Part shown: piece by piece, positions 1 through 64,000 of the stretch
Layout: each line of letters opens with the position of its first letter
How positions within the stretch are numbered: position 1 is the first letter of the stretch
Assembly: GCA_026982415.1 (NCBI GenBank)
Contig: JALSHE010000050.1
Coordinates: 1 to 64,000 of the forward strand
Length of the DNA stretch: 64,000 nt
Reading direction: 5' to 3'
Origin: Robiginitomaculum sp.
Lineage (GTDB): Bacteria > Pseudomonadota > Alphaproteobacteria > Caulobacterales > Maricaulaceae
Made by a program: the position numbers and the translations under genes
Notes under the pieces: generated by a model
Database searches by the model: none
What the model was told of the DNA's origin: nothing
What the model saw: the letters and a program-made list of their open reading frames with translations, nothing else

Positions 1-234
1 GACCAAGAGCCCCACCAGTGTAATCAATACAATGCCACAACCCGCCCAAACCGCATAAGCTACACCCACAGGAATGGCTTTTAAGACCGGTGCAAGAAAC
101 CAAAAGCTCATACTATAACAAGCAATAGCCAACATCCCCCAATGCCATTTGGCAAACCCGTCTGAATGTTTCAGCAAAGATGTCCCCAAAACTTCCATTG
201 CAATTGCAATTGATAATAATCCCCATGCTTTCAT
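1..234 (-). CDS. SMR-family multidrug efflux transporter (3' end missing)
   Basis: The first 78 codons of a small multidrug resistance (EmrE/SugE-type) inner-membrane transporter; the 3' end lies beyond base 1. The N-terminus carries the hallmark membrane-embedded glutamate in the segment AIAMEVLGTSLLK, matching the E14 region of EmrE, followed by KHSDGF, a second helix and the GVAYAVWAGCGIVLI segment typical of the family. Such proteins work as proton-coupled antiporters for cationic drugs, usually as dimers. The ATG at 234 is preceded by a good Shine-Dalgarno (GAGGAA, about 5 nt spacing). It diverges from the membrane protein/winged-helix pair at 363-1280, and the space between holds two inverted repeats. 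Substrate cannot be told from the sequence. Confidence 0.9.
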   Translation of the reverse strand, partial: MKAWGLLSIAIAMEVLGTSLLKHSDGFAKWHWGMLAIACYSMSFWFLAPVLKAIPVGVAYAVWAGCGIVLITLVGLLV

Positions 235-256
235 GTTATTCCTCAAAATTAGTTAC

Positions 257-270
257 AGGTGCGGGCACCT
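257..270. promoter_or_regulatory. Perfect inverted repeat AGGTGC-GG-GCACCT
   Basis: A 14-bp perfect dyad with 6-bp arms lies 23 bp upstream of the SMR gene start, in the divergent promoter region. It could be an operator or a short mRNA hairpin. No protein is known to bind it. Confidence 0.4.
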
Positions 271-292
271 TTCCAGTTACACTTATTTATAC

Positions 293-323
293 ACAAATTT
301 GTTTGCAAAGCAAACTAATTTGT
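293..323. promoter_or_regulatory. Long inverted repeat, candidate operator
   Basis: Two 14-bp arms (293-306 and 310-323) around a 3-nt AAA spacer are complementary at 13 of 14 positions; the core reads GTTTGC-AAA-GCAAAC. It sits between the divergent SMR gene and the membrane protein/winged-helix gene pair, where an autoregulatory operator would be expected. Binding by the regulator at 987-1280 is inference. Confidence 0.5.
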
Positions 324-362
324 TTTAAATGTATCATTGAAGTAATACTTGAAAGAAAAACT

Positions 363-983
363 ATGACAAAATCCAACATTCTTGACGATATCGACTATGT
401 AAAGACCCTAGCCGAAGAGGGTAAAAACGCACCTATGCTTGGCGGGCGAATCGGTCTTTGGTGGGGAATATTGTTATGTATGGCTCTGTTTAGCCATTGG
501 GCTACCCTGCGGGGTATCAGCCCGCTAGCTGTTGAAATGCTCGGGCTTATTTGGCTGATTTTTGGTGTTGTGGGCGGAATTGGCGCGTTTATTCTAGGGC
601 GTAGCCTCACCTACAAACCGGGAGCATCCTCTGTAAACAACCGTGTCGCGGAAGCTTTATGGACGGGAAATACAATTCTTTTATTTGTCTATAGTCTCTC
701 GGCCTTGTTCAGTGCCGCTTTGGGCAAAACCGATTATAGTATTATGGATACTATCATGCCAGTTGCCTTTGGTTTATACGCTTTGACGGCCTATGTGCTT
801 GCCAAAATCAGCAGTGATAAACATTACCTAATAATCAGTAGCATTGCGTTGGTTTTCGTACCCATAGGCTTGTTTTTACTCGGTACGCCAAACTTGTACT
901 TGGTCGCTATTATCGGCATAGTCCTTACATCCGTCATACCCAGTATTATTGAGTTACGCAATGAACCCAAAGAGATCGTTTAG
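363..983 (+). CDS. Hypothetical integral membrane protein
   Basis: A 206-residue protein of unknown function. The first about 40 residues (MTKSNILDDIDYV...) are polar, followed by about six hydrophobic segments, so it is probably an inner-membrane protein. The open frame extends upstream to 180, but that part overlaps the divergent SMR gene and the inverted repeat, so the ATG at 363 is the likelier start; it has only a weak upstream purine stretch (GAAAG). It ends 3 nt before the winged-helix gene, with which it forms an obvious two-gene operon. Membrane protein plus winged-helix regulator pairs of this shape are common in bacteria and usually uncharacterised. Confidence 0.75.
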   Translation: MTKSNILDDIDYVKTLAEEGKNAPMLGGRIGLWWGILLCMALFSHWATLRGISPLAVEMLGLIWLIFGVVGGIGAFILGRSLTYKPGASSVNNRVAEALWTGNTILLFVYSLSALFSAALGKTDYSIMDTIMPVAFGLYALTAYVLAKISSDKHYLIISSIALVFVPIGLFLLGTPNLYLVAIIGIVLTSVIPSIIELRNEPKEIV

Positions 984-986
984 TCC

Positions 987-1280
987 ATGCCCAACACACC
1001 CCACCAGATAAACGACATCATTCACGGGCGTATTCGTCTAGGGGTTATGGCCTATTTATCCACTGCCAGCCCGGCGAGTTTTCCCGAACTTCTCGAAAAG
1101 ACCGGGGCAACCAACGGTAATCTGTCCACCCACTTGACCAAGCTAGAGACGGCAGGCTTCGTGCGCCAAGAAAAAGGCTATAAAGGTAAACGCCCCCAAA
1201 CCCTCGTCCACCTAACGGGCGCAGGCCGCAAAGCCTGGATAGAATATCTGGATGCGATACGCGATATGTTAAATATTTAG
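987..1280 (+). CDS. Winged-helix transcriptional regulator (HTH_34/MarR-like)
   Basis: A 97-residue single-domain DNA-binding protein. The sequence fits the winged-helix family PF13601: helices around residues 8-25, a recognition helix in NGNLSTHLTKLETAGFV, and a wing in EKGYKGKRPQTLVHLT. It starts 3 nt after the preceding membrane protein gene, so the two are probably co-transcribed. The small, effector-domain-free form suggests a dimeric repressor, and a plausible target is the inverted repeat at 293-323 upstream of its own operon and of the divergent SMR gene. The target is inference. Confidence 0.85.
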   Translation: MPNTPHQINDIIHGRIRLGVMAYLSTASPASFPELLEKTGATNGNLSTHLTKLETAGFVRQEKGYKGKRPQTLVHLTGAGRKAWIEYLDAIRDMLNI

Positions 1281-1410
1281 CACGTGCAGAAATTTTACGT
1301 CCGCCAACCTCTGTCCCAACATTTTGTTGGTAATTTCAAATAAAGATAGCATTGATTACCCACTTTCGTTATGTGCTTATATAGAAGGCTCGGTAAAGGT
1401 AATAACTATT

Positions 1411-2397
1411 ATGAACAATAAACTTCTTACGTGTTTGACAGCGGGCTTGGCCGCATTCTTAACATTTGGACTAGCGTCCTGCGAAGCATCTAAAACTGAG
1501 ATAAAGGCCGATGTCTGCAATGCCAACCTTGTCGTCCTCGGCTCAGCCCAAGATGCAGGTAAACCACAAATCGGCAATAGTGCCGACCCAGCGTGGCGGG
1601 ACTCAACCTTGATCCGCACAGCCAGTTCAATTGCCTTGGTCAATAGAGACACCGCCACCTACTCCCTGTTCGACGCCACACCCGACGTGAAATATCAAAT
1701 GCATATGCTAGAAATCAGTAGTGAAGTTGAAGGACTGCAACTCGGCGAAATATTCTTGACCCATGGTCATATGGGGCATTATCTAGGCCTAGCCCAATTT
1801 GGCCGCGAAGCACTCAATACCGGAAATGGGGGCGCTAAATCAGTACCCGTTTACGCTTTGCCGAAAATGCAGAGCTTTCTTGAGAATAATGGTCCGTGGG
1901 ATTTGTTGGTTAAGTTGAAGAATATCGAGATTAAACCATTGAGCGATGGTACAAAAATCAAGTTCGGCGATAATATTTCCGTCACCCCTTTCACCGTCCC
2001 CCATAGGGGCGAATATACCGAAACAGTTGGCTACCGCATTAAAGGCGCGGGTAAATCCGCCGTCTATATCCCCGATATAGATAGCTGGGAACAATGGGCG
2101 GAAGCGGGCACCAAACTCACAGATATTATCGAGGCCAATGATTATCTCCTAATCGACGGTACATTCTATAACGGCGACGAATTACCGGGGCGCGATATGA
2201 GCAAAATCCCGCACCCGACCATCACCCATACCATGGAAATGCTGAAATCGCTGGACATTCCTAGCCGCGCTAAAATTCGTTTCATCCACCTGAACCATTC
2301 CAATCCTGCCCTAGACCAAAATACGAATGCCTATGAAGACATAGAAAAAGCCGGATACAAACTCGCTCGCGAAGGCGAAAGGATTTGCCTAGATTAA
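1411..2397 (+). CDS. MBL-fold (PqqB-like) lipoprotein hydrolase
   Basis: A 328-residue protein with a lipoprotein signal (lipobox LASC, Cys24), so it is exported and lipid-anchored. The mature part opens with VVLGSAQDAGKPQIGN, as in PqqB-like metallo-beta-lactamase proteins, and has the metal motif THGHMGH with His118, His120 and His123. The Asp of the classic HxHxDH motif is replaced by Gly122. Later His residues (FTVPHRGEY, FIHLNHSNP) and VYIPDID complete an MBL-type site. ATG 1411 is chosen because it begins the signal peptide; the frame is open back to 1324. No other PQQ genes are nearby, so a role in PQQ synthesis is not supported. Substrate unknown. Confidence 0.8.
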   Translation: MNNKLLTCLTAGLAAFLTFGLASCEASKTEIKADVCNANLVVLGSAQDAGKPQIGNSADPAWRDSTLIRTASSIALVNRDTATYSLFDATPDVKYQMHMLEISSEVEGLQLGEIFLTHGHMGHYLGLAQFGREALNTGNGGAKSVPVYALPKMQSFLENNGPWDLLVKLKNIEIKPLSDGTKIKFGDNISVTPFTVPHRGEYTETVGYRIKGAGKSAVYIPDIDSWEQWAEAGTKLTDIIEANDYLLIDGTFYNGDELPGRDMSKIPHPTITHTMEMLKSLDIPSRAKIRFIHLNHSNPALDQNTNAYEDIEKAGYKLAREGERICLD

Positions 2398-2427
2398 ACG
2401 GCTGGGTATGATTTACCAAGGAAGGCT

Positions 2428-3237
2428 CTAGCTGATAATGAAATCACCTGGTCGGTAGCCTGGGTCCGGATATGCCGGGTTCATGCTTTCCAGTTTCTGC
2501 CTAACGATATTTGTGATGATAGCGTTTCTTACGCTCCGGTTGTCCGATGGGATGATGTGCCAAGGTGCGCGGGTCGTGGATGTGCGTTTGACCATAATCT
2601 CGTAAGCTTTCATGAATTTTGGCCATAGCAGGCGGTCTTCCAGGTCGCCCGGATTAAACTTCCAGTATTTATGGGGTTCCTCCAACCGTTCGGCCAGTCT
2701 TTGGCCTTGAGTGTCAAAGGACATATTGAGCATGAATTTCAGAATAGTCGTGCCGTTCTCGCGCAGATGTTGTTCAAAGTCATTGATCTGGCGGTAGCGT
2801 TTATTCACGGCCTTTGTGGGTGCGAATTTACGGACTTTAACCACCAAAACATCCTCATAATGGGAGCGGTTAAACACGGTGATTTGACCCTTGCCGGGGC
2901 AGACATTATGGACGCGCCATAGATAATCCTGGGACAGTTCGCGCTTGCTCGGGGCTTTGAAGCTGGCCACATGCAGATTAAGCGGCGGGGTGCGGGAGAA
3001 TATGGCGCTGGTGGTGCCGTCTTTGCCGCTGGTGTCCATGCCTTGCAAAACAATCAGCAGGGATTTTTTATTTTGGGCGTAAAGCTTGTGGGATAAATCC
3101 GCGATCAGTTTTGCATCGCTTTTAATGCTGGCTTTGGCCGCTTTTTTGTCCGCAAATATATCCACTCGTGTTGGTCTATTGGCCAGTTTAAACTTGGTCT
3201 TGGCGTGGGCTATATAGTCTTTGGGATCAATAATCAT
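2428..3237 (-). CDS. PPK2-family polyphosphate kinase
   Basis: A 269-residue polyphosphate:nucleotide phosphotransferase of family PF03976. Visible motifs are the Walker A loop GMDTSGKDG (about residues 66-74), the following lid region with FNRSHYEDVLVVKV, and the C-terminal APWHIIPSDNR segment typical of the family. These cytosolic enzymes use polyphosphate to phosphorylate nucleoside mono- or diphosphates. Length is normal for a single-domain PPK2. It diverges from the YceI operon at 3411, separated by 173 bp. Which nucleotides it uses cannot be decided by eye. Confidence 0.92.
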   Translation of the reverse strand: MIIDPKDYIAHAKTKFKLANRPTRVDIFADKKAAKASIKSDAKLIADLSHKLYAQNKKSLLIVLQGMDTSGKDGTTSAIFSRTPPLNLHVASFKAPSKRELSQDYLWRVHNVCPGKGQITVFNRSHYEDVLVVKVRKFAPTKAVNKRYRQINDFEQHLRENGTTILKFMLNMSFDTQGQRLAERLEEPHKYWKFNPGDLEDRLLWPKFMKAYEIMVKRTSTTRAPWHIIPSDNRSVRNAIITNIVRQKLESMNPAYPDPGYRPGDFIIS

Positions 3238-3410
3238 GTGCGACTTTCTTATCTGTTATCAGTATAATATGCCTCTATATACCTGCAAAGGAAAGCCCTA
3301 AGCTGGGCTATGGACGTAGGTAACTTTATAGCATCACACTAATGTGACATGCCGGGGCTAGGCACCGTGCGTGTAATTTGCTAGTAAGGGCATAGATATA
3401 GGAGATATTT

Positions 3411-4073
3411 ATGAAAAAGACTCTCGTTAATTTTGCTTTGGGTATCGCATTGCTCGGCGCAACCGCTTGTTCGAAAACAAGTTCTGCTCACGAGAGCGCC
3501 AAGTCGCACCCCAATGAAGCCCACGAAATGGCGCCAAGCTATAAAGCTATTGGTGTGCCGTCCGGCACCTATACTATGGATAAAACCCATGGTTATGTGA
3601 CATTCTCCTATTCCCATTTTGGTTTCTCCAATCCGCAGCTTCGGTTCCGCGATATTGATGCGGTGCTGGGCTTTGATGCGGACAAACCAGAAACCAGCAA
3701 TTTAACCGTCATGATTGACGCGAAAAGTATCGACAGTGGTGTGGATGTATTTGATGAGCATCTTAACAGCCCCGACTGGTTTGATACGGACAAACACGGC
3801 GAAATCACCTTTAAAAGCACGAATTTTACCCGTGCTAGTGCCACTACGGGCACGATGAGCGGTGATTTGACTATTATGGGCATCACCAAGCCGCTTACAT
3901 TAGACGTGACATTGTTGGTCGCCAAACCCCACCCGTTCAAAAAAGTGCCCGCCATTGGTATTGAAGCACGCGGCACGCTCAAGCGCTCCGATTTCGGGCT
4001 GGGCAAATATGCGCCGGGTGTTAGCGACCAGGTTGACTTGTTGATCAGCTCGGAATTTCTCAAAGACAAATAA
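3411..4073 (+). CDS. YceI-family lipoprotein
   Basis: A 220-residue YceI protein with a lipoprotein signal (ATAC, Cys20) and a spacer rich in Ser, His and Glu before the domain. The domain opens with GTYTMDKTHGYVTFSYSHFG and has the typical MIDAKSIDSGVDVFDEHL and NFTRASATTGTMSGDLTIMG stretches; YceI proteins are lipocalin-like barrels that bind polyisoprenoids or quinones in the periplasm. It is the first gene of a three-gene operon, with GGAG 6 nt before the ATG. It is followed after 14 nt by cytochrome b561 and then a second YceI lipoprotein. Confidence 0.9.
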   Translation: MKKTLVNFALGIALLGATACSKTSSAHESAKSHPNEAHEMAPSYKAIGVPSGTYTMDKTHGYVTFSYSHFGFSNPQLRFRDIDAVLGFDADKPETSNLTVMIDAKSIDSGVDVFDEHLNSPDWFDTDKHGEITFKSTNFTRASATTGTMSGDLTIMGITKPLTLDVTLLVAKPHPFKKVPAIGIEARGTLKRSDFGLGKYAPGVSDQVDLLISSEFLKDK

Positions 4074-4087
4074 TGCTGGGGTAAATT

Positions 4088-4669
4088 ATGGCGGATAGTA
4101 AGTCTTATAACAAGGTAGCGGTTAGGCTTCATTGGGGCATTGGCGGGTTAATTGTCTTGCTGTTGGCGTTCGGATTTTTGATGGATAATGTCCCCAAAGA
4201 TAATCTGTCTTTGCGGGTTACAGTCTTTAACTGGCACAAAACTATTGGTTTGTTGATATTGGTTCTGTCTGTCTTCCGCCTTTTGTGGAAACTGACCCAT
4301 AAAGCACCTGCACCTCTGCCGGGTGTGAAGCCGTGGGAAAAGCTGGTCTCCAAAACCGTCCATGCTTTGTTTTATGTGTTTATGATCGGTATGCCACTTG
4401 TCGGCTGGGCAATGATTTCTACGTCGCGGTTCCCGTCGTACTTGTTTAACTGGGCGAAGTTGCGCATACCGGAAATGCCTTTTTGGCAAGGCTTGGATAA
4501 AGTTGCCAAAACAGAGGTTCACGAGTTTTTCGCAGAAACTCACGAATTGATGGCCTTTGCGGCAATCGCCTTGATTTTACTGCATGTGTTTGCGGCGCTG
4601 AAACACCACAAAGCTGGCAAAGACATTCTGGTGCGCATGATGCCAGGTTATACGCGGAAAACTGATTAA
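4088..4669 (+). CDS. Cytochrome b561 family membrane protein
   Basis: A 193-residue four-helix di-heme b561 protein (PF01292 type). Candidate heme-ligand histidines are His15 (RLHW), His50 (NWHKT), His92 (KTVHALF) and His152/His166 in the last helices. Family members move electrons between the quinone pool and periplasmic partners. The gene sits between two YceI lipoprotein genes: 14 nt after the first, and its TAA overlaps the ATG of the next by one base (TAATG). Translational coupling and a shared redox or quinone-related role are likely, as b561/YceI pairs recur in Proteobacteria. Confidence 0.92.
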   Translation: MADSKSYNKVAVRLHWGIGGLIVLLLAFGFLMDNVPKDNLSLRVTVFNWHKTIGLLILVLSVFRLLWKLTHKAPAPLPGVKPWEKLVSKTVHALFYVFMIGMPLVGWAMISTSRFPSYLFNWAKLRIPEMPFWQGLDKVAKTEVHEFFAETHELMAFAAIALILLHVFAALKHHKAGKDILVRMMPGYTRKTD

Positions 4670-5298
4670 TGAAGCGGTTGAGTGTTTTTATTGGGTTTGT
4701 GAGCCTAGTGGCGTGCAGCAATGCCAATGGGCAGAACCCAAGTCAAACGGTTGTCGCAAATGTTACATCTGAGCAAATTATATCTGGTGAACAGACAAAA
4801 TCCGGCTGGACTGTGGACAAAACCAAATCCACGCTTGGGTTTTCTGGCAAGCAGAGCGGCGCAGCATTCACCGGCTCGTTTGGCGACTTTGAGGCGAGCA
4901 TCAATTTCGATCCTGACAATGTGGCGGTTGCGAATGTTGCCGTAACCATTATTATGAGCAGTGCCACTACCGACGATAGCGAGAGCACGAACGCATTGCC
5001 CGGCGAAGAGTGGTTTGATGTCAAAAAATTCCCTGTTGCCAAGTTTGAAGCTTCTGATTTTAAACATCTGCAAGATGACAAATATGAAGCCAAGGGAAAT
5101 TTGACCATACGGAATATCACCCAGGAAATTGTCCTGCCGTTCAAATTAAAGATTGAAAACAAACGCGCTATCATGGATGCGCAACTCAGCTTGGACCGCA
5201 CCGCCTATAAAGTCGGGACCGGAATGTGGGCAAGTAAAGACTGGGTCGAGCATGATATTGTTGTCGATATTCATCTTGAGGCAACGCAAAAAAAATAG
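4669..5298 (+). CDS. Second YceI-family lipoprotein
   Basis: A 209-residue YceI protein with lipobox LVAC (Cys16) and a linker of about 40 residues, then the domain starting SGWTVDKTKSTLGFSGKQSG. It has the family stretches EEWFDVKKFPVAKFEASDF and KGNLTIRNIT, and KDWVEHDIVVDI at the end. It is clearly divergent from the first YceI gene of the operon, so it is not a recent copy. Its start codon overlaps the b561 stop. Probably periplasmic, facing the b561 protein; ligand unknown. Confidence 0.9.
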   Translation: MKRLSVFIGFVSLVACSNANGQNPSQTVVANVTSEQIISGEQTKSGWTVDKTKSTLGFSGKQSGAAFTGSFGDFEASINFDPDNVAVANVAVTIIMSSATTDDSESTNALPGEEWFDVKKFPVAKFEASDFKHLQDDKYEAKGNLTIRNITQEIVLPFKLKIENKRAIMDAQLSLDRTAYKVGTGMWASKDWVEHDIVVDIHLEATQKK

Positions 5299-5302
5299 TT
5301 TT

Positions 5303-5310
5303 TTAACCAT
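5303..5310 (+). promoter_or_regulatory. TTAACCAT motif, possible CtrA half-site
   Basis: TTAACCAT lies 74 bp upstream of the Tad-domain gene at 5384. The same 8-mer lies before cpaB (18015-18022) and in the region before nrdB (12176-12183). It resembles the CtrA half-site TTAACCAT/TTAA described for Caulobacter; function here is inference. Confidence 0.35.
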
Positions 5311-5383
5311 TTCTTCAAACAAAAAATAATAACTTTCCCCCTATGATTTACCGCATGAAGTAGAGTTTTGTGTGGGGTCAGTT

Positions 5384-6760
5384 ATGGGGCTGAAAAATAA
5401 TATTGGGCAATTAGCGCAGAAATATCGTGCGGATGCGCAGGGGCAATTTGCTGTAATTTCAGCACTTATTGGTTTGCCGCTTTTGCTGGTTGGGGCGGCT
5501 GCCGTTGATATTAACCGGGTTCATAGCCAGAATTCAGGTGTGGGTGCGGCAATAGACGCTGCGGCTTTGGCAGCGGTTATTCCCGATAATATGTCTACAA
5601 CCGAGCGTTATGCTTACGCTCAAAGTGTTTTTGACAGAAATTATATTGGGCGCGATGCCGTGTCTCTGGACATATCTGGAGGCCGTGAACGTGTTGATAT
5701 AGTCGCAACTTCTCAGGTGCCGACCACCATAAGTGGTATTTTGGGTATTGATTATATTAATGTGGTCGAAGAGACTGCCGCAGTGCTTACCCGTTCGGAT
5801 ATAATCTGCGTCTTGGCTTTGGACCCGAGTGGTGAGCGGGCAATCGAGTTTTCTGATCGCGCCGCTTTTAATGCCCCGGCTTGTTCAGTACAAGTGAACT
5901 CTACAAGCCCCTTTGCTATGGTTTCGGGCGTCGTTACGCCGCCGAAAGCAAAATCGTTCTGTGTAGCTGGTATAGCGCAAGGGGATTATAACCCGTATGT
6001 GAAAAATGCATGTACGCCTATCGCAGATCCTTACGCAAATCTTCCCGTGCCTGTAGATGGGGCGTGTGTGGATGTTTCAACCTTACGGCGGGTAACGGGT
6101 AGAGGTATGGGTAGAGGTATGGGTAGAGGTATGGGTAGAGGTATGGGTAGAGGTATGGGTAGAGGTATGGGCAGGGGCCTAGGTTTGGGCCGAGGGGGAG
6201 GCACCGAAGACATCATCGAAGATAATACGGTTATGCGCCCGGGAACTTATTGCAATGGCTTAGATATTAGAGGGCGCAATGTTACGTTCCCGCCCGGGAC
6301 ATATATTGTTAAAGGCGGTAAATTCCGGGTGCGTGAACAATCTGAAGTGGATGGTCAGGACGTAACTTTCGTGTTAAAAGGTGAGGGTGCCAGCCTGTCT
6401 ATTGAGAGCGATTCACAGCTTAGTTTAAAAGCGCCTATGACAGGTACATATGCTGGGCTGGTGTTTTACCAGATACCGGAAAACCCGGCGGTGGGCAGAA
6501 AGCCAGATTTTCCAACAGATACCAGCACAATAACATCAGGCGGTGGCTTATCCATTGTCGGGACGGCATATTTCCCCAGCCAAGAATTGTCCATTTCCAG
6601 CGATAGCCCCGTTGCGTCGCAATCGCCCGCAACTTCGTTTATTGCTTATCGTCTGAAGTTTTCAGGAAGAAGCAATACTCAAGTCCGTGTAGATCATGAA
6701 ACTGGCGGTATACCGCCGCTGTTACCGAGGTCTGATGATGGCGCGCGTCTGGTTAAGTAG
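5384..6760 (+). CDS. Tad-domain (TadG-like) pilus-associated protein with GRGM repeats
   Basis: A 458-residue exported protein. The N-terminus (DAQGQFAVISALIGLPLLLVG, then AAVDINRVHSQNSGVGAAIDAAALAA) is the putative Flp pilus-assembly (Tad, PF13400-type) segment that anchors TadG-like proteins. The middle (about residues 238-265) is six GRGM tetrapeptides plus degenerate copies. The C-terminal part (CNGLDIRGRNVTFPPGTYIVKGG, VDGQDVTFVLKGEGASL) looks like a beta-helix-rich surface domain. ATG 5384 is preferred over GTG 5372 because GGGG lies 6 nt before it. It is not in the main tad locus 10 kb away but probably serves the same machine. No von Willebrand domain seen. Confidence 0.75.
   Translation: MGLKNNIGQLAQKYRADAQGQFAVISALIGLPLLLVGAAAVDINRVHSQNSGVGAAIDAAALAAVIPDNMSTTERYAYAQSVFDRNYIGRDAVSLDISGGRERVDIVATSQVPTTISGILGIDYINVVEETAAVLTRSDIICVLALDPSGERAIEFSDRAAFNAPACSVQVNSTSPFAMVSGVVTPPKAKSFCVAGIAQGDYNPYVKNACTPIADPYANLPVPVDGACVDVSTLRRVTGRGMGRGMGRGMGRGMGRGMGRGMGRGLGLGRGGGTEDIIEDNTVMRPGTYCNGLDIRGRNVTFPPGTYIVKGGKFRVREQSEVDGQDVTFVLKGEGASLSIESDSQLSLKAPMTGTYAGLVFYQIPENPAVGRKPDFPTDTSTITSGGGLSIVGTAYFPSQELSISSDSPVASQSPATSFIAYRLKFSGRSNTQVRVDHETGGIPPLLPRSDDGARLVK
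6097..6180 (+). repeat. 12-bp tandem repeat (minisatellite) coding GRGM
   Basis: Six perfect copies of GGGTAGAGGTAT (6097-6168) are followed by one degenerate copy (6169-6180). The period is a multiple of 3, so copy-number change keeps the frame and only lengthens or shortens the Gly/Arg/Met linker. Confidence 0.97.
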
Positions 6761-6764
6761 GTTA

Positions 6765-8567
6765 TTACAGCCCCGCCGCCTCGCGCAGTTCTTCCAGCTC
6801 TAGCCATTCCTCTTCGCATTTTTCCAATTTGGTTTGGACTTTGTCGAGGTCTTCTATGGTCTGCGTAAAGCCGTCCGGATCTTTGATATAGTATTCCGGG
6901 TCTTCTAGTTTTGCGTTAAGGGCGGCTAGGTCGGCTTCGAGGTTTGCTATTGTTTTTGGCAAGGTTTCCAGAGCGAATTTATGCTTATAACTGAGTTTTA
7001 GTTTTGCGGGTTTCGACTTGCTTTGGGATTTAGTAGAACCGGATTGTTGGGCTTTGTTTTTGGCTCGTGCCTCAACCCCATGACCGCGCTGGGCGATCAT
7101 ATCAGTATAGCCACCCGCATATTCTTGCCAGTGCGCATCGCCTTCAAATGCGATGACAGAATTCACCGTGCGGTCGAGAAAATCCCGGTCATGAGAAACC
7201 AGCAAGACCGTGCCTTTGTAATCGGCGATCAGTTCTTGCAAAAGGTCAAGCGTTTCCAGATCAAGATCATTGGTAGGTTCGTCGAGGATGAGTAGGTTGG
7301 ACGGTAAGCGCAGCCCGCGTGCCAGTTCCAGCCGCGCCCGTTCTCCGCCGGACAGCCTGCTAATGGGGGTGCGTTGTTGTTCGGGGAGGAACAAGAAGTC
7401 CTTCATATAACCAATGACATGTTTTTGAATGTCGCCGACCATAACACTATCACCCCCGCCGCCCGTGAGGGCGTCTTTTAAGGTCGTGTTCGGATCAAGT
7501 CCTTCGCGTTTTTGGTCAAGAATAAGCGGCTGTAGATTGGTGCCGAGCTTGATAGTGCCGTCGTCGGCTTCCAACTGCCCCATAATCAATTTTAGCAAGG
7601 TTGTTTTACCGCTACCGTTCGGGCCGATAATGCCGATACGGTCGCCGCGTGCGATCCGGGTCGAGAAATCATCTATAATGATACGCTCGCCGTAAGCTTT
7701 GCTGACATGTTCCAGCTTGGCGACCAATTTTCCAGAAGTCTGCCCTTCAGTGACACTGATATTGGCTTTACCAACGGATTGTTTTTCGTCCCGTTTGGTA
7801 CTGCGTAGATTGCCCAATTCCTTGAGGCGGCGCACATTACGCTTGCGGCGGCCCGAAACTCCGTGGACGACCCAATGCTGCTCGCGCTCTATTTTGCGTG
7901 AAAGTTTATGGCGGTCCAGCTGTTCTTGTTCCAGAAAATTATCGCGCCAGTCTTCAAACGCCCCGAAGCCTTTATTGATTTGACGGGTCTCGCCCCGGTC
8001 AACCCAGATGGTCTCATTGGTCAGTTTTGAGAGAAAACGCCTGTCATGGGAGATCAATATCAGCGCACCTTTATAGGCGGATAACTCGCCCTCTAACCAT
8101 TCTATAATCGGTAAATCCAAGTGGTTGGTAGGCTCGTCGAGCATGAGTAAATCAGGTTCTGGTGCTAAGGCTCTAGCGAGCGCCGCTCGGCGCGATTCAC
8201 CGCCAGAGATATTATTTGGGTTGGCCTTGCCGTCGAGACCGAGCGCGTCCATAAGATAATGAATGCGGTAGCCATCATCGGCGCCTTCAAGCCCACCAGA
8301 AATATATTCACTGAGATTTGCATAGGCCGATAAATCCGGCTCTTGGTGCATATAGCGCACCGTTGTTCCGGGCTTTAAAAACCGTTCACCCTCATCAGGC
8401 TGAATGATACCGGCCGCAATTTTAAGCAAGGTCGACTTGCCTGAGCCGTTGCGACCAACCAAACATATGCGCGCCCCCGGCATGACGGCAAACTCGGCTC
8501 CTTCTATCAAAGGTGTTGTGCCAAAGGAGAGGTGGATGTTCTTCAAGGTAAGAATCGGTGGAGGCAT
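6765..8567 (-). CDS. uup: ABC-F family ATPase, Uup-like
   Basis: A 600-residue soluble protein with two ABC domains and no membrane part. Domain 1 has Walker A GRNGSGKST and signature ISGGESRRAALARAL; domain 2 has Walker A GPNGSGKTT and signature LSGGERARLELARGL, each followed by a Walker B with DEPTNHLD or DEPTNDLD. A C-terminal basic, coiled-coil extension (after about residue 500) with TIANLEADLAALNAKLEDPE is typical of Uup. ABC-F proteins act on the ribosome or DNA rather than transport. Single gene, converging on the Tad-domain gene with 4 bp between the stops. Confidence 0.92.
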   Translation of the reverse strand: MPPPILTLKNIHLSFGTTPLIEGAEFAVMPGARICLVGRNGSGKSTLLKIAAGIIQPDEGERFLKPGTTVRYMHQEPDLSAYANLSEYISGGLEGADDGYRIHYLMDALGLDGKANPNNISGGESRRAALARALAPEPDLLMLDEPTNHLDLPIIEWLEGELSAYKGALILISHDRRFLSKLTNETIWVDRGETRQINKGFGAFEDWRDNFLEQEQLDRHKLSRKIEREQHWVVHGVSGRRKRNVRRLKELGNLRSTKRDEKQSVGKANISVTEGQTSGKLVAKLEHVSKAYGERIIIDDFSTRIARGDRIGIIGPNGSGKTTLLKLIMGQLEADDGTIKLGTNLQPLILDQKREGLDPNTTLKDALTGGGGDSVMVGDIQKHVIGYMKDFLFLPEQQRTPISRLSGGERARLELARGLRLPSNLLILDEPTNDLDLETLDLLQELIADYKGTVLLVSHDRDFLDRTVNSVIAFEGDAHWQEYAGGYTDMIAQRGHGVEARAKNKAQQSGSTKSQSKSKPAKLKLSYKHKFALETLPKTIANLEADLAALNAKLEDPEYYIKDPDGFTQTIEDLDKVQTKLEKCEEEWLELEELREAAGL

Positions 8568-8706
8568 AATGGTTTCTTTGAGTTATTATTTCGGAATTGG
8601 TTTCTTGTGGCGCTTATATGGGGGTTGGCGGATTTTTCACCCTAAAAAAGCATTTAATTGTAAAAACCAAGAAAAAAGACAGTTTTCGGCATAAAAACGA
8701 CATAAT

Positions 8707-8722
8707 CGTGAGTTACATCACG
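8707..8722. promoter_or_regulatory. CRP/FNR-superfamily-like dyad
   Basis: CGTGAGTTACATCACG has the GTGA-N6-TCAC layout of CRP-type sites, with an extra matching C/G pair outside. A similar dyad, CGTGATGGGCATCACG, occurs at 11916-11931. Confidence 0.45.
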
Positions 8723-8877
8723 CTTAAGGTCGCGAGCATCTGGTATAATTCAGGTAATCAAGGTATGATTGTGTTGCATAAACACATCATTAACACAGAT
8801 TAATGCGAGATTAAGGCGAATTAGGGTATAATTTACGTTTATAGGTTATATATTTATTGAAATTAGCGGTCGATTTG

Positions 8878-8890
8878 GTACACTGTGTAC
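8878..8890 (+). promoter_or_regulatory. Palindrome GTACAC-T-GTGTAC abutting the ribosome binding site
   Basis: A perfect 6-bp-arm inverted repeat ends at the base before the GGGAG Shine-Dalgarno (8891-8895) of the gene at 8900. It could be an operator or an mRNA hairpin that affects ribosome access. Confidence 0.45.
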
Positions 8891-8899
8891 GGGAGTAAA

Positions 8900-9988
8900 A
8901 TGATCAAGAAGCAACATAAACACATCCTAGGTGGGCACGTTGAGGGGCGCATTGAAGGGCACAAACAAGAGCAAAAGACGGTTTTTAAAGCCGCTTTGCT
9001 TATATGTGCGGCTGTTTCTGTGTTTTCAGCAAGTTATGCATCTGCGCAAAGCCAAGTTTCTGATAATGTTCAAAACGACCAAGTAATTATTGCCACGACG
9101 ACGCCTGACGCAACAACCGAGCAGGCTTTGCCACGTGATTTAGAGCCGGAAGTTCTGAAAGTGCCGACGGCACGGACGATCAACCCAAAAGACATAAAAC
9201 AACAAAAGCGCGCCCGCAGTAATCGCTGGAACCCACAGACTCTAACCCAGCCCACCGGCTTAAGCGCCGCTAGCCAGCGTTCCCCGCAGCCGATTGCTCG
9301 ACCGCTTATGCAAGCGGACATTATGCCGACGGATTTATTATCGGCACAAGATTTGTTGAAAACCAGCGATGTTCCGACCTTAAGGCTTGTCAAACCGCTT
9401 GAGGCTACGACACGTTCAGACGGCGTTATCAATCTCAGTTCTTCCTTGCGCGGCGCCTTGTTTGATCTTTCCAATACTGACAATGTGAATGCTTCGGTTT
9501 TCAAGCTGGACCTTGGCGGGCAACCTTGTCTGGGCACCGCCATTGAATGCCGGGCTAATGACAATAGACGCATTGATTTTGGTTATGCCAAAAACATCAC
9601 CAAAGGCAAGAAAAACGGATTTAACCTACAATTGACCCCCCACGGTGGGTTGCGCGTGGATGACACTGGCCAAAGTGCCCTTGTTGGGGCGTTGGTACGG
9701 ATTGGCGACAGTTTGCGTGAAGGGTCGGAAATGAAATCCAATACATGGTATTTGTTTGCCGGTGCGGACGCAGAAGCTTTGACCTACACGCCAAATTCCG
9801 TCCGCCGCCTGACCAGTGGTGAGTTTCATCTCCAAGACCGGATAATTATTGGTGATGCGCAAGCCGGTGTCGGCTACCGCCTCGGCGACGCCGATCTGGC
9901 TTTGACTTATTATAAGCGTCAAGCCAAAGCGGAAAACTATAGTTATGACGAAAACGCTGCCGCACTTTCCATTACTTGGAAAAGATAA
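8900..9988 (+). CDS. Outer-membrane beta-barrel protein, LpxR (DUF2219)-like
   Basis: A 362-residue exported protein. A long basic, His-rich leader (HKHILGGHVEGRIEGHKQ) precedes a hydrophobic signal segment ending ASYASAQ. About 130 residues of low-complexity linker follow, then a C-terminal part of alternating polar and hydrophobic strands. The end (WYLFAGADAEAL, GDAQAGVGYRLGDADLALTYYKRQAKAE, final ITWKR) resembles the C-terminus of LpxR-like lipid A-modifying barrel proteins of Caulobacterales. The catalytic residues of LpxR could not be confirmed by eye, so enzyme activity is uncertain. The ATG at 8900 has GGGAG 4 nt upstream. Monocistronic. Confidence 0.55.
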   Translation: MIKKQHKHILGGHVEGRIEGHKQEQKTVFKAALLICAAVSVFSASYASAQSQVSDNVQNDQVIIATTTPDATTEQALPRDLEPEVLKVPTARTINPKDIKQQKRARSNRWNPQTLTQPTGLSAASQRSPQPIARPLMQADIMPTDLLSAQDLLKTSDVPTLRLVKPLEATTRSDGVINLSSSLRGALFDLSNTDNVNASVFKLDLGGQPCLGTAIECRANDNRRIDFGYAKNITKGKKNGFNLQLTPHGGLRVDDTGQSALVGALVRIGDSLREGSEMKSNTWYLFAGADAEALTYTPNSVRRLTSGEFHLQDRIIIGDAQAGVGYRLGDADLALTYYKRQAKAENYSYDENAAALSITWKR

Positions 9989-10018
9989 CAGTAAACCACA
10001 ATACTACTTCAATGCGCA

Positions 10019-11299
10019 CTAAATACTTTCAGGGATTTCTCTTGCTTTCAGCCAGCTATCCCGATCTTCAAAACTTGTTTGAATGGCTTTAATTTCTTCT
10101 GCACTTAAATCCGGGCGCCAAGCTTCAAAGATTAACACGACGCGGGTCTCGTCGCTATCATTCCAGGCTTCATGATCCCAACCATCATCAAACAGGAACA
10201 ACTCCCCTTCCGTCCAGTAATGGGTATGATCTGCAACGCGTATACGGCATTTGTCTGACGGAATAATAAGCGGCAGGTGGGCGGTCAGCCTTGTGTTGGC
10301 CGTGCCAAAGTGCGGTGGGATGTGGATATTTGGCTTGAGGACAGAAAAGAATATTTCCATAGGCTGGCCGTTGAAAATAACCACAGGTACATTCTCAAAT
10401 GCTGCTTTGGTTTTAGGGAAATGCTCCAGACAAGCTTGGGGCGCACCGTCTTTATATAAATGTACCGCCGTCCAGGTCTGCTGTCCGATCAAATGGTCAC
10501 AGGATACATCTGCGCCCATATTCGCGGCTAAATATGGCGCGTTCGGCTCCGTTTGCCCGCGCATATACGTCAAATATTCGTTCCGAATGTCTATATATGC
10601 AGATTGTAGTTCCTGCACCCAAGCCAAGTCAGGGCAATCAAACACCGGAGTAGACGGCAAATCCGGCGCATAAAAAATCCAGGGGTTTAACTGCTTGTTT
10701 TCAAATCTAACCGGGCCATTATGAGTTTGTGGCCACAGCGACGACCGAAGCCGTTCCGGATTATCACATTTGTCCAGGCTGTTTATATGTTGCGCCGTGA
10801 AATGTTGCCGCAACATTTTGTCAGCGAGTAAAGACTTGGCTTTTGTTGGGGCGTCCGCATTTGGGTTTTGGTGCGCGGCGCGAACCATAGGGTCATGATC
10901 CGCGCCTAGAGACCAAATTTGTAAGGCACGGGCAGTGTCGCCCATTTCGTACAAAGCCGCCCCTAAAAACATAGCATAACGGGCGTTGTTCGGATTAATC
11001 TTCCACGCGCTTAAATATGCCTGTGCAGCGGTGTTCCAATCGCGCATCTGTTCATAGGCATTACCCAGATCAAAATACACCCACGGATTATCTGGCAGGG
11101 ATTTCGTTAGTCGCTCGAAATATGTTGCGGCACTTTTAGGGTCGTTTTGTGCCAACGCTAATTGACCAAGCATGCCGAGGGTGTCGGACTGGTCTGGCTG
11201 GGCGGTGAGGACTTGTTTGAGATAGGCCTCGGCCTCATTTAATTGCCCGTTCCCCGCTGCCGCATGGGCTTGCTTTAATAATGTTTGAATATCATTCAT
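10019..11299 (-). CDS. TPR-repeat aspartyl/asparaginyl beta-hydroxylase
   Basis: A 426-residue protein that fuses about four tetratricopeptide repeats (residues 1-140: ALGQLALAQNDPKSAATYFERL, YFDLGNAYEQMRDWNTAAQAYLSAWKINPN and others) to an Asp_Arg_Hydrox-type 2-oxoglutarate/Fe(II) oxygenase domain (about 280-400). Iron ligands are probably the His in IHIPPHFG and the His in FDDGWDHEAWN, with a 2-oxoglutarate-binding Arg in ETRVVLIF. Family members hydroxylate Asp or Asn in proteins or related substrates. The TPR part may choose the partner. No signal peptide, so probably cytoplasmic. Single gene; substrate unknown. Confidence 0.85.
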   Translation of the reverse strand: MNDIQTLLKQAHAAAGNGQLNEAEAYLKQVLTAQPDQSDTLGMLGQLALAQNDPKSAATYFERLTKSLPDNPWVYFDLGNAYEQMRDWNTAAQAYLSAWKINPNNARYAMFLGAALYEMGDTARALQIWSLGADHDPMVRAAHQNPNADAPTKAKSLLADKMLRQHFTAQHINSLDKCDNPERLRSSLWPQTHNGPVRFENKQLNPWIFYAPDLPSTPVFDCPDLAWVQELQSAYIDIRNEYLTYMRGQTEPNAPYLAANMGADVSCDHLIGQQTWTAVHLYKDGAPQACLEHFPKTKAAFENVPVVIFNGQPMEIFFSVLKPNIHIPPHFGTANTRLTAHLPLIIPSDKCRIRVADHTHYWTEGELFLFDDGWDHEAWNDSDETRVVLIFEAWRPDLSAEEIKAIQTSFEDRDSWLKAREIPESI

Positions 11300-11362
11300 A
11301 ATGCCCGAACTTCAATCTGTTTATGAGACCACTACCTAAACCATAATGGTGCTGTTGTGCAA

Positions 11363-11860
11363 TCAATTCCGCTTGCGCCGCGTCCATTTGGCGAGCGCGA
11401 AGATCAGCACAAGTAGAGCGATAATGGTGGCTAATATAAAGCTTGTAAATTTTAGCGGCGTTAGGATGTCTTTGGCGACCAGCAGATTGGTTGAGCCAGA
11501 GAGCGCCAATGACTGGACGAAATTTTCTGCGAAATCAGCAATGACGGTTACAAATGCCGGTATCACGAGAAAACGGCGGTATTGAGCGGAGAAGCGCGCG
11601 ACAATGCCTGCCAATAAGCCGCCGAAGGTGAGCGGATAAAATGTATCCAGCGTTAAAGTCGCAATGATGTGCCTGTGCTTTTGTTCACTGCTCATGGCTT
11701 CCAGTCGGGAAAAAGCATCGGCACTGTTCATTTGCATGTCCAAAAGTGGGCCGCCTACCGCTTGTTCGGCAAAATAAAACGATGCGCCCAGCAAAACAAA
11801 GGCAACCAGCAGGAAGACAATAACAGGTGTCCGGGCAAGAAAGTCGAGTAATTTTGTCAT
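11363..11860 (-). CDS. Hypothetical four-helix membrane protein
   Basis: A 165-residue protein with about four hydrophobic segments (residues 12-32, 70-90, 98-118, 138-158) and a basic tail WTRRKRN; probably inner membrane. Start ATG 11860 is chosen for the AAGGA Shine-Dalgarno 7 nt upstream; the frame itself opens at 11902. A GTGA-N6-TCAC dyad at 11916-11931 lies 56 bp upstream of this start, a distance compatible with activation by a CRP/FNR-type regulator. No family recognised; function unknown. Confidence 0.7.
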   Translation of the reverse strand: MTKLLDFLARTPVIVFLLVAFVLLGASFYFAEQAVGGPLLDMQMNSADAFSRLEAMSSEQKHRHIIATLTLDTFYPLTFGGLLAGIVARFSAQYRRFLVIPAFVTVIADFAENFVQSLALSGSTNLLVAKDILTPLKFTSFILATIIALLVLIFALAKWTRRKRN

Positions 11861-11915
11861 GGCGGTTTCCTTTATACTTTGCGCTGAATAGCCAGTTAGC
11901 ATTGAGTATTTGGTT

Positions 11916-11931
11916 CGTGATGGGCATCACG
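11916..11931 (-). promoter_or_regulatory. CRP/FNR-superfamily-like dyad upstream of membrane protein gene
   Basis: CGTGATGGGCATCACG is a perfect inverted repeat with 7-bp arms and a GG centre, containing GTGA-N6-TCAC. Its centre is about 63 bp before the ATG at 11860, about the same as the FNR-type box before the gene at 59726. Confidence 0.5.
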
Positions 11932-11993
11932 GACAAGCTATTTCGTGCGGTTTAAGCTTTCTATGTATCTTATGACTAGAGCATATCTTCATA

Positions 11994-12094
11994 CATTGGA
12001 ACCACTTTGAGTGCCTGCGTTAGCACCGTGAACGGGAGACGTTCCCAGTGCTAACGCAGGTGGCTGTTTTTGCAAGAAGTTTTGTGTTCCAATG
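11994..12094 (+). ncRNA. Candidate structured RNA with three nested hairpin stems
   Basis: Three nested perfect inverted repeats share one centre. The outer stem is CATTGGAAC/GTTCCAATG (11994-12002 with 12086-12094, 9 bp). The middle stem is CCTGCGTTAGCAC/GTGCTAACGCAGG (12014-12026 with 12048-12060, 13 bp). The inner stem is GAACG/CGTTC (12030-12034 with 12040-12044). Unpaired strands between outer and middle stems are about 11 nt (5') and 25 nt (3'). This closing stem, asymmetric bubble and long apical stem recall 6S RNA, but no 6S sequence signature was recognised and the strand is not proven. Confidence 0.45.
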
Positions 12095-12157
12095 GATTCG
12101 ACCCCAGATCGGGCGATGTGTGCGTTTTAGACGTCGGTGTAGCTCTTGTCATAGGCT

Positions 12158-12179
12158 CTAGGCCGTGGTGAAGAATTAA
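12158..12179 (+). repeat. 22-bp dispersed repeat, copy 1
   Basis: CTAGGCCGTGGTGAAGAATT plus AA occurs here and, exactly, in reverse complement at 38489-38510 in another divergent promoter region. TTAACCAT overlaps its 3' end (12176-12183). Confidence 0.85.
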
Positions 12180-12183
12180 CCAT

Positions 12184-12443
12184 TGTCAAGACGGAGACGG
12201 TTTTGCCTGAGTATTAGGAGAATAATAGCAAGTGTGTTGCCGAACGGCGATAGGCTCGAAAGCATATCTGCAAGTGAAAGCTTTTTGGGGCGCCGACCAA
12301 TTGTGCGCATTCCCACGCCGCAGGATATAATTATTTAGGATGGTCACCACCGCGCCTAATTTTATGCCCTCTTTTTTGGGGAATGTGCATTTTTTTATGG
12401 GCATTGCTAATTAGACGCTTGCTATCCGGTGCGCATACAAGAT
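12184..12443. other. Noncoding stretch upstream of nrdB
   Basis: No convincing gene is seen. A minus-strand open frame of 72 codons (12186-12404) has no recognisable domain and no clear ribosome binding site. The region may hold the distal nrdB promoter or leader. Confidence 0.4.
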
Positions 12444-12481
12444 ATGGATAACATTGTGTAATAAACATCTATATATAGATT
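12444..12481 (+). promoter_or_regulatory. NrdR box plus half-box before nrdB
   Basis: The core CTATATATAG (12469-12478) equals the centre of the NrdR consensus acaCwAtATaTwGtgt. Upstream, ATTGTGT (12453-12459) matches the right half of a second box, giving centres 22 bp apart, close to two helical turns. NrdR represses ribonucleotide reductase genes and its boxes normally occur in such tandem pairs. The second box is weak. Confidence 0.55.
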
Positions 12482-12546
12482 ATTTACGAATTTACGGCAG
12501 AGTTTGCCCGATAGCCCATCAGGCGATTCGTAACTGGGAGAGTGAA

Positions 12547-13593
12547 ATGCCAACTTCAAAAAACGGGGGATCCATGATAATTGGTGCAGAAAAACCGGGA
12601 CTTTTAACCAAATCCGTGGGTTATAAGCCATTTCGCTATCCTTGGGCCTATGATTTTTGGCAAAAGCAACAGCAAGTCCACTGGATGCCCGAAGAAGTGC
12701 CGCTCGGCGAAGATTGCAAAGACTGGGCGACCAGTTTAACCGATTCGGAGCGCAATCTCCTGACCCAGATTTTCCGGTTCTTCACCCAAGGCGATATTGA
12801 GGTCAATGATAATTACATGGAACACTATGCGCGGGTGTTCAAACCGACCGAGCTTAAAATGATGATTGCGGCGTTCTCCAATATAGAGACCGTTCACATT
12901 GCCGCCTATGCGCTCCTCATCGAAACTATTGGTATGCCCGAAAGCGAATTTTCGGCGTTCATGGAATATGAGAGCATGGCGGCCAAGCATGATTATATGC
13001 AAAAGTTTGGGACGAATTCTAATGAAGATATTGCCCGTTCCCTGGCAATGTTCGGCGGGTTCACCGAAGGGCTGCAATTGTTTGCGTCCTTTGCCATGTT
13101 GATGAATTTCCCGCGCTTTAATAAAATGAAGGGCATGGGACAGATTGTGACCTGGTCTATTCGCGACGAAAGCTTGCACTGTGAGGGCATGATAAAATTG
13201 TTTCACACCTTCGCCCGCGAGACCGGGTGCGTCACTCAAAGCGTCAAAGACGACATCATAGATTGTTGTAAAACTGTAGTGGGCATGGAAGATAAATTTA
13301 TTGATTTGGCTTTTGAAATGGGGCCGGTTGAGGGTATGACGGCGCAGGATATTAAATCCTATATTCGCTATATTGCCGATTGGCGTTTACAACAATTGGA
13401 CTTGCCTACTGTTTACGGGATTAAGGAACACCCTCTGCCGTGGTTGGTGGAAATCTTGAACGGCGTTGAGCATGCCAATTTCTTTGAAGCCCGCGCGACC
13501 GAATATTCCAAAGGAGCCTCCCAAGGCGAATGGCACGGGGACGACGGTGTTTGGGGCTTGTTTGAAAAACACAATCAGGCCAAAGCTGGTTAG
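12547..13593 (+). CDS. nrdB: Class Ia ribonucleoside-diphosphate reductase, beta subunit
   Basis: A 348-residue radical-generating subunit of ribonucleotide reductase; it makes dNTP precursors together with NrdA, which is not in the window. All metal ligands and the radical tyrosine are visible: Asp83, Glu114, His117, Tyr121 (IETVHIAAY), Glu174, Glu208 and His211 (RDESLHCEG), with spacings like the E. coli enzyme. ATG 12547 is chosen because GGGAG lies 6 nt upstream; the frame is open back to 12454. It is preceded by a long intergenic region with a candidate NrdR box. Monocistronic, or loosely linked to the phosphatase 36 bp downstream. Confidence 0.95.
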   Translation: MPTSKNGGSMIIGAEKPGLLTKSVGYKPFRYPWAYDFWQKQQQVHWMPEEVPLGEDCKDWATSLTDSERNLLTQIFRFFTQGDIEVNDNYMEHYARVFKPTELKMMIAAFSNIETVHIAAYALLIETIGMPESEFSAFMEYESMAAKHDYMQKFGTNSNEDIARSLAMFGGFTEGLQLFASFAMLMNFPRFNKMKGMGQIVTWSIRDESLHCEGMIKLFHTFARETGCVTQSVKDDIIDCCKTVVGMEDKFIDLAFEMGPVEGMTAQDIKSYIRYIADWRLQQLDLPTVYGIKEHPLPWLVEILNGVEHANFFEARATEYSKGASQGEWHGDDGVWGLFEKHNQAKAG

Positions 13594-13629
13594 CTTCGTC
13601 CAAGCCGCCTCCTGAGCAAGAGGAACATT

Positions 13630-14409
13630 ATGCACCGGATTTTGAAATTTGATAATATTCTTAATGTCCGGGATTATGGCGGGCACAGTCTGGCGGATGG
13701 GCGTGAGATAGTGCTTGGGAAGCTTTTTCGTGGTGCGCAACTTAGCGCGATAACAGAGGCAGAACAGAGGCGCTTGGCAGAAATGAATATCTCCTTGCTG
13801 ATCGATCTGCGCTACTTGCCGGAACGCACACGTCAAGCCACCCCTTTATCAGATGTGTTTCGCCCGGAAATTTTTGCATTTGAGGCGGCATATGACCATA
13901 CCGACCCTAATGAACTGGCACCCCACGAAGCTTTCGCTATTCGCGAACTAAACACGGCAGAGGATGCCCGGCGCTATATGCTCGGATCCTATAAGGACAG
14001 GCCTACGGATCCGGGCTTTGTTGGACTGGTGTCCAGGAGTTTGAAACGCATGGCGCAGACGGGGGAGGTGAGTTATGTACACTGCGCAGCGGGCAAAGAC
14101 CGCACCGGCACATTTTCCGCGATATTGCTGATGTTGCTCGGCGTTTCCCCGGATGATGTCATGGCGGAGTATATGCGCACACAAGATGCCGTGGATATTG
14201 ATCTCATCATTCCCATGATCACTGTGAAGATGGAGCAGCGTTACGGACGTAGCTTTACAAGCACTGCGCTCAGGCCGTATTTTCATGTGGAACAGGAATA
14301 TTTGCTGAACTCACTTAGGGTCATTGGCGATGTTGGAACATATGCCCGTGAGGTGCTTATGCTGAGCGTAGATGAAATCGAAAATCTTAAGGGGCATTAT
14401 GTGAGGTGA
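13630..14409 (+). CDS. Tyrosine-protein phosphatase (Y_phosphatase3 type)
   Basis: A 259-residue protein with the cysteine phosphatase loop HCAAGKDRTG (C-x5-R) in its second half and the family N-terminus NVRDYGGHSLADGREI, LFRGAQLS and LLIDLRYLPER. This matches the PF13350 tyrosine/lipid phosphatases, which act on phosphotyrosine or phosphoinositides. No signal peptide. It begins 36 nt after nrdB; the downstream TadE-type genes run on the opposite strand. Physiological substrate unknown. Confidence 0.88.
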   Translation: MHRILKFDNILNVRDYGGHSLADGREIVLGKLFRGAQLSAITEAEQRRLAEMNISLLIDLRYLPERTRQATPLSDVFRPEIFAFEAAYDHTDPNELAPHEAFAIRELNTAEDARRYMLGSYKDRPTDPGFVGLVSRSLKRMAQTGEVSYVHCAAGKDRTGTFSAILLMLLGVSPDDVMAEYMRTQDAVDIDLIIPMITVKMEQRYGRSFTSTALRPYFHVEQEYLLNSLRVIGDVGTYAREVLMLSVDEIENLKGHYVR

Positions 14410-14435
14410 AGCCGTCAGGCTATACCGGAACTGCT

Positions 14436-15059
14436 CTAGCAACTTGCCCTTGGACCATTTGCTGAATTCACCACACTACATGTAATATCGGCACCACCAA
14501 ATGAAATTGATTTGGATTTGCGTGGTTTCAACATAAATGTTTCTTTCAGCGTCGGCGATTGCACAAATGTGCGCGACGGTGAAATATAGTCATAGGAAAC
14601 TCTGGTAACAACCAAGCCCGAAGTTTGGTTCAGTAAAGTAGCGCTGGTGCCGGACGGGTCAAATTTCGAGTTGAGACCTGAACCTAATTTAGCGTAACCG
14701 ACTTCTTGGATGTCGCCGTCAGAATCTACTTCAAAGCTGATCACATCAACTGATATTCTTTGGGAGTTCGTATAACTTGCACCGACGACGGCGAGGGACG
14801 CGTTGAAAATTTCTTCAATTTCGCCCTCGGTTAACGCTTCTTCTTGTGTGGCTAGATCTCCGGTTACCGAAGCCGCATGGGACACATTACGGTCTGCTGA
14901 GATTAACATAGAAACTTCGGCTAGCCCAAGATACAGCGCAATCATTACCGGAGCCACAAATGCAAATTCAATTGCAGCAACGCCGTCTTTGTCGTCTCGG
15001 ATGCGTTTGGCAAGTGTGCCGATGCGGTTAAGGGGTGATTTCTTTACGTTCAACATCAT
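14436..15059 (-). CDS. TadE/TadG-type minor pilin
   Basis: A 207-residue protein with a short basic leader (IRDDKD), then G-VAAIEFAFVAPVMIALYLGLAEVS, the TadE/TadF pseudopilin hydrophobic segment with the conserved Glu. Prepilin peptidase would cut before this segment. The rest is a periplasmic domain ending in GADITC and a Cys-containing tail. The frame opens at 15137, but ATG 15059 with AGGA just upstream fits the family length better. It follows the gene at 15076-15669 by 16 nt and belongs with the pilus locus. Confidence 0.85.
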   Translation of the reverse strand: MMLNVKKSPLNRIGTLAKRIRDDKDGVAAIEFAFVAPVMIALYLGLAEVSMLISADRNVSHAASVTGDLATQEEALTEGEIEEIFNASLAVVGASYTNSQRISVDVISFEVDSDGDIQEVGYAKLGSGLNSKFDPSGTSATLLNQTSGLVVTRVSYDYISPSRTFVQSPTLKETFMLKPRKSKSISFGGADITCSVVNSANGPRASC

Positions 15060-15075
15060 ATATCCTGTCCAAAAC

Positions 15076-15669
15076 CTAAAAAGGTTCGTTTTTAAAAGCC
15101 GTTGTGGCTGTGATAACATGTGTGTTGCCTGCGGCATTCGCCAGACGCGTCAATTCGTTGGGAACGGATAAATGATGCACATACTGAACACGGACAATAA
15201 CGACATCACCACTAGCGGTGGCTGTATAAGTATCTGGCGGCATGGCGGGATCCGCAGCTTCACAAGCGTCAATGACCGCTTGGCTTCCCGTGCAATCGGG
15301 CGGGGATTGCGGCAATACCAACTCTGAAAATTTGCCATTCGCGGATGATGCTACATCAACTCTAAGATTGTCACAATTGCCCACCGTGCTCATAGCGGCA
15401 CAAACGGCGGCTTTAAATTCGTCGGCACCTCCACCCGTACCCTGAAATTCTCCGGTGCGGATGTCCCGTGCAACTTCTGCGACGGCATGGTTCACGGTTG
15501 ATGACATGAAGAAAAGAACGGATATTTCAACAATACCGAACAGCAGTGCGGCGAACGGAATGCCCAACATGGCAAATTCTATGGCGGTTGCTCCGTCTTT
15601 GTTTTTACGGAGCAAACTGAAAAAGCAGCGCTTACTGCGACGATTATTTATTATAGTTTCAATGGGCAT
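15076..15669 (-). CDS. TadE-family minor pilin
   Basis: A 197-residue TadE-like protein. After a basic leader (RRSKRCFFSLLRKNKDG) comes ATAIEFAMLGIPFAALLFGIVEISVLFF, a class III prepilin-like segment with Glu at position 5 after the cleavage glycine. The periplasmic part has four Cys (AVCAAM, GNCDNL, PDCTGS, DACEAA) that may form disulfides. First gene of a two-gene minus-strand operon with the TadE/G protein at 14436. In Tad systems such pseudopilins help pilus initiation or length control. Confidence 0.87.
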   Translation of the reverse strand: MPIETIINNRRSKRCFFSLLRKNKDGATAIEFAMLGIPFAALLFGIVEISVLFFMSSTVNHAVAEVARDIRTGEFQGTGGGADEFKAAVCAAMSTVGNCDNLRVDVASSANGKFSELVLPQSPPDCTGSQAVIDACEAADPAMPPDTYTATASGDVVIVRVQYVHHLSVPNELTRLANAAGNTHVITATTAFKNEPF

Positions 15670-15778
15670 AACTCTTTTCCACAACAGTTTATGGAACGGA
15701 AGCTAGCAAATACGCACTAATATTCGTTTAAATAAGGTGGTTAAAAAAATGTAAACCGGATATTATATACCAGAAAAA

Positions 15779-16441
15779 TTAATGCCTTGCCGCTCTACCG
15801 CTTGCCGCATTAATAGGCATTGGCGTTTGCATTTTCTGGACTTCAGGGGCGGCAAATGACTGAGTTTGGGATTGCGCATTTTGCGATGTTGGAAACGTAC
15901 TATTTAGAACGCCGTCGCTAAAACCACCGCTGGAAAACGGGCTTGCTGAGATAGGCGTGCCTGTATTATCAATGGGCTTGTCTTTGCCCTTGAAATTCGC
16001 TACAAACTTTGGATTGTCACCTAAAACAGGTGCGGGCTGGCAAAAGGGCGTGCAACTATAAGACTGCCAGCCTTTGCCCGCTAACATTAACCGTTTCCCA
16101 GATCCCGATTGATTATTGCCGACTTGTATGTCGGTGTTCAAAATCGTATTTCCCATGTCGTCGAGGATGATCACATTGGTCACACCATAGCCACGCCCGA
16201 GAACAAACAACAGGGTTGGGGAGTGAACGGAGACATCCGCGATTGCCGGATTGCCAACAATAATCGCTGCTGCTGGTGCAGGGAGCCGCATAATTTGCGT
16301 TTTGTTGAGTGCCACAGAAAAATCTTCTGTCGCGGAGAAGTCCCCGGCAAAGGCCGTTTGTGGTAATAAAGCGGAAAAACACAGGCCAGCAAAGCCGACA
16401 GTGATTGCACGAGAAACGGATGTGATGAACTGTTTTGACAT
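15779..16441 (-). CDS. Pilus-assembly protein with secretin-type N domain only
   Basis: A 220-residue exported protein: signal peptide up to about residue 32 (TAFAGDFSATEDF), then a pilus formation N-terminal domain (PF13629 type). The stretches LNKTQIMRLPAPAAAIIVGNP, IADVSVHSPTLLFVLGRGYG and NVIILDDMGN are homologous in pattern to residues 60-130 of CpaC in the same locus. The rest is a Pro/Ser/Gln-rich tail with no secretin. It may assist assembly of the CpaC secretin or bridge it to the cell envelope; this is inference. It diverges from the pilin genes. Confidence 0.82.
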   Translation of the reverse strand: MSKQFITSVSRAITVGFAGLCFSALLPQTAFAGDFSATEDFSVALNKTQIMRLPAPAAAIIVGNPAIADVSVHSPTLLFVLGRGYGVTNVIILDDMGNTILNTDIQVGNNQSGSGKRLMLAGKGWQSYSCTPFCQPAPVLGDNPKFVANFKGKDKPIDNTGTPISASPFSSGGFSDGVLNSTFPTSQNAQSQTQSFAAPEVQKMQTPMPINAASGRAARH

Positions 16442-16583
16442 TGGGTGTTCCTTTAATATTTAAGTGTTAATACGCTGATGTGGTGAATGAACCGTTTACA
16501 AAACCACCCAACCTTTACGAAAAACGGCCAAATTTCGTATGTATATATAAAGTGACTGCGGTTTAAATGCTTCTTGGGCTAGT

Positions 16584-16600
16584 TTTACCAAATTTTTACC
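16584..16600 (+). promoter_or_regulatory. TTTACC direct repeat before flp1, CtrA-like spacing
   Basis: TTTACC at 16584-16589 and 16595-16600, 11 bp apart, mimics the half-site spacing of TTAA-N7-TTAA CtrA sites. It lies 106-122 bp before the pilin ATG and is repeated before flp2 at 16997-17013. CtrA controls pilA in Caulobacter; here it is inference. Confidence 0.35.
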
Positions 16601-16705
16601 GTGTCTTTTATCAGGTTGGTAAAACCTCTGTCTTATGTTGCGGTTATCAGGGATTGTCCTGAAAAAGGGAAAACCTTTATTTTAATGCATACGTGGGAGT
16701 TAGTT

Positions 16706-16879
16706 ATGCAAAATTTTGTTACTCGTTTTAAGAACGACGAATCCGGTGCTACCGCCATTGAATATGGCCTTATCGCTGCTTTGATTTCTGTTGGTATTAT
16801 TGCTGCCGCCACATCTTTGGGCGACAACATTGCTACGAAATTCAACACAGTTTCACTGGCAGTTGCTAATGCTAGCTAA
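16706..16879 (+). CDS. Flp/Fap-type major pilin, copy 1
   Basis: A 57-residue Flp pilin. The leader MQNFVTRFKNDESG ends in the glycine cleaved by the CpaA-type prepilin peptidase, followed by ATAIEYGLIAALISVGIIAAA, the Flp hydrophobic core with the conserved Glu-Tyr pair, and a short polar tail. It is the structural subunit of the Tad pilus, used for surface attachment. ATG 16706 has GGGAG 6 nt upstream. The gene carries its own terminator, allowing strong independent expression, and is nucleotide-identical to the copy at 17119. Confidence 0.96.
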   Translation: MQNFVTRFKNDESGATAIEYGLIAALISVGIIAAATSLGDNIATKFNTVSLAVANAS

Positions 16880-16927
16880 GCCTAGCAATTAATTTGATAT
16901 TCTCGCACAATCGAGGATTTGAATTTA

Positions 16928-16960
16928 CCGCTCTGAACTCTGGTTCAGGGCGGTTTTTTT
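16928..16960 (+). terminator. Rho-independent terminator of flp1
   Basis: CCGCTCTGAA and TTCAGGGCGG form a 10-bp stem (one G-U pair) around CTCTGG, followed by seven T. Confidence 0.9.
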
Positions 16961-17118
16961 ATGGCTATTTCTTAAAATATGTGACTGATTTTTAATTTTA
17001 CCAAATTTTTACCGTGTCTTTTATCAGGTTGGTAAAACCTCTGTCTTATGTTGCGGTTATCAGGGATTGTCCTGAAAAAGGGAAAACCTTTATTTTAATG
17101 CATACGTGGGAGTTAGTT

Positions 17119-17292
17119 ATGCAAAATTTTGTTACTCGTTTTAAGAACGACGAATCCGGTGCTACCGCCATTGAATATGGCCTTATCGCTGCTTTGATTT
17201 CTGTTGGTATTATTGCTGCCGCCACATCTTTGGGCGACAACATTGCTACGAAATTCAACACAGTTTCACTGGCAGTTGCTAATGCTAGCTAA
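17119..17292 (+). CDS. Flp/Fap-type major pilin, copy 2
   Basis: Identical in DNA and protein (57 residues) to the pilin at 16706, with the same GGGAG ribosome binding site, leader ending in Gly14 and mature ATAIEYG start. Having two full units raises pilin dose or provides a reservoir for variation; identity at silent sites and in untranslated parts points to recent duplication or ongoing gene conversion. It lies 178 bp before cpaA. Confidence 0.96.
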   Translation: MQNFVTRFKNDESGATAIEYGLIAALISVGIIAAATSLGDNIATKFNTVSLAVANAS

Positions 17293-17340
17293 GCCTAGCA
17301 ATTAATTTGATATTCTCGCACAATCGAGGATTTGAATTTA

Positions 17341-17373
17341 CCGCTCTGAACTCTGGTTCAGGGCGGTTTTTTT
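17341..17373 (+). terminator. Rho-independent terminator of flp2
   Basis: Same stem-loop and T-run as at 16928-16960. It separates the pilin transcript from the cpaA gene, which starts 98 bp further on. Confidence 0.9.
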
Positions 17374-17470
17374 ATGGTTTAAACCAGCCGTTAACTCTGT
17401 TTTGCTATCAAGACATATGAAGGGCTTCCAAAGACCCTAATTTAACTAGTCAGATAGAGGTGAGGGTAAA

Positions 17471-17980
17471 ATGTTCGTGTCATTTTTCATGATTTTAATT
17501 GTCGTCGGATGCATGTTGGCAACAGGTTGGAAAGACCTGACCAGCATGACAATTCCCAACTGGATCAGTCTGGTATTGGTCGCGGGTTTCTTTATCACGG
17601 CACCATTTGCCTGGCAGGGCTGGGCAGTCTTCGGCACGCATATATTGGTCGGTCTGGTTTGTTTCTTCATTGGTGTTACTTTGTTTGCATTTGGCCAAAT
17701 GGGGGGCGGGGATGCAAAACTATTTGCTGCCACATCAATATGGTGGGTATGGGCAGATTTAGGGCATTATGCGATTTATACGGCGCTGGCAGGCGGGGTA
17801 TTGACTTTACTCATTATTCTTGGACGCAAGTATTTGCCTGAAAAAGCGTTGAAAACAGACTGGCTGCACCATTTATTTAAAGATGAAAAGAAGATTCCTT
17901 ACGGCATTGCTTTGGCGTTTGGTGCCTTGGTTACCCTGCCGACGAGTGATTTATACCTATATGCAAGTGGAATTGCATGA
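17471..17980 (+). CDS. cpaA: Prepilin peptidase CpaA/TadV
   Basis: A 169-residue polytopic membrane aspartic protease (A24 type) that removes the leader from Flp pilin and TadE-type pseudopilins. The two catalytic aspartates are visible in WKDLTSMTIPNW (about residue 23) and GGGDAKLFA (about residue 80). Four to five membrane segments; length as usual for the short TadV type without the methylase domain. ATG 17471 follows GAGGTGAGGG. First gene of the assembly part of the pilus locus, 105 bp before cpaB. Confidence 0.93.
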   Translation: MFVSFFMILIVVGCMLATGWKDLTSMTIPNWISLVLVAGFFITAPFAWQGWAVFGTHILVGLVCFFIGVTLFAFGQMGGGDAKLFAATSIWWVWADLGHYAIYTALAGGVLTLLIILGRKYLPEKALKTDWLHHLFKDEKKIPYGIALAFGALVTLPTSDLYLYASGIA

Positions 17981-18004
17981 AAATAACGGAAAAATGCGAA
18001 AAAG

Positions 18005-18022
18005 TTTACACTTATTAACCAT
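18005..18022 (+). promoter_or_regulatory. TTTAC-N5-TTAACCAT before cpaB, possible CtrA site
   Basis: TTTAC (18005-18009) and TTAACCAT (18015-18022) lie 64-81 bp before cpaB. The sequence resembles CtrA half-sites in tandem, though the spacing is one base short of the consensus. It suggests a promoter for cpaB onward. Confidence 0.35.
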
Positions 18023-18085
18023 GCTTTATCATATAGGGCGTTAGATTTTCACAGAAATGGGCTTTAATAAAACCTGCGAGGGGTT

Positions 18086-18937
18086 ATGAACACGAAAAAA
18101 GTATTGTTATTAGGTGGCCTTGGCGTCATTTCTGTTGTTGCATTCTTGCAATTGCAAAAAATGTCAGCGCCGGCCCCGGTCGCGCCTGTTGCGGCGGCAC
18201 CTGTTGCTGAAGTGGTTTCCAATGTTGAGTATGTGGACATTTTGGTTGCGGCGATGGATATTCAGCGCGGCACGCGTCTGACCTCTGACCATTTACAGTG
18301 GAAGCCTTGGCCTGCGGAGGCGCTTGAGCCAAATCACATTGACATGCAGAATCAACCGCAAGCGTTGGAAGATTATACGCAAGCTGTAGCGCGCGCAGAT
18401 ATATATGAAGGCGAGCCAATTATGCGGCCAAAAGTGGTTCAAACCGGAGATCGTGGCCGGATGGCGGCTTTGTTGAGGCCGGGTATGCGGGCTATTTCAA
18501 CCCGTATAACTGCCGGCAGTGCTGCGGGTGGCTTTATTCAGCCGGGCGACCGGGTTGACGTGGTTTTAACCACACAATTGCCGCGTTCTATGCGAAAAAA
18601 CGTAGCAAATACGCAAAATAACTTTGTTTCAAACACGATTTTTGAAAATGTTCCTGTACTAGCCATTGGTCAGACCAGCAATCAAGGTCCCGAAAGTGAA
18701 GCATTTGTTATTGGTTCTACGGCGCTCTTAGAGATGTCGCCATCGGATGCTGAAGTGTTAATTGAAGCCCAGTCAAGGGGGGATATTTCGCTTATTTTGC
18801 GGGGGTTGAACCGCCGAGGTGCGGGTTATGTTCCCAGTGCGGCAACGGCAATTCGTGAAAAATCATCTGGTGCGGTCAGGTCGTTGGTTATTTACCGAAA
18901 TGGTCAAAAACAACAAGTTTCGATCCAGGGAAACTGA
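18086..18937 (+). CDS. cpaB: Flp pilus assembly protein CpaB/RcpC
   Basis: A 283-residue periplasmic protein anchored by an N-terminal membrane helix (residues 5-25), an Ala/Pro/Val linker, and an SAF domain (VEYVDILVAAMDIQRGTRLTSDHLQW) followed by the RcpC region (RAISTRITAGSAAGGFIQPGDRVDVVLTT). CpaB is thought to stabilise or gate the CpaC secretin. It leads the cpaB-cpaC-cpaD-cpaE-cpaF-tadB-tadC run, with short or overlapping junctions downstream. Confidence 0.95.
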   Translation: MNTKKVLLLGGLGVISVVAFLQLQKMSAPAPVAPVAAAPVAEVVSNVEYVDILVAAMDIQRGTRLTSDHLQWKPWPAEALEPNHIDMQNQPQALEDYTQAVARADIYEGEPIMRPKVVQTGDRGRMAALLRPGMRAISTRITAGSAAGGFIQPGDRVDVVLTTQLPRSMRKNVANTQNNFVSNTIFENVPVLAIGQTSNQGPESEAFVIGSTALLEMSPSDAEVLIEAQSRGDISLILRGLNRRGAGYVPSAATAIREKSSGAVRSLVIYRNGQKQQVSIQGN

Positions 18938-18966
18938 ACAAGGAAATTAAAAAGGTGGAAACAAAA

Positions 18967-20433
18967 ATGTTGCCCAAATTTTATAAAGCGCACTATAAAG
19001 TATTGTTTTATTCGACGGGAATAGCGTTGGCATGCCTCGGCAGCTTGTCTTTAACTGCGCAGGCGGGGCCAAGATCCTATGCGGATGTTCGCTCTAGTAT
19101 AGTGCAGTCCAATTTCTCTGGAACAACCAAGAAGTCCATGCTGATACCTTATGGCAAAGCGAGTACTATTGATTTACCAGGCGGTATGGCCGATGTGGTT
19201 GTGGCAAGTCCATCTATTGTAGATGCGGTTGTGCATACGCAAACCCGTGTTTTGCTCATTGGCAAAAATCCGGGCCAAACCAATGTTTTCTTTTATGATG
19301 CCAGCGGAAATGAGGTGTTAAATCTTGATGTCCGGGTTGAGCGGGATGTATCTGGTCTTGAGGCTCTGATTGCCGAGCATGCGCCCGGTAATGCTATTAA
19401 TGTCGAATCGTTTAACAACAACATTTTGTTGTCAGGTGAAGTCGCTAATGCCGGGACTTCAAAAGTCGTAATGGATTTGGCTAATTTATGGCTAAGCGAG
19501 GCAACGGCCACTGGAGAAAAAGGCGAAATTACAAATATCATGCAAGTTATGGGCAATGAACAGGTTATGCTCAAGGTTCGTATCGTGGAGATGCAACGCT
19601 CGGTGACCAAGCAAATGGGCATTGATTTCAATGCTTTAGCGCAAGTCGGAGATGCGAGTTTCGGTCTGATTGGTAATTCTGCTGTTACTACGGGCGCGGG
19701 TTTTAATGGTAACTTAAATTGGATTAATACGGGTGGTGGCGCTCTACAATCTTTGACCAGTAACCTCCAGGCACTAGAAAAGGTTGGTTTGGTTCGCACT
19801 TTGGCGGAGCCGGTGTTGACAACAATATCTGGTGAGACCGCGAACTTTTTATCAGGCGGCGAGTTTCCCTTGCTGACCAATGTATTTATTGATGATAATG
19901 GGCAGTTGCAGCGAGAATTTGAATATAAGCCGTTTGGTGTGTCCCTTGGATTTACACCAGTTGTGATGAGTGAGGGGCGGATTTCCCTCAATATATCCAC
20001 GGAAGTTTCTGAACCGACAACCGAAGGTGCGTTTGGAACCAATGGTGGGGAAATTCCGGGTATACGAACCCGGCGTGCGAATACTGTTGTCGAATTACCA
20101 GCTGGTGGCAGTATGGTCATTGCAGGGTTAATTCGTGAGGAAAGCCGGCAAAGTACGAGTGGTACACCGGGTCTTAAAGACATTCCAGGCCTGGGTGCGT
20201 TCTTCCGTAACCGTGATGACCAGACTACGGAAACGGAGCTTGTGATTATCGTAACACCTTATCTGGTTAACCCGACACACCCTGACAAATTGCAAACACC
20301 GTTAGATGGTATGATTGCGGCGAATGATCGGGAAGTTGCATTTTTGGGGCGCTTAAATAAAGTTTACGGGAAAAATAGTAGGCCAGCCCCCAAGCAGCGG
20401 CTGCTTGGGACATTTGGCCATGTGGTGGATTAG
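18967..20433 (+). CDS. cpaC: Tad pilus outer-membrane secretin CpaC/RcpA
   Basis: A 488-residue secretin with a signal peptide (ending TAQAGP), a pilus N-terminal domain (about 60-135), a BON-like segment (NAINVESFNNNILLSGEV) and a C-terminal secretin domain (about 250-460) with GEFPLL and LVIIVTPYLVNP. It forms the outer-membrane ring through which the Flp pilus passes. ATG 18967 is preferred over GTG 18955 because AAGGTGG lies about 8 nt upstream of it. It lies 29 nt after cpaB and 10 nt before cpaD. Confidence 0.95.
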   Translation: MLPKFYKAHYKVLFYSTGIALACLGSLSLTAQAGPRSYADVRSSIVQSNFSGTTKKSMLIPYGKASTIDLPGGMADVVVASPSIVDAVVHTQTRVLLIGKNPGQTNVFFYDASGNEVLNLDVRVERDVSGLEALIAEHAPGNAINVESFNNNILLSGEVANAGTSKVVMDLANLWLSEATATGEKGEITNIMQVMGNEQVMLKVRIVEMQRSVTKQMGIDFNALAQVGDASFGLIGNSAVTTGAGFNGNLNWINTGGGALQSLTSNLQALEKVGLVRTLAEPVLTTISGETANFLSGGEFPLLTNVFIDDNGQLQREFEYKPFGVSLGFTPVVMSEGRISLNISTEVSEPTTEGAFGTNGGEIPGIRTRRANTVVELPAGGSMVIAGLIREESRQSTSGTPGLKDIPGLGAFFRNRDDQTTETELVIIVTPYLVNPTHPDKLQTPLDGMIAANDREVAFLGRLNKVYGKNSRPAPKQRLLGTFGHVVD

Positions 20434-20443
20434 GAGCAGTTAA

Positions 20444-21151
20444 ATGCGAAAGCAAAAAAATCAGTTCAAGCCAGAAAGGCGGGTCTTTCCTCGCGCAAAA
20501 TTGGCTACATTGGCAATTACTGCTGTCTTGGCCACTGGCGGCTGTACAACTTATCAGCCGTCATATGCCCCCTCTGTGCTTAGAAATAAAATTACCGTGG
20601 CGGAAACGGTTGAACGGTTGGAGTTATACGCAGGACAAGCTGGGTTGGATCTTTCGGCACGCGATGAAGATGCCGTCGCTTCGTTTTTATCACAATATGC
20701 AGCAACAGGTCAGGGGCCGTTGTATATTAATGTGCCGTCAAGCGGCGCTACCAGCAAAGGTGTGGCGCAAGCTCAGTCTATCATACAAAGCTATTTGGGC
20801 CGCATGGGTAGAGGTGGTGCAAATCTGCAGACCGGTCAATATCAAGCAAAGCAGGGTGGTGATGCACCTGTTATAGTTTCCTATCGCCGCTTGACGTCCG
20901 CGCCAATCGATTGTTCCCAAGGAGCAAGTTTAACGCACACGTCGAATAATCAGCCCTACGGAAATTTTGGTTGCGCACAAACTGCGAATTTGGCGGCTTT
21001 AATTGATAATCCAATGCAATTATTGGCACCATATGACTTTGATAACGCATACGCGGTGCGCCGTATGACGGTTATCGATAACTATAATGTTGGTGATGCG
21101 ACATCAACAAAACGCCCTGTTGGGCAAGAAGTTTCTGCAGGTGGAGATTAA
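20444..21151 (+). CDS. cpaD: Pilus assembly lipoprotein CpaD
   Basis: A 235-residue lipoprotein (lipobox ATGGC, Cys34) of the CpaD family PF09476, with the typical FGCAQTANLAALIDNPMQLLAP motif in the second half and an internal disulfide-type Cys pair (IDCSQG, FGCAQT). In Caulobacter, CpaD localises to the outer membrane and supports the CpaC secretin. It starts 10 nt after cpaC and is followed 4 nt later by cpaE. Confidence 0.93.
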   Translation: MRKQKNQFKPERRVFPRAKLATLAITAVLATGGCTTYQPSYAPSVLRNKITVAETVERLELYAGQAGLDLSARDEDAVASFLSQYAATGQGPLYINVPSSGATSKGVAQAQSIIQSYLGRMGRGGANLQTGQYQAKQGGDAPVIVSYRRLTSAPIDCSQGASLTHTSNNQPYGNFGCAQTANLAALIDNPMQLLAPYDFDNAYAVRRMTVIDNYNVGDATSTKRPVGQEVSAGGD

Positions 21152-21155
21152 TACT

Positions 21156-22772
21156 ATGACGCAGCCACAAATAAGTCCTGTGACAACTCCCCAGGCCTAT
21201 CCTGCGCCTGGACAAGGAGCGCCTAGCCAAGGAGCAGCAAGGCCGTTAGCCGCACCAGTTCCAGCGCCTTTTCCAGGTCAATCGCCTATAGCACCACAAC
21301 AGGTTCAGCAGAGCGGCACCGTCCCTTTGCAGGCAATGCCCGTACAGCAGGGATATGTACAACCGGAGCCGCAAGGCGGATTTCCGCCAATGCCACAGCA
21401 ACCGCAACAGCAAAGTTTGCCGCATTCCGGCATGCCAAGTGCTACCGTCCCAACTCAAGGCGCTCCTATCCACGCGCCTGCTATTGCCGCGCCAATGGTG
21501 GAGCGTGACAAAGAGGGCGGCGAGAAAGCCTTGCCGCGTATTGCTATTCACGCATTTTGTGAACGTACTGAGACCGCAGCAACTATCCAGTCTACAACAC
21601 AAGATTGGCGCATGGGGCGAACCAATTTGAAAGTTTACATGGGTGGTCTGCCTGCGGCCATTGAATATTATAAGAATGAGGGCACGCCTTCGCTTATTAT
21701 ATTCGAATCGAGAATACGTGGTCAGGAACTTTTTGCCCAATTAGAGCAATTGGCATCTGTATGTGATTCGGATACTAAGGTTGTCATGATCGGTGCGGTT
21801 AATGACATTAAATTATACCGTGATTTAATGGATCAAGGCTTGAGCGAATACCTTGTACCGCCGTTTCATCCTTTGACGCTTATCCGCTCGATTGCAGATC
21901 TGTATACAGATCCGGAAAAACCATTTGTCGGCAAAGTTATTGCATTTTTCGGGGCAAAAGGTGGCGCTGGCTCATCAACAATAGCACATAATATTGCTTG
22001 GGGAATGGCCACGAAAATGTTGCAGGAGACTGCTCTGGTTGACATGGATTCGAGCTGGGGAACAACTGGCCTTGATTTCAATTATGATAGCTCCCAAGGG
22101 CTAGAAGAAGCGTTAGCAGACCCAGAGCGGCTGGACGAAACATTGCTTGACCGTATCATGATTAGACATACGGAAAAACTTTCCATTCTGCCAGCCGCCG
22201 CCTCTCTTGGTTCAACAGCGCCAACTTCACCGGCCTCCTATGAAGCGCTCGTCAACGGCATGCGCGGTTTGTCTCCAATGACATTACTGGACATGCCCCA
22301 TGTTTGGAGCAAGTGGTCAAAGCAAATATTAGAAAGTGCGGACGAGATTGTGATTACAGCTACACCTGATTTGGCCAATTTGCGTAATGCAAAGAACCTG
22401 ATCGAGTATCTGAAAACGGCGCGACCAAATGATCCCGACCCATTGCTGATTTTGAACAAGACCGGTGTTCCCAAAACGGCTGAGATTCCGGTTAAGGAGT
22501 TTGCGGCGGCGGTTGGTATTAGTCCGGCTCTGGTTCTTGCCTATGAGCCTGTAGTTTATACCGAGGCTTCTAATGACGGTAAAATGCTCAGTGATTTAAA
22601 AACGGCTGCAGCAGCTTTTGAAGGTATTATGTATTTGGCGCAACGCTTGCGCACTGGCGAGTTCCCGGCGCCTATCACCAAGAAAAAGGGTTTGAAAATT
22701 GGGAAGTCCAAGTCTGGTAAAAAAGAAAAAAAATCTGGCGGGCTTTTGGCTGGCCTGAGAAAGCGGAAATAG
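21156..22772 (+). CDS. cpaE: Pilus localisation protein CpaE/TadZ (ParA-like)
   Basis: A 538-residue cytoplasmic protein: a Pro/Gln-rich, likely disordered N-terminal 125 residues, a receiver-like domain (about 150-250, without obvious phosphorylation signature) and a MinD/ParA-type ATPase domain from VIAFFGAKGGAGSSTIAHNI. The deviant Walker motif keeps the first Lys but has Ser in place of the usual GKT lysine. CpaE/TadZ proteins mark the cell pole for pilus assembly. The C-terminus is very basic (KKKGLKIGKSKSGKKEKK). ATG 21156 lies 4 nt after the cpaD stop. Confidence 0.94.
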   Translation: MTQPQISPVTTPQAYPAPGQGAPSQGAARPLAAPVPAPFPGQSPIAPQQVQQSGTVPLQAMPVQQGYVQPEPQGGFPPMPQQPQQQSLPHSGMPSATVPTQGAPIHAPAIAAPMVERDKEGGEKALPRIAIHAFCERTETAATIQSTTQDWRMGRTNLKVYMGGLPAAIEYYKNEGTPSLIIFESRIRGQELFAQLEQLASVCDSDTKVVMIGAVNDIKLYRDLMDQGLSEYLVPPFHPLTLIRSIADLYTDPEKPFVGKVIAFFGAKGGAGSSTIAHNIAWGMATKMLQETALVDMDSSWGTTGLDFNYDSSQGLEEALADPERLDETLLDRIMIRHTEKLSILPAAASLGSTAPTSPASYEALVNGMRGLSPMTLLDMPHVWSKWSKQILESADEIVITATPDLANLRNAKNLIEYLKTARPNDPDPLLILNKTGVPKTAEIPVKEFAAAVGISPALVLAYEPVVYTEASNDGKMLSDLKTAAAAFEGIMYLAQRLRTGEFPAPITKKKGLKIGKSKSGKKEKKSGGLLAGLRKRK

Positions 22773-22778
22773 AGTACT

Positions 22779-24200
22779 ATGTTTGGAAAACGAGCCAGTG
22801 GGAATACGGCACGCACAGCGAGTGCGCCATCTGCAGATAAAGTAGCGGACGTTGAAAAGGTTGCTGTACCTGTAAACGAACCTGCACCACAAAATCCTGC
22901 GCCAGCACAGGACGGCGAAATTTCGGATGCATATTACGAAACCAAGGCCACGATTTTTAATGCATTGTTTGAGACAATAGATGTATCCGCTTTAGCGGGT
23001 ATGGAACCATCAGCTGCACGGGAAGAAATTCGGACGATTGTTGACGAAATTATTGCTATTCGTAATGTCCGCTTATCGGTTGTCGAACAAAACAAGCTTA
23101 TTGGCGAGATTTGCGATGACATATTGGGGTATGGGCCGCTTGAGCCATTGCTCATGCGTGATGATATTGCCGATATTATGGTCAATGGTGCTAAACATGT
23201 GTTCATTGAGACCGATGGTAAGATGGAAAAAACCAATATCCGGTTCCGTGACAATCAACAGCTTATGAATATTTGCCAACGTATTGTTTCGCAGGTTGGC
23301 CGGCGGGTTGATGAAAGTTCACCGATTTGTGACGCGCGATTATTAGACGGTTCACGAGTGAATGTAATCGCACCGCCTTTGGCTATTGATGGCCCGACAT
23401 TGACAATTCGGAAGTTTAAAAAAGACAAATTGACACTGGAAGACTTGGTGAATTTTGGCTCAATTTCCCCTGCTGGCGCCAAAGTCCTCAAGATAATTGG
23501 TGCTTGCCAGTGTAATATTTTGATTTCTGGCGGTACAGGTTCGGGTAAAACCACATTGCTGAATTGCTTAACCGCTTTTATCCACCCTGATGAACGGATT
23601 ATTACGTGCGAAGATGCTGCCGAATTACAATTGCAACAACCGCATGTTGTCCGCCTTGAAACCAGACCGCCAAACCTTGAGGGCAAGGGTAAAATTACCA
23701 TGTCTGATTTGGTTAAAAACTGTTTGCGGATGCGCCCGGAACGCATCATCGTGGGTGAGGTGCGTGGCCCTGAAGCTTTCGATTTGTTGCAAGCTATGAA
23801 TACAGGTCATGATGGCTCCATGGGTACGCTTCATGCCAACTCGCCGCGTGAGGGGCTTTCTAGGTTGGAAAGCATGATCACCATGGGCGGGTTTTCACTC
23901 CCCGTCCGAACAATTCGCGAAATGATTGTCGGCTCTATTGACGTTGTATTGCAGGCAACCCGCCTGAGAGATGGTTCTCGTAAAATTACTCACATTACTG
24001 AAGTTCTGGGCATGGAGGGTGATGTCATCGTCACTCAGGATTTAGTGCTTTACGAGATGGACGGTGAAGATGCCAGCGGCAAAATTATTGGTGAGCATAA
24101 ATCCACCGGTATTGCCCGTCCTGCATTTTGGGAGCGGGCGCGCTATTTCAACCTTGAAAAAGAATTGGCATTGGCCCTAGACGAGGCGGGAGAAGGTTAA
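22779..24200 (+). CDS. cpaF: Tad pilus secretion ATPase CpaF/TadA
   Basis: A 473-residue secretion superfamily ATPase. Walker A is ISGGTGSGKTTLLN, the Asp box follows in IITCEDAAELQL, and Walker B/His box are RIIVGEVRGPEAFDLLQAMNTGHDGSMGTLHANS. It powers pilus extension (and probably retraction) from the cytoplasmic face. The first about 65 residues are a variable, Pro/Ala-rich tail. It starts 6 nt after cpaE, and its TAA overlaps the tadB ATG by one base. Confidence 0.96.
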   Translation: MFGKRASGNTARTASAPSADKVADVEKVAVPVNEPAPQNPAPAQDGEISDAYYETKATIFNALFETIDVSALAGMEPSAAREEIRTIVDEIIAIRNVRLSVVEQNKLIGEICDDILGYGPLEPLLMRDDIADIMVNGAKHVFIETDGKMEKTNIRFRDNQQLMNICQRIVSQVGRRVDESSPICDARLLDGSRVNVIAPPLAIDGPTLTIRKFKKDKLTLEDLVNFGSISPAGAKVLKIIGACQCNILISGGTGSGKTTLLNCLTAFIHPDERIITCEDAAELQLQQPHVVRLETRPPNLEGKGKITMSDLVKNCLRMRPERIIVGEVRGPEAFDLLQAMNTGHDGSMGTLHANSPREGLSRLESMITMGGFSLPVRTIREMIVGSIDVVLQATRLRDGSRKITHITEVLGMEGDVIVTQDLVLYEMDGEDASGKIIGEHKSTGIARPAFWERARYFNLEKELALALDEAGEG

Positions 24201-25192
24201 TGGAACCGACCTTAATGCTAGGACTATTGGTTGCATTTGGTGTGGCAATAATCGGCTATTTGATATTTGATTCCGATAATAGCTCAAGTAAAAAACGCGT
24301 GGGTAAATTAACTGCAACAACAGCTGGAGATAAAGAGAAAAAATCAGCATTTTCATTTATGAAAGTTGACGATTCCAGCAATCGACGCAAACAAATTGAA
24401 AATTCTTTGGCTGAGTTGGAAAAAAGCCAAAAAGACAAGAAAAAGAAAAGCAAGTCACTAAAAGCTAAACTTATTCAAGCAAACCTCAAAACCACCGCAC
24501 AAAACTTTACAATAATGTCGGCTGTTATCGGCATTATTGGTGCGGGTGTGCCAATTTTTCTGGGAGCAAGCCCGTTGATTTCTGCCGGGATTGGTTTTGT
24601 ACTTGGTTTTGGTGTACCGCGCTTTATATTAGGCGCTATTATAACCCGCCGCCAAAAAGCCTTCACGTCACATTTCTCTGACGCCATGGATATTATTGTG
24701 CGCGGTGTGCGCACAGGACTGCCGCTTGGCGATTGTTTGCGGATGATTGCCCACGAAGCCCCACAACCAGTTGGCGGCGAATTCCAACGCTTGGTCGAAG
24801 GCGAAAGCGTCGGTGTGCCGTTGGAAATTTGTATTGAACGTATGTATGAACGTATGCCTTTATCTGAAGTGAATTTCTTCGGTACGGTGCTGTCAATTCA
24901 ACGCTCCACGGGTGGTAATTTGGGTGAAAGTTTGGACAATCTTTCCAAGGTATTGCGGGGGCGTAAATTGCTACGCGAAAAAATAAAAGCGCTAGCCGCA
25001 GAGGCAAAAGTATCTGCCATTATCATTGGCGTTCTTCCTCCCGGTGTTATGGCAATGGTGAGTGTAGTTTCGCCCGACTATATGCATGATTTATATTTCA
25101 CGAAAACCGGGCAGACTAATTTGATGATTAGTGGCTTAATGATGGCGTTTGGTATTTTCGTTATGCGTAAAATGATTAATTTCAAGTTTTAG
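24200..25192 (+). CDS. tadB: Tad inner-membrane platform protein TadB/CpaG
   Basis: A 330-residue inner-membrane protein of the GspF-like TadB type. One helix at the N-terminus (LMLGLLVAFGVAIIGYLIF), a basic linker, two helices around 100-150, then a T2SSF cytoplasmic domain (FSDAMDIIVRGVRTGLPLGDCL, VNFFGTVLSIQRSTGGNLGESLDNLSKVL) and two final helices. It forms the assembly platform with TadC. Start overlaps the cpaF stop (TAATG), so translation is coupled. Confidence 0.94.
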   Translation: MEPTLMLGLLVAFGVAIIGYLIFDSDNSSSKKRVGKLTATTAGDKEKKSAFSFMKVDDSSNRRKQIENSLAELEKSQKDKKKKSKSLKAKLIQANLKTTAQNFTIMSAVIGIIGAGVPIFLGASPLISAGIGFVLGFGVPRFILGAIITRRQKAFTSHFSDAMDIIVRGVRTGLPLGDCLRMIAHEAPQPVGGEFQRLVEGESVGVPLEICIERMYERMPLSEVNFFGTVLSIQRSTGGNLGESLDNLSKVLRGRKLLREKIKALAAEAKVSAIIIGVLPPGVMAMVSVVSPDYMHDLYFTKTGQTNLMISGLMMAFGIFVMRKMINFKF

Positions 25193-25200
25193 GAATAGGT

Positions 25201-26163
25201 ATGGGAATTGACTTACCAAGTATAATTCAAACTACGCTTATTCTATTAATTTGTCTGGCGAGTGTTGCGACTCTATATTCGTTATTATCGCCTCTGCTTG
25301 AAGGAGACGCCCTCAAAAAGCGTATGGGGGCTGTTGCCAATGAACGGGACAGTTTACGCAAAAGCCGACATAATAGGTTAGATAACCCGCACGAGCTTAG
25401 GTCGGAATCTAAAGGGTTTGTCAAAAAACTGGTTGATAATTTATCCTTGGAAAAGTTATTAGCGGCGCCAGACTTGAAAGATAAACTGTCACAAGCAGGC
25501 TTGCGGGGGCAGCGCCCTGTATATTTGTTCTATATGTTCAGACTAATTATGCCGATCGCTTTGTTTTTGTTTGGGATTTTATATTTTGTTATCTTAAACC
25601 CGTTGGATTGGCGTCTGATGCAGTCCTTGGTCGCGGCATTTGCAATGATGTTGCTTGGGTATTATGCGCCGGGGATCTATATCAAAAATAAAGCGGGTAA
25701 GCGTATGGCTTCGATTTCGCCCGTCTTCCCCGATGCGCTCGATTTATTGTTGATTTGTGTCGAATCCGGGATGTCCATCGAAATGGCATTTGGCAAAGTA
25801 TCAAGAGAAATGGCGGAAAATTCCATAGAGCTTGCAGAAGAATTTTCCCTAACCACAGCAGAATTGTCCTATTTGCAAAGTCGCCGCCAAGCTTATGAAA
25901 ATTTTGGCCGCCGTAATAACCATGTGGGTATTCGTGCAGTTTCGACGGCACTTATTCAGACAGAGCGCTACGGTACACCCCTCGGGTCAACCCTGCGCAC
26001 TATGGCGGATGAAAACCGTGCTATGCGGGTTATGGCGGCTGAGAAAAAAGCGGCGGCATTACCTGCGAAGCTAACCGTGCCAATGATCGTGTTTTTCTTG
26101 CCGGTTTTGTTTATCGTTGTTCTTACCCCGGCTGGTATGCGCATGGCCGCCAATCTCGGCTAA
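25201..26163 (+). CDS. tadC: Tad inner-membrane platform protein TadC/CpaH
   Basis: A 320-residue TadC-type T2SSF protein. It has an N-terminal helix, two helices around 115-165, the cytoplasmic domain FPDALDLLLICVESGMSIEMAFGKVSREM, a later LSTALIQTERYGTPLGSTLRTMADE-like segment and a C-terminal helix. Partner of TadB. It starts 8 nt after tadB and is the last gene of the locus; its stop overlaps by 4 nt (CTAA) the stop of a convergent membrane-protein gene. Confidence 0.94.
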   Translation: MGIDLPSIIQTTLILLICLASVATLYSLLSPLLEGDALKKRMGAVANERDSLRKSRHNRLDNPHELRSESKGFVKKLVDNLSLEKLLAAPDLKDKLSQAGLRGQRPVYLFYMFRLIMPIALFLFGILYFVILNPLDWRLMQSLVAAFAMMLLGYYAPGIYIKNKAGKRMASISPVFPDALDLLLICVESGMSIEMAFGKVSREMAENSIELAEEFSLTTAELSYLQSRRQAYENFGRRNNHVGIRAVSTALIQTERYGTPLGSTLRTMADENRAMRVMAAEKKAAALPAKLTVPMIVFFLPVLFIVVLTPAGMRMAANLG

Positions 26164-26555
26164 CTGCGCTCGCCGAGTGCATAGCGCACGACATCAGGCA
26201 TATCAAATGCCAGAGAAGCCAACATCACTATAACTGTTAAGGCTATATATTTTCCGCCCAAACTTTCCTTGACCCGCCATGTATCTTTGCGTTTCCAAAG
26301 ATAAAACAAAACCGGTGTCCAGGCTATGATATGCCCCCAGCCTAGCACCCGTTCATAGCCAAATTTGTGGTAAAGCGTAAACATGACTATGGGCGCAACT
26401 ACCAGCGTCGAGATGGCAATCCACCGCGCTTCAACCCGCTTAAATGCAAATGGAATGGACAATATAAATACCAACCCCATAAAGTTGACCCAGTAATATA
26501 TCCAAGTCGGCCCCGCTTCTACGTCTGTTATAAAGCCGTTGATTAAGTCCATCAT
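26160..26555 (-). CDS. Hypothetical small membrane protein
   Basis: A 131-residue protein with four hydrophobic segments (about 17-37, 45-65, 76-90, 104-121); short polar termini. It converges with tadC and shares 4 nt with its stop. ATG 26555 or 26552 may start it; CAGGAG lies about 7 nt upstream. No family recognised and no functional link to the pilus is evident. Confidence 0.7.
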   Translation of the reverse strand: MMDLINGFITDVEAGPTWIYYWVNFMGLVFILSIPFAFKRVEARWIAISTLVVAPIVMFTLYHKFGYERVLGWGHIIAWTPVLFYLWKRKDTWRVKESLGGKYIALTVIVMLASLAFDMPDVVRYALGERS

Positions 26556-26742
26556 GATGCGCTCCTGTTTAGATGTATTGTTAGCAGATTATCTCCAGTG
26601 TCCAATCACAGTTTTGTTAGCATGCAAACATGTAATTATCATGTTGCTGTCAGCGCATCCGTTTGGTAAGAGCCGCCCAAGATTATAGCGTAAAGATTAC
26701 ACCATCCTAGTTTGTACATCGTAAAGAGTTTAAGGAGCAACC

Positions 26743-27306
26743 ATGAAAATCAATGGTAATGAAATTCGGCCTGGTAATATTATCAGCCACCAAAACGGCC
26801 TTTGGGTCGCGGTTAAGACGGGTGCGGTGAAACCAGGCAAGGGCGGTGCGTTTAATCAAGTCGAACTAAAAAACCTAATCGATGGTCGCAAGCTTAATGA
26901 ACGTTTTCGGGCTTCTGAAACCGTAGAGAAAATTCGGCTCGACCAAAAACCGCACACCTATCTTTATGCCGAAGGTGATATGCTGGTGTTTATGAACTCT
27001 GAGAATTATGAGCAAATTAATTTGCAAGCCGAATTTATTGGCGAGCGCGCAGCTTACCTGAACGATGGCATGGAAGTGCAATTGGAGTTTCATGAGGAAA
27101 CACCAATCTCTGTGTCTTTGCCCCAGCAAGTCACGCTGGAAATCAGCGAAACCGAGCCTGTGGTTAAAGGCCAAACGGCAGCGAACTCTTACAAGCCCGC
27201 AATTTTGGAAAATGGTGTGCGTACAACCGTGCCGCCCTTCGTTAATGTAGGCGAGCGGATTATCGTCATGACCGAAGACGGCTCTTATGTGAAGCGAGCA
27301 GATTAA
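26743..27306 (+). CDS. efp: Translation elongation factor P
   Basis: A 187-residue EF-P with the three usual OB-like domains. The modifiable lysine is in the loop VKPGKGGAF (Lys33), equivalent to Lys34 of E. coli EF-P. The C-terminal signature is [28 protein letters not shown] relieves ribosome stalling at polyproline; several proteins here have proline runs, including the lipoprotein at 28248-29324. No modification genes are in view. GGAGC lies 4 nt before the ATG. The stop overlaps the next start (TAATG). Confidence 0.97.
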
Positions 27307-28112
27307 TGGCAAATTCATCCCCTCTCGTTGATGTTATGATGGTCGCTGCCCGTAAGGGCGCGCGCACGCTGTCGCGGGACTTTGGCGAAGTTGAAAACCT
27401 GCAAGTGTCCCGCAAGGGGCCTGCGGATTTCGTTACCGCAGCCGATAAAATGGCCGAAGAAAAAATCTTTGAAAGCCTGCGCCATGACCGTCCAGGGTAC
27501 GGCTACTTGCTCGAAGAACGTGGCGCGGTCGGTGGCTCTGATAAAACCCACAGGTTCATTATTGATCCGCTCGACGGCACAACAAATTTCATGCGCGGCA
27601 ATCCCCATTTCGCTATTTCCATTGGCGTAGAGCGCGATGACAAGCTCCATGCGGGCGTCGTCTATGATGTCATCCGGGACGAAATGTTTTTTGCCGAAGC
27701 AGGCAAGGGCGCTTTCCTCGTTGACGGGCGCGGCGTTGAAAAGCGGCTGTATATCCCGCCGCGCGACGACTTGACTATTTGCACGATAGCAACCGGTTCA
27801 CCGTTTCGCGGTAAACCCGGACACGCAAAATTCCTGACAGAAATGCATAAAGTCATGGCCGAAACTGCGGGCATTCGCCGCAATGGTTCCGCCGCGCTCG
27901 ACCTAGCATGGCTCGCTGCAGGCCGCTTTGACGGCTTCTGGGAACGCCGTCTCAAAGCGTGGGACATAGCCGCAGGCATCGTTATAGTCCGCGAAGCAGG
28001 CGGTATTGTGCAAGATTTGGACACAGGCAAGAATGATGATGTGCTTGCTAGTGGAAATCTACTTTGCGCCAGCGAGAAACTATTACCAAAATTGGAGAAA
28101 TTACTCAGCTAA
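27306..28112 (+). CDS. suhB: Inositol monophosphatase family protein
   Basis: A 268-residue Mg-dependent phosphatase of the IMPase superfamily. Metal-site motifs are clear: EERG (Glu in LLEERGAVGG), FIIDPLDGTTNF, and WDIAAGIVIVREAGG. Substrates may be inositol phosphate or related sugar phosphates; SuhB-type proteins also act in rRNA transcription antitermination in E. coli. Translationally coupled to efp by a one-base overlap. The suhB name rests on family only. Confidence 0.9.
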   Translation: MANSSPLVDVMMVAARKGARTLSRDFGEVENLQVSRKGPADFVTAADKMAEEKIFESLRHDRPGYGYLLEERGAVGGSDKTHRFIIDPLDGTTNFMRGNPHFAISIGVERDDKLHAGVVYDVIRDEMFFAEAGKGAFLVDGRGVEKRLYIPPRDDLTICTIATGSPFRGKPGHAKFLTEMHKVMAETAGIRRNGSAALDLAWLAAGRFDGFWERRLKAWDIAAGIVIVREAGGIVQDLDTGKNDDVLASGNLLCASEKLLPKLEKLLS

Positions 28113-28227
28113 GCTGTGTTATGACAACCGCGTTAATAAATGATGCCAAGTTAACACAAACCGCTGGAAATTTGGCAGCGCTATTGGTGCTGGCTCCAGC
28201 TAAGGCAAGCGCCCCATAATATACATT

Positions 28228-28267
28228 CTATAATGTACTGGCGCTTACTATAATGTACTGGCGCTTA
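28228..28267. repeat. Tandem 20-bp duplication at the 3' end of a lipoprotein gene
   Basis: CTATAATGTACTGGCGCTTA is present twice in a row (28228-28247 and 28248-28267). The second copy holds the last codons and stop of the minus-strand lipoprotein gene; the first repeats them just downstream of the stop. A stem AAGCGCC/GGCGCTT can form with 28209-28217. Confidence 0.95.
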
Positions 28268-29324
28268 AACAATTGCTGATCTCTTTGAGTTGGTGCTCTG
28301 CTATACAAAATGCGTCTTCATATTTGAAATGCCCGGCGGCGATACATTGTTCCGTGTTCAGGCGGGCGGTGTTGACACACTGAGTAAGGGCGGGCGATGT
28401 CATGTAGTTTTCAATCCATTGCGTGCTTTCTGAACTGGTCGCGCCGAGGATTTCCAAGGCTGATAAAGTCAGGGCTTTGCGGTGCATTGCGCCTTTATAT
28501 TGGCTTCTGAAAGTTTGGGTTCTGGGCGGACTGTTTCGACCATAAACCTGCCAGAATTGTTGGCGCTTTTGGTCGCCGCCCACATCACTGGCTCTGATCG
28601 TGCCGGTGATGGCGATTTTTTCTGCCGTCGCGTGGGGCGGGTTAAAGCGTGTTGATTGGGATCGGCTTAGAACTTCAAGGCGGTCGCTTCTGGAATCAAC
28701 CCGCATTTTCTTCCACTGTTTTTGCTTTTGCAAAGAATAGGATTGGCTTTTTATGTGTTCGCTGGCGCGGCTGACGGCGGCGATGTCGCTGGCCCAAGCG
28801 TTTTGAATTTGTGCGGCGGCATAGGGCGCCCCCGAGAGGTTAGCCGCATAATCAGGGTCGACATATAACTGGTATACCACGCTGTCGATGCCCTGAGAGC
28901 GGGCGGTTTCTATCACGCCTTCAACGAATTCTGGTTGTTGCGCGCCGATCAAAGCTCCATACCCCAATAAGGCGGGGCCTAAACTAGGTGAATAGACTTG
29001 TGTTAATCCGTCCATGGTCTGATTGAGATGCTTAGACGAGCGGATGCTTTCGGCGGCGATCAAATTGACCTGGTTCATTAAAACCGCATAATTGCCTGCG
29101 GCGCGCACCAGAGGTTCATCTATGCGCTCTGCCGTAGGTCTGGCCGGAATAAACAAGGGCGGTGGCGGTGCGGGTTTGGTGGGCGCGACAATGGGGGCAG
29201 GGGGCGGTGTTGGTTCTAAAGCGGGTGCTGGTGCAGGCGGCTCCGTAGTCTTGCATGCCGCTAATGTAAGGGCTGTAGCAAGAGCGAAGGCTCTTAAAGC
29301 GATCGGGTGTTTTGGTTCGTACAT
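28248..29324 (-). CDS. Proline-rich hypothetical lipoprotein
   Basis: A 358-residue lipoprotein (lipobox LAAC, Cys24) with a Pro/Ala linker (about 28-62, many PAPAP-like runs) that could span from the outer membrane. The remaining 290 residues are helical and polar, with four Cys at the C-terminus (TQCVNT, EQCIAA, DAFCIAE, SNCLSA) that may form disulfides. No domain recognised. Its stop lies in a tandem 20-bp duplication. Single gene, converging on the suhB-like gene. Confidence 0.75.
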   Translation of the reverse strand: MYEPKHPIALRAFALATALTLAACKTTEPPAPAPALEPTPPPAPIVAPTKPAPPPPLFIPARPTAERIDEPLVRAAGNYAVLMNQVNLIAAESIRSSKHLNQTMDGLTQVYSPSLGPALLGYGALIGAQQPEFVEGVIETARSQGIDSVVYQLYVDPDYAANLSGAPYAAAQIQNAWASDIAAVSRASEHIKSQSYSLQKQKQWKKMRVDSRSDRLEVLSRSQSTRFNPPHATAEKIAITGTIRASDVGGDQKRQQFWQVYGRNSPPRTQTFRSQYKGAMHRKALTLSALEILGATSSESTQWIENYMTSPALTQCVNTARLNTEQCIAAGHFKYEDAFCIAEHQLKEISNCLSASTL

Positions 29325-29528
29325 TTTATTCCTTCAGCCCCCAAGCCGCAGTGATAATAGTATGGTCAGTACACGAGTGCCAAACAAAGCTGATTCTCGG
29401 CGGAGAAACATATATACCCTATTTCACCTAAAACGCGAATTAACTATTAATTTATCCGCGAATCGCCCATTAATTATTATCTGTGGTAAACACCCACTTA
29501 GCGAAATCATATCCGAGAGGTCAGAATT

Positions 29529-31151
29529 TTGAATTTCAGTATAAATCGCGGACTGCCCCTGATCAGCATTTTGTGGTGTCTGGCACTACTGGCAGCCTTG
29601 GCTGCTGCATATTTCAAGGGCATTGATGCTATGTCATTACTGCCCTTTGCTGGCGTTGCAATAGCCCCTGCAATTATCGGGTTGTTACTCTGGCCGTTCT
29701 CTCGGCGTGAATGGGTGCAGATGCTGGTGATTTTCTCGTGGATAGCTTTGGCTATTGTTGCCTGTTTTGCCATTGCCTTTGTGCCCATGGCTATATTGTT
29801 CTTATGCGCCCCGGCAGCGGCGGCTTTGTTTGAACGCGAAAAAGTCATCGAAGCTATGGTGTTTAGCGCCATATTTGCAGCGGGTGTTTTCTATTTTGGC
29901 CAAGCGGGTCTGGCGCCTGATCCCATCGCCAATGCTGACCAAGCCAGTTGGGGCGAACTGGCAGGCATTATGGCCACGATAGCATTTATGGTGGGGGCTA
30001 TGTTTTTTGCGGCCTCTAGCAAACAAAATAAAGACGCGGGATATGTGGGCGATAATGCTTACCGCTTTGCCGAAGCTTTCCCTGGTGCGGTTATGCAATT
30101 TGACGCTGACGGAAACCTGGCCATGGCTACACCAACGGCGCGAAAAATGTTCGATATTGGTGATGATCAGGCAGATCATATCACCTTGTCCAGCCTAGCC
30201 TTAGGTGAAGCGCAGGAGCATTCCCTCGTGGCGGCATTTGATGTTATGCGCGAAACCGGAGAGGCCACTTCGCTTGGCATTGATATTCCTGAACACTTCA
30301 AAGAAAACCTTGGTGGGTCGTCGTCCTTTATGGAGTTGACTTTAGTACCGCAAATAGACGGTTCGGTATTTGCTTACACCTCCGACTATTCGCGTATCGG
30401 CAACAAAGTCTTGAACCTCACAGATGCACAGGAAACGGCGAAGAAGGAATTCGACGAAAAAACATTATTTTTCGCCGGGGTCAGCCATGAACTCAGAACA
30501 CCGCTCAATGCCATAATCGGATTTTCGGATATGATGCGCTCGCGCCTGTTCGGCCCCTTGCCGGGCAAATATGCTGAGTACGCAGACCTTATTCATGATA
30601 GTGGTCAACACATGCTCGATCTGGTTGGGGATGTGTTGGACATGTCCAAGGTGGGTGCCAATAAATACGAGTTGAATTATGGTGAATTTGACGTAGCCGA
30701 TGTGGTTAGAAGTTCCATGAAAATGATCAGGCCTTCTGCCGATGCGGCAGAGCTAGTACTGGCCGCAGACATTGAGGCGGATCGGGATTTGATCATTGAA
30801 GCCGATCGCCGTGCCGTGCGGCAAATCTTGCTGAACCTGCTCAGCAATGCCGTCAAATTTACCCCTAAAGGTGGGCGTATAACATCAGCCGCATATATCA
30901 AAGCAAACCGCATGGAGATTAGTGTTGAGGACACAGGCACAGGCATGACGGCCAAAGACATTGCCTCCGTCGGCACACCCTATGCTCAAAATTCCAATGC
31001 CAATTTAGTGAAACAGCGCAGTACCGGTCTAGGGCTTTCACTGGTCAAGAATTTGACCAAATTACACGGCGGCGATTTCGAAATCACCAGCCATCCAGGC
31101 GTCGGCACCAAGGTATTGGTCTCTCTGCCCTTAACAAAACCACGCGTTTAG
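29529..31151 (+). CDS. Membrane-bound sensor histidine kinase
   Basis: A 540-residue kinase. Residues 10-165 form five to six membrane segments; a PAS-like region follows (about 180-290, FPGAVMQFDADGNLAMATPTARKMF), then a HisKA domain with GVSHELRTPLNAIIGFSDMM (phospho-His about residue 320) and an HATPase_c domain with NLLSNAVKFTPKGG and GTGLGLSLVKNL. The H-box with the following RLFGPL is of the PleC/DivJ type common in alphaproteobacterial polarity control. The start is TTG 29529, supported by GAGAGG 7 nt upstream. No response regulator adjacent; stop overlaps the BcsB-like gene by 4 nt. Confidence 0.9.
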   Translation: MNFSINRGLPLISILWCLALLAALAAAYFKGIDAMSLLPFAGVAIAPAIIGLLLWPFSRREWVQMLVIFSWIALAIVACFAIAFVPMAILFLCAPAAAALFEREKVIEAMVFSAIFAAGVFYFGQAGLAPDPIANADQASWGELAGIMATIAFMVGAMFFAASSKQNKDAGYVGDNAYRFAEAFPGAVMQFDADGNLAMATPTARKMFDIGDDQADHITLSSLALGEAQEHSLVAAFDVMRETGEATSLGIDIPEHFKENLGGSSSFMELTLVPQIDGSVFAYTSDYSRIGNKVLNLTDAQETAKKEFDEKTLFFAGVSHELRTPLNAIIGFSDMMRSRLFGPLPGKYAEYADLIHDSGQHMLDLVGDVLDMSKVGANKYELNYGEFDVADVVRSSMKMIRPSADAAELVLAADIEADRDLIIEADRRAVRQILLNLLSNAVKFTPKGGRITSAAYIKANRMEISVEDTGTGMTAKDIASVGTPYAQNSNANLVKQRSTGLGLSLVKNLTKLHGGDFEITSHPGVGTKVLVSLPLTKPRV

Positions 31152-33751
31152 CGTTTCTTTTTGCGGATGCTCATGGGTGATGCCAGAGCTGCTATGAAAA
31201 ATCCAAAGAACACGATGAGCAAGAAAAATGCGGCTCTATTGTGGGTAATATCTTTCCACCACTGTTGTAGGGGCGTTGCTTTGAAAGCCTGGCTTGAAGC
31301 CTTTCCCCACCAAGCCTGTAGATCGCGTTTGGTTTGGTAGCCTTTCAGTTTGATTTTGGTCATGTTTGGCAAGGATGGCTTGGCGAGTTTAGGCATGGAG
31401 GCTTTCCAATTTTTCTTTGGCGCCGCAGTAGGTGGAGTTGGCTGGACAGGTACAGAGCCGCGTAATTGTGGAGGTTGTTCCAATGGACGCCCCATACCGA
31501 TTTGCGGGTCATTAGAAGCGGTTTGGACAGGCGCGGACACAGATGTGGGCGCCGGAGCGTCCATAGGAGCGGATATGGGCGCAGACGGATTTGGCAGTCC
31601 GGTTGCCGCCTGTTTCGGCGTGCCCCATGAAAGGTTTGCGAGCCAATTTTTGGTAGCACTGACAAATTTAGGTGCGCTTGATAAAAGCTTTGTTTCGGGT
31701 ACCGTTTCGCTTAGGCCAAATGAGGCAGGTAAGGGCGTTGCTGTTTGTGCCATCAAAATAGTGCTCTTATCCCAGCGCGCAACACTGCCTTGCAAGCCGT
31801 TCCAATAGTCATTGGTCATTACGGCACCCATGGCGCTGGCGAATTTTGCAGGATGGTCCGAACTGATAATGCCCACCATGCGGCCATTGGCATAGGGCGA
31901 CGGGAACATGGCCGCCAGGCCGCCAGAATCAAGACGGGCGCCCCGCTCTTGACCTGCGGCAAGTTTGAAAGTTTGGTCGGCATTGCTAGATGCGAACCTG
32001 TCGGTATCAACTATGTTTAGATCCTTTTGCTTACTGCGTACTTTCTTGCCCAATGCTATCTTTAGCCCCTTCGGTGCGGCGGAATACAGAGCGCTATCAA
32101 TGATCGGATTGGGGCCTATGATCAGGATGTTTCTATCCAGATCCGATTTTGCAGGTAGCGCAGACACATAGTCAGCCCCTGTCCATTTGGGGCCAAATTG
32201 CTGGGCGGCATAGGCGAGCATATTTAATGTGGCTAACCTGTCTTTTGTAGTGCGCGCGGTTAATACCAATGTGCTGTTGTTATCAAATGGCGCGCCGGAT
32301 GCTGAAAGCCGACTTAGATCCGTAAGGTGTGACGATCTGGATGTTGTCAGGCGGAACTTGGATGCGTTGCTGACCAGAACAGTCGGGACATATTGCTGGG
32401 GCTGGCACAATGTGGCAGAGCCGCTCGGCTGGATATCCGGCGCAATGGTGAGCGTATTGCCGACCGCCGTGAACATACCGGGCTTTATATTGAATTCTAC
32501 GAGTTTTGAGGATTTATTGAGATGGGTGTAGCCGATAGCCTGGCCGTTAAGTTTAACGGACAAACGGGATTTCGGATTGATGTCTTTGGCACTTAGCACT
32601 TTCAAAGTCAGAACGCCACTGCTTGCATGCGGGTCTATAACATTGAAATTAATATTGCTGGCTTCGGGACGCCATGTGGGCGCAATTACGGGAGTACCAA
32701 TATCCGATAGCTTGTGATGACCAGCGCCGACAATGGCTTGAGGAGCGAATATTTCGCCCGAATAAAGCTCGTGCATAGAAATACTGCCGCGCCTTGCTTT
32801 GGGGAGGTGATATGTAGCAAAGGCGCGCACCAGTTCCAAGACCTGTTCTTCGGTCTCTGCGGTCAGGACAATTTGCGGTTTGTGACCGCTGTCGATCAAC
32901 ACTTTTGCGCCTTGGGTATCCAGGATGGATTTATTGTTCAGGAGCGGGCGAATATTGTCGTGTGTTCCAATAATAAATCGTATATCGCTTAGGCCAGAGC
33001 CAAGCTTAAACTCGGGTATGAACGACATACGCTGGGCGATAGCTTGGGCGGCGAGGGCTTCATAGGCTAATTTATGACTGCCTATAGCGGTGATACCTAC
33101 GCGCTTAGGTGCCGTCATGGCGTGGCCTAATCTTTGTTCAATTTCTGCAATGTTCATTTGGCGGTTTTTAGCACGGGCTTTGGCCACCAGCTTTGAGCGT
33201 GATAAATCAATGACCCATTGGCCATTTGCAGGTGTGAGACAATCTGCATTTCTGGGCGTCTGGTAGCTGATTTTTATGCTGTTTCTTGACAAGCGAATGC
33301 GGGAAGTATCCATGCGGATATGGGCGTCAAATCGCGAGGCCCGACCGTAAATCGGCACAGGTTTTGCGCCGTTATAACTGATGAGCAAAGGTGTACCCCG
33401 TGCGACTTGCCCTTCCGGGTAGGCACTAATGAACAGATCAAGGCTTTCATACCAGTCATTGGCCGGTAAATCGAAAGCCAATTCATATTCTTGGGTGCGC
33501 CAGTCCAGAATGGCACTGTCGCGTTTGGACATATCGCTTAGGCTGGATTTTAAGATATAGGTTGGGTTTTTAGCTGTTTTTGTCGCTGTCACGGCAGCTT
33601 GGGCAGTGCTGGCGGCGAAAATAAAGATGCCAGCCAAGCAGACCAATAGCATTGTATAGAAAATCCGCTCAAAGCTCATTACTGTTCCAGCTTTGAACCC
33701 TGGTTGGGATCTAGGCTTGAATTCGAGAGTTTTGTGCTTATTTTGGGACAT
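31148..33751 (-). CDS. BcsB-like cellulose-synthase-subunit protein (orphan)
   Basis: An 867-residue exported protein resembling BcsB (PF03170), the periplasmic partner of cellulose synthase. It has a signal segment at about 26-52 (ending TAQAAVTAT), jelly-roll/carbohydrate-binding-like repeats (YELAFDLPANDWYESLDLFI, SGVLTLKVLSAKDINPKSRLSVKLNG), a Pro/Ala-rich linker (about 715-790) and a C-terminal membrane helix (AAFFLLIVFFGFFIAALASP). No bcsA, bcsC or bcsZ is nearby. It may serve another secreted glycan synthase. Translation might start at the internal ATG 33679, where GGAA precedes, rather than 33751. Confidence 0.75.
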   Translation of the reverse strand: MSQNKHKTLEFKPRSQPGFKAGTVMSFERIFYTMLLVCLAGIFIFAASTAQAAVTATKTAKNPTYILKSSLSDMSKRDSAILDWRTQEYELAFDLPANDWYESLDLFISAYPEGQVARGTPLLISYNGAKPVPIYGRASRFDAHIRMDTSRIRLSRNSIKISYQTPRNADCLTPANGQWVIDLSRSKLVAKARAKNRQMNIAEIEQRLGHAMTAPKRVGITAIGSHKLAYEALAAQAIAQRMSFIPEFKLGSGLSDIRFIIGTHDNIRPLLNNKSILDTQGAKVLIDSGHKPQIVLTAETEEQVLELVRAFATYHLPKARRGSISMHELYSGEIFAPQAIVGAGHHKLSDIGTPVIAPTWRPEASNINFNVIDPHASSGVLTLKVLSAKDINPKSRLSVKLNGQAIGYTHLNKSSKLVEFNIKPGMFTAVGNTLTIAPDIQPSGSATLCQPQQYVPTVLVSNASKFRLTTSRSSHLTDLSRLSASGAPFDNNSTLVLTARTTKDRLATLNMLAYAAQQFGPKWTGADYVSALPAKSDLDRNILIIGPNPIIDSALYSAAPKGLKIALGKKVRSKQKDLNIVDTDRFASSNADQTFKLAAGQERGARLDSGGLAAMFPSPYANGRMVGIISSDHPAKFASAMGAVMTNDYWNGLQGSVARWDKSTILMAQTATPLPASFGLSETVPETKLLSSAPKFVSATKNWLANLSWGTPKQAATGLPNPSAPISAPMDAPAPTSVSAPVQTASNDPQIGMGRPLEQPPQLRGSVPVQPTPPTAAPKKNWKASMPKLAKPSLPNMTKIKLKGYQTKRDLQAWWGKASSQAFKATPLQQWWKDITHNRAAFFLLIVFFGFFIAALASPMSIRKKKR

Positions 33752-33835
33752 GTCAGCGCCTTATTTGGTTAATACGCTTCCAACCAAGCAAATAGAGTGC
33801 CAGTTTCGCTCTAAAAGAGAAAAGATGACTTCATT

Positions 33836-34168
33836 ATGATGCCAACCCTGAAACCGTCGATTTGGGTCTATGCCCTGATCCGCCGCGCCCAAGTGGAAAC
33901 GGCCTATGCGACCCTTGCTCGTAAAGGCGACGGCGATGCGGGTGCAGTTTTGGTTAAAGTCTGTACGCTTGACGGGAATGCGGTGCTGTTCCGACCTATC
34001 AGAAATATAAATGGCGAACGAGTTTGGTTGCCCAAAGGCCCATTGCCGGAACGAGAAATCGACGAAATGATTGGCAAACGCGTCAAGACCGACCCGGATC
34101 TCTGGGTGGTAGAAATAGAAGACAAACAAGGCCGGAATTTTTTGACTGAACCAATTGAAAGCGAATAA
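33836..34168 (+). CDS. DUF1491 family protein
   Basis: A 110-residue cytosolic protein matching the alphaproteobacterial family DUF1491. Typical parts are WVYALIRRAQVETAYATLARKGD, GAVLVKVCTLDGNAVLFRPI and the acidic C-terminus WVVEIEDKQGRNFLTE. Function unknown; the family is strongly confined to Alphaproteobacteria. It is followed 38 nt later by prfC, with which it may be co-transcribed. Confidence 0.88.
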   Translation: MMPTLKPSIWVYALIRRAQVETAYATLARKGDGDAGAVLVKVCTLDGNAVLFRPIRNINGERVWLPKGPLPEREIDEMIGKRVKTDPDLWVVEIEDKQGRNFLTEPIESE

Positions 34169-34206
34169 TGCTTGTATCAGATGCCTTGGGGTTTTAAGGG
34201 GTGGCC

Positions 34207-35790
34207 ATGACTGAAACTGCACAACATCCCTCAAATACGCGCCGCGTGTTTGCAATCATTTCTCATCCTGATGCGGGTAAAACTACGCTGACCGAAAACA
34301 TGCTTTTAGCGGCGGGAGCCATCCACCAGGCCGGACAAGTGGCGGCGCGCGGACAGCGTAGGCGCACCCAATCCGACTGGATGAAAATTGAGCAAGAGCG
34401 CGGGATTTCCGTGTCTTCGTCCGTGATGACGTTCGAGCATAGAGGGTTGGTGTTTAACCTGCTGGACACGCCGGGTCATGAAGATTTCTCCGAAGATACA
34501 TATCGCACCCTGACGGCTGCTGATTGTGCGGTCATGGTTTTGGACGCGGCCAAGGGAATTGAGCCGCAGACGCTGAAATTGTTCGAAGTTTGTCGTTTGC
34601 GCGATATTCCGATCATTACATTCGTCAATAAGTTTGACCGCGAAGCCCGCGACGTGTTTGAGACCCTGTCCGAGATCGAAGATAAATTGGCGCTTGATGT
34701 GGTGCCTATGCAATGGCCGTGCGCCAGTGGAAGGCGCTTTAAGGGTATGGCCGAGCTAGGTACAAATATGTTCCTGCCGTTCACTGCGGAAGGCGAACAC
34801 GGCGCCCCCATTGCCTTTGGCAGCGACGATATGGCGGCATTTATAGACGATGCGGATTTGTGCGAAGAGTTTAGTGAAGAAGCTGAACTGGCGCGTGAAT
34901 ACGGTGAATTTAACGAACAGTCTTTTAATGAAGGTCATATGACCCCGGTCTATTTCGGCTCCGCCCTCAAGAAATTTGGCGTGCTGCAATTGATCGATGC
35001 GCTGGCAAAATTTGCTCCAGGGCCGCAGGTCGAGAAATGCATAAAGAATGGTCAAGAGGACACCGTCGCACCGTCCGATAAAACTGTTTCGGGCTTTGTC
35101 TTTAAAGTTCAAGCCAATATGGATCCGAACCACCGCGACCGGGTCGCGTTTTTACGGCTCAGTTCCGGCGTGTTTAAGCGCGGTATGAAGCTGAAAAATA
35201 CGGAAAACAAAACTATATCCGTCCACAATCCTATACTGTTTTTCGCCCAAGACCGGGAGCTGGCCGAGCTGGCCTATGCGGGGGATGTTATTGGTATCCC
35301 AAACCACGGCGTGCTTAGGGTAGGGGACAGCTTGTCGGAAAGCGGCAAGATTAAATTCGCCGGCATCCCAAATTTTGCGCCGGAGCTTTTGCGCCGTGCG
35401 CGTTTGTCTGACCCGCTCAAGGCCAAGCATTTGCGCAAGGCTCTGGAAAGTCTGGCCGAAGAGGGCGTCACGCAACTGTTCAAGCCCGCCATGGGTTCTG
35501 ACATGATTGTCGGGGCGGTTGGTTCGCTTCAGATTGATGTTATGGCTGAACGGATTAAAACTGAATATGGTCTTGAGGTCGTATTTGAGCAAAGCATGTA
35601 TCAGGTTGCAAGATGGGTTGTTTCCGATGACCCTGCCGCTTTGCAAGCATTCATCAACAAAAACCAAGGCGCTATAGCCGAAGATTTGGACGGTGCGCCG
35701 GTTCTGCTGGCGAAGTCCCAATGGGATGTTAGTTACGCCGCCGATAAAAACCCCGACTTACGCTTCTTGAAAATTAAAGAACGTAGTTAG
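34207..35790 (+). CDS. prfC: Peptide chain release factor 3
   Basis: A 527-residue translational GTPase that recycles RF1/RF2 from the ribosome after termination. GTP motifs are SHPDAGKTT (G1), RGISVSSSVM (G2), LLDTPGHEDFSED (G3) and FVNKFDRE (G4), followed by the RF3 middle and C-terminal domains. ATG 34207 is chosen because AAGGGG lies 6 nt upstream; the GTG at 34201 would fall on the Shine-Dalgarno. Its stop overlaps that of the convergent hydrolase gene by 4 nt (TTAG). Confidence 0.97.
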   Translation: MTETAQHPSNTRRVFAIISHPDAGKTTLTENMLLAAGAIHQAGQVAARGQRRRTQSDWMKIEQERGISVSSSVMTFEHRGLVFNLLDTPGHEDFSEDTYRTLTAADCAVMVLDAAKGIEPQTLKLFEVCRLRDIPIITFVNKFDREARDVFETLSEIEDKLALDVVPMQWPCASGRRFKGMAELGTNMFLPFTAEGEHGAPIAFGSDDMAAFIDDADLCEEFSEEAELAREYGEFNEQSFNEGHMTPVYFGSALKKFGVLQLIDALAKFAPGPQVEKCIKNGQEDTVAPSDKTVSGFVFKVQANMDPNHRDRVAFLRLSSGVFKRGMKLKNTENKTISVHNPILFFAQDRELAELAYAGDVIGIPNHGVLRVGDSLSESGKIKFAGIPNFAPELLRRARLSDPLKAKHLRKALESLAEEGVTQLFKPAMGSDMIVGAVGSLQIDVMAERIKTEYGLEVVFEQSMYQVARWVVSDDPAALQAFINKNQGAIAEDLDGAPVLLAKSQWDVSYAADKNPDLRFLKIKERS

Positions 35791-36761
35791 ACGCTGGAAC
35801 TGGCACTGGAACTGGCCACCCACTCTAAAAACTCGGAGACCACCGCATCTCGTTCAGCCTTTGGCTCGTTTAGGGCTTCGTGGCGACCGTCTTTGCGGAT
35901 CCAAGTTTTTACATTGGTTAAGCCTGCCGCTTGCATGCGCGATTGCATATCGAGGGTGGCTTTAGCGTTCAGGGTCGACGGATCTGCATCGCCGCCGAGG
36001 AGATATATCGGCATGGATTTGGGCACATTTTCCAAGCCCTCATCAGAGGCACCGCGTAACACCCATGCCAGTAAATCTTTCCACATACTCACCGAAGCGG
36101 GCCAGCCGCAATCCGGGTCGTTGTCATATGCGCGGCACTCGTCCACGTCTTTGGAAAGCCAATCGCTTTTCGTTTGATTGGGTTTGAACTTTTTGTTGAA
36201 ACTCTCGAAAGTCAGCTTGTTGATGATACTGCCCGCATCCGGTTTTTTAAACTTGCCCTCAAGCCCCAATATGAATTTAAGCAGGCCGTTCGCCCCGCCT
36301 TTACTCATGGCGGCGTTCCAAACGGCGCAAGCGTCTATATCTTCTGGCCAGCGCAATAAATAATTATAGGTAATCATCGCGCCCATGGAATGCCCAAACA
36401 TAATAACCGGAAGGTCAGGATGGGTGTTGCGGATTTTGCCAATAACAAATTTAACGTCTTGCAAAACTTTGCCTGACCCGTTTTCGAGGGCAAACACACC
36501 TTGGCTAGCATTAGGTGCTTTAGTCGCGCCGTGGCCTCTGTGATCATGGACATAGACATGGTATCCGGCCTTGCTCAGGGCTTCGGCAAAGCGGGCATAA
36601 CGTCCTGCGTGTTCGGCCAATCCGTGATTGATCTGGACGATGCCTTTGGCTTTTTTGCCCCTCGCCTTTTTATAATAGACGCAGAGCGACGCATCGGTCG
36701 AGCTTTGCCAGTTATAAATATCCGTATATTTACCGTTCAAACGTGTGGGTGTATCTCTCAT
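35787..36761 (-). CDS. Alpha/beta hydrolase, monoacylglycerol-lipase type
   Basis: A 324-residue serine hydrolase. The oxyanion region is INHGLAEHAGRYARF, the HDHRGHG segment follows, and the nucleophile elbow is FGHSMGAM. Asp in LLGGDADPST and His in KDGRHEALNE complete the triad. This arrangement fits the serine aminopeptidase S33/monoglyceride lipase family (Hydrolase_4). No signal peptide. Single gene; exact ester substrate unknown. Confidence 0.9.
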   Translation of the reverse strand: MRDTPTRLNGKYTDIYNWQSSTDASLCVYYKKARGKKAKGIVQINHGLAEHAGRYARFAEALSKAGYHVYVHDHRGHGATKAPNASQGVFALENGSGKVLQDVKFVIGKIRNTHPDLPVIMFGHSMGAMITYNYLLRWPEDIDACAVWNAAMSKGGANGLLKFILGLEGKFKKPDAGSIINKLTFESFNKKFKPNQTKSDWLSKDVDECRAYDNDPDCGWPASVSMWKDLLAWVLRGASDEGLENVPKSMPIYLLGGDADPSTLNAKATLDMQSRMQAAGLTNVKTWIRKDGRHEALNEPKAERDAVVSEFLEWVASSSASSSV

Positions 36762-36828
36762 ACTTCATCATGAATGGTTTTGCGCAATAACGCTACAGAA
36801 AAATACGTCGTAAATAATGGGGAAACAA

Positions 36829-36978
36829 ATGACTGCGAAAAACCGCACTCATGATTGGAGCATCCGGCATTATCGCCAAGCTCTGCACCGGCGGGTATAT
36901 CCGCGCACATATGTTTTGCATCAAATAACGGCCAGCGCGGTGTCGGAGTTTCGAGAACGCGGATGTAATAGCTTATGA
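36829..36978 (+). CDS. Possible small basic protein (49 aa)
   Basis: A 49-codon open frame beginning MTAKNRTHDWSIRHYRQ and ending EFRERGCNSL, rich in Arg and His. It has a good Shine-Dalgarno (GGGGA, 6 nt before the ATG) and fills most of the gap between the hydrolase and aldehyde dehydrogenase genes, ending 5 bp from the latter's stop. No family recognised. Basic small proteins of this size may bind nucleic acid, but that is only a guess. It may also be a chance frame. Confidence 0.35.
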   Translation: MTAKNRTHDWSIRHYRQALHRRVYPRTYVLHQITASAVSEFRERGCNSL

Positions 36979-36983
36979 ATAAG

Positions 36984-38396
36984 TTACATAAACTTCTTCA
37001 TCATATTCAAAACCTTTTGGGTCTTTTCTGTATAGGGGGGGTAGAGCATTTTGCCGCCGCTAAATTTGCTTTGCATGAATACGCCCTTCATGTGGGAGAA
37101 AGTTTTAAAACCATGCTCGCCGTGATACGCACCCATGCCGGACGGACCTACGCCGCCGAACGGAATGTCTTCCTGAACCACATGCCAAGCGGTTTCGTTA
37201 ATACTCACGCCGCCGGATATGGTGTTGTTCAGCACATGGTCGCGTTTGGTTTTGTTTTCCCCGAACCAATAGAGCGCCAATGGTCTATCACGTTCCTGAA
37301 TATAGTTCATGGAATCTTCGAGGCTCTCACTGGCAATAATGGGCAAGAGTGGGCCGAAAATTTCTTCTTGCATGATTTTCATATCAGAATTGGTGTTGGT
37401 AATAACGGTCAGCGGGATGCGGCGCTCTCCGGCCAGTACTTGCGTATCGTCATTGCCAGCCGTCTGTATTTTTGCACCTTTATTCTCGGCGTCTTCAAGC
37501 AAGCCTTGCAGGCGAGTATAATGGCTGTCTGCAATAATGGAGGTATAATCCGGATTACCGGCAAAGGTCGGATAGAATTCTTCGGCCTTGGTAATGAGTG
37601 CTTTGGAGAATGCATCAATTTCGCCCTCCGGCATCAGAAGGTAATCAGGTGCCACACATGTTTGCCCCGCATTGATAAGCTTGCCATTGGCAATCCGCGC
37701 CACGGCCAGTTTTTGGTTGGCGCTTTCATCAATAATCACAGGGGATTTCCCGCCAAGCTCCAAAGTCACGGGTGTGAGATTTTTAGACGCCGCCCCGGCC
37801 ACAATCCGTCCGACATTGGTCGAACCTGTAAACAGGAGATGATCAAAAGGCAGGCTTGAGAATTCTTGCGCAATGTCTACACCGCCAACCGCTACATAAA
37901 TTTCTTCCTCGGTAAAAATTTCGCCGAGGACGGTTTTTAACAGATCTGAAAATATCGGCGTGTATTCACTGGGTTTAATCATCACACGATTACCCGCACC
38001 AAGCGCCCCGATAACGGGCATGATAGCAAGTTGTAGTGGGTAATTCCAGGGGCTTATAATCCCCACTACACCAAGGGGTTGGGGTATGATGCGGTTTGTC
38101 GCTGGTTTAAACTGCATGGCGGTCGGCGCTTTTCTGGTGCGCATCCATTTTTGTGTATGCTTAAGCGCATGTTTGATGCCGCCGTGGATAATCGCGATTT
38201 CCGCCATCGTCGTTTCCACAAATGAGCGATTGCCAAAGTCTTCGGAAATCGCTTGTTGGAATTTCAGTTCATTGTCTGAAATCGCTTTGCGAAGCTTAAG
38301 CAAATTCGCCTTGCGCTCTGCCCATGACGGATTTGGTTTCGCGTTAAATGCAGTGCGCTGTGTTTGCAATATTTGTTGTAATTTGTGACCGGACAT
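36984..38396 (-). CDS. Coniferyl-aldehyde-dehydrogenase-type aldehyde dehydrogenase
   Basis: A 470-residue NAD(P)-dependent aldehyde dehydrogenase of the class-3/coniferyl type. Motifs: GVVGIISPWNYPLQL (cofactor binding), LLFTGSTNVGRIV, TLELGGKSPVI with the general-base Glu, NAGQTCVAPDY with catalytic Cys, and EEIFGPLLPI. The short, about 470-residue form and a C-terminal hydrophobic/basic tail fit the membrane-associated fatty/coniferyl aldehyde group. GGGGA lies 5 nt before the ATG. Single gene, divergent from the TonB receptor. Confidence 0.9.
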   Translation of the reverse strand: MSGHKLQQILQTQRTAFNAKPNPSWAERKANLLKLRKAISDNELKFQQAISEDFGNRSFVETTMAEIAIIHGGIKHALKHTQKWMRTRKAPTAMQFKPATNRIIPQPLGVVGIISPWNYPLQLAIMPVIGALGAGNRVMIKPSEYTPIFSDLLKTVLGEIFTEEEIYVAVGGVDIAQEFSSLPFDHLLFTGSTNVGRIVAGAASKNLTPVTLELGGKSPVIIDESANQKLAVARIANGKLINAGQTCVAPDYLLMPEGEIDAFSKALITKAEEFYPTFAGNPDYTSIIADSHYTRLQGLLEDAENKGAKIQTAGNDDTQVLAGERRIPLTVITNTNSDMKIMQEEIFGPLLPIIASESLEDSMNYIQERDRPLALYWFGENKTKRDHVLNNTISGGVSINETAWHVVQEDIPFGGVGPSGMGAYHGEHGFKTFSHMKGVFMQSKFSGGKMLYPPYTEKTQKVLNMMKKFM

Positions 38397-38488
38397 AGCT
38401 ATCCCCTTTTATTTATTTTTATCCTAATGGTGTTAGCTTTCCCATCTTGGCTTTTCAACACAATTCCTTGCCTTTACGAGCTGTGAGA

Positions 38489-38510
38489 TTAATTCTTCAC
38501 CACGGCCTAG
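38489..38510 (-). repeat. 22-bp dispersed repeat, copy 2
   Basis: Exact reverse complement of 12158-12179, here between the aldehyde dehydrogenase and TonB receptor genes. A GCGCGTTTTTT stretch follows on the plus strand. Confidence 0.85.
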
Positions 38511-38566
38511 CGCGTTTTTTGTTAAAAACATTGGTAAATTCCACTTAAATCATTACTAAGACAAGT

Positions 38567-40603
38567 ATGAAAAACTACATATCCATTTCCGTTTTTGCTA
38601 TGTGCTTTGTGGTAGCGCAACCATGTTTCGCCGCCCAAAATGAGGGAAGTACTGAGGGGGCTGACGAAATCATTGTCACAGCAACCCGGCAAGCTATGCC
38701 TGCCAAAGACTATGCGGGCAGTGTCTCTGGTTTGAGCGAAGAAAGATTGCAATTGGTTGCCCCCGTCCACCCGGCAGAACTTCTCAACGAAATCGCTGGC
38801 GTTAATATTCACCGGGGTAGTGGACAAGAACACTTAACCGCTATTCGGTCACCTGTGCTGACGGGTGGAGCGGGTGCTGGCTCTTTTCTTTATTTGGAAG
38901 ACGGTGTGCCCTTCCGCGCCGCCGGGTTTTCCAATGTCAACGGCTTGTTCGAGGGCACCTTGGAGCTTGCAGGCGGCGTAGAAGTAACCAAAGGCCCTGG
39001 CAGTGTGCTTTATGGTTCCAACGCCGTTCACGGACTTGTCAATATTTTGTCCCAAGCCCCCACAGACAACCGCGATTTATCCTTTGATGTTTTGGCCAGC
39101 AATGACGACTTTGCCCGCGTCAAAGCCGCCAGTAATGGCAGTGCTTTTTCTGGACGTTATCGTGTGTCCGTTAATCTAACACACGACGGAGGCTTTCGGG
39201 ATGCCTCAGGGTTTGACCAGCAAAAACTACAAATCCGCCATGATGTGGATGTAGGCGCTTGGGCGGTGAAAACTCTCGCTACCTTGCAAAATCTCAACCA
39301 AGAAACGGCAGGGTTTATTCGCGGATTTGAAGCTTATAAAGACGAGGAAATAGCCGCAAGCAACCCTAACCCCGAAGCCTTCAGGGACGGGCAATCTGCA
39401 CGCTTGGCAATGCACATAACCAAAGCATCCGACAACGGCGCGACCCTGTCTTTCATCCCCTATGGGCGCTGGGTTGATTTATCGTTCCGGCGGCATTTTG
39501 TGCCGGGCAAAGCCCTAGAAGACAGCGGGCACAAAAGCATTGGCTTGTTGTCCAGCCTAGCAGGTGCCACAAATTTTGGCGGCTATACGCTCGGCTTTGA
39601 CAGCGAATATACGGACGGATTTTTGCGAGAATTTCAGCCCGGCCCTGGCGTGTTTTCGTTTATCCAGGGCGAGCATTTCGATTATACCGTTAAAGCCGTG
39701 GTGTTGTCTCCCTACGCACAAATCAGGCTCGACCTGAACCCGCGCACAAAGATTAATATCGGCGCACGGGCCGATTACACGTCTTATGATTATAATAACA
39801 ATATTGACGACGGCCAATTTGGGCGTTTCATCCGCAGCCCCGATCGCAAGGATGATTACTTTATCCTGACCCCCAAGTTCGGCATTACCCACGCACTCAC
39901 GGACACAATCACCGCCTATGGCCGCATTGCTCGCGGTGGGCGCGCTCCGCAAGTAACTGATGCCTACAGCCTGCAATTGGGCCAGGTCGCTGGCGAAATA
40001 AAACCGGAAACCATGGACAGTCTGGAATTTGGTCTAAAGGGTAATTCGGGCGCGATTAACTTTGAATTAGCCGCCTTTGTTATGCGCAAAGAAAATTTCT
40101 TTTTCAGAAATGCCGACGGGTTTAATGTGGTGGACGGTAAAACCAATCATAAGGGACTGGAGCTAAGCTTTGATGCACCGCTCAGCGATATGTTCGACCT
40201 GATGGGCGGCTTTACTCTGACCGAACACACCTATGCTTTTACCGATATTGTTGGCCGCGCCTCCAGTTCCATCACCAAAGGCAATCAGGTTGATACCGCA
40301 CCCAATACACTCGGCTTTCTGCAAATCACCGCAAGGCCAAGTGACAAATTCAGCACGTCCTTGAAACTACAACATGTGGGAAGTTATTACACAGACCCCG
40401 GTAATACGGCGAAATATACCGGACATAATATTTTCACTTTGCGGGCAAATTATGCCCTCAATCGGCATATCAATGTTTATGGCCGTGTCGATAATCTGGG
40501 CAATACGGACTATGCCAACCGTGCCGATTTTGCTTTTGGCAGCGACCGCTACTTCCCGGGCCGCCCCAGAACATTGTTTTTGGGTGTCACATATAAAGAA
40601 TAA
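38567..40603 (+). CDS. TonB-dependent outer-membrane receptor
   Basis: A 678-residue receptor: signal peptide ending CFAAQ, a TonB box-like DEIIVTATRQ, a plug domain (AELLNEIAGVNIHRGSGQ, FLYLEDGVPFR, GGVEVTKGPGSVLYGSNAVHGLVNILS) and a 22-strand-type barrel ending in the aromatic-terminated strand LFLGVTYKE. The ligand (siderophore, cobalamin or sugar) cannot be told; there is no neighbouring ABC importer. A weak hairpin follows the gene. Confidence 0.93.
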   Translation: MKNYISISVFAMCFVVAQPCFAAQNEGSTEGADEIIVTATRQAMPAKDYAGSVSGLSEERLQLVAPVHPAELLNEIAGVNIHRGSGQEHLTAIRSPVLTGGAGAGSFLYLEDGVPFRAAGFSNVNGLFEGTLELAGGVEVTKGPGSVLYGSNAVHGLVNILSQAPTDNRDLSFDVLASNDDFARVKAASNGSAFSGRYRVSVNLTHDGGFRDASGFDQQKLQIRHDVDVGAWAVKTLATLQNLNQETAGFIRGFEAYKDEEIAASNPNPEAFRDGQSARLAMHITKASDNGATLSFIPYGRWVDLSFRRHFVPGKALEDSGHKSIGLLSSLAGATNFGGYTLGFDSEYTDGFLREFQPGPGVFSFIQGEHFDYTVKAVVLSPYAQIRLDLNPRTKINIGARADYTSYDYNNNIDDGQFGRFIRSPDRKDDYFILTPKFGITHALTDTITAYGRIARGGRAPQVTDAYSLQLGQVAGEIKPETMDSLEFGLKGNSGAINFELAAFVMRKENFFFRNADGFNVVDGKTNHKGLELSFDAPLSDMFDLMGGFTLTEHTYAFTDIVGRASSSITKGNQVDTAPNTLGFLQITARPSDKFSTSLKLQHVGSYYTDPGNTAKYTGHNIFTLRANYALNRHINVYGRVDNLGNTDYANRADFAFGSDRYFPGRPRTLFLGVTYKE

Positions 40604-40618
40604 CCAAATGCCCAAACC

Positions 40619-40640
40619 CCTCTTGAAAGAGAGGCGCTCT
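40619..40640. terminator. Possible bidirectional terminator
   Basis: CCTCTT-GAAA-GAGAGG (40619-40634) is a 6-bp stem followed by CGCTCTTTT, between the convergent TonB receptor and RND pump genes. Confidence 0.45.
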
Positions 40641-40648
40641 TTTCCTGG

Positions 40649-43600
40649 TTACGAGCTTTGCTGAGAAGCCGCTTCAGGCTCACTGTTTTCGATCCAGTCT
40701 TCGTCGTCGCTCCAGGGGTCTTCTTTCTTGCGGTAGAACCAATTGAACATATGCTTTAAATTTTGCCACCACAGAGCAGGCCCGGCCAGCATAACCGGGG
40801 TTAGGATTAGGGTTAATATGGTTGAGAATGCTAACCCGCAAACTAGGACATAAGAAATAGGCGCCCAAATAGCTGATGTGGACGATCCCTTGGTGGAAAA
40901 CTCGCCAGCAAATAAATCAGCACGAACGGCCAAAGCCATAGGCATGAGGCCGACTATGGTTGTTATGGTCGTCAGCAATACGGGGCGTAAACGTTGCGCT
41001 GCCGTTCGTACCACGGCTTCGTGGGTTTCGTGGCCTTCGCGTTTTAAATGTTGAAAGGTGTCGATAAGTACTATGTTATTATTCACCACGATCCCTGCCA
41101 AAGCCAACACCCCGGTTCCGCAGAGTAAGATGCTTACATATGGATAAAAGATCAGGCCAAGCAAGACACCCGCAACAGAAAATACAACGGCTGAAAGCGT
41201 CAATGTGACGTGCCAGAAACTGTTAAACTGCCACAATAAAATGACGCCCATCATGAAGAGGGTAGCCAAGCCTGCGACCATAAAAAACTGCCCGGCGGCT
41301 TTGTTTTCCTCGTCTTGGCCCAAAAATTTAAACGCGACATCGCCTTCAAAATTTGCTTCGTTTTCAATCCATTCGCGTACTTCTTTCACAATTTGGTTGG
41401 TGGCAATTCCGGGCGCGGAATTGCCTTTGACCTCATAAACCCGCAATTGATTGCGGCGCTGGATACTGTCTTGTCGTGGTTTGGCTGTACGCGTGACGAC
41501 GGACGAGAGTGGCAACGCGCCTTCACTGGTTTGTATGCGTAGATTGTCAAGCTCGGATAAGTCGCGGGAGGTTTTTGGGAAGCGGATACGGATGTCGATT
41601 TCGTCGTCGCTATCAATGGGACGGAAAAAACCGACCAGTGATCCTTCGGTGACAAATTGCACGGCGGCCCCGATTGTACTGACATCAAGACCCAGCCGCC
41701 CGGCTTCTTCGCGGTCAATATCCAATTGCCATTCAATACCGGGCAAGGGCATAGTGTCTTCGACTTCGATCAATGATTTGTTGCTGCTCATATAAGCACT
41801 AAGCGCACGGGTGGCTTTATTCAGGTGGCCGAGATTATCCGAGGTCAACTCAACACTAACATCTTTGCCAGTGGGCGGGCCGTCGGAGAGCACTTCGACT
41901 TCCATTATCAACCCCGGCATATTGGTCAGGGCGGCGCGGACATCTTTTTCTATCTCCAAAGTACTGCGGCGATCATCAAATGGTTTTAACTCAAGGAATG
42001 TTCTCGAAACAGTATCAAGCGGAACACCTTGCGGGCCATTAAATCCGCCGCCTGATGAAGCGCCAGCGCCGGCAATCGTGAACATTGATTGTATGCCGTC
42101 AATACCGCGCAGGCGGGCTTCTACTTGTTTGGCGGTTTCATATTCATTTATAGTTGCCGTATTGCCGCGTGTGCGGGCATATACATAGATTTCCTGCCCG
42201 CCGTCTGCCGTAAAAAATTCAACCCGCCTGCCGTCTCCGGTTGCGCCGAACGCATAGAAGATGCCAAACACCAGCATAAGAATGGCAATCAATACTTTCA
42301 AAGGATGATACGCCAAACGGTTTATCATGCGAGCGTAAGTGCCTGTGAAGCCCGCTATGGACAACGGATCACCCTCAGCACCAGAGAGAGCTTTCAAGCT
42401 AGCACGCGCACCTTTAAGCTTTCTTGGTCCAAAGAGTGCGCCGAGTGTTGGCAGGAAAATCAAGGCCATAAGTAGTGAAGCCGTCAACACCAACATCAAA
42501 GTTTTCGGGAAATAGGACATAAATTGTCCGGGCAGGGTATTCCAGAACAAGAGCGGCAGGAACGCTGCCAATGTTGTCGCCGTACTGGAGATAATCGGCC
42601 AGAACATCCGCTTGCCCGCCATGACATAAGCATCGCGTCTGTCCAGACCTTCGGCCAGTTTCCGGTCAGCATATTCAATTATGACAATAGCGCTATCGAC
42701 CAATATTCCGACCGATAAAATCATGCCGAACATCACCATCATATTCACTGATGCGCCCTGAATTTGTAGCATCAATAAAGTCATCAAGAAGCTGGCGGGA
42801 ATGGCAAATCCCACCATCAGCGCCGAGCGCAAACCGAGCGCTGCAATACAAACTATAACCACAAGCACCACAGCATTGACTATGCTTGAGATCAGGGATT
42901 TGATCATGTCCATGATTTGGATGGTCTGGTTTTGCGATAAGTCTACATTGACAGTTTCGGGCCACTTTTTTGTAACGTTTGCGACAATAGATTGCACGGT
43001 CTTAATCGTATCAATAATATTTTCGCCGTTGCGCTTGGAAACCTCAAGGGATACGGATGGCCGACTTTGGAACAAAGCATAGCTATCCCGGTCTTTAAAG
43101 TTGCGCCGCACTTCTGCAATATCGCTGACCCGGACAATGGAGCCATCATCTGATTTACGGATAACGATGTCCGCAAGATCTGAAGCTTTTTCGATGAGAC
43201 CGGGCAGTTTGACCGCGAATTTGCCGCTATCGGTTTCCAATTTACCAGCTGTGATCAGGCGGTTGTTTTGCGAAATAGCGGCGGCGAGTTCGTTGAACGT
43301 AATGCCGTAGCTTTCCATGAGTGCAGGGTCGACAACAGCTTCGAGTAGTTCCTCACGCTCGCCCTGAATAACCGCTTCCAGAATTTTGGAGTTGGCCTCT
43401 AGGGCGGCTTGCAAGTTTTTCGCAAGTTTTTGTAGCTTCCTTTCCGGCGCATCACCATATAAATTGACCACGATGATGGGCAGGGTTTGCGTGTTCAGCT
43501 CTTCAACCAAGGGTTCTTTAGCTTCTTCGGGTAATTCGCCCCGGGCTTTGTTAACGGCTTCCAGAACATCATCAGTAGCCGAATCTTGATCAAAATTTGC

Positions 43601-43894
43601 ATTAAACTCCAAGACAATTGTACCCACAGATGTGCGGGCAATGCCGTCCATCTGTTTGATACCGTCCAAGGATTTTAGTTCGGTTTCCAGAGGCTTGACC
43701 AGCAGTCTCTCGCTGTCTTCAGGCGATACGCCAGGCAAAACCACCTGTACCGTTACCCACGGAATAGCGACATCAGGCTCTGCGTCTAGAGCGATTGTGA
43801 ACATGGCTACGAAGCCGCCAACCACGGAGAAAAACAAAACGGCTAGTGTCATACGCCATTGGCGGACGGCAAAGTCGACAATACCAGTCATCAA
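40649..43894 (-). CDS. RND-family efflux permease
   Basis: A 1081-residue inner-membrane efflux pump with the RND layout: helix 1 at residues 14-34, a large periplasmic loop, a helix cluster around 335-500 and its repeat at 870-1035. The TM4 region reads VGILVDSAIVIIEYAD, with one Asp where AcrB has two. It exports drugs or other hydrophobic compounds with the fusion protein encoded just upstream (4-nt ATGA overlap at 43891-43894). No outer-membrane factor gene is adjacent, so a TolC-type protein from elsewhere is probably used. An acidic C-terminal tail follows the last helix. Confidence 0.93.
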   Translation of the reverse strand: MMTGIVDFAVRQWRMTLAVLFFSVVGGFVAMFTIALDAEPDVAIPWVTVQVVLPGVSPEDSERLLVKPLETELKSLDGIKQMDGIARTSVGTIVLEFNANFDQDSATDDVLEAVNKARGELPEEAKEPLVEELNTQTLPIIVVNLYGDAPERKLQKLAKNLQAALEANSKILEAVIQGEREELLEAVVDPALMESYGITFNELAAAISQNNRLITAGKLETDSGKFAVKLPGLIEKASDLADIVIRKSDDGSIVRVSDIAEVRRNFKDRDSYALFQSRPSVSLEVSKRNGENIIDTIKTVQSIVANVTKKWPETVNVDLSQNQTIQIMDMIKSLISSIVNAVVLVVIVCIAALGLRSALMVGFAIPASFLMTLLMLQIQGASVNMMVMFGMILSVGILVDSAIVIIEYADRKLAEGLDRRDAYVMAGKRMFWPIISSTATTLAAFLPLLFWNTLPGQFMSYFPKTLMLVLTASLLMALIFLPTLGALFGPRKLKGARASLKALSGAEGDPLSIAGFTGTYARMINRLAYHPLKVLIAILMLVFGIFYAFGATGDGRRVEFFTADGGQEIYVYARTRGNTATINEYETAKQVEARLRGIDGIQSMFTIAGAGASSGGGFNGPQGVPLDTVSRTFLELKPFDDRRSTLEIEKDVRAALTNMPGLIMEVEVLSDGPPTGKDVSVELTSDNLGHLNKATRALSAYMSSNKSLIEVEDTMPLPGIEWQLDIDREEAGRLGLDVSTIGAAVQFVTEGSLVGFFRPIDSDDEIDIRIRFPKTSRDLSELDNLRIQTSEGALPLSSVVTRTAKPRQDSIQRRNQLRVYEVKGNSAPGIATNQIVKEVREWIENEANFEGDVAFKFLGQDEENKAAGQFFMVAGLATLFMMGVILLWQFNSFWHVTLTLSAVVFSVAGVLLGLIFYPYVSILLCGTGVLALAGIVVNNNIVLIDTFQHLKREGHETHEAVVRTAAQRLRPVLLTTITTIVGLMPMALAVRADLFAGEFSTKGSSTSAIWAPISYVLVCGLAFSTILTLILTPVMLAGPALWWQNLKHMFNWFYRKKEDPWSDDEDWIENSEPEAASQQSS

Positions 43895-44976
43895 TCGGAT
43901 CCGTTCTCGGGATTATCGAATTGTGTCGTAACCTGTACACCCTCGTTCACGTAATCCTGGCCTTGAATAATCAGATCGGTATATTCCGGAAGCCCCGTCA
44001 CCCAGATACCAGCACTGGTTTCGTCAATCGTCTTAACGCGCGAAAACCGGACCTTGCGGTCATGATCCAGATAGCGCACACCCATACTGCCTTGGTCGTC
44101 AAGGGTCAAAACACTGGCCGGAATAAGATGGGCTTTGGCTTGTCCGGCAGAAAGTTTGATTGTTGCCGTCACGCCCGAACGTAGTTTTCTGTCTTTGTTG
44201 GGCACCGCGACTTCGATTTTAAATGTCCGAGTTGCTGGGTTGGCGCGGGTTTCGATAAAGCGAATTTTTCCGGACAGCGTTTCACCTGTTGCTAATTTAA
44301 TGGAGGCAGACTTACCAACTGCGAGACGCCCAATTTGTTTTTCCGTAACCTCGCCGATCACAACAAGTGGGTCCATGTCCACCAACAGACCACAGGGCTG
44401 ACCCGGCGCGAGATAATCACCGATTTCTGCCATTTGTTTTTCAAAAATACCGCTAAAGGGGGCGCGCATATTGACATTACCCAGTTCAATTTGGGCTTGC
44501 TTAACTTGAGCTTTGGCACCGTCCAAAGCGGCGAGGGCGCCTGCGGCCTGGGTGCTAGAGCGGAAGCCCTTGGCAACGAGACGTTCCGCCGCTTCGTATT
44601 CCAACTCACGCGACCGCAATGTAGCTTTCGCCTGATCAAGCACGGCTTGGCGTGCGTCAATATCTTGGGCGCAAATCAATGTGCCGCGTTTTATAAACTT
44701 CCCTTCGCGCACAGGTGTTTTTACGACTAGCCCGGCAGTCTCTGCTTTCACAGAAACTTCGCGGTCAGCTTCGGTGCGCCCGTAAAGCTCCATATAGCTT
44801 TCGTGCAGCTCGGCGCTCAGCTGCTTAATCACCACGCTGGGCATGGTTTCTTCAACCTTGGCAGTTGGTTTGGGTGGCGACTTGTCTTTCTCGGATTTTT
44901 TGCTACCAATAACAAACCACAGCACAATGAGAGCCATGAGGAGAGCCGCGACGAGGTAGGATGTTTTAAATTTCAT
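43891..44976 (-). CDS. RND periplasmic adaptor (membrane fusion) protein
   Basis: A 361-residue HlyD/AcrA-like adaptor. One N-terminal membrane segment (residues 7-25), a lipoyl-like part (EVSVKAETAGLVVKTPVREGKFIKRGTLIC), a helical hairpin (about 100-165), the second lipoyl half (MRAPFSGIFEKQMAEIGDYL) and beta-barrel domains. It links the pump encoded by the next gene to an outer-membrane channel. First gene of the two-gene operon, divergent from pccB across a nested inverted repeat. Confidence 0.93.
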   Translation of the reverse strand: MKFKTSYLVAALLMALIVLWFVIGSKKSEKDKSPPKPTAKVEETMPSVVIKQLSAELHESYMELYGRTEADREVSVKAETAGLVVKTPVREGKFIKRGTLICAQDIDARQAVLDQAKATLRSRELEYEAAERLVAKGFRSSTQAAGALAALDGAKAQVKQAQIELGNVNMRAPFSGIFEKQMAEIGDYLAPGQPCGLLVDMDPLVVIGEVTEKQIGRLAVGKSASIKLATGETLSGKIRFIETRANPATRTFKIEVAVPNKDRKLRSGVTATIKLSAGQAKAHLIPASVLTLDDQGSMGVRYLDHDRKVRFSRVKTIDETSAGIWVTGLPEYTDLIIQGQDYVNEGVQVTTQFDNPENGSD

Positions 44977-45027
44977 AATAAAGTCAATCTATGCCGTTTC
45001 GTTTCAGGCGCAAGTATTTAGTATTGA

Positions 45028-45092
45028 AAAACGGAAACAATTATCGGCTAGCGCCCATTCATAATTGTATGGTGAAATAAAGGTTCCGTTTT
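45028..45092. promoter_or_regulatory. Nested inverted repeat between the pump operon and pccB
   Basis: AAAACGGAA (45028-45036) pairs with TTCCGTTTT (45084-45092), and directly inside ACAATTAT (45037-45044) pairs with ATAATTGT (45061-45068). The position in a divergent promoter suggests operator sites or a leader hairpin. Confidence 0.4.
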
Positions 45093-45143
45093 GTATTTGA
45101 TTGGGTAGTATCATGACATCTAAATTACCAAAGGGGGTATGTC

Positions 45144-46676
45144 TTGAAAAACATTCTTGAACAGTTGGAAGAACGCCGCGCACAGGCACGGCTCGGCGGC
45201 GGGCAAGCGCGTATTGATACGCAACACGCCAAAGGCAAATTGACGGCGCGAGAACGCATAAGCTTGTTGCTGGACGAGGACAGTTTCGAAGAGTTCGATA
45301 TGTTTGTCGCCCACCGCTGTACGGATTTCGGTATGGCGGATAAAGGCTTTCCGGGAGACGGTGTTGTCACAGGCTGGGGCACGATTAACGGGCGCAAGAC
45401 ATTTGTGTTCGCACAAGACTTTACAGTGTTTGGCGGCTCCCTGTCCGAAACCAATGCCAAGAAAATCTGCAAGATACAAGAAATGGCCATTAAACACCGC
45501 GCGCCTGTCATTGGCCTCAACGATAGCGGCGGCGCACGTATCCAAGAGGGCGTGGTATCCCTCGGCGGTTATGCAGATGTGTTCCAAAACAATGTTCTTG
45601 CCAGCGGCGTAATCCCGCAAATTAGCGTCATTATGGGGCCGTGCGCGGGTGGGGCGGTGTATTCTCCGGCGCTTACTGATTTTATCTTTATGGTGCGGGA
45701 CACGTCTTACATGTTTGTGACCGGCCCAGATGTGGTCAAAACCGTGACCAATGAAATAGTCACCGCCGAAGAATTGGGCGGCGCCAAAACCCACACGACC
45801 AAATCATCCGTAGCCGACGGGGCGTTCGATAACGATATGGAAGCGCTGGCCGAAATCCGCCGTCTGTTCGATTTCCTGCCCCTACACAACAAAGACAAAG
45901 CCCCAACCCGCAAAGTGTTTGACGATCCGAACCGCGTGGATATGTCGCTTGATACGCTGATACCGGACAATCCGAACCTGCCCTATGATATGCATGAACT
46001 GATTACCAAGGTCGCGGACGAGGGCGATTTCTACGAACTACAAAAAGACTACGCCAAAAACATCTTAACCGGATTTATCCGCTTGGACGGCAGTACGGTC
46101 GGTGTGGTGGCCAATCAACCTATGGTGCTAGCAGGGTGTTTGGATAGTGATAGCTCGCGCAAGGCTGCGCGGTTTGTCCGCTTCTGTGACGCGTTCTCTA
46201 TCCCGATTTTAACCTTCGTAGATGTCCCCGGATTTCTGCCCGGTACGGCGCAAGAACACGGCGGAATCATCAAACACGGCGCAAAACTGCTCTACGCATA
46301 CGGCGAAGCCACAGTCCCCAAAGTCACGGTCATCACCAGAAAAGCCTACGGCGGTGCCTACGACGTAATGGCCCCCAAACATCTGCGCGGCGACATGAAT
46401 TACGCATGGCCAAGCGCCCAAATCGCCGTCATGGGCGCAAAGGGCGCCGTTGAGATATTGTACCGAAAAGACCTAGGCGACCCAGAGGTCATCGCCAAAC
46501 ACACAGAAGAATACGAAAAAAACTTCGCCAACCCGTTCAAGGCGGCTGAAAAAGGCTATATAGACGAGGTAATTATGCCGCACTCCACACGCAAACGCAT
46601 ATGCAGGTCGTTCGCAATGCTAAAAGACAAAGACCTACAAAATCCATGGAAAAAACATGGGAACTTGCCGTTGTGA
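45144..46676 (+). CDS. pccB: Propionyl-CoA carboxylase beta (carboxyltransferase) subunit
   Basis: A 510-residue acyl-CoA carboxyltransferase that moves CO2 from carboxybiotin to propionyl-CoA, giving methylmalonyl-CoA. Family parts are [17 protein letters not shown], the acyl-CoA/oxyanion segments [19 protein letters not shown] and [13 protein letters not shown], and the second-domain [32 protein letters not shown]. Start is TTG 45144, with GGGGG 6 nt upstream; the ATG just before is out of frame. The alpha subunit gene lies about 1 kb downstream, beyond a palindrome array and an unrelated gene. Confidence 0.95.
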
Positions 46677-46712
46677 GTATTATGCAACAACTCCCCTCAC
46701 TCTCATCCGCTC

Positions 46713-47230
46713 ATCCCCACGAAAGTGGGGAACCAGCGATTATGAGCGCAGCAAAGCTGCGCACTTTACCCAAAAAACTGGATACCCGTTTCCACGGGTA
46801 TGAGCGGGGTGTTGGGGGTTTGGGCGACCCCAAAAAACATCCCAATTTAAATAATAATTCCTCCCCAAACTCCGCTCATACCTGCGCATGCAGGTATCCA
46901 CCTCAGAGGTTCGTGTTTTGCACCGATAGCCCAAAGATAGACCCCTGCATCCGCAGGGGTGAGCGGGGTGTTTGGGGTTTTGGCAAAATCAAATATTTTT
47001 ACTTAAGTGTAAGTATCCCCCCATTATCCGCTCATTCCCGCGCAGGCGGGAATCCATCTTGGATATCCAACTGGATACCCGCCGTCGCGGGTATGAGCGG
47101 GGTGTTGGGTGGTTTCCCCCTCTGCCGCTCATACCGACGCCCTCTTGGAAGTGCCCTTGGGGTGCGAAAGTCGGTATCCATTGTGAGTGCTACACCAAAC
47201 CGAAAGGTGTATCCCGTTTTTCAACGAGAT
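46713..47230. repeat. Array of eight alternating palindromic elements
   Basis: Stem-loops lie at 46713-46732, 46782-46801, 46878-46897, 46941-46960, 47034-47053, 47075-47094, 47131-47177 and 47211-47230. All but the seventh are 20 bp with about 6-bp arms and 8-nt centres, for example ATTCCCGCGCAGGCGGGAAT; the seventh is 47 bp. Arm sequences differ but stay complementary (one mismatch in the last). Flanks alternate strictly: CCGCTC before and CCA after, or the reverse complement with GAGCGGGGTGTTNGGGG after. A further hairpin GCGCAGC-AAA-GCTGCGC lies at 46746-46762. The layout resembles neisserial dRS3 (ATTCCC-N8-GGGAAT) and REP/MITE-like elements. The rest of 46677-47276 holds no convincing gene. 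Confidence 0.9.
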
Positions 47231-47276
47231 GAGTGGGGTGTTAGGGGCATAATAAACCTTTTTACTGTGAGTGATT

Positions 47277-47726
47277 ATGTCTGATCTATTAAAGAAAAAA
47301 GAATATTATATTGAAACCCTCCAAGAGTTAAATGGCGTAGTAAAGTTAAATACTATGATATTTGGTGCACCGTTAGTTCTTATTGCAACTCAGTTTCGTT
47401 TTCTATTAAACCTTGAATCGATCTGGATAAAAGCTTCTCTTTCTATCGCTGTCGTTTGCTTTTTATACGGTAGCTATTTTAACTTCTTAGGTGGGCAAAT
47501 ACTGAAATGGATAATTATACGTGAAAAGTTGCACTTATATGGTTCTCCAAGTAAGGGTGAAAAATATTTAGCACGATATGAAACAGTTTACGGAAACAAG
47601 GGTTTTCCATTAACAGAACAAGGTGGAATTAATTATTTAGACAAATACGAAAATCGCCTTCAATTAGCTATGCTAATTGGTTGGGGTTTTTTAGTGTTGT
47701 CATTTTTCATCGCTATATGGACATGA
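47277..47726 (+). CDS. Hypothetical two-helix membrane protein, AT-rich gene
   Basis: A 149-residue protein with two hydrophobic stretches near the centre (about 28-45 and 52-75) and one at the C-terminus (about 128-147), separated by a polar loop with RARYETVYGNKGF-like character. No family recognised. The gene is visibly richer in A and T than its neighbours, uses many AAA, ATT and TTA codons, and sits directly behind a palindrome array between pccB and pccA, so it looks acquired. ATG 47277 or GTG 47271 may start it; no strong ribosome binding site. Confidence 0.65.
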   Translation: MSDLLKKKEYYIETLQELNGVVKLNTMIFGAPLVLIATQFRFLLNLESIWIKASLSIAVVCFLYGSYFNFLGGQILKWIIIREKLHLYGSPSKGEKYLARYETVYGNKGFPLTEQGGINYLDKYENRLQLAMLIGWGFLVLSFFIAIWT

Positions 47727-47730
47727 ACCA

Positions 47731-49758
47731 ATGATAAAAAAAATACTAATCGCTAATCGGGGTGAGATTGCCTGTCGGGTTATTAAGACCGCCAAATTGA
47801 TGGGCATTGCTACTGTTGCTGTTTATTCCGATGCCGATAAAAATGCCCTGCATGTCACCATGGCGGATGAGAGCGTTTATATTGGGGCTTCGGCGGCCTC
47901 TGAATCCTATCTTGATATGGATAAGATATTGGCAGCCATTAAAGACACTGGAGCGGATGCGGTGCATCCGGGTTATGGTTTTCTTAGTGAAAACAAGGAC
48001 TTTGCGCTTAAACTTCAAGACATGGGCGTGGTGTTTATTGGGCCGAATGTGCGGGCTATTGAGGCTATGGGGGACAAGATTGCTTCCAAGAAATTGGCGC
48101 TTGAGGCCGGGGTTAGTACCGTGCCGGGGCATATGGGTTTGATTGAAGATGCCGATGAAGCCGTTAAGATTGCCAACAAAGTTGGCTATCCGGTGATGAT
48201 AAAGGCGTCTGCGGGCGGCGGCGGTAAGGGGATGCGGGTTGCGTATACGGACGAAGAGGCGCGGGAGGGTTTCGCATCTTCCAAGAACGAAGCCAAATCG
48301 TCTTTTGGAGACGACCGGATATTTATCGAGAAATTTATCGAAAGCCCGCGCCATATTGAAATTCAGGTATTGGGTGACAAGCACGGCAATATTATACACC
48401 TGAACGAACGCGAATGCTCCATCCAGCGCCGCAATCAGAAAGTCATAGAAGAAGCCCCGTCACCGTTTTTGGACGATGCCACGCGGGAAAAAATGGGCGC
48501 GGAAGCTATCGCGCTGGCCGCTATTGTTGATTATGACAGCGCCGGGACGGTGGAATTTATTGTCGATAAGGACAAGAATTTCTATTTTCTTGAGATGAAC
48601 ACTCGCTTGCAAGTGGAGCATCCGGTTACGGAACTTATCACCGGAGTTGATTTGGTCGAGCAGATGATTCGCGTGGCAAGCGGGGAGAAACTCAAACTGA
48701 AGCAAAAAGATATTAGCATAAATGGCTGGGCTATAGAGAGCCGCATTTACGCCGAAGACCCGTACCGCAATTTCTTGCCGTCCATTGGCCGCTTAACCCG
48801 CTACCGCCCGCCCGCCGAAGGTGAGACCGAGGACGGCGCAATCGTGCGTAACGATACGGGCGTCTATGAGGGCGGCGAAATTTCCATGTTCTACGACCCG
48901 ATGATAGCTAAACTGTGCACATGGGGCGCGGACAGGGGTATTGCAATCAAAGCCATGCAAGCCGCGCTGGATAATTTTGAGATCAAAGGTGTCGGGCATA
49001 ATATCCCGTTCCTGAGCGCCGTCATGCAGTGCGACAGGTTCATGCGCGGTGATATTTCCACCAATTATATCGCCGAAGAATACCCGGACGGGTTTGCGGG
49101 CGTCCCCCTTAACCCCGGACATGCCCGCACTATAGCTAGCGTCTGTACCTTGATGGCGCAAAAGCTTGCCGAACGTGCGGCCAGCGGCTCTGGCATATTA
49201 AAACACCATGAACGCGCTATCCCCACAAAATTAAGTGTCCAAGTTGGCGAGCGACATTACGATATTACCACCGAGCGCACTAATGGTAGTTCCTTGGTGA
49301 CGTCCACAGACGGCAGTGACAAAGCCGCCATAGAATTGGAAATCTCGTGTGGTTGGACGCCGGGGCAATCTTTGGCAACGTCACTGATTGATAACGAACC
49401 GTTCGTTTTCGCGGCCACCCCAATCCCCGAAGGTTACCGCGTACAGTACCGTGGTTCCGATATTGAGGTCAAAGTCCGCACACCCGCGCAAGCGGCTTTG
49501 GCGCTATTAATGCCGGAAAAAGTAGTAGCCGATACTTCTAACCTGCTTCTCTGTCCAATGCCCGGTGTCGTTGTCTCTGTATTGGTTGAAGAGGGCGATG
49601 AAGTCCAAGACGGACAAGCCCTTGCGGTCGTCGAAGCCATGAAAATGGAAAATACCCTACGGGCGGAGAAAAAGGCAGTCGTCAGTAAAATTAACGCGCA
49701 AGCTGGCGATAATCTGGCCGTGGACGAAATTATTATGGAATTTAAGCCGCCCTTATAA
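47731..49758 (+). CDS. pccA: Propionyl-CoA carboxylase alpha (biotin carboxylase/carrier) subunit
   Basis: A 675-residue biotin-dependent subunit. Residues 1-450 form the biotin carboxylase with ATP-grasp loop KASAGGGGKGMRVAY, catalytic HIEIQVLGD and ECSIQRRNQK, and EMNTRLQVEHPVTE. A BT-type linker domain follows, and the C-terminal biotin carrier domain has VVEAMKMENTL with the biotinylated Lys. It works with PccB in propionate, odd-chain fatty acid and branched amino acid breakdown. It starts 4 nt after the preceding membrane-protein gene, so that insertion may now share its transcript. Confidence 0.96.
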   Translation: MIKKILIANRGEIACRVIKTAKLMGIATVAVYSDADKNALHVTMADESVYIGASAASESYLDMDKILAAIKDTGADAVHPGYGFLSENKDFALKLQDMGVVFIGPNVRAIEAMGDKIASKKLALEAGVSTVPGHMGLIEDADEAVKIANKVGYPVMIKASAGGGGKGMRVAYTDEEAREGFASSKNEAKSSFGDDRIFIEKFIESPRHIEIQVLGDKHGNIIHLNERECSIQRRNQKVIEEAPSPFLDDATREKMGAEAIALAAIVDYDSAGTVEFIVDKDKNFYFLEMNTRLQVEHPVTELITGVDLVEQMIRVASGEKLKLKQKDISINGWAIESRIYAEDPYRNFLPSIGRLTRYRPPAEGETEDGAIVRNDTGVYEGGEISMFYDPMIAKLCTWGADRGIAIKAMQAALDNFEIKGVGHNIPFLSAVMQCDRFMRGDISTNYIAEEYPDGFAGVPLNPGHARTIASVCTLMAQKLAERAASGSGILKHHERAIPTKLSVQVGERHYDITTERTNGSSLVTSTDGSDKAAIELEISCGWTPGQSLATSLIDNEPFVFAATPIPEGYRVQYRGSDIEVKVRTPAQAALALLMPEKVVADTSNLLLCPMPGVVVSVLVEEGDEVQDGQALAVVEAMKMENTLRAEKKAVVSKINAQAGDNLAVDEIIMEFKPPL

Positions 49759-49778
49759 GGCGTAATCTACCTGCGTAA

Positions 49779-50711
49779 TCACCCCTTTTTAGCGGCAACA
49801 GCATCCCAAGTGAAAATGATGACGGCCACCCATATAAAGCCAAAACAAAGCAAGATACTTGTTGTCAATTTTTCGCCGTACAAGACGCCCATGAGGAATT
49901 GCAGGCTAGGGCCGATGAATTGTAAAAAGCCTAATGTTGATAAGCGTAGACGGCGGGCAGCGAAAGCAAATGCGACCAATGGCAAGACCGTGAGCGGACC
50001 TGCCATGATTAGCAATGTGTTCATGACCGGCGCGTCTCTTAGGAAACTGGTTTGGCCTTGGCTGGATAAATATATCAAATAAGCAATTGCCGGAATAAAC
50101 AGAACGGATATTTCAATAAACAAGCCCGGAACGGCACCAATTTTCACTTGCTTGCGGATGACGCCGTATATGGTAAAACTGACCGCCAAGCTTAGCGCAA
50201 TCCACGGGAACTGCCCGCCGTAAAATGTCAACAGCGCGACGCCAACCGTAGCAAATGCAACGGCAAGAATTTGCAAGCGGCTCAGCGTTTCCCCCAAAAA
50301 TACCACACCGACCAGAACGAAAATAAGTGGGTTGATATAATACCCCAGGCTTGCTTGAAAAATCTGACTGTCCTGTACGGCCCAGATATAAAGCCCCCAG
50401 TTAAAGGCTATGAGCAGGGCGGCTAGGGTCAATGCGCCCAGAGTTTTCAGATTGCGCGCGGCGTGCCATATTTGCGGCCATTGTTTGCGAAAATATAAAA
50501 TAATGGCGGCAAATGGCAGGCTCCAGACAATCCTGTGTGCCAATATCTCTAACGGTGGTACGTCCTGGGTGATTTTAAAATAAACCGGGAAAAAACCCCA
50601 CATAACATAGGCGGCAATGCCTGCGAGCAGGCCGTAATGGGCGGTGCTTATTATGGTTGATTTATTATTCACACTCCCGCTTGTCACAGATATATGGGGA
50701 GTGCCAGACAA
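49779..50711 (-). CDS. rarD: RarD-type EamA transporter
   Basis: A protein of about 297-310 residues with ten membrane segments in two EamA-like halves. The first half has YVMWGFFPVYFKITQDVPPLEILAHRIVWSL and the second has LRLSTLGFLQFIGPSLQFLMGVLYGE, both typical of RarD (chloramphenicol-sensitivity-linked permease family). Substrate uncertain. The longest frame starts at TTG 50711 without a clear ribosome binding site; the GTG at 50672 is an alternative, so the N-terminus is not settled. Converges on pccA. Confidence 0.9.
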   Translation of the reverse strand: MSGTPHISVTSGSVNNKSTIISTAHYGLLAGIAAYVMWGFFPVYFKITQDVPPLEILAHRIVWSLPFAAIILYFRKQWPQIWHAARNLKTLGALTLAALLIAFNWGLYIWAVQDSQIFQASLGYYINPLIFVLVGVVFLGETLSRLQILAVAFATVGVALLTFYGGQFPWIALSLAVSFTIYGVIRKQVKIGAVPGLFIEISVLFIPAIAYLIYLSSQGQTSFLRDAPVMNTLLIMAGPLTVLPLVAFAFAARRLRLSTLGFLQFIGPSLQFLMGVLYGEKLTTSILLCFGFIWVAVIIFTWDAVAAKKG

Positions 50712-50863
50712 TCTTTGCCAGACAGCGGAACACTGTGTTGCAGATTGTTGCAGCTTTGGGGCTATTTACATTTTTGAAACGTGTATTAGCGGAGAGGAGT
50801 GAACAGCACCTGGTTTGCCGGGGCTGTTTGCTTTCTTTGCTCTAATGGATATGACCACTAGAG

Positions 50864-51313
50864 CTAATTTACCATTGCAACTTTATGGGCAACCGCAATA
50901 TCCTTTAAGACGGACAACTCCATAACATCGTTCTGATGCATTTTGTTTAAAATATCTCGCATGGATAAAACGGCGACGAGTACAGAGCCATCTACTATGA
51001 CCAAATGCTGGATGTTGTGATGTTTCATTTTCATGAGCGCACTGCTTAAGTTGGTGTCGCGGTTACAAGTTACCACATGGGTGGACATATAATGATGTAC
51101 CTGGGCACGATCCATATCAAAATTTTCAGACACGAGCGCCGTAACGACATCATGCCCCGTTATGATTCCCACAAGCTTGCCGCCTTTGTCTACTACGGCT
51201 AACCCATTAGCGCTTTCCTTCGCCATAATTTCTATGGCGGCCATGAGCGGGTCTGTAGATTTGCATTTATTGAGGGGGATTTGCTCTTGATTAATAATTG
51301 CTTTAATTGACAT
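50864..51313 (-). CDS. CBS-domain pair protein
   Basis: A 149-residue cytosolic protein made of two CBS motifs (about 8-65 and 77-135): GLAVVDKGGKLVGIITGHDVVTAL and HLVIVDGSVLVAVLSMRDIL. CBS pairs bind adenine nucleotides and act as energy or signal sensors. It follows the MarR gene by 31 nt on the same strand and is probably co-transcribed with it. A 6-bp-stem hairpin (GCTCTA/TAGAGC) lies just after its stop. Confidence 0.88.
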   Translation of the reverse strand: MSIKAIINQEQIPLNKCKSTDPLMAAIEIMAKESANGLAVVDKGGKLVGIITGHDVVTALVSENFDMDRAQVHHYMSTHVVTCNRDTNLSSALMKMKHHNIQHLVIVDGSVLVAVLSMRDILNKMHQNDVMELSVLKDIAVAHKVAMVN

Positions 51314-51344
51314 GTTAGTCTCCTATGATTATTTTTTGGCAAAG

Positions 51345-51893
51345 TTAAATGATTGTCATTGTTCCGGTACTGCTGGCTTCGCCAAGTCGTATGATAATAT
51401 CTTGAGAAAAGGCCGAGACGCTAAATATAACCGTTGTTAATAGTCCTTTTAAGTTTTGTTTGATTTTGAGTAGTCCAGAGTTTACGGCTTTGACTTCATC
51501 TGCGCTTAACCCTTGGAGCGCGTTGTTCTTCATCTCGCCAGCTACATTTCTGAGTTCTTGCAAAAGTTTGGAGGCCTCTGGTTTTAAGCTAAGGCAGTTA
51601 GCCCGCCGATCATTCGGTGCAGGTTTTCGTGAAATAAACCCACGGCTTTCCAATCGGTCAACAAGCCTGCCAACCGAAGCAGAGCCAAGCTCTAGTTCTA
51701 TGGCCAAGTCCCTTTGCGTAATATTTGGTCTATGCTCGATAATGCCGAGCGCCAGCCACTTAACGCGTGTTAAATTATAGCGCTTCACACGGCTATCAAT
51801 ATCACACCTCAGTAAGTGGGCTACGTCATGGATGAGCGTTCCCAGTAAGTCTTCGTGTTTTGTTATCATTCCTAGCATATAATACGTATACAT
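51345..51893 (-). CDS. MarR-family transcriptional regulator
   Basis: A protein of up to 182 residues with a MarR winged helix: ITQRDLAIELELGSASVGRLVDRLESRGFISRKPAPNDRRANCLSLKP. The DNDRR-like wing motif (PNDRRA) is typical. Three in-frame ATGs (51893, 51878, 51869) compete and none has a strong Shine-Dalgarno; 51869 would best fit the usual family N-terminus. ATACGTAT, a palindrome near the start, could be part of an autoregulatory site. Upstream of the CBS gene on the same strand; divergent from rpsD. Confidence 0.85.
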   Translation of the reverse strand: MYTYYMLGMITKHEDLLGTLIHDVAHLLRCDIDSRVKRYNLTRVKWLALGIIEHRPNITQRDLAIELELGSASVGRLVDRLESRGFISRKPAPNDRRANCLSLKPEASKLLQELRNVAGEMKNNALQGLSADEVKAVNSGLLKIKQNLKGLLTTVIFSVSAFSQDIIIRLGEASSTGTMTII

Positions 51894-51990
51894 ATCACAT
51901 GCAAATAAATTTTAATTAACCTTGTATTCCAACAAAAAGCCGATTGCATGCAAACAGACGTGTTTTGTACAAATTCTTCATAAACCCCGC

Positions 51991-52018
51991 TTGACATTGA
52001 TGCACCCGCCTTTAAAAG
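51991..52018 (+). promoter_or_regulatory. Likely sigma-70-type promoter of rpsD
   Basis: TTGACA (51991-51996) and TAAAAG (52013-52018) are 16 bp apart. This would give a leader of about 120 nt before the rpsD ATG. Confidence 0.5.
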
Positions 52019-52145
52019 ACGCGCAACTCTGCTTACGGCAGTGTTTTTCACGGGTTGGTGTGGTGCCGCCGTTGTTGCCTTTTGGGCAAAATCGCTCTTC
52101 GGATTGGCCGGGGAGCCGGGCCACGTCGCAAAAAGGTGCTTTCGC

Positions 52146-52763
52146 ATGTCAAAACGTCATTCCGCTAAATATAAAATCGATCGCCGTGTTGGTGAAAATA
52201 TCTGGGGGCGTCCTAAGTCGCCAGTAAACAAACGCCCATTTCCGCCGGGACAGCACGGCCAAAACCGTCGTGGTAAGCTATCTGATTATGGTACGCAGTT
52301 GCGTGCCAAGCAGAAACTTAAGGGTTATTACGGCAATATTACCGAGAAACAATTCCGCAGTACTTATAAAACCGCTGACCGTATGCGCGGGGATACATCC
52401 GAAAACCTGATCGGCCTTTTGGAATCCCGTTTGGACGCCGTTGTGTACCGCACGAAATTTGTACCAACTGTTTTCGCCGCGCGGCAGTTTGTTAATCACG
52501 GCCATGTTACGGTCAACGGCAAGCGCGTTAATATCCCGTCTTACCGCTGTAAGCCTGGTGATATGATTGAAGTGCGCGAGAAATCCCGCACTATGGCACT
52601 AGTTTTGGAAGCGCTTGAGAGTGCAGAGCGAGAAATTCCTGAATATCTCGACCTAGATCCAAAGGTAATGAAAGTAACATATGTACGCGTACCGTCCTTC
52701 GACGAAGTGCCGTATCCGGTTGTTATGGAACCAAATCTTACCGTCGAGTTCTATTCTCGCTAA
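52146..52763 (+). CDS. rpsD: 30S ribosomal protein S4
   Basis: A 205-residue S4, the normal bacterial length, which binds 16S rRNA early in 30S assembly. Seen are [21 protein letters not shown], the [15 protein letters not shown] region, [17 protein letters not shown], and the S4 RNA-binding domain [31 protein letters not shown]. It is a single-gene unit here, as in other alphaproteobacteria. ATG 52146 with AAAGG 8 nt upstream is the start; upstream in-frame ATGs fall in the leader. Confidence 0.97.
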
Positions 52764-52772
52764 ACATTGAGA

Positions 52773-53426
52773 TTAACGCAATCGTGGAAGCTCGCGCGTA
52801 ACACGCGCTTGCTTGCCACCGCGTTGCCAAACAATACGGTAGTCGAAATTGGCTTTTAGTTCCGTTTTTGGTAATTTAATAACTTCGTCGTCGAAATAAT
52901 AAAACCCTGGCTCCGAAACCGTAAATTCAACAAAACCAGTAGAACGGTTGCGTATAACTTTGCCTTGTTCGCCCAAAACTTCACATTTAAACACTTCTAA
53001 AACGGGCAGAGATTTACATTGCTTGATTGTGAGTGTGAGTTTGCTTCTGCGCGGTAAGGAATATGTCGCGAGGATAGTTTGTCCTTTGCGTAGATAGATA
53101 CGGTTTGTGGAGAAGCCTTCTATAATAGGGGAAAATAGTGTCCGTTTTTTTACACGCGGCATATTGCGTACATTGTTTTGGGCTTTTTCTGCCAGCAGGG
53201 ACTGGCTAATACCAACAACTTTCCCTGCATCAAAAAAAGCACCAACATAAAACAGGCTACAATATACGACAAAACCAGCGCTGACTAATACCAACACACT
53301 GGAATACATCCGCCGAAATGTATTGCCGCGCCGGGCATTGCGGTGCCTCAGGCTACTTTCTGATTCTTCGAGCAGAATAGCCGTCCAAGTTCTGTCCTTT
53401 TTTGTCTGTTTAATAGTTAGGGCCAT
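52773..53426 (-). CDS. Hypothetical protein with one transmembrane segment
   Basis: A 217-residue protein: a basic cytoplasmic N-terminus (about 1-40), one membrane helix (about 43-65, SVLVLVSAGFVVYCSLFYVGAFF), and a periplasmic domain of about 140 residues with beta-strand character. Phrases such as LRKGQTILATYSLPRRSKLTLTIKQC and EFTVSEPGFYYFDDEV suggest an immunoglobulin-like or jelly-roll fold. No family recognised. A 9-bp-arm inverted repeat lies 14-34 bp before the ATG. Converges on rpsD. Confidence 0.72.
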   Translation of the reverse strand: MALTIKQTKKDRTWTAILLEESESSLRHRNARRGNTFRRMYSSVLVLVSAGFVVYCSLFYVGAFFDAGKVVGISQSLLAEKAQNNVRNMPRVKKRTLFSPIIEGFSTNRIYLRKGQTILATYSLPRRSKLTLTIKQCKSLPVLEVFKCEVLGEQGKVIRNRSTGFVEFTVSEPGFYYFDDEVIKLPKTELKANFDYRIVWQRGGKQARVTRELPRLR

Positions 53427-53439
53427 CGTACAAATCTAA

Positions 53440-53460
53440 CCTATATTTATGAAATATAGG
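53440..53460 (-). promoter_or_regulatory. Inverted repeat CCTATATTT-ATG-AAATATAGG
   Basis: Two perfect 9-bp arms around 3 nt, 14 bp upstream of the ATG at 53426. Candidate operator or leader hairpin; an RNA stem here could also limit translation. Confidence 0.5.
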
Positions 53461-53537
53461 GGGCTTATAGCACGATATGGTTTAGACGAAGTAAATATAC
53501 CACCTTACGATGTAATAAGTGGCCGAAGTTAGAAAGA

Positions 53538-53867
53538 TTATGCTGTAGAAATGCCTTTTTCGGCTAATAATGTCTTAAGTTCGCCAGTTTCGAACATTTC
53601 GCGCATAATATCACAACCACCAACAAATTCGCCTTTGACGAAGATTTGCGGCACGGTTGGCCAGTTATTATAGTCTTTTATGCCTTGGCGGACTTCCGGA
53701 TCATCCAGTACATTAACGCTGGCATATTTTGCGCCGAGATAGTCAAATATTTGCACAACAGTGGAGGAAAACCCGCACTGGGGGAATGTTGGTGTGCCTT
53801 TCATGTAAAGCACAATATCATTACTGGTGACGGTGTTTTTAATGCGGTCGCTTACTGTGTCGGTCAT
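53538..53867 (-). CDS. grxD: Monothiol glutaredoxin Grx4 type
   Basis: A 109-residue monothiol glutaredoxin with the CGFS active site (Cys31 in FPQCGFSS), LKDYNNWPT-like glutathione contacts (IKDYNNWPTVPQIFVKGEFVGG) and a GCDIMREM end. Such proteins carry or deliver [2Fe-2S] clusters, usually in a complex with BolA. The BolA-like gene lies 17 nt upstream on the same strand, so the known Grx4-BolA pair is kept. Confidence 0.96.
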   Translation of the reverse strand: MTDTVSDRIKNTVTSNDIVLYMKGTPTFPQCGFSSTVVQIFDYLGAKYASVNVLDDPEVRQGIKDYNNWPTVPQIFVKGEFVGGCDIMREMFETGELKTLLAEKGISTA

Positions 53868-53884
53868 GGTGTTTCCTTGTTTTG

Positions 53885-54115
53885 TTATTCTGCTTTGGTT
53901 TCGAGTGCAAGGGCGTGAAGTTCTCCACCCATTTTACCCTTAAGAGCGCCATAAACGGCTTGGTGCTGGGCGATACGGGATAGCCCAGCGAAAGACGGGC
54001 TAGTGATGACGGCTTTATAGTGGTCTCCGTCTCCGGCCAAGTCGATTAGTTCCACCTGCGCATCGGGCAGGGCGGCTTTAATCATTTGGATAATATCGTC
54101 GGCTTGCATAGCCAT
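53885..54115 (-). CDS. BolA-family protein
   Basis: A 76-residue BolA/IbaG-type protein: MQADDIIQMIKAALPDAQVEL, DHYKAVITSPSFAGLSRIAQHQAVYGAL and the His-containing end GELHALAL. It pairs with the CGFS glutaredoxin encoded next to it in iron-sulphur cluster trafficking. ATG 54115 has AAGGA 8 nt upstream; longer in-frame starts overlap purL and are less likely. It lies 16 nt after purL. Confidence 0.93.
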   Translation of the reverse strand: MAMQADDIIQMIKAALPDAQVELIDLAGDGDHYKAVITSPSFAGLSRIAQHQAVYGALKGKMGGELHALALETKAE

Positions 54116-54131
54116 AGGTGTGTTCCTTAGT

Positions 54132-56360
54132 TTAGTCGGCCATATAGTCTGGTAGCCAGCTTTCATATTCCATATGGGTATCTTGTAAGGATAAGTCAAA
54201 CCCGCCTGTTGCGATTAAACGACTTCCGCCAATTGTGCCGACTTTTTGGGCGGGGATATTTAATGTCCGCGCCGTGCTGATGACGGGGTTTAGGCTGTTT
54301 TCTTCGACTGATACCAGATACCTCCCTTGGTCTTCGCCGAATAGCCATGCATAAAGCGGCACATCGGCAGAGCCTTTCAGCTTAAAGCCAAAGCCATTAG
54401 CAAATGCCATTTCTATTGCCGCAAGAGCAAGGCCGCCGTCGGATAAATCATGCACGGAACTAACGCGGCGGTCGCGGATCAACCGGCGCACATAGGTGCC
54501 GGCTGCTTTCTCGGCTTCAAGGTCGACGGGCGGCGGTGCGTATAGGGGCGCCTCGGACTTTGCGTGACCGAGGATGAGGTGTGCATATAGAGATGCGCCA
54601 AGCCAGCCATCAGTCTTGCCCAAAAGCACAAGATGCTCACCTTCTTTTGCCCCTTTAAGCGTTGCATAGCGCTCCAAATTTTTAATCAGGCCAACACCTC
54701 CAATCGCCGGGGTCGGGGGAATGGCTTGGCCATTGGTCTCATTATATAGGGACACATTACCGGAAACCACAGGATAATCCAGCGCCCGACACGCCGCGTC
54801 TATGCCTTCTATGGAGCGCACGAATTGCCCCATAACGTCTTTGCGCTCCGGGTTGCCAAAATTCAGACAATCGGTAATAGCGATAGGTTCGGCGCCAACA
54901 CTACAAAGATTGCGGTAGGTTTCCGCGACCGCTTGCTTGCCGCCTTCAAATGCATCGGCAGTAACATAGCGCGGCGTGCAATCCGTTGTGATAGCTATCG
55001 CTTTGTTGGTGCCGTGAATGCGGACAATGGCCGCGTCGCCGCCGGAATTGGAACTGTCGACTGTATCACCCATAACGGAGCGGTCATATTGTTCCCATAT
55101 CCAGCGCTTGGAGGCGATGTCCGGGCTGGTGATCAGGGTCGTGACCACATCATTATAGCTTGTTCCGCGCGTAACTGGGTCCATAATCTGGTCGTTATAG
55201 AGCGTGTCCAGGTTTTTCGGTGGGTCATAAGGGCGGTTCAGGTTCGGAGCGTCATCACCGAGCGGGGCAATGGGAATATCGCAAACAGTTTTGCTTTTGT
55301 GGGTCAAAACCAGATGCCCAGTATCGGTGGTTATGCCAACTTCCGCTACGTCGAGATCCCATTTTTCGAATATTTCTATGGCAATATGTTCTTTGCCGGG
55401 CTGTAAGACCATGAGCATACGCTCTTGGCTCTCGGACAGCATCATCTCGTAGGGGGTCATACCGGTTTCGCGTTGGGGGACTTTATCCAAGTTCATTTTA
55501 ACGCCAACTCCGCCTTTGTCCGCCATTTCGATGGACGAAGATGTCAAGCCTGCGGCGCCCATGTCTTGGATGGCGATGATCGCATCCGTGGCCATCAATT
55601 CCATACAGGCTTCGATTAGCAGTTTCTCTGTGAACGGGTCACCGACCTGGACGGTAGGGCGTTTTGCGTCGCTGTCATCATCAAATTCAGCCGATGCCAT
55701 AGTCGCACCGTGAATGCCGTCGCGCCCGGTCTTGGAGCCTACATAAAAAATCGGATTACCGACGCCCTTGGCAGCCGAATAGAAAACCTTGTCTTGCTTG
55801 GCAAGGCCGACACACATGGCATTGACTAGAATATTATCATTATACCCACGATGGAAATTGGTCTCGCCGCCAACCGTCGGCACACCAACACAATTGCCGT
55901 AAGCGCCAATGCCGTGGACTACGCCTGCCACCAATGACTTGGTTTTAGGGTGGGACGGCTCACCAAATCTCAGCGCATTGAGATTGGCAATAGGCCGCGC
56001 ACCCATAGTAAATACATCGCGCATAATACCGCCTACGCCTGTGGCTGCGCCCTGAAAAGGTTCAATATAGGACGGATGGTTATGGCTTTCCATTTTGAAA
56101 ACAATCGCATCACCGTCGTCTATGTCGATAACACCCGCATTCTCGCCGGGGCCTTGAATAACCCGTTTGCCTTTGGTCAGCATTTTCTTCAAATGTCGCC
56201 GCGATGATTTATAGGAACAATGCTCCGACCACATGACCGAGAATATACCTAGCTCTGTGATGTTGGGCGCGCGACCAAGCCTGTCACAAATAATTTCGTA
56301 TTCTTTTTCTGATAAGCCGTGTTCTGCGACGACTTCAGGTGTGATTTTCACTTTTTTCAT
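54132..56360 (-). CDS. purL: Phosphoribosylformylglycinamidine synthase subunit PurL
   Basis: A 742-residue small-type PurL, the ATP-dependent synthetase subunit for step four of de novo purine synthesis; it needs PurQ (glutaminase) and PurS, both encoded just upstream. Motifs: [54 protein letters not shown] and [15 protein letters not shown]. Its ATG overlaps the purQ stop (ATGA, 56357-56360), indicating coupled translation. Operon order is purC, purS, purQ, purL, then bolA and grxD. Confidence 0.97.
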
Positions 56361-57034
56361 CGCACCGCCTCCAATACGCTCTTAAACAGAGCAATGCCGT
56401 CCGTACCGCCGCGCCCAGAATCGCAAATTAAGGGGTCCACCGCCCGTTCAGGGTGGGGCATCATGCCCAGAACGTTGCCCGCTTCGTTGCAAATACCCGC
56501 TATATCGTTCAGGGAACCATTGGGGTTATCTATATATTTGAACACGATACGCCCGGTTTTTCTCAACTCTCTAAGCGTATCATTATCGGCGTAATAATTG
56601 CCGTCGAAATGGGCGATAGGGTAGGTCACTTCGGTTATACCTTTATAGGCTTTGGTGAACATTGTATCCCCGTTGACAATTTGTAGCTTTTGCGGGCGGC
56701 AGACAAAGCGCAAGCCTTTATTGCGCATCAAAGCCCCCGGCAAAAGCCCGGCTTCGGTCAGGATTTGAAAGCCGTTGCAAAACCCGGCCACAGGTAGGCC
56801 GTTTCCGGCTTTTTTGACAATATCGCGGACGATCGGCGAGCGGGCGGCTATTGCCCCGGAACGCAGATAATCGCCGTAGGAAAATCCGCCCGGTATAACG
56901 ACAAAATCGACTTTAGGCAGGGTGGTTTCTTCGTGCCAAACCATGAGAGGTTTGCGCCCTGTGATTTTCTCAAGTGCGGTCGCGGCGTCGCGGTCGCAAT
57001 TGGAAGCGGGGAAGACAATAACTGCGCTTTGCAT
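56357..57034 (-). CDS. purQ: Phosphoribosylformylglycinamidine synthase subunit PurQ
   Basis: A 225-residue class I glutamine amidotransferase that supplies ammonia to PurL. Nucleophile Cys86 is in [13 protein letters not shown], the oxyanion region is [15 protein letters not shown], and the triad His-Glu is in [10 protein letters not shown]. Length and N-terminus ([17 protein letters not shown]) are typical. It starts 9 nt after purS and overlaps purL by 4 nt. Confidence 0.97.
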
Positions 57035-57043
57035 ATCTATGTC

Positions 57044-57286
57044 CTACTCGACAATCTCGATTTGGTAATCTTCAATCACCGTATTGGCTAAGAGTTGCTT
57101 GCACATTTTCTCGACTTCCAGTTTTGCGGTTTCAGCATTATCAGAGCTAAGATCAAGCTCGATGGTTTTACCTTGGCGGGCTTTGGTGACACCCTCAAAA
57201 CCCATATGAGTTAAAGAACGGGCAATGGTGCGGCCTTGCGGGTCGAGAACGCCGGGCTTAAGACCGATATGTATAATAGCTTTCAT
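57044..57286 (-). CDS. purS: Phosphoribosylformylglycinamidine synthase subunit PurS
   Basis: An 80-residue PurS, the small dimeric subunit that links PurL and PurQ. Seen are KAIIHIGLKPGVLDPQGRTIARSLTHMGFEGV and the C-terminal EKMCKQLLANTVIEDYQIEI. It directly abuts purC (stop and start separated by zero bases) and precedes purQ by 9 nt. Confidence 0.97.
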   Translation of the reverse strand: MKAIIHIGLKPGVLDPQGRTIARSLTHMGFEGVTKARQGKTIELDLSSDNAETAKLEVEKMCKQLLANTVIEDYQIEIVE

Positions 57287-58063
57287 TTATTCATCCTTAT
57301 TAGAAACAACAGATAGTTTAGGCGGCGCTTTCGGGTTTTGCTTTAATATACCGAGCCGGGTCGCAACCTCCGTATAGGCATCAACCAGTCCGCCGAGATC
57401 GCGGCGGAACCTGTCTTTATCCAGTTTCTCCTGGGTCTTGCTATCCCAAAGACGGCAAGAATCCGGACTGATTTCATCGGCCAGTAATAACACATGATCT
57501 CCGTTCTCGTCCGTATAACGACCAAACTCTATTTTAAAGTCTATCAGATCAATGCCAATGCCCGCAAACATGCCGCACAAAATATCATTAATACGTAATG
57601 TCAGTGCCGTCATTTCGTCGACCTCTGCGGATGTCGCCCAACCAAATGCGAGAATATGCTCTTCGGTGCAGAGCGGGTCGTTAAGCTCGTCTTTTTTATA
57701 GCAAAACTCGATAATAGAACGGGACAGGCGCTTGCCTTCTTCAAGGCCAAACATCGGGCAAATAGAGCCTGCGGCAACATTGCGGCAAATGACTTCGAGG
57801 GGAATAATCTCCACCTCTTTGATCAATTGCTCGCGCATATTCAGGCGTTTGATAAAATGCGTCGGTATACCAACCTTGCCCAACATCAACATAATATATT
57901 CTGAAATTCTATTGTTCAGGACGCCCTTGCCGCTTAACACGGCTTTCTTTTTGGCGTTAAAAGCAGTGGCGTCGTCTTTAAAATACTGAACAAGTGTGCC
58001 CGGCTTTGGCCCTTTGTATAGAATTTTTGCCTTGCCTTCGTAGATTTTTTCTCGTCTGGACAT
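57287..58063 (-). CDS. purC: SAICAR synthetase
   Basis: A 258-residue phosphoribosylaminoimidazole-succinocarboxamide synthase, step eight of purine synthesis. Motifs: [58 protein letters not shown] and a tail beyond the core. First gene of the purC-purS-purQ-purL operon; divergent from the ATPase-inhibitor gene at 58249, a common alphaproteobacterial arrangement. Confidence 0.97.
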
Positions 58064-58248
58064 TATATACTGCCATTTGCGTGCCGATTCGCACTATAAG
58101 GCAAGAATTTATCCTAGGCGGTCTTACTCCACAAGACAATCTACATGAAATACGCTGCTTTTTATTGGGGATATTAATTATAATTTTGTGGCCTTTTTTA
58201 GTCAGGCTAGGTAAAATGGCGCAAATGCTCAACTTGATTGGAAATAAA

Positions 58249-58572
58249 ATGAAGTCCTTTGATGACCGTAATAAATTTGCAGAGAAGAAATTTGTATCAG
58301 ATGCAGATCAAGATTTTAAAATCGAAGCCCGCCGCAATAAATTGCTTGGCCTGTGGGTTGCTGACCTTATCGGGAAAACTGGCGACGACGTCATGCCTTA
58401 TGTTCTGGAAGTGATCAAATCCGACATGGAAGAAGCAGGCGACGATGATGTGTTTCGCAAGGTTAAGGCAGATATAATTGCCGCCGGCGCACAAATGTCC
58501 GACGTAGAAATCCGTGAGCGCATGGACATCTTCTTAACCGAAGCCCGTAAGCAGATTACTGAGGCTGAGTAA
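58249..58572 (+). CDS. F1-ATPase inhibitor zeta subunit (DUF1476)
   Basis: A 107-residue protein matching the alphaproteobacterial ATP synthase inhibitor zeta: an inhibitory N-terminal region (MKSFDDRNKFAEKKFVSDAD) and a four-helix part with KIEARRNKLLGLWVADLIG and EEAGDDDVFRKVKADI. In Paracoccus, zeta blocks ATP hydrolysis by F1. ATG 58249 is chosen because it gives the family N-terminus and length; an ATG at 58216 is possible. Located beside the pur operon, away from ATP synthase genes. Confidence 0.9.
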   Translation: MKSFDDRNKFAEKKFVSDADQDFKIEARRNKLLGLWVADLIGKTGDDVMPYVLEVIKSDMEEAGDDDVFRKVKADIIAAGAQMSDVEIRERMDIFLTEARKQITEAE

Positions 58573-58632
58573 AACACTTCTCTCCTTCCCCCATCAAAAA
58601 ATGGGGGGAGGAGAAATTAAGAACTTGTTACA

Positions 58633-59094
58633 TCAGCGCGGTGCGTTGGGGGCGGGGCAGGTAATGTCGAATGACGGCTTATTTGCCAGCGCATAGGTTT
58701 TCAGGTTTCCGATATGGGCCGCCATAGCCCCTGCATCATACATCATATTGACGCAGCCTAGCGTGTTTTTCGTATCCGCATCTACCATGGCTGCAAAGCC
58801 TGTGACGCCGTACCATTGATTGTATTGCGTTGCGATTTGGTGGTCAAAAGCGATATGGGCACTGCGTTCAATGCGCCCGCTATCGGTAACATCAATAACC
58901 ACGACTTTGATTGAAGGGTCATTTAGTTGTTTAAGGGCGCGGTTAAGGTTTGGCTCGACAATTTTACAAGGCGCGCACCAGTCGGCACGAAATATCACCA
59001 CATACATTTCTGGTGGCTGTTGCGCATGAGCGGCGGAACCAATGCCCAAGATTAGGAATAAGGGCAGGAAAAAATATTTAATCAAATGTGTCAT
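58633..59094 (-). CDS. Secreted thioredoxin-like protein A
   Basis: A 153-residue exported thioredoxin-fold protein: signal peptide (cut after AAHA, about residue 24), then VVIFRADWCAPCKIVEPNL with Cys40 and Cys43. The later GVTGFAAMVDAD segment lies where thioredoxins have the cis-Pro (usually G-x-P-T), but no Pro is present. Two more Cys occur in TLGCVN and TCPAP, also kept in the paralogue at 59253. Probably periplasmic. It has its own transcript, as a terminator separates it from the paralogue. Partner proteins unknown. Confidence 0.82.
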   Translation of the reverse strand: MTHLIKYFFLPLFLILGIGSAAHAQQPPEMYVVIFRADWCAPCKIVEPNLNRALKQLNDPSIKVVVIDVTDSGRIERSAHIAFDHQIATQYNQWYGVTGFAAMVDADTKNTLGCVNMMYDAGAMAAHIGNLKTYALANKPSFDITCPAPNAPR

Positions 59095-59187
59095 TACTCA
59101 CCTATAGCTGTGCCAAAAAGTCTGCGCATCTGACTTATACAGCTTAATATGTAAAATATTCGTGATGTAAATACGGGGAATGCGGGC

Positions 59188-59218
59188 AAAAAAATAGGCT
59201 CGGCGAACCGAACCTATT
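59188..59218 (-). terminator. Rho-independent terminator after the thioredoxin-like gene B
   Basis: On the minus strand AATAGGTTCGG and CCGAGCCTATT form an 11-bp stem with one mismatch and a TTCG tetraloop, followed by a T-run (59188-59194). Confidence 0.88.
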
Positions 59219-59252
59219 GTTTTGTATTTACGGGAGTAATTATTTGCCAAAA

Positions 59253-59726
59253 TTATTGACCGGGATCAACATTATGGGCTGCTGGGCAACGGAATTGCGC
59301 TGAACGGTTGGAAACCGCTTGATCGTGCGGCAGGCCAGCGGCTGCTTTAATAAAGTTGGCTGATTTAAATAGGTCTGCATTGTCAGTGAGACAACCAAGT
59401 GTGCGGCCACTTTGACGGTCAATTACAGCCGTAAAACCAGTGAGGCCAGCCCATTTATTGTACTGTTTAGTGATATTGCGGTCAAATGCAGTATGGGCAG
59501 AAACTTCCCATTTCAGTGCATTTGATGTGTCGATAGTCACAAGCTCTACCTTTGAGCTGCGCACCATATTCATAGCGTTGTCCAATTTGTTTTCCATGAC
59601 GGCACAATTTGCACAATCATCGGCGCGGAATTTGACGACATATATGTCAGGGCGTTCAGATGCAGTTGCTGTGGCAGCGGTTACACATAATACTGCCGTA
59701 CCCAAAATAGCGGTAAATTTTTTCAT
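59253..59726 (-). CDS. Secreted thioredoxin-like protein B
   Basis: A 157-residue paralogue of the protein at 58633. Signal peptide to about residue 22, then VVKFRADDCANCAVMENKL with Cys38 and Cys41 (the usual Trp before the first Cys is Asp). GLTGFTAVIDRQSGRTLGC has Thr where the cis-Pro would be, and a C-terminal FRCPAAHN repeats the CPA of the paralogue. ATG 59726 is chosen because it starts the signal peptide. A perfect TTGAT-ACAC-ATCAA box lies 56 bp upstream, so induction under low oxygen or nitric oxide is plausible. Confidence 0.82.
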   Translation of the reverse strand: MKKFTAILGTAVLCVTAATATASERPDIYVVKFRADDCANCAVMENKLDNAMNMVRSSKVELVTIDTSNALKWEVSAHTAFDRNITKQYNKWAGLTGFTAVIDRQSGRTLGCLTDNADLFKSANFIKAAAGLPHDQAVSNRSAQFRCPAAHNVDPGQ

Positions 59727-59781
59727 TGTTTTAGTCCTTAGTTCTCTTGAAGTTAATGCCAATTATTATTGTTATGCCGCT

Positions 59782-59795
59782 TTGATACACATCAA
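59782..59795 (-). promoter_or_regulatory. FNR/FixK-type box TTGAT-ACAC-ATCAA
   Basis: A perfect match to the FNR/FixK/Anr consensus TTGAT-N4-ATCAA. The centre is 62 bp before the ATG of the thioredoxin-like gene B, which fits activation from about -41.5 with a short leader. Could equally serve in repression. Confidence 0.7.
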
Positions 59796-59903
59796 TGGTT
59801 ATTTTTTGGCAAATGTGTCGCTAACCCTTCATTTACCAAAGAGCGGAATGTCATTAAAAAAATGGCTAAGTACTGCAAAAAACCTAAGAAATTTTAGGAA
59901 AAC

Positions 59904-61205
59904 CTAGGAAAAAATTCTTGAAAAAATTTCATCCACTTGTGCAAAATGATAATCAAGGTCAAACATTTCGCCAATTTCGTCCGGATTTAAATGCTTGTTT
60001 ACCACAGGGTCGGCGTTAAGGAGTGCCTGGAACTCGCCTTCACCGCGCCAACTTGCCATGGCACTAGTCTGCACGGCCTTATAGGCGTCCTCACGGCTCA
60101 TGCCTTTTTGGGTCAGAGCCAACATAATGCGCTGGGAATTGTGTAGGCCGCCAAGCTTGTTGAGGTTCGCCAGCATGTTTTCCGGATACACCACCAGCTT
60201 TTCCATAACACCCGCCAGACGGTATAGAGCAAAGTGCAGGTGGATAGTCGCATCGGGAGCAATACCGCGCTCTACGGAGGAATGGGAAATATCCCGTTCA
60301 TGCCACAGGGCAACATTTTCTAGGGCAGGGGTAACGGCGGAACGCACGAGGCGGGCCAGTCCGGTTAGGTTTTCTGTCAAAATTGGATTGCGCTTGTGGG
60401 GCATGGCAGAGGAGCCTTTTTGTCCCTTGGAGAAAAACTCTTCAACCTCCAGAACTTCGGTGCGCTGTAAATGCCGGATCTCAACGGCCAGTCTTTCTAT
60501 ACTGCTGGCAATAACCCCGAGTGTGGCAAAATAGGCGGCGTGGCGGTCGCGGGGAATGACTTGGGTCGAGATAGGCTCGACCGTGAGGCCAAGCTTGTCG
60601 GCTACATATTCTTCAACACGCGGGTCTATATTGGCAAAAGTTCCGACCGCCCCGGAAATAGCACAGGTGGCGATTTCGGCGCGGGCTGTGACGAGGCGTG
60701 TGCGGCAGCGTTCAAATTCGGCGTAAGCTTGCGCCATTTTCAGGCCGAACGTGGTTGGTTCTGCGTGGATAGCGTGGGAGCGGCCAATGGTTGGGGTGTA
60801 TTTATGCTCTAGGGCTTGAGCCTTGAGCGCCGCCAAAACTTTGTCCATACTCTCTAGGAGTAGATCACTGGCGCGAGCCAACTGTACCGACAATGTTGTG
60901 TCCAGAACGTCTGATGAGGTCATACCCTGATGCACAAAGCGCGAATCGTCGCCGATGAATGTGGCAAGGTGGGTCAGAAATGCGATAACGTCGTGCTTGA
61001 CCTCGCGCTCAATCTCGTCGATTGCCGCAACGTCAAATTCCGCCGCATTGCCCTTGTCCCATATGTTCTCGGCGGACGCCTTGGGGATAACCCCCAATTC
61101 AGACATTGCCGTACAAGCATGGGCTTCTATTTCAAACCAGATGCGAAACTTGGTCTCTTGCGACCAAATGGCAACCATATCAGGGCGGGCGTAACGGGGA
61201 ATCAT
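59904..61205 (-). CDS. purB: Adenylosuccinate lyase
   Basis: A 433-residue fumarase/aspartase-superfamily lyase acting twice in purine synthesis (SAICAR to AICAR and adenylosuccinate to AMP). Motifs: [45 protein letters not shown] with catalytic His, and the signature [20 protein letters not shown]. Length as expected. It stands apart from the purC-purL operon by the two thioredoxin-like genes and the zeta gene, on the same strand; followed by no obvious terminator. Confidence 0.97.
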
Positions 61206-61240
61206 AATACTACCTTATATTTGTACGCCCGCTCCTTATC

Positions 61241-62575
61241 CTAAGTCTGTTCTTTTGCCAAACCTTCATTGCGTTTTTCCGCCGCTGCCCAGTCTTTGGG
61301 TAAGTTTTTGGCGGCTACCATAAAGCTTAAGGCTGACACAACAAAGGAGAGGCTCACCCAAGTCATGGAAATACGAATGGCGTGAACCTTGCCGTGGGCA
61401 GGTTCAAACACATCTACCAATATACCTACGATTGTCGGGCCGCCGCCCAGGGCGATAATATTGAGAATAAGGAAAAACAAAGCCGTGGACATTGCCCGCA
61501 TATTGATAGGTGCCAAGGTTTGGGCGATGGCAAATGACGGGCCGAGATACATACCAAGGAAAACCACAAAGATGGTGATAACGGCCATATGCGCCCATAC
61601 GGTCGGCACCCAGAACGACAGGACGGCTAATGGCAAGGCACAGATGACGGTAATGGCCGGGATCAGCGCATAGGCGCGTACATTGTTATTGCGCTTGGCA
61701 AAACGGTCAGCCAAATAGCCGCCTAGCCATGTGCCAAATCCGTAAGCAAACATGTTGATAAAGCCGAGGGTGAACATCATGTTTTTAAACCCGACAGGTT
61801 TTTCAGAACTGCCGTCAAAGGGCAAAAGATAATCTATTTGCCAAGTGGAAAACGCATAGCCAGCAAATGAAGCAAAGGCGATGCCTAGACACATTGCCCA
61901 CCAAGACGGTATGGATAGGAGAATGCCGAGCGCTTCTCCAAATGGCGGCGAGGTTGGTTTTTCGCCCGTATCTGAAGCTTCCTGTGCGCCGCGTTCCGGT
62001 TCACGAATGACAATTCGGACGATGACCGCCAAGCCGACACCCGCAATGCCGAGCCAGATAAGGAGTTGGCGCCAGTCAAAGCCAGAACCGGGATTGCCAA
62101 GGGCTATACCTGCAATAAAATAAGCAAAGCCAAGCCCAATAGGAATGCCGAGAGCATAAATAGACAATGCACTACCCCGTTCTTCCTTTGGGTATAAGTC
62201 CGACAGAATAGAATGTGACGGTGGGCTACCGCCTGCTTCGCCAATGCCAACACCAATACGAGCGAGACCAATCTGCAAGAAGTTTCCTGCCATTCCAGTT
62301 AATGCCGTAAAGGCACTCCAGACCGCCAATGATGTGGAGACAATATTTACTCGGTTATACCTATCCGCCAGCCAAGCTATGGGTAGGGCGATAATGGTAT
62401 AAAATAAGGCGAAGACTATGCCCTTCAAAAGTCCAAGCTGGGTATTGGAAAGACCTAAATCCGCCTGAATAAACGGTGACAATATCCCGATGATTTGGCG
62501 ATCAATAAAATTGAAGGCGTAAACCAGCGTCAAGAGCAGAAGCACAAGCGTTCGGTAGTTTTTGTTATCAGTCAT
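61241..62575 (-). CDS. MFS transporter, Spinster-like
   Basis: A 444-residue major facilitator with 12 membrane segments. The N-terminus (TLVYAFNFIDRQIIGILSPFIQADLGLSNTQLGLL) and ADRYNRVNIV loop, then ARIGVGIGEAGGSPPSHSILSDLYPKEERG, match the Spinster-like group common in sphingomonads and relatives. Substrates of that group are varied lipophilic or organic acids; none can be assigned. It lies 35 nt upstream of purB on the same strand but its link to purine synthesis is not evident. Confidence 0.9.
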   Translation of the reverse strand: MTDNKNYRTLVLLLLTLVYAFNFIDRQIIGILSPFIQADLGLSNTQLGLLKGIVFALFYTIIALPIAWLADRYNRVNIVSTSLAVWSAFTALTGMAGNFLQIGLARIGVGIGEAGGSPPSHSILSDLYPKEERGSALSIYALGIPIGLGFAYFIAGIALGNPGSGFDWRQLLIWLGIAGVGLAVIVRIVIREPERGAQEASDTGEKPTSPPFGEALGILLSIPSWWAMCLGIAFASFAGYAFSTWQIDYLLPFDGSSEKPVGFKNMMFTLGFINMFAYGFGTWLGGYLADRFAKRNNNVRAYALIPAITVICALPLAVLSFWVPTVWAHMAVITIFVVFLGMYLGPSFAIAQTLAPINMRAMSTALFFLILNIIALGGGPTIVGILVDVFEPAHGKVHAIRISMTWVSLSFVVSALSFMVAAKNLPKDWAAAEKRNEGLAKEQT

Positions 62576-62655
62576 GGGATCCCCAAATTATTATTTTTAT
62601 AAGAACACTCTTAGGGCTTAGTTATATACAGTCAATAGCAACACGACGTCGATAG

Positions 62656-62690
62656 CAAAAAGCCTGCTCCGATATAATCAGGGCAGGCCT
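62656..62690 (-). terminator. Rho-independent terminator after the DUF2147 gene
   Basis: Minus strand: GCCTGC (62688-62683) pairs with GCAGGC (62667-62662), with CC/GG extension inside, followed by TTTTT. Confidence 0.8.
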
Positions 62691-62718
62691 CTAATAGTTT
62701 TATCGAAATGGTTTAAGT

Positions 62719-63201
62719 CTATTCAGATTTCATCTCTTCAATTTTTGCCGATTCGGCTGGCTTGGCGCGGTCCCATTTCTCGCTGTCACAAATGCCTGCG
62801 CAGCCTTTGATTTTCAGGACATCACCCTCGACGGTGACGGTGCCCTTGAACGTCATGAATTTCGGCATCTCTGGATGCTTCATTTTCTTGCCTTTCCAAG
62901 CATCACCCTCGGCCATCATGCCGTGGCACATTTCGAAATCCTTTTTGGGCTTGCCGCTTTTCTTGGTGCGGTTGATGATTGTGCAATACATGGCGCCGTC
63001 TTTAAACGATACGCGTACATCTTGGCCTTTTTTCCTGCGCACCCACATGCCCTCAGGGCCAGCGGCTTTGGCAAGTGTTGCTTCATTAGTGATTTCTTCC
63101 GCGAGATTATCAGTCTTGGTTGATTGTTCCTGGGCATTCGCCGCAGTCACGCCTAAGCTCAGTGCCAAAGCCGTCACAAAGAACATTTTTTTCATGTACA
63201 T
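62719..63201 (-). CDS. DUF2147-type secreted protein
   Basis: A 160-residue exported protein: signal peptide ending TAANAQE (about residue 23), then a DUF2147-like domain (PF09917) with GPEGMWVRRKKGQDVRVSFKDG, Cys pairs (YCTII, EMCHGM) and a C-terminal GDVLKIKGCAGICDSEKWDRA. DUF2147 proteins are lipocalin-like periplasmic or surface proteins of unknown role. GGAGG lies 7 nt before ATG 63201. Followed by its own terminator. Confidence 0.82.
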   Translation of the reverse strand: MYMKKMFFVTALALSLGVTAANAQEQSTKTDNLAEEITNEATLAKAAGPEGMWVRRKKGQDVRVSFKDGAMYCTIINRTKKSGKPKKDFEMCHGMMAEGDAWKGKKMKHPEMPKFMTFKGTVTVEGDVLKIKGCAGICDSEKWDRAKPAESAKIEEMKSE

Positions 63202-63364
63202 AATTTTCCTCCATTATTGTTATTATTGCAGGAAACATCTTCCCCAACAGCTTCTTATAGCCAAAAAACCGGAGTTTCGCAAGCGTATATGCAGTTTTGC
63301 TAATATACCGTGTTTCTACGCACAACATTATGTGCACTTGGGCTAAGTCTGTCGCGTTTTACAA

Positions 63365-64000
63365 CTACATCAAACCCAATGTTTTAAAGCTCACAGTGCT
63401 ATCGCGCCCAATAATCAGATGGTCATGGACAGTGACGCCTAGTGGTTTGGCGGCTGCAACTATATTATTGGTCATGTCAATGTCGCTTTGGCTCGGCGTT
63501 GGATCGCCGGACGGGTGATTATGGGCCAGGATTATGGCAGTTGATGATAATTCCAATGCCCGTTTAATCACTTCGCGCGGATAGACGGGCGCACGGTCGA
63601 CTGTGCCTTGTCCCAATATTTCGTCTGCGATCAGGCGGTTTTTCTTGTCCAAGAATAAAACCCGGAATTGCTCTTCGGTTTCAAACTGCATGGCCGAGCG
63701 GCAATAATCTAAAAGCGCCGACCACGACGAAAGTACAGGCCGCCCCAATAAACTCTCTTGTCCAATTTTGAGCGCCGCTGCCTGTAATATCTTCAAATCC
63801 AGAGCCGTTTTCTCGCTGACGCCCTTTACTTCGCGCAGGTGTTTAATGGGGGAGGAGACAGTTTCAGCGAAACTCCCAAACCGCGCAATCAAAGCTTTGG
63901 CAATGGGTTTTATATCTCTGCGCGGGATGGAATTGAATAAGTACAGTTCAAGTAGTTCATAATCTGCCAGTGCCTTAGTGCCGCCCTCAGCAAACCGCGC
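63365..64000 (-). CDS. radC: DNA repair protein RadC (JAMM/MPN+), 5' end beyond window
   Basis: The C-terminal part of RadC; the frame stays open to base 64000, with upstream residues such as [17 protein letters not shown] and [21 protein letters not shown], so the start lies outside. The JAMM metal site is [16 protein letters not shown] with the typical [24 protein letters not shown]-like lead ([14 protein letters not shown]). The N-terminal part is the helix-hairpin-helix-like UPF0758 domain. The role in repair is doubtful in general; the fold is that of a Zn-dependent isopeptidase. Ends at 63365 without overlap to a neighbour. Confidence 0.95.

Follow-up and report, generated by a model that had tools for sequence, protein, structure and literature searches.

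Four head-to-head GCTC-tagged REP dimers between pccB and pccA in a Robiginitomaculum genome

Layout of the array

The window (the whole 64-kb stretch of Robiginitomaculum sp. DNA that was analysed) carries pccB and pccA on the plus strand, separated by an array of palindromes and a 151-aa open reading frame, ORF151, to which we refer as a cargo gene. Gene names were read from translations, and the Pfam scan was applied to cargo ORFs only.

45144-46676, plus strand: pccB, propionyl-CoA carboxylase beta (name read from the translation); the first tag lies 30 nt past its stop codon
46707-46807, no strand assigned: REP dimer 1, subtype I; CCGCTC and hairpin 46713-46732, spacer hairpin 46746-46762, hairpin 46782-46801 and GAGCGG
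46872-46966, no strand assigned: REP dimer 2, subtype II; hairpins 46878-46897 and 46941-46960
47028-47100, no strand assigned: REP dimer 3, subtype III; hairpins 47034-47053 (ATTCCC-N8-GGGAAT) and 47075-47094
47125-47236, no strand assigned: REP dimer 4, subtype IV; hairpins 47131-47177 (47 nt) and 47211-47230, right tag GAGTGG
47139-47165, plus strand: 27-nt secondary repeat at the 5' edge of the hairpin 7 loop
47271-47726, plus strand: cargo ORF151 (151 aa), between the array and pccA
47731-49758, plus strand: pccA (name read from the translation), directly behind pccB in relatives with an empty site

Eight palindromes at 46713-47230 alternated strictly in orientation (- + - + - + - +), and all eight were matched by one covariance model (E-values of 1.5e-16 to 3.6e-4), which was built from copies of the same genome with six of the array hairpins among them. 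Outside the array, the window contained a single other whole-model match with E < 0.1, at 5820 (E = 0.029). The initial annotation had described eight strictly alternating stem-loops, seven of them of exactly 20 bp, and had listed their arm sequences, all of which was confirmed; the eighth (hairpin 7, 47131-47177) extended over 47 nt, its GAAA loop being separated from the 5' arm by a 27-nt repeat. Its division into 6-bp arms and an 8-nt centre had to be revised, as the centre comprises two extra pairs around N4, giving a stem of 8 bp and a loop of 4 nt. Five of the eight hairpins had a perfect 8-bp stem with a 4-nt loop, hairpins 1 and 8 carried one mismatch each (A/A at the outer end and C/A, respectively), and hairpin 4 started with AC rather than AT. 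The rest of the window contained 11 hairpins when scanned for stems of at least 8 bp and loops of 3-12 nt.

Each half-element consisted of TGG (TAG in hairpin 4), a 20-nt palindrome and the tag GAGCGG; hairpins 1, 7, and 8 deviated slightly from this scheme. The half-elements formed four head-to-head pairs, with the tags outward and the TGG/CCA ends inward, and the tag-to-tag lengths were 101, 95, 73, and 112 bp, respectively. The flanks were conserved, as previously noted: CCGCTC was exact at all four left-hand hairpins, and GAGCGGGGTGTTNGGGG recurred beside each of the four right-hand hairpins with at most one mismatch.

Dispersal, arm pairing and the tag

The half-element pattern gave 28 matches in the 2.73-Mb source genome (G000) and none for the reversed control. 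With a covariance model built from 30 copies of the source genome, 69 half-elements were detected in this genome, 4-106 in 12 of the 13 other genus genomes, none in the remaining one (G013), and matches in 29 of 41 genomes overall; 150 candidates were scored per genome, so these counts may be low. A count of 49 of 61 genomes obtained with a looser pattern was set aside because of a block in G059 and some one-off matches that are probably due to chance. The block (C32, 1440-3111), with 28 pattern matches at 61-bp spacing, is probably a CRISPR array rather than a group of REPs. The 11 dimers listed for the source genome all had their tags outside, the only arrangement that the script sought, and 10 halves were listed without a partner under the dimer thresholds, some of which do have one when the regions are read. 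REPs sat close behind the stop codons of co-directional genes.

Based on the stems and spacer of complete dimers, we distinguished four subtypes, whose naming is that of this analysis: subtype I (ATTCCCGC../ATACCCAG.., whose spacer hairpin is of the GAGCGAGCAAAGCTCGC type), subtype II (ATACCTGC../ACCCCTGC..), subtype III (ATTCCCGC../ATACCCGC.., with a short spacer), and subtype IV (ATACCGAC../..CAACGGGGT). Subtype II was represented by ten identical copies, three of which (C16, C30, and C31) possibly represent a single locus, as they have the same flanks close to contig ends. The array comprised one dimer of each subtype, and all stems and spacers differed; dimer 1 had the spacer and first stem of subtype I and a different second stem. 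A C87 dimer (L205) of the form ATACCGAC../..CAACGGGGT had arms similar to those of dimer 4.

The claim that pairing is kept while the arms drift was upheld in other genomes, where 54 of 65 distinct 28-mers, taken from among the matches listed and none from the source genome, had all four free pairs (shuffled mean 3.4, maximum 10); the pattern fixes only TGGAT-N-CC and GG-N-ATGAGCG. The two loop pairs of the same 28-mers were complementary in only 3 and 15. In the source genome, 95.8% of cells were paired in 30 half-elements, a set chosen partly by pairing, compared with 77.8% after shuffling, and double changes numbered 48 and 14.3, respectively. When only TGG-N20-GAGCGG was fixed, 24 of 48 distinct 20-mers from genus loci, the source genome included, were fully paired (1.8 after shuffling). 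The suggestion that the flanks let neighbours pair into units of about 103-116 bp did not hold: across approximately 40 genus dimers (80 entries, both strands), the outer arms paired at 4.96 of 10 positions within a dimer and at 5.35 between shuffled dimers. Larger outer stems were rejected, as the outer arms do not covary, and the genus flank consensus faded about 11 nt past the tag. The array is not a unique locus with uncompensated arms, an outcome that the initial annotation had considered, since it has 28 pattern matches in its own genome, copies in relatives, and compensatory arms.

Hairpin 7 pointed to a second repeat. The 19-nt core of its insert was present in 11 of the 14 genus genomes, whereas the control gave no match, and 10 of the 33 contexts listed were CCGCTC REP hairpins (that of the window included) with the 27-nt insert at the identical position (loci L322-L351); the remaining contexts listed were CCTCTCC-type repeats or lay elsewhere, some perhaps by chance.

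Of the known REP kinds, the CGTC superfamily comes closest; the passages on these elements in Di Nocera et al. 2013 (PMC3733652) describe it as mostly alphaproteobacterial, with stems of 8-9 bp mostly starting with AT, loops of 4-5 nt, CCA tails, and head-to-head dimers. The present family shared with CGTC-1 the 8-bp stem mostly starting with AT (outer pair A-T in 26 of 30 copies; second pair T-A in 23 and C-G in 7, i.e., 30 of 30), a 4-nt loop in most copies (6 nt in one subtype I arm, and a 27-nt insertion in hairpin 7), and the CCA tail (TGG in 27 of 30 and TAG in 3 of 30). Head-to-head dimers, subsets with alternative stems, structured spacers, a location behind genes, and the lack of a transposase gene flanked by CCGCTC REPs in the source genome were further likenesses. 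The difference lay in the tag, which is CCGCTC (GAGCGG) and not CGTC. As the CGTC-1 features were found except for the tag, the CCGCTC family is a GCTC-tagged sister of CGTC-1 and not a member. There is good support for a genuine REP family that is dispersed, has compensatory arms, and differs from a known kind by its tag.

An otherwise identical pattern gave 31 matches with the GCTC tag and none with the CGTC tag in the source genome. Across the 61 genomes, CGTC was found in 10 and GCTC in 24 (with one control match, in G052), and both occurred only in G004, G008, and G044, each with one CGTC match; the two tags thus almost exclude each other. One of the eight array hairpins (47034-47053) reads ATTCCC-N8-GGGAAT, the 20-bp dRS3 form as given in the initial annotation, so that the likeness to the neisserial element is limited to one hairpin body, from one subtype of a wider family; the tag and the arms of the other seven hairpins differ. 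The same passages of PMC3733652 equate dRS3 with the CGTC-1 REPs of Neisseria, which are clustered, name only TGTC and CCTC as tag variants, and call CGTC clusters rare outside Neisseria and Wolbachia, whereas four dimers are clustered here. REPs are also interleaved with other repeat families in neisserial mosaic intergenic clusters, as described in part of that paper; the REPs studied here are similarly interleaved, with a CCTCTCC repeat and with the 27-nt repeat of the loop, but their setting is that of operon junctions and single accessory genes. A search of one library of papers listed none on CCGCTC- or GCTC-tagged REPs; the main text of PMC3733652 contains no word starting with GCTC, and the part of the RepRanger paper considered (PMC12306157) does not address a CCGCTC-tagged family.

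Empty and filled orthologous junctions

We surveyed 13 pcc junctions in 11 genus genomes, the source genome included (G004, G006, G009, and a fourth, partial pccB of G013 were left out). Four were empty or nearly so, with the pccB stop codon overlapping the pccA start in G012 and at two junctions of G013 (C41 and C31), and with approximately 10 bp between the genes in G010. Six carried REP dimers and cargo, namely, four dimers in the source genome, three in G003, two in G005, and one each in G001, G002, and G007, and three carried cargo without CCGCTC REPs (G008, G011, and G013:C19). A dimer near-identical to dimer 1 occupied the same place in G003 and G007, and subtype II was the first dimer in G005. 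G003 had dimers 1, 2, and 3 in common with the window, lacked dimer 4, and carried a different cargo gene. The left flanks of dimer 1 in the source genome, G003, and G007 aligned no better than those of unrelated sites, so dimers and flanks have had separate histories at pcc.

The cargo genes varied between genomes (L168-L170, L173-L176, L197, and L198). Among seven cargo proteins scanned, Pfam matches were obtained for Mrr_cat (G008), DUF559 (G011), AbiJ_NTD4 (G013), DUF7079 (G005), and, below the cut-off, an M15 peptidase (G003), and none for ORF151 or the G001 cargo ORF; ORF151 also had no homologue in the other genomes of the 61. Judged by likeness without a scan, an Mrr gene was also present in G007, a DUF559 gene in G002, and a DUF7079-like ORF in G011. 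Some of the cargo genes are defence-like. The stop codon of the last cargo gene lay at, or a few bases from, the pccA start, and in G007 the pccA start sequence ATGATAAAAAAA recurred where the first of its two cargo genes ends. DUF559-like endonuclease genes, one identified by Pfam scan and the rest by eye, were flanked by CCTCTCC..GGAGAGG or CCCCACCCCTAACCCCTCCCC palindromic repeats at four loci (L198 and L174 at pcc in G002 and G011; L315 and L316 at glyQ/glyS in G005 and G006), and they possibly represent a repeat-associated nuclease.

Joined flanks were used to test six further sites of the source genome, and the reading of relatives took in 40 regions. The gatA/gatB junction was an empty stop/start overlap in G003, G007, G012, G013, G001, and, by eye, G009; it contained a subtype I dimer in the source genome, G011, and G006, and other inserts resembling small ORFs in G005, G002, G004, and G010. 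Empty sites were likewise found at glyQ/glyS (G008, G007, G012, and G001), pdhC/pdhB (G003 and G007; 2 bp in G005), and ilvC/ilvB (G012; 11 bp in G007). Between gatB and the next gene, the source genome carried a subtype I dimer, G005 a subtype II dimer, and G007 none. At glyS/ppdK, no empty site was observed in the three relatives resolved, with a dimer in G007 and other repeats in G005 and G008; a further region yielded no left flank. At the filled sites of the source genome, the left-hand gene still has its stop codon and the right-hand gene its start codon, which may reflect survivorship, the junction being the tolerated place in tightly packed operons. Inspection by eye revealed no constant target-site duplication across gatA/gatB, glyQ/glyS, and ilvC/ilvB, a repeated ATG fitting the first two and not the third.

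At ilvC/ilvB, G003 carried a subtype I and G005 a subtype II dimer between left flanks that aligned gap-free with a score of 0.62 (0.26 for the best of 115 cross-site pairs); the right flanks scored 0.14, under the best cross-site pair (0.31). Left flanks at pcc in the source genome and G005 scored 0.47. An enzyme-driven exchange of subtypes at fixed flanks is not claimed, given the low right-flank score at ilvC/ilvB and because the pcc pattern is more simply explained by a deletion between dimers 1 and 2 at their direct tag repeats.

Origin of the array

The array consists of four head-to-head CCGCTC-tagged REP dimers that were probably inserted serially at the pccB/pccA junction. The repeated insertion of an apparently nonautonomous element suggested at the outset is supported by the dispersed copies, the filled and empty sites, and the paired arms that change in step. 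What we infer beyond this concerns the mobilising enzyme, the order of events, and any role of the RNA. The dimer would be a nonautonomous unit of approximately 73-112 bp (tag, 8-bp hairpin, CCA, spacer, TGG, 8-bp hairpin, and tag), of which copies would have been inserted one by one at a junction whose empty form is an overlap of pccB and pccA. It may move as hairpin-bearing, probably single-stranded, DNA through a trans-acting enzyme that recognises both hairpin and tag, a mechanism that would account for arms changing in sequence without losing their pairing; recombination between direct tag repeats would shrink the array.

REPIN/RAYT systems are known in Pseudomonas and E. coli, and the present elements resemble them as dispersed, nonautonomous, inverted REP doublets. 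Inverted doublets are tied to RAYTs in other bacteria (PMC3733652; see also PMC3116915), and mobilisation of the array dimers in trans by a RAYT (TnpA-REP) transposase is conceivable, if unlikely. A Y1-transposase match was found in 17 of 61 genomes (15 over the cut-off), and among 41 genomes it was present in 12 of the 22 with at least 10 half-elements and in 2 of the 19 others (Fisher's p = 0.004, with relatedness ignored), which partly favours a link. The source genome itself has one match (C120; L029, 1308-2063), which we read as RAYT-like in sequence. However, this gene is flanked by CGTAGGGTGGATT repeats of the GTAG type and not by CCGCTC REPs, so the check for a RAYT link proposed in the initial annotation came out negative in the source genome, the only one whose Y1 flanks were read, while the 41-genome association points the other way; as a mobiliser, the gene is not supported, since it lacks flanking copies. 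Ten REP-rich genomes had no Y1 match, including G002, G005, and G052 (67, 51, and 81 half-elements, respectively; estimated completeness 100%), two genomes had Y1 but no REPs, G013 with two Y1 matches among them, and the rank correlation between REP count and Y1 within the genus was 0. The CGTC REPs likewise have no associated transposase in the passages of Di Nocera et al. 2013 cited above (PMC3733652), where their mobiliser was left open.

A dedicated mobiliser flanked by REPs on both sides was also rejected: in 20 regions of the source genome (L207-L212 in part; names read from translations), the genes so flanked were mostly ordinary operon genes (gatAB, glyQS, ilv, and pdh) and an ORF with pentapeptide repeats. 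Neither the flanks of the Y1 gene nor the REP-flanked genes of the source genome yielded a mobilising enzyme. As separate observations, a similar-looking GTAG-type dimer is found beside CCGCTC dimers at pdhC/pdhB (L205), and an ORF that reads like an IS1595-type transposase (L216, 2149-2817) adjoins a CCGCTC REP dimer at 2014-2096.

Alternatively, the hairpins might be a selected RNA device that tunes expression between pccB and the genes behind it, which we consider somewhat less likely still. The array region was predicted to fold strongly as RNA (-252.7 kcal/mol, z = -10.7 relative to shuffles), and REPs of this family lie close behind stop codons of co-directional genes, as has been reported for other REPs (PMC3733652). 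Nevertheless, three relatives together provide four junctions without any hairpin, where pccA comes immediately behind pccB or approximately 10 bp further on, the same elements lie behind unrelated genes, and no terminator-like site was found on the sense strand at 46600-47800. Terminator-like sites numbered 3 (1.2 expected), all on the minus strand, promoter-like sites were at chance level (2, with 2.2 expected), and Rfam gave no match near the gathering score, with six low-scoring matches to miRNA and OmrA-B models. The array transcript would be a hairpin-rich spacer RNA between pccB and the cargo gene, and the string of hairpins may slow 3' exonucleases or uncouple translation, probably as a by-product rather than as a dedicated pcc regulator.

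Equally doubtful is a record of cargo turnover, in which each accessory gene came with a REP dimer, displaced its predecessor, and left the dimer behind. In each of the six genus genomes that have REPs at pcc, these are located between pccB and the final cargo gene; dimer 1 is common to G007, G003, and the source genome and dimers 1-3 to the latter two, yet the cargo differs, and G003 lacks both dimer 4 and ORF151. These are six cases only, however, and REPs also occur between genes without cargo. Moreover, three filled junctions have cargo but no CCGCTC REPs (G008, G011, and G013:C19), the cargo of G002 flanks its dimer on both sides, the dimer 1 left flanks differ among the source genome, G003, and G007, and REPs at six of nine cargo junctions, compared with none of four empty ones, make a small sample. 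We would give no greater chance to a combination of these ideas, in which a lineage-specific, tag-reading enzyme moves dimers into operon stop/start overlaps that also receive single defence-like genes, so that successive insertions and cargo replacements would be layered in the pcc array; the enzyme is taken as reading the tag because the tags are nearly exclusive between genomes.

Several findings stand against serial insertion as the preferred reading. Neither a mobilising enzyme nor a constant target-site duplication was found, the left flanks of dimer 1 do not align among the source genome, G003, and G007, and GGGGTGTTNGGG is present in every one of the four right flanks. The last is more than independent insertions by themselves would account for, and this end was possibly copied locally; gene conversion among copies could also underlie some of the conservation. 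Tandem duplication, in which one dimer was amplified in place four times, would fit GAGCGGGGTGTTNGGGG in all four right flanks, beyond what is typical of genus copies, but it is highly improbable and largely refuted by the presence of one dimer of each subtype, since the four differ in stems, spacer lengths, and spacer sequences; dimers similar to subtypes I, II, and IV are present elsewhere in the genome, and relatives carry one to three dimers at pcc.

Under serial insertion, the pcc junction illustrates how operons gain spacer hairpins and accessory genes with neither neighbour broken. The range of 0-106 half-elements per genome, the empty and filled orthologous sites, and the switched tag make the question of the mobiliser of CGTC-type REPs testable, the expectation being that CGTC-tag and GCTC-tag lineages have different mobilising enzymes. 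Dimers behind pccB also occurred outside the genus, both in G018, which belongs to another genus of the same family, and, in diverged form and directly behind the gene, in a Hellea MAG (L091). The 80 named PccB relatives (76-82% identity; the nearest records may be left out) were mostly Rhodobacterales, with two Hellea records and a few others. In 72 of these 80 (L087-L166), pccA lay downstream of pccB within the locus at a distance of 368-4173 bp, so the gap holds extra sequence in Rhodobacterales too.

Follow-up and report, generated by a model that had tools for sequence, protein, structure and literature searches.

Redox-inactive thioredoxin-fold domains exist, such as the b domains of PDI. 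In the classical thioredoxin, a cis-proline stands before the fourth strand, and the loop that holds it has been termed a universal lock of thioredoxin-fold catalysis (PMC13269488). Thioredoxin of E. coli carrying the substitution Pro76Ala still folds, with a trans bond, and its activity is about 100-fold lower (PMC4485320), while the substitution P151T impairs the turnover of DsbA (PMC13269488). The conserved cis-proline has also been proposed to keep metals off the CxxC motif (Su 2007, as cited in PMC2757866). In this study, we analyzed a pair of adjacent genes, A and B, in a stretch of 64,000 nucleotides (the window) from Robiginitomaculum sp., a marine alphaproteobacterium of the Robiginitomaculum/Hellea group. 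Unlike the classical thioredoxin, the two products have Ala101 (A) and Thr99 (B) at the place of the cis-proline. The genes and the features that delimit them are as follows.

58633..59094, reverse strand: gene A, a secreted thioredoxin-fold protein of 153 aa with CAPC and four Cys, its cis-Pro site occupied by Ala
59023..59094, reverse strand: signal peptide of A, residues 1-24, ending in AHA before Q, from the sequence and the low pLDDT at the N terminus
59193..59218, reverse strand: terminator-like hairpin between B and A
59253..59726, reverse strand: gene B, a secreted thioredoxin-fold paralogue of 157 aa with CANC and four mature Cys, its cis-Pro site occupied by Thr
59658..59726, reverse strand: signal peptide of B, about residues 1-23, from the sequence

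The preliminary description of this DNA had proposed a pair of secreted thioredoxin-like paralogues, and this is borne out: both reading frames are in place and carry signal peptides, a thioredoxin fold is predicted for each, and the proteins share 37% identity across 134 residues. The start codon of B is the ATG at 59726; the listed TTG start lies 12 codons too early. Both signal peptides read as Sec-type, and a further cysteine of B, Cys14, falls within the h-region of its signal peptide, where no lipobox is present. The best explanation takes A and B to be a pair of soluble proteins of the envelope, with a thioredoxin fold, that descend from one duplication; the signal peptides would argue against either being a classical cytosolic thioredoxin. 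Downstream of A, a strong hairpin at 58580-58619 of the window (CTCC..CCCCCAT/ATGGGGGG..GGAG) separates A from a convergent DUF1476 gene and is possibly a two-way terminator.

The pair lies between purB and the DUF1476 gene, beyond which follow purC, purS, purQ and purL, and most loci share the arrangement purB-B-A-DUF1476-purC. We considered a link to purine synthesis and rejected it, since the position is stable, yet several genomes of the taxonomic family that lack the pair keep purB and purC intact and in place. Two such loci (L085 and L086, in genomes G050 and G057) have neither the pair nor DUF1476 between purB and purC. A search with B gave matches in 52 of 99 relatives at E 0.01, most of the strong ones being the tandem pair, and in other genera related genes of two kinds, type I or type II, often occupy the same place. 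In an even, class-wide sample of 289 genomes, the profile of the pair found only 4 matches at 1e-5. A profile of the wider group gave full-length matches in few genomes across the phylum, and the rest were mostly partial matches around the CxxC.

AlphaFold predicts a thioredoxin fold for A (pLDDT 87.9, pTM 0.79) and for B (pLDDT 83.8, pTM 0.76), and by model and sequence the CxxC of both window proteins sits at the helix start after the first strand, a motif that 27 relatives of B lack. The nearest solved folds in Foldseek were TlpA, thioredoxin and ResA; the TlpA/ResA matches were the best and are weak (TM 0.43, 18% identity). Assignment to the Pfam thioredoxin family PF00085 held for A (35.7 bits, above the gathering cut-off of 23.5) and failed for B (18.6 bits), which was above the cut-off of no Pfam model and for which a sequence search found no solved relatives. 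Together with the fold matches, the score of A would suit an ordinary periplasmic thioredoxin or a TlpA/ResA-like reductase fed by a DsbD-type membrane protein, and elsewhere the genome does have a DsbD-type transmembrane gene and a Sco gene, one of each. We nevertheless consider such a reductase unlikely: the Pfam match spans only the CxxC half of A, no NCBIfam cut-off was reached, those of the TlpA/ResA/CcmG equivalogs included (TlpA 21 versus 230 bits, ResA 14.9 versus 170), and the cis-proline is absent from all members.

This absence, also claimed in the preliminary description, was confirmed by structure prediction, which places the site at the following codons together with the motif table of relatives.

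58792..58794, reverse strand: Ala101 of A, cis-Pro site
59430..59432, reverse strand: Thr99 of B, cis-Pro site

In the model of A, F100-A101 opens the fourth strand (100-105), which is the cis-Pro place of thioredoxin. Neither window protein has a proline elsewhere that could fill the position; A is free of proline from residue 61 to 139 and B from residue 27 to 132. The proline in the LPGFA motif of B proteins without a CxxC was also rejected as a cis-proline, as it sits at T98, three residues ahead of the site in a gapless alignment. Among orthologues the site is Ala in every A and Thr, Val or Ala in B, and a residue other than proline occupies it in every family member of the motif table, and likewise in the outgroup genes. 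The family loop reads Thr-Gly-Phe/Leu/Met-(Ala/Val/Thr/Met/Leu) in place of the thioredoxin Gly-Ile-cisPro-Thr. Judged from these alignments, loss of the cis-proline characterizes a broader family, mainly of Caulobacterales and usually found beside purB, and is not peculiar to A and B. A thioredoxin-like protein with the TGF loop and no cis-proline also occurs in another class of the phylum, between yidC-like and mnmE-like genes (L112, 1306-1923, in G384). The family thus supplies natural CxxC proteins without the proline in many genera, material with which the roles of the cis-proline in catalysis, substrate choice and metal exclusion can be tested.

The cysteines, besides Cys14 of the B signal peptide, are at positions 40, 43, 114 and 146 in A and 38, 41, 112 and 147 in B.

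58966..58977, reverse strand: CxxC of A, C40-A-P-C43
58753..58755, reverse strand: Cys114 of A, in the last strand (111-115)
58657..58659, reverse strand: Cys146 of A, in the C-terminal tail (CPA)
59604..59615, reverse strand: CxxC of B, C38-A-N-C41, lost in 27 relatives
59391..59393, reverse strand: Cys112 of B, in the last strand
59286..59288, reverse strand: Cys147 of B, in the C-terminal tail (CPA)

A CxxC in each protein (CAPC and CANC) and two further cysteines had been noted at the outset, and this reading stands. In a motif table of about 90 relatives, all four are invariant in true A orthologues, save in incomplete rows where the gene end is missing. The added proposal that the four cysteines act together is not supported, because the CxxC and the second pair have been lost independently. 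In B, all four cysteines are present in 16 proteins (the window genus and g18) and only the extra pair in 27 (Hellea, Litorimonas and allies), with no intermediate pattern in the motif table. Type I relatives have four cysteines; type II relatives have the CxxC and lack both extra cysteines. In the tree, type II lies on one side of a branch (99/92). Two automatic labels of the tree, L035_A and L015_A, look like exceptions owing to truncated gene ends. The two pairs are thus separable, an independence that rests on two evolutionary events.

This pattern bears on two further explanations. The CxxC thiolates may bind a metal or an Fe-S cluster, alone, between two subunits or with C114 and C146, and the proposal that a cis-proline prevents metal binding by the CxxC (Su 2007 in PMC2757866) lends this some appeal where the site residue is Thr in B and Ala in A. 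His80 is conserved. We regard a metal protein as improbable all the same, for 27 B orthologues dropped the CxxC pair and kept the other two cysteines, type II proteins do without the extra pair, and no metal gene adjoins the pair in the window or the mapped loci. Conservation and loss of all four cysteines as one unit, as expected of a four-cysteine metal or Fe-S thioredoxin-like protein, was not seen. Equally, C114-C146 could be a second redox-active disulfide exchanging electrons with the CxxC in a two-step relay. The invariance of both pairs in A is consistent with this; we think it improbable too, given that C112 and C147 remain unchanged, under strong purifying selection, in B proteins without a CxxC. 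Since these B proteins keep the extra pair and type II proteins keep the CxxC alone, the comparison favors a structural disulfide between C114 and C146 over a four-cysteine metal site. A disulfide running along the edge of the sheet would suit the AlphaFold model of A, where C114 belongs to the final strand and C146 to the tail that follows the last helix. This bond (C112-C147 in B) would pin the tail to the edge strand.

Loss of the CxxC did not turn B into a decaying gene. B forms a single clade in the tree (100/100), within which the loss is one event (support 100/99). All 27 proteins that lack the motif have Ser at the second Cys and Pro at T98, and the motifs AHxxFD, NxW, GFAA, GC and CP are fixed among them. 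In the pairs of such proteins that we compared, dN was 0.02-0.16 and dS ranged from about 0.7 to saturated, and in 13 of 13 pairs the dN of B was below that of A. Because dN is low where dS is about 0.7 or more, the genes are not decaying; A and B are under strong purifying selection, B more than A. The transition from a CxxC-bearing to a CxxC-less paralogue can be followed here with both states extant at the same gene position and Ser fixed at the second Cys.

How the two proteins may work can be sketched from these results. The loop of A would contain a trans peptide bond, making A a natural counterpart of engineered Pro76Ala thioredoxin, and for that reason A would be a poor general thioredoxin, acting through C40 and C43 on one or a few envelope substrates. 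B would bind A or the same substrate while losing a redox role of its own, a loss completed in sister genera. A specialized rather than general role, as first suggested, is supported as probable. The overall explanation, a specialized oxidoreductase A with a structural C114-C146 disulfide and a diverging partner B, seems to us to have an even chance of being right. Rather doubtful is the proposal that the pair forms a two-protein unit, in which a trans-Ala CxxC partner is joined to a redox-dead, more strongly conserved tandem paralogue with a role in substrate selection or in regulating its active partner. In one locus (L026, in G007), A is present and B is missing; as A is kept there without B, it can work alone in that genome. 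No genomic link of A to a known substrate was found, and neighbors in odd loci (L075, L042 and L064) were discarded as hints because the genes are unrelated. In L042, a molybdenum hydroxylase-like pair (large and iron-sulfur subunits; 3104-5753) lies on the other strand between B and A, both paralogues being kept, and L016 / L076 (G030) carries three tandem copies, two B and one A, relocated across the purine genes. Elsewhere in the window, 62719-63201 encodes a secreted protein of 160 aa that is DUF2147-like by eye, although a Pfam search up to E 1 gave no match; a weak partial NCBIfam match to the Shiga toxin B subunit (13 versus 165 bits) was dismissed as chance.

The region upstream of B contains three elements.

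59782..59795, forward strand: FNR-like palindrome TTGATACACATCAA, which varies among relatives
59794..59802, reverse strand: conserved block ATAACCATT
59820..59837, reverse strand: conserved element GGTAAATGAAGGGTTAGC, unique in the genome at <=2 mismatches

Reading toward B, GTAAATGAAGnGTTA is followed by ATAACCATT, which starts 34 bases further on, and the two (59794-59837) are conserved in 12 aligned members of the genus, with 1-2 mismatches in a few. In G007, where B is missing, the B promoter element persists 193 bases upstream of A. Control of a low-oxygen type had also been suggested for the pair. TTGATACACATCAA occurs as a single exact copy in the window, where 0.14 would be expected, and the genome encodes, elsewhere, an FNR-like regulator with an N-terminal Cys that scores below the NCBIfam cut-offs. 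The box is exact in the window species only, the closest relative having TTGGCGTGTATTAA and others TTGCAGTGTATCAA, and the 5 exact copies genome-wide are near chance (about 2.6 expected, 2.73 Mb / 4^10). Because the box is exact in the window species only, low-oxygen control is unsupported.

Set against known systems, A resembles thioredoxins of PF00085 in its fold and in a WCxPC where the first long helix begins, whereas A and B differ from them in lacking the cis-proline, in being secreted and in having two extra cysteines and a C-terminal tail. With TlpA and ResA the pair shares export and the thioredoxin fold; unlike them, A and B lack the cis-proline, show no membrane anchor and are not flanked by genes for cytochrome c or CuA. 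Like the periplasmic protein pTFP of Stenotrophomonas (PMC13217887), compared here by features, A combines a periplasmic thioredoxin fold with CAPC and a restricted distribution, but the link of pTFP to MntR and a TonB receptor has no parallel at A and B, where neither is seen. The engineered E. coli thioredoxin Pro76Ala (Trx0P, PMC4485320) matches A in having Ala at the cis-Pro position alongside a CxxC, whereas in A the Ala is natural and fixed and the trans bond is only inferred. Relatives of B without a CxxC keep the fold, as PDI b-type domains do; unlike those domains, B is a secreted protein in its own right, next to a paralogue that bears the CxxC, and a single loss is placed on a tree.
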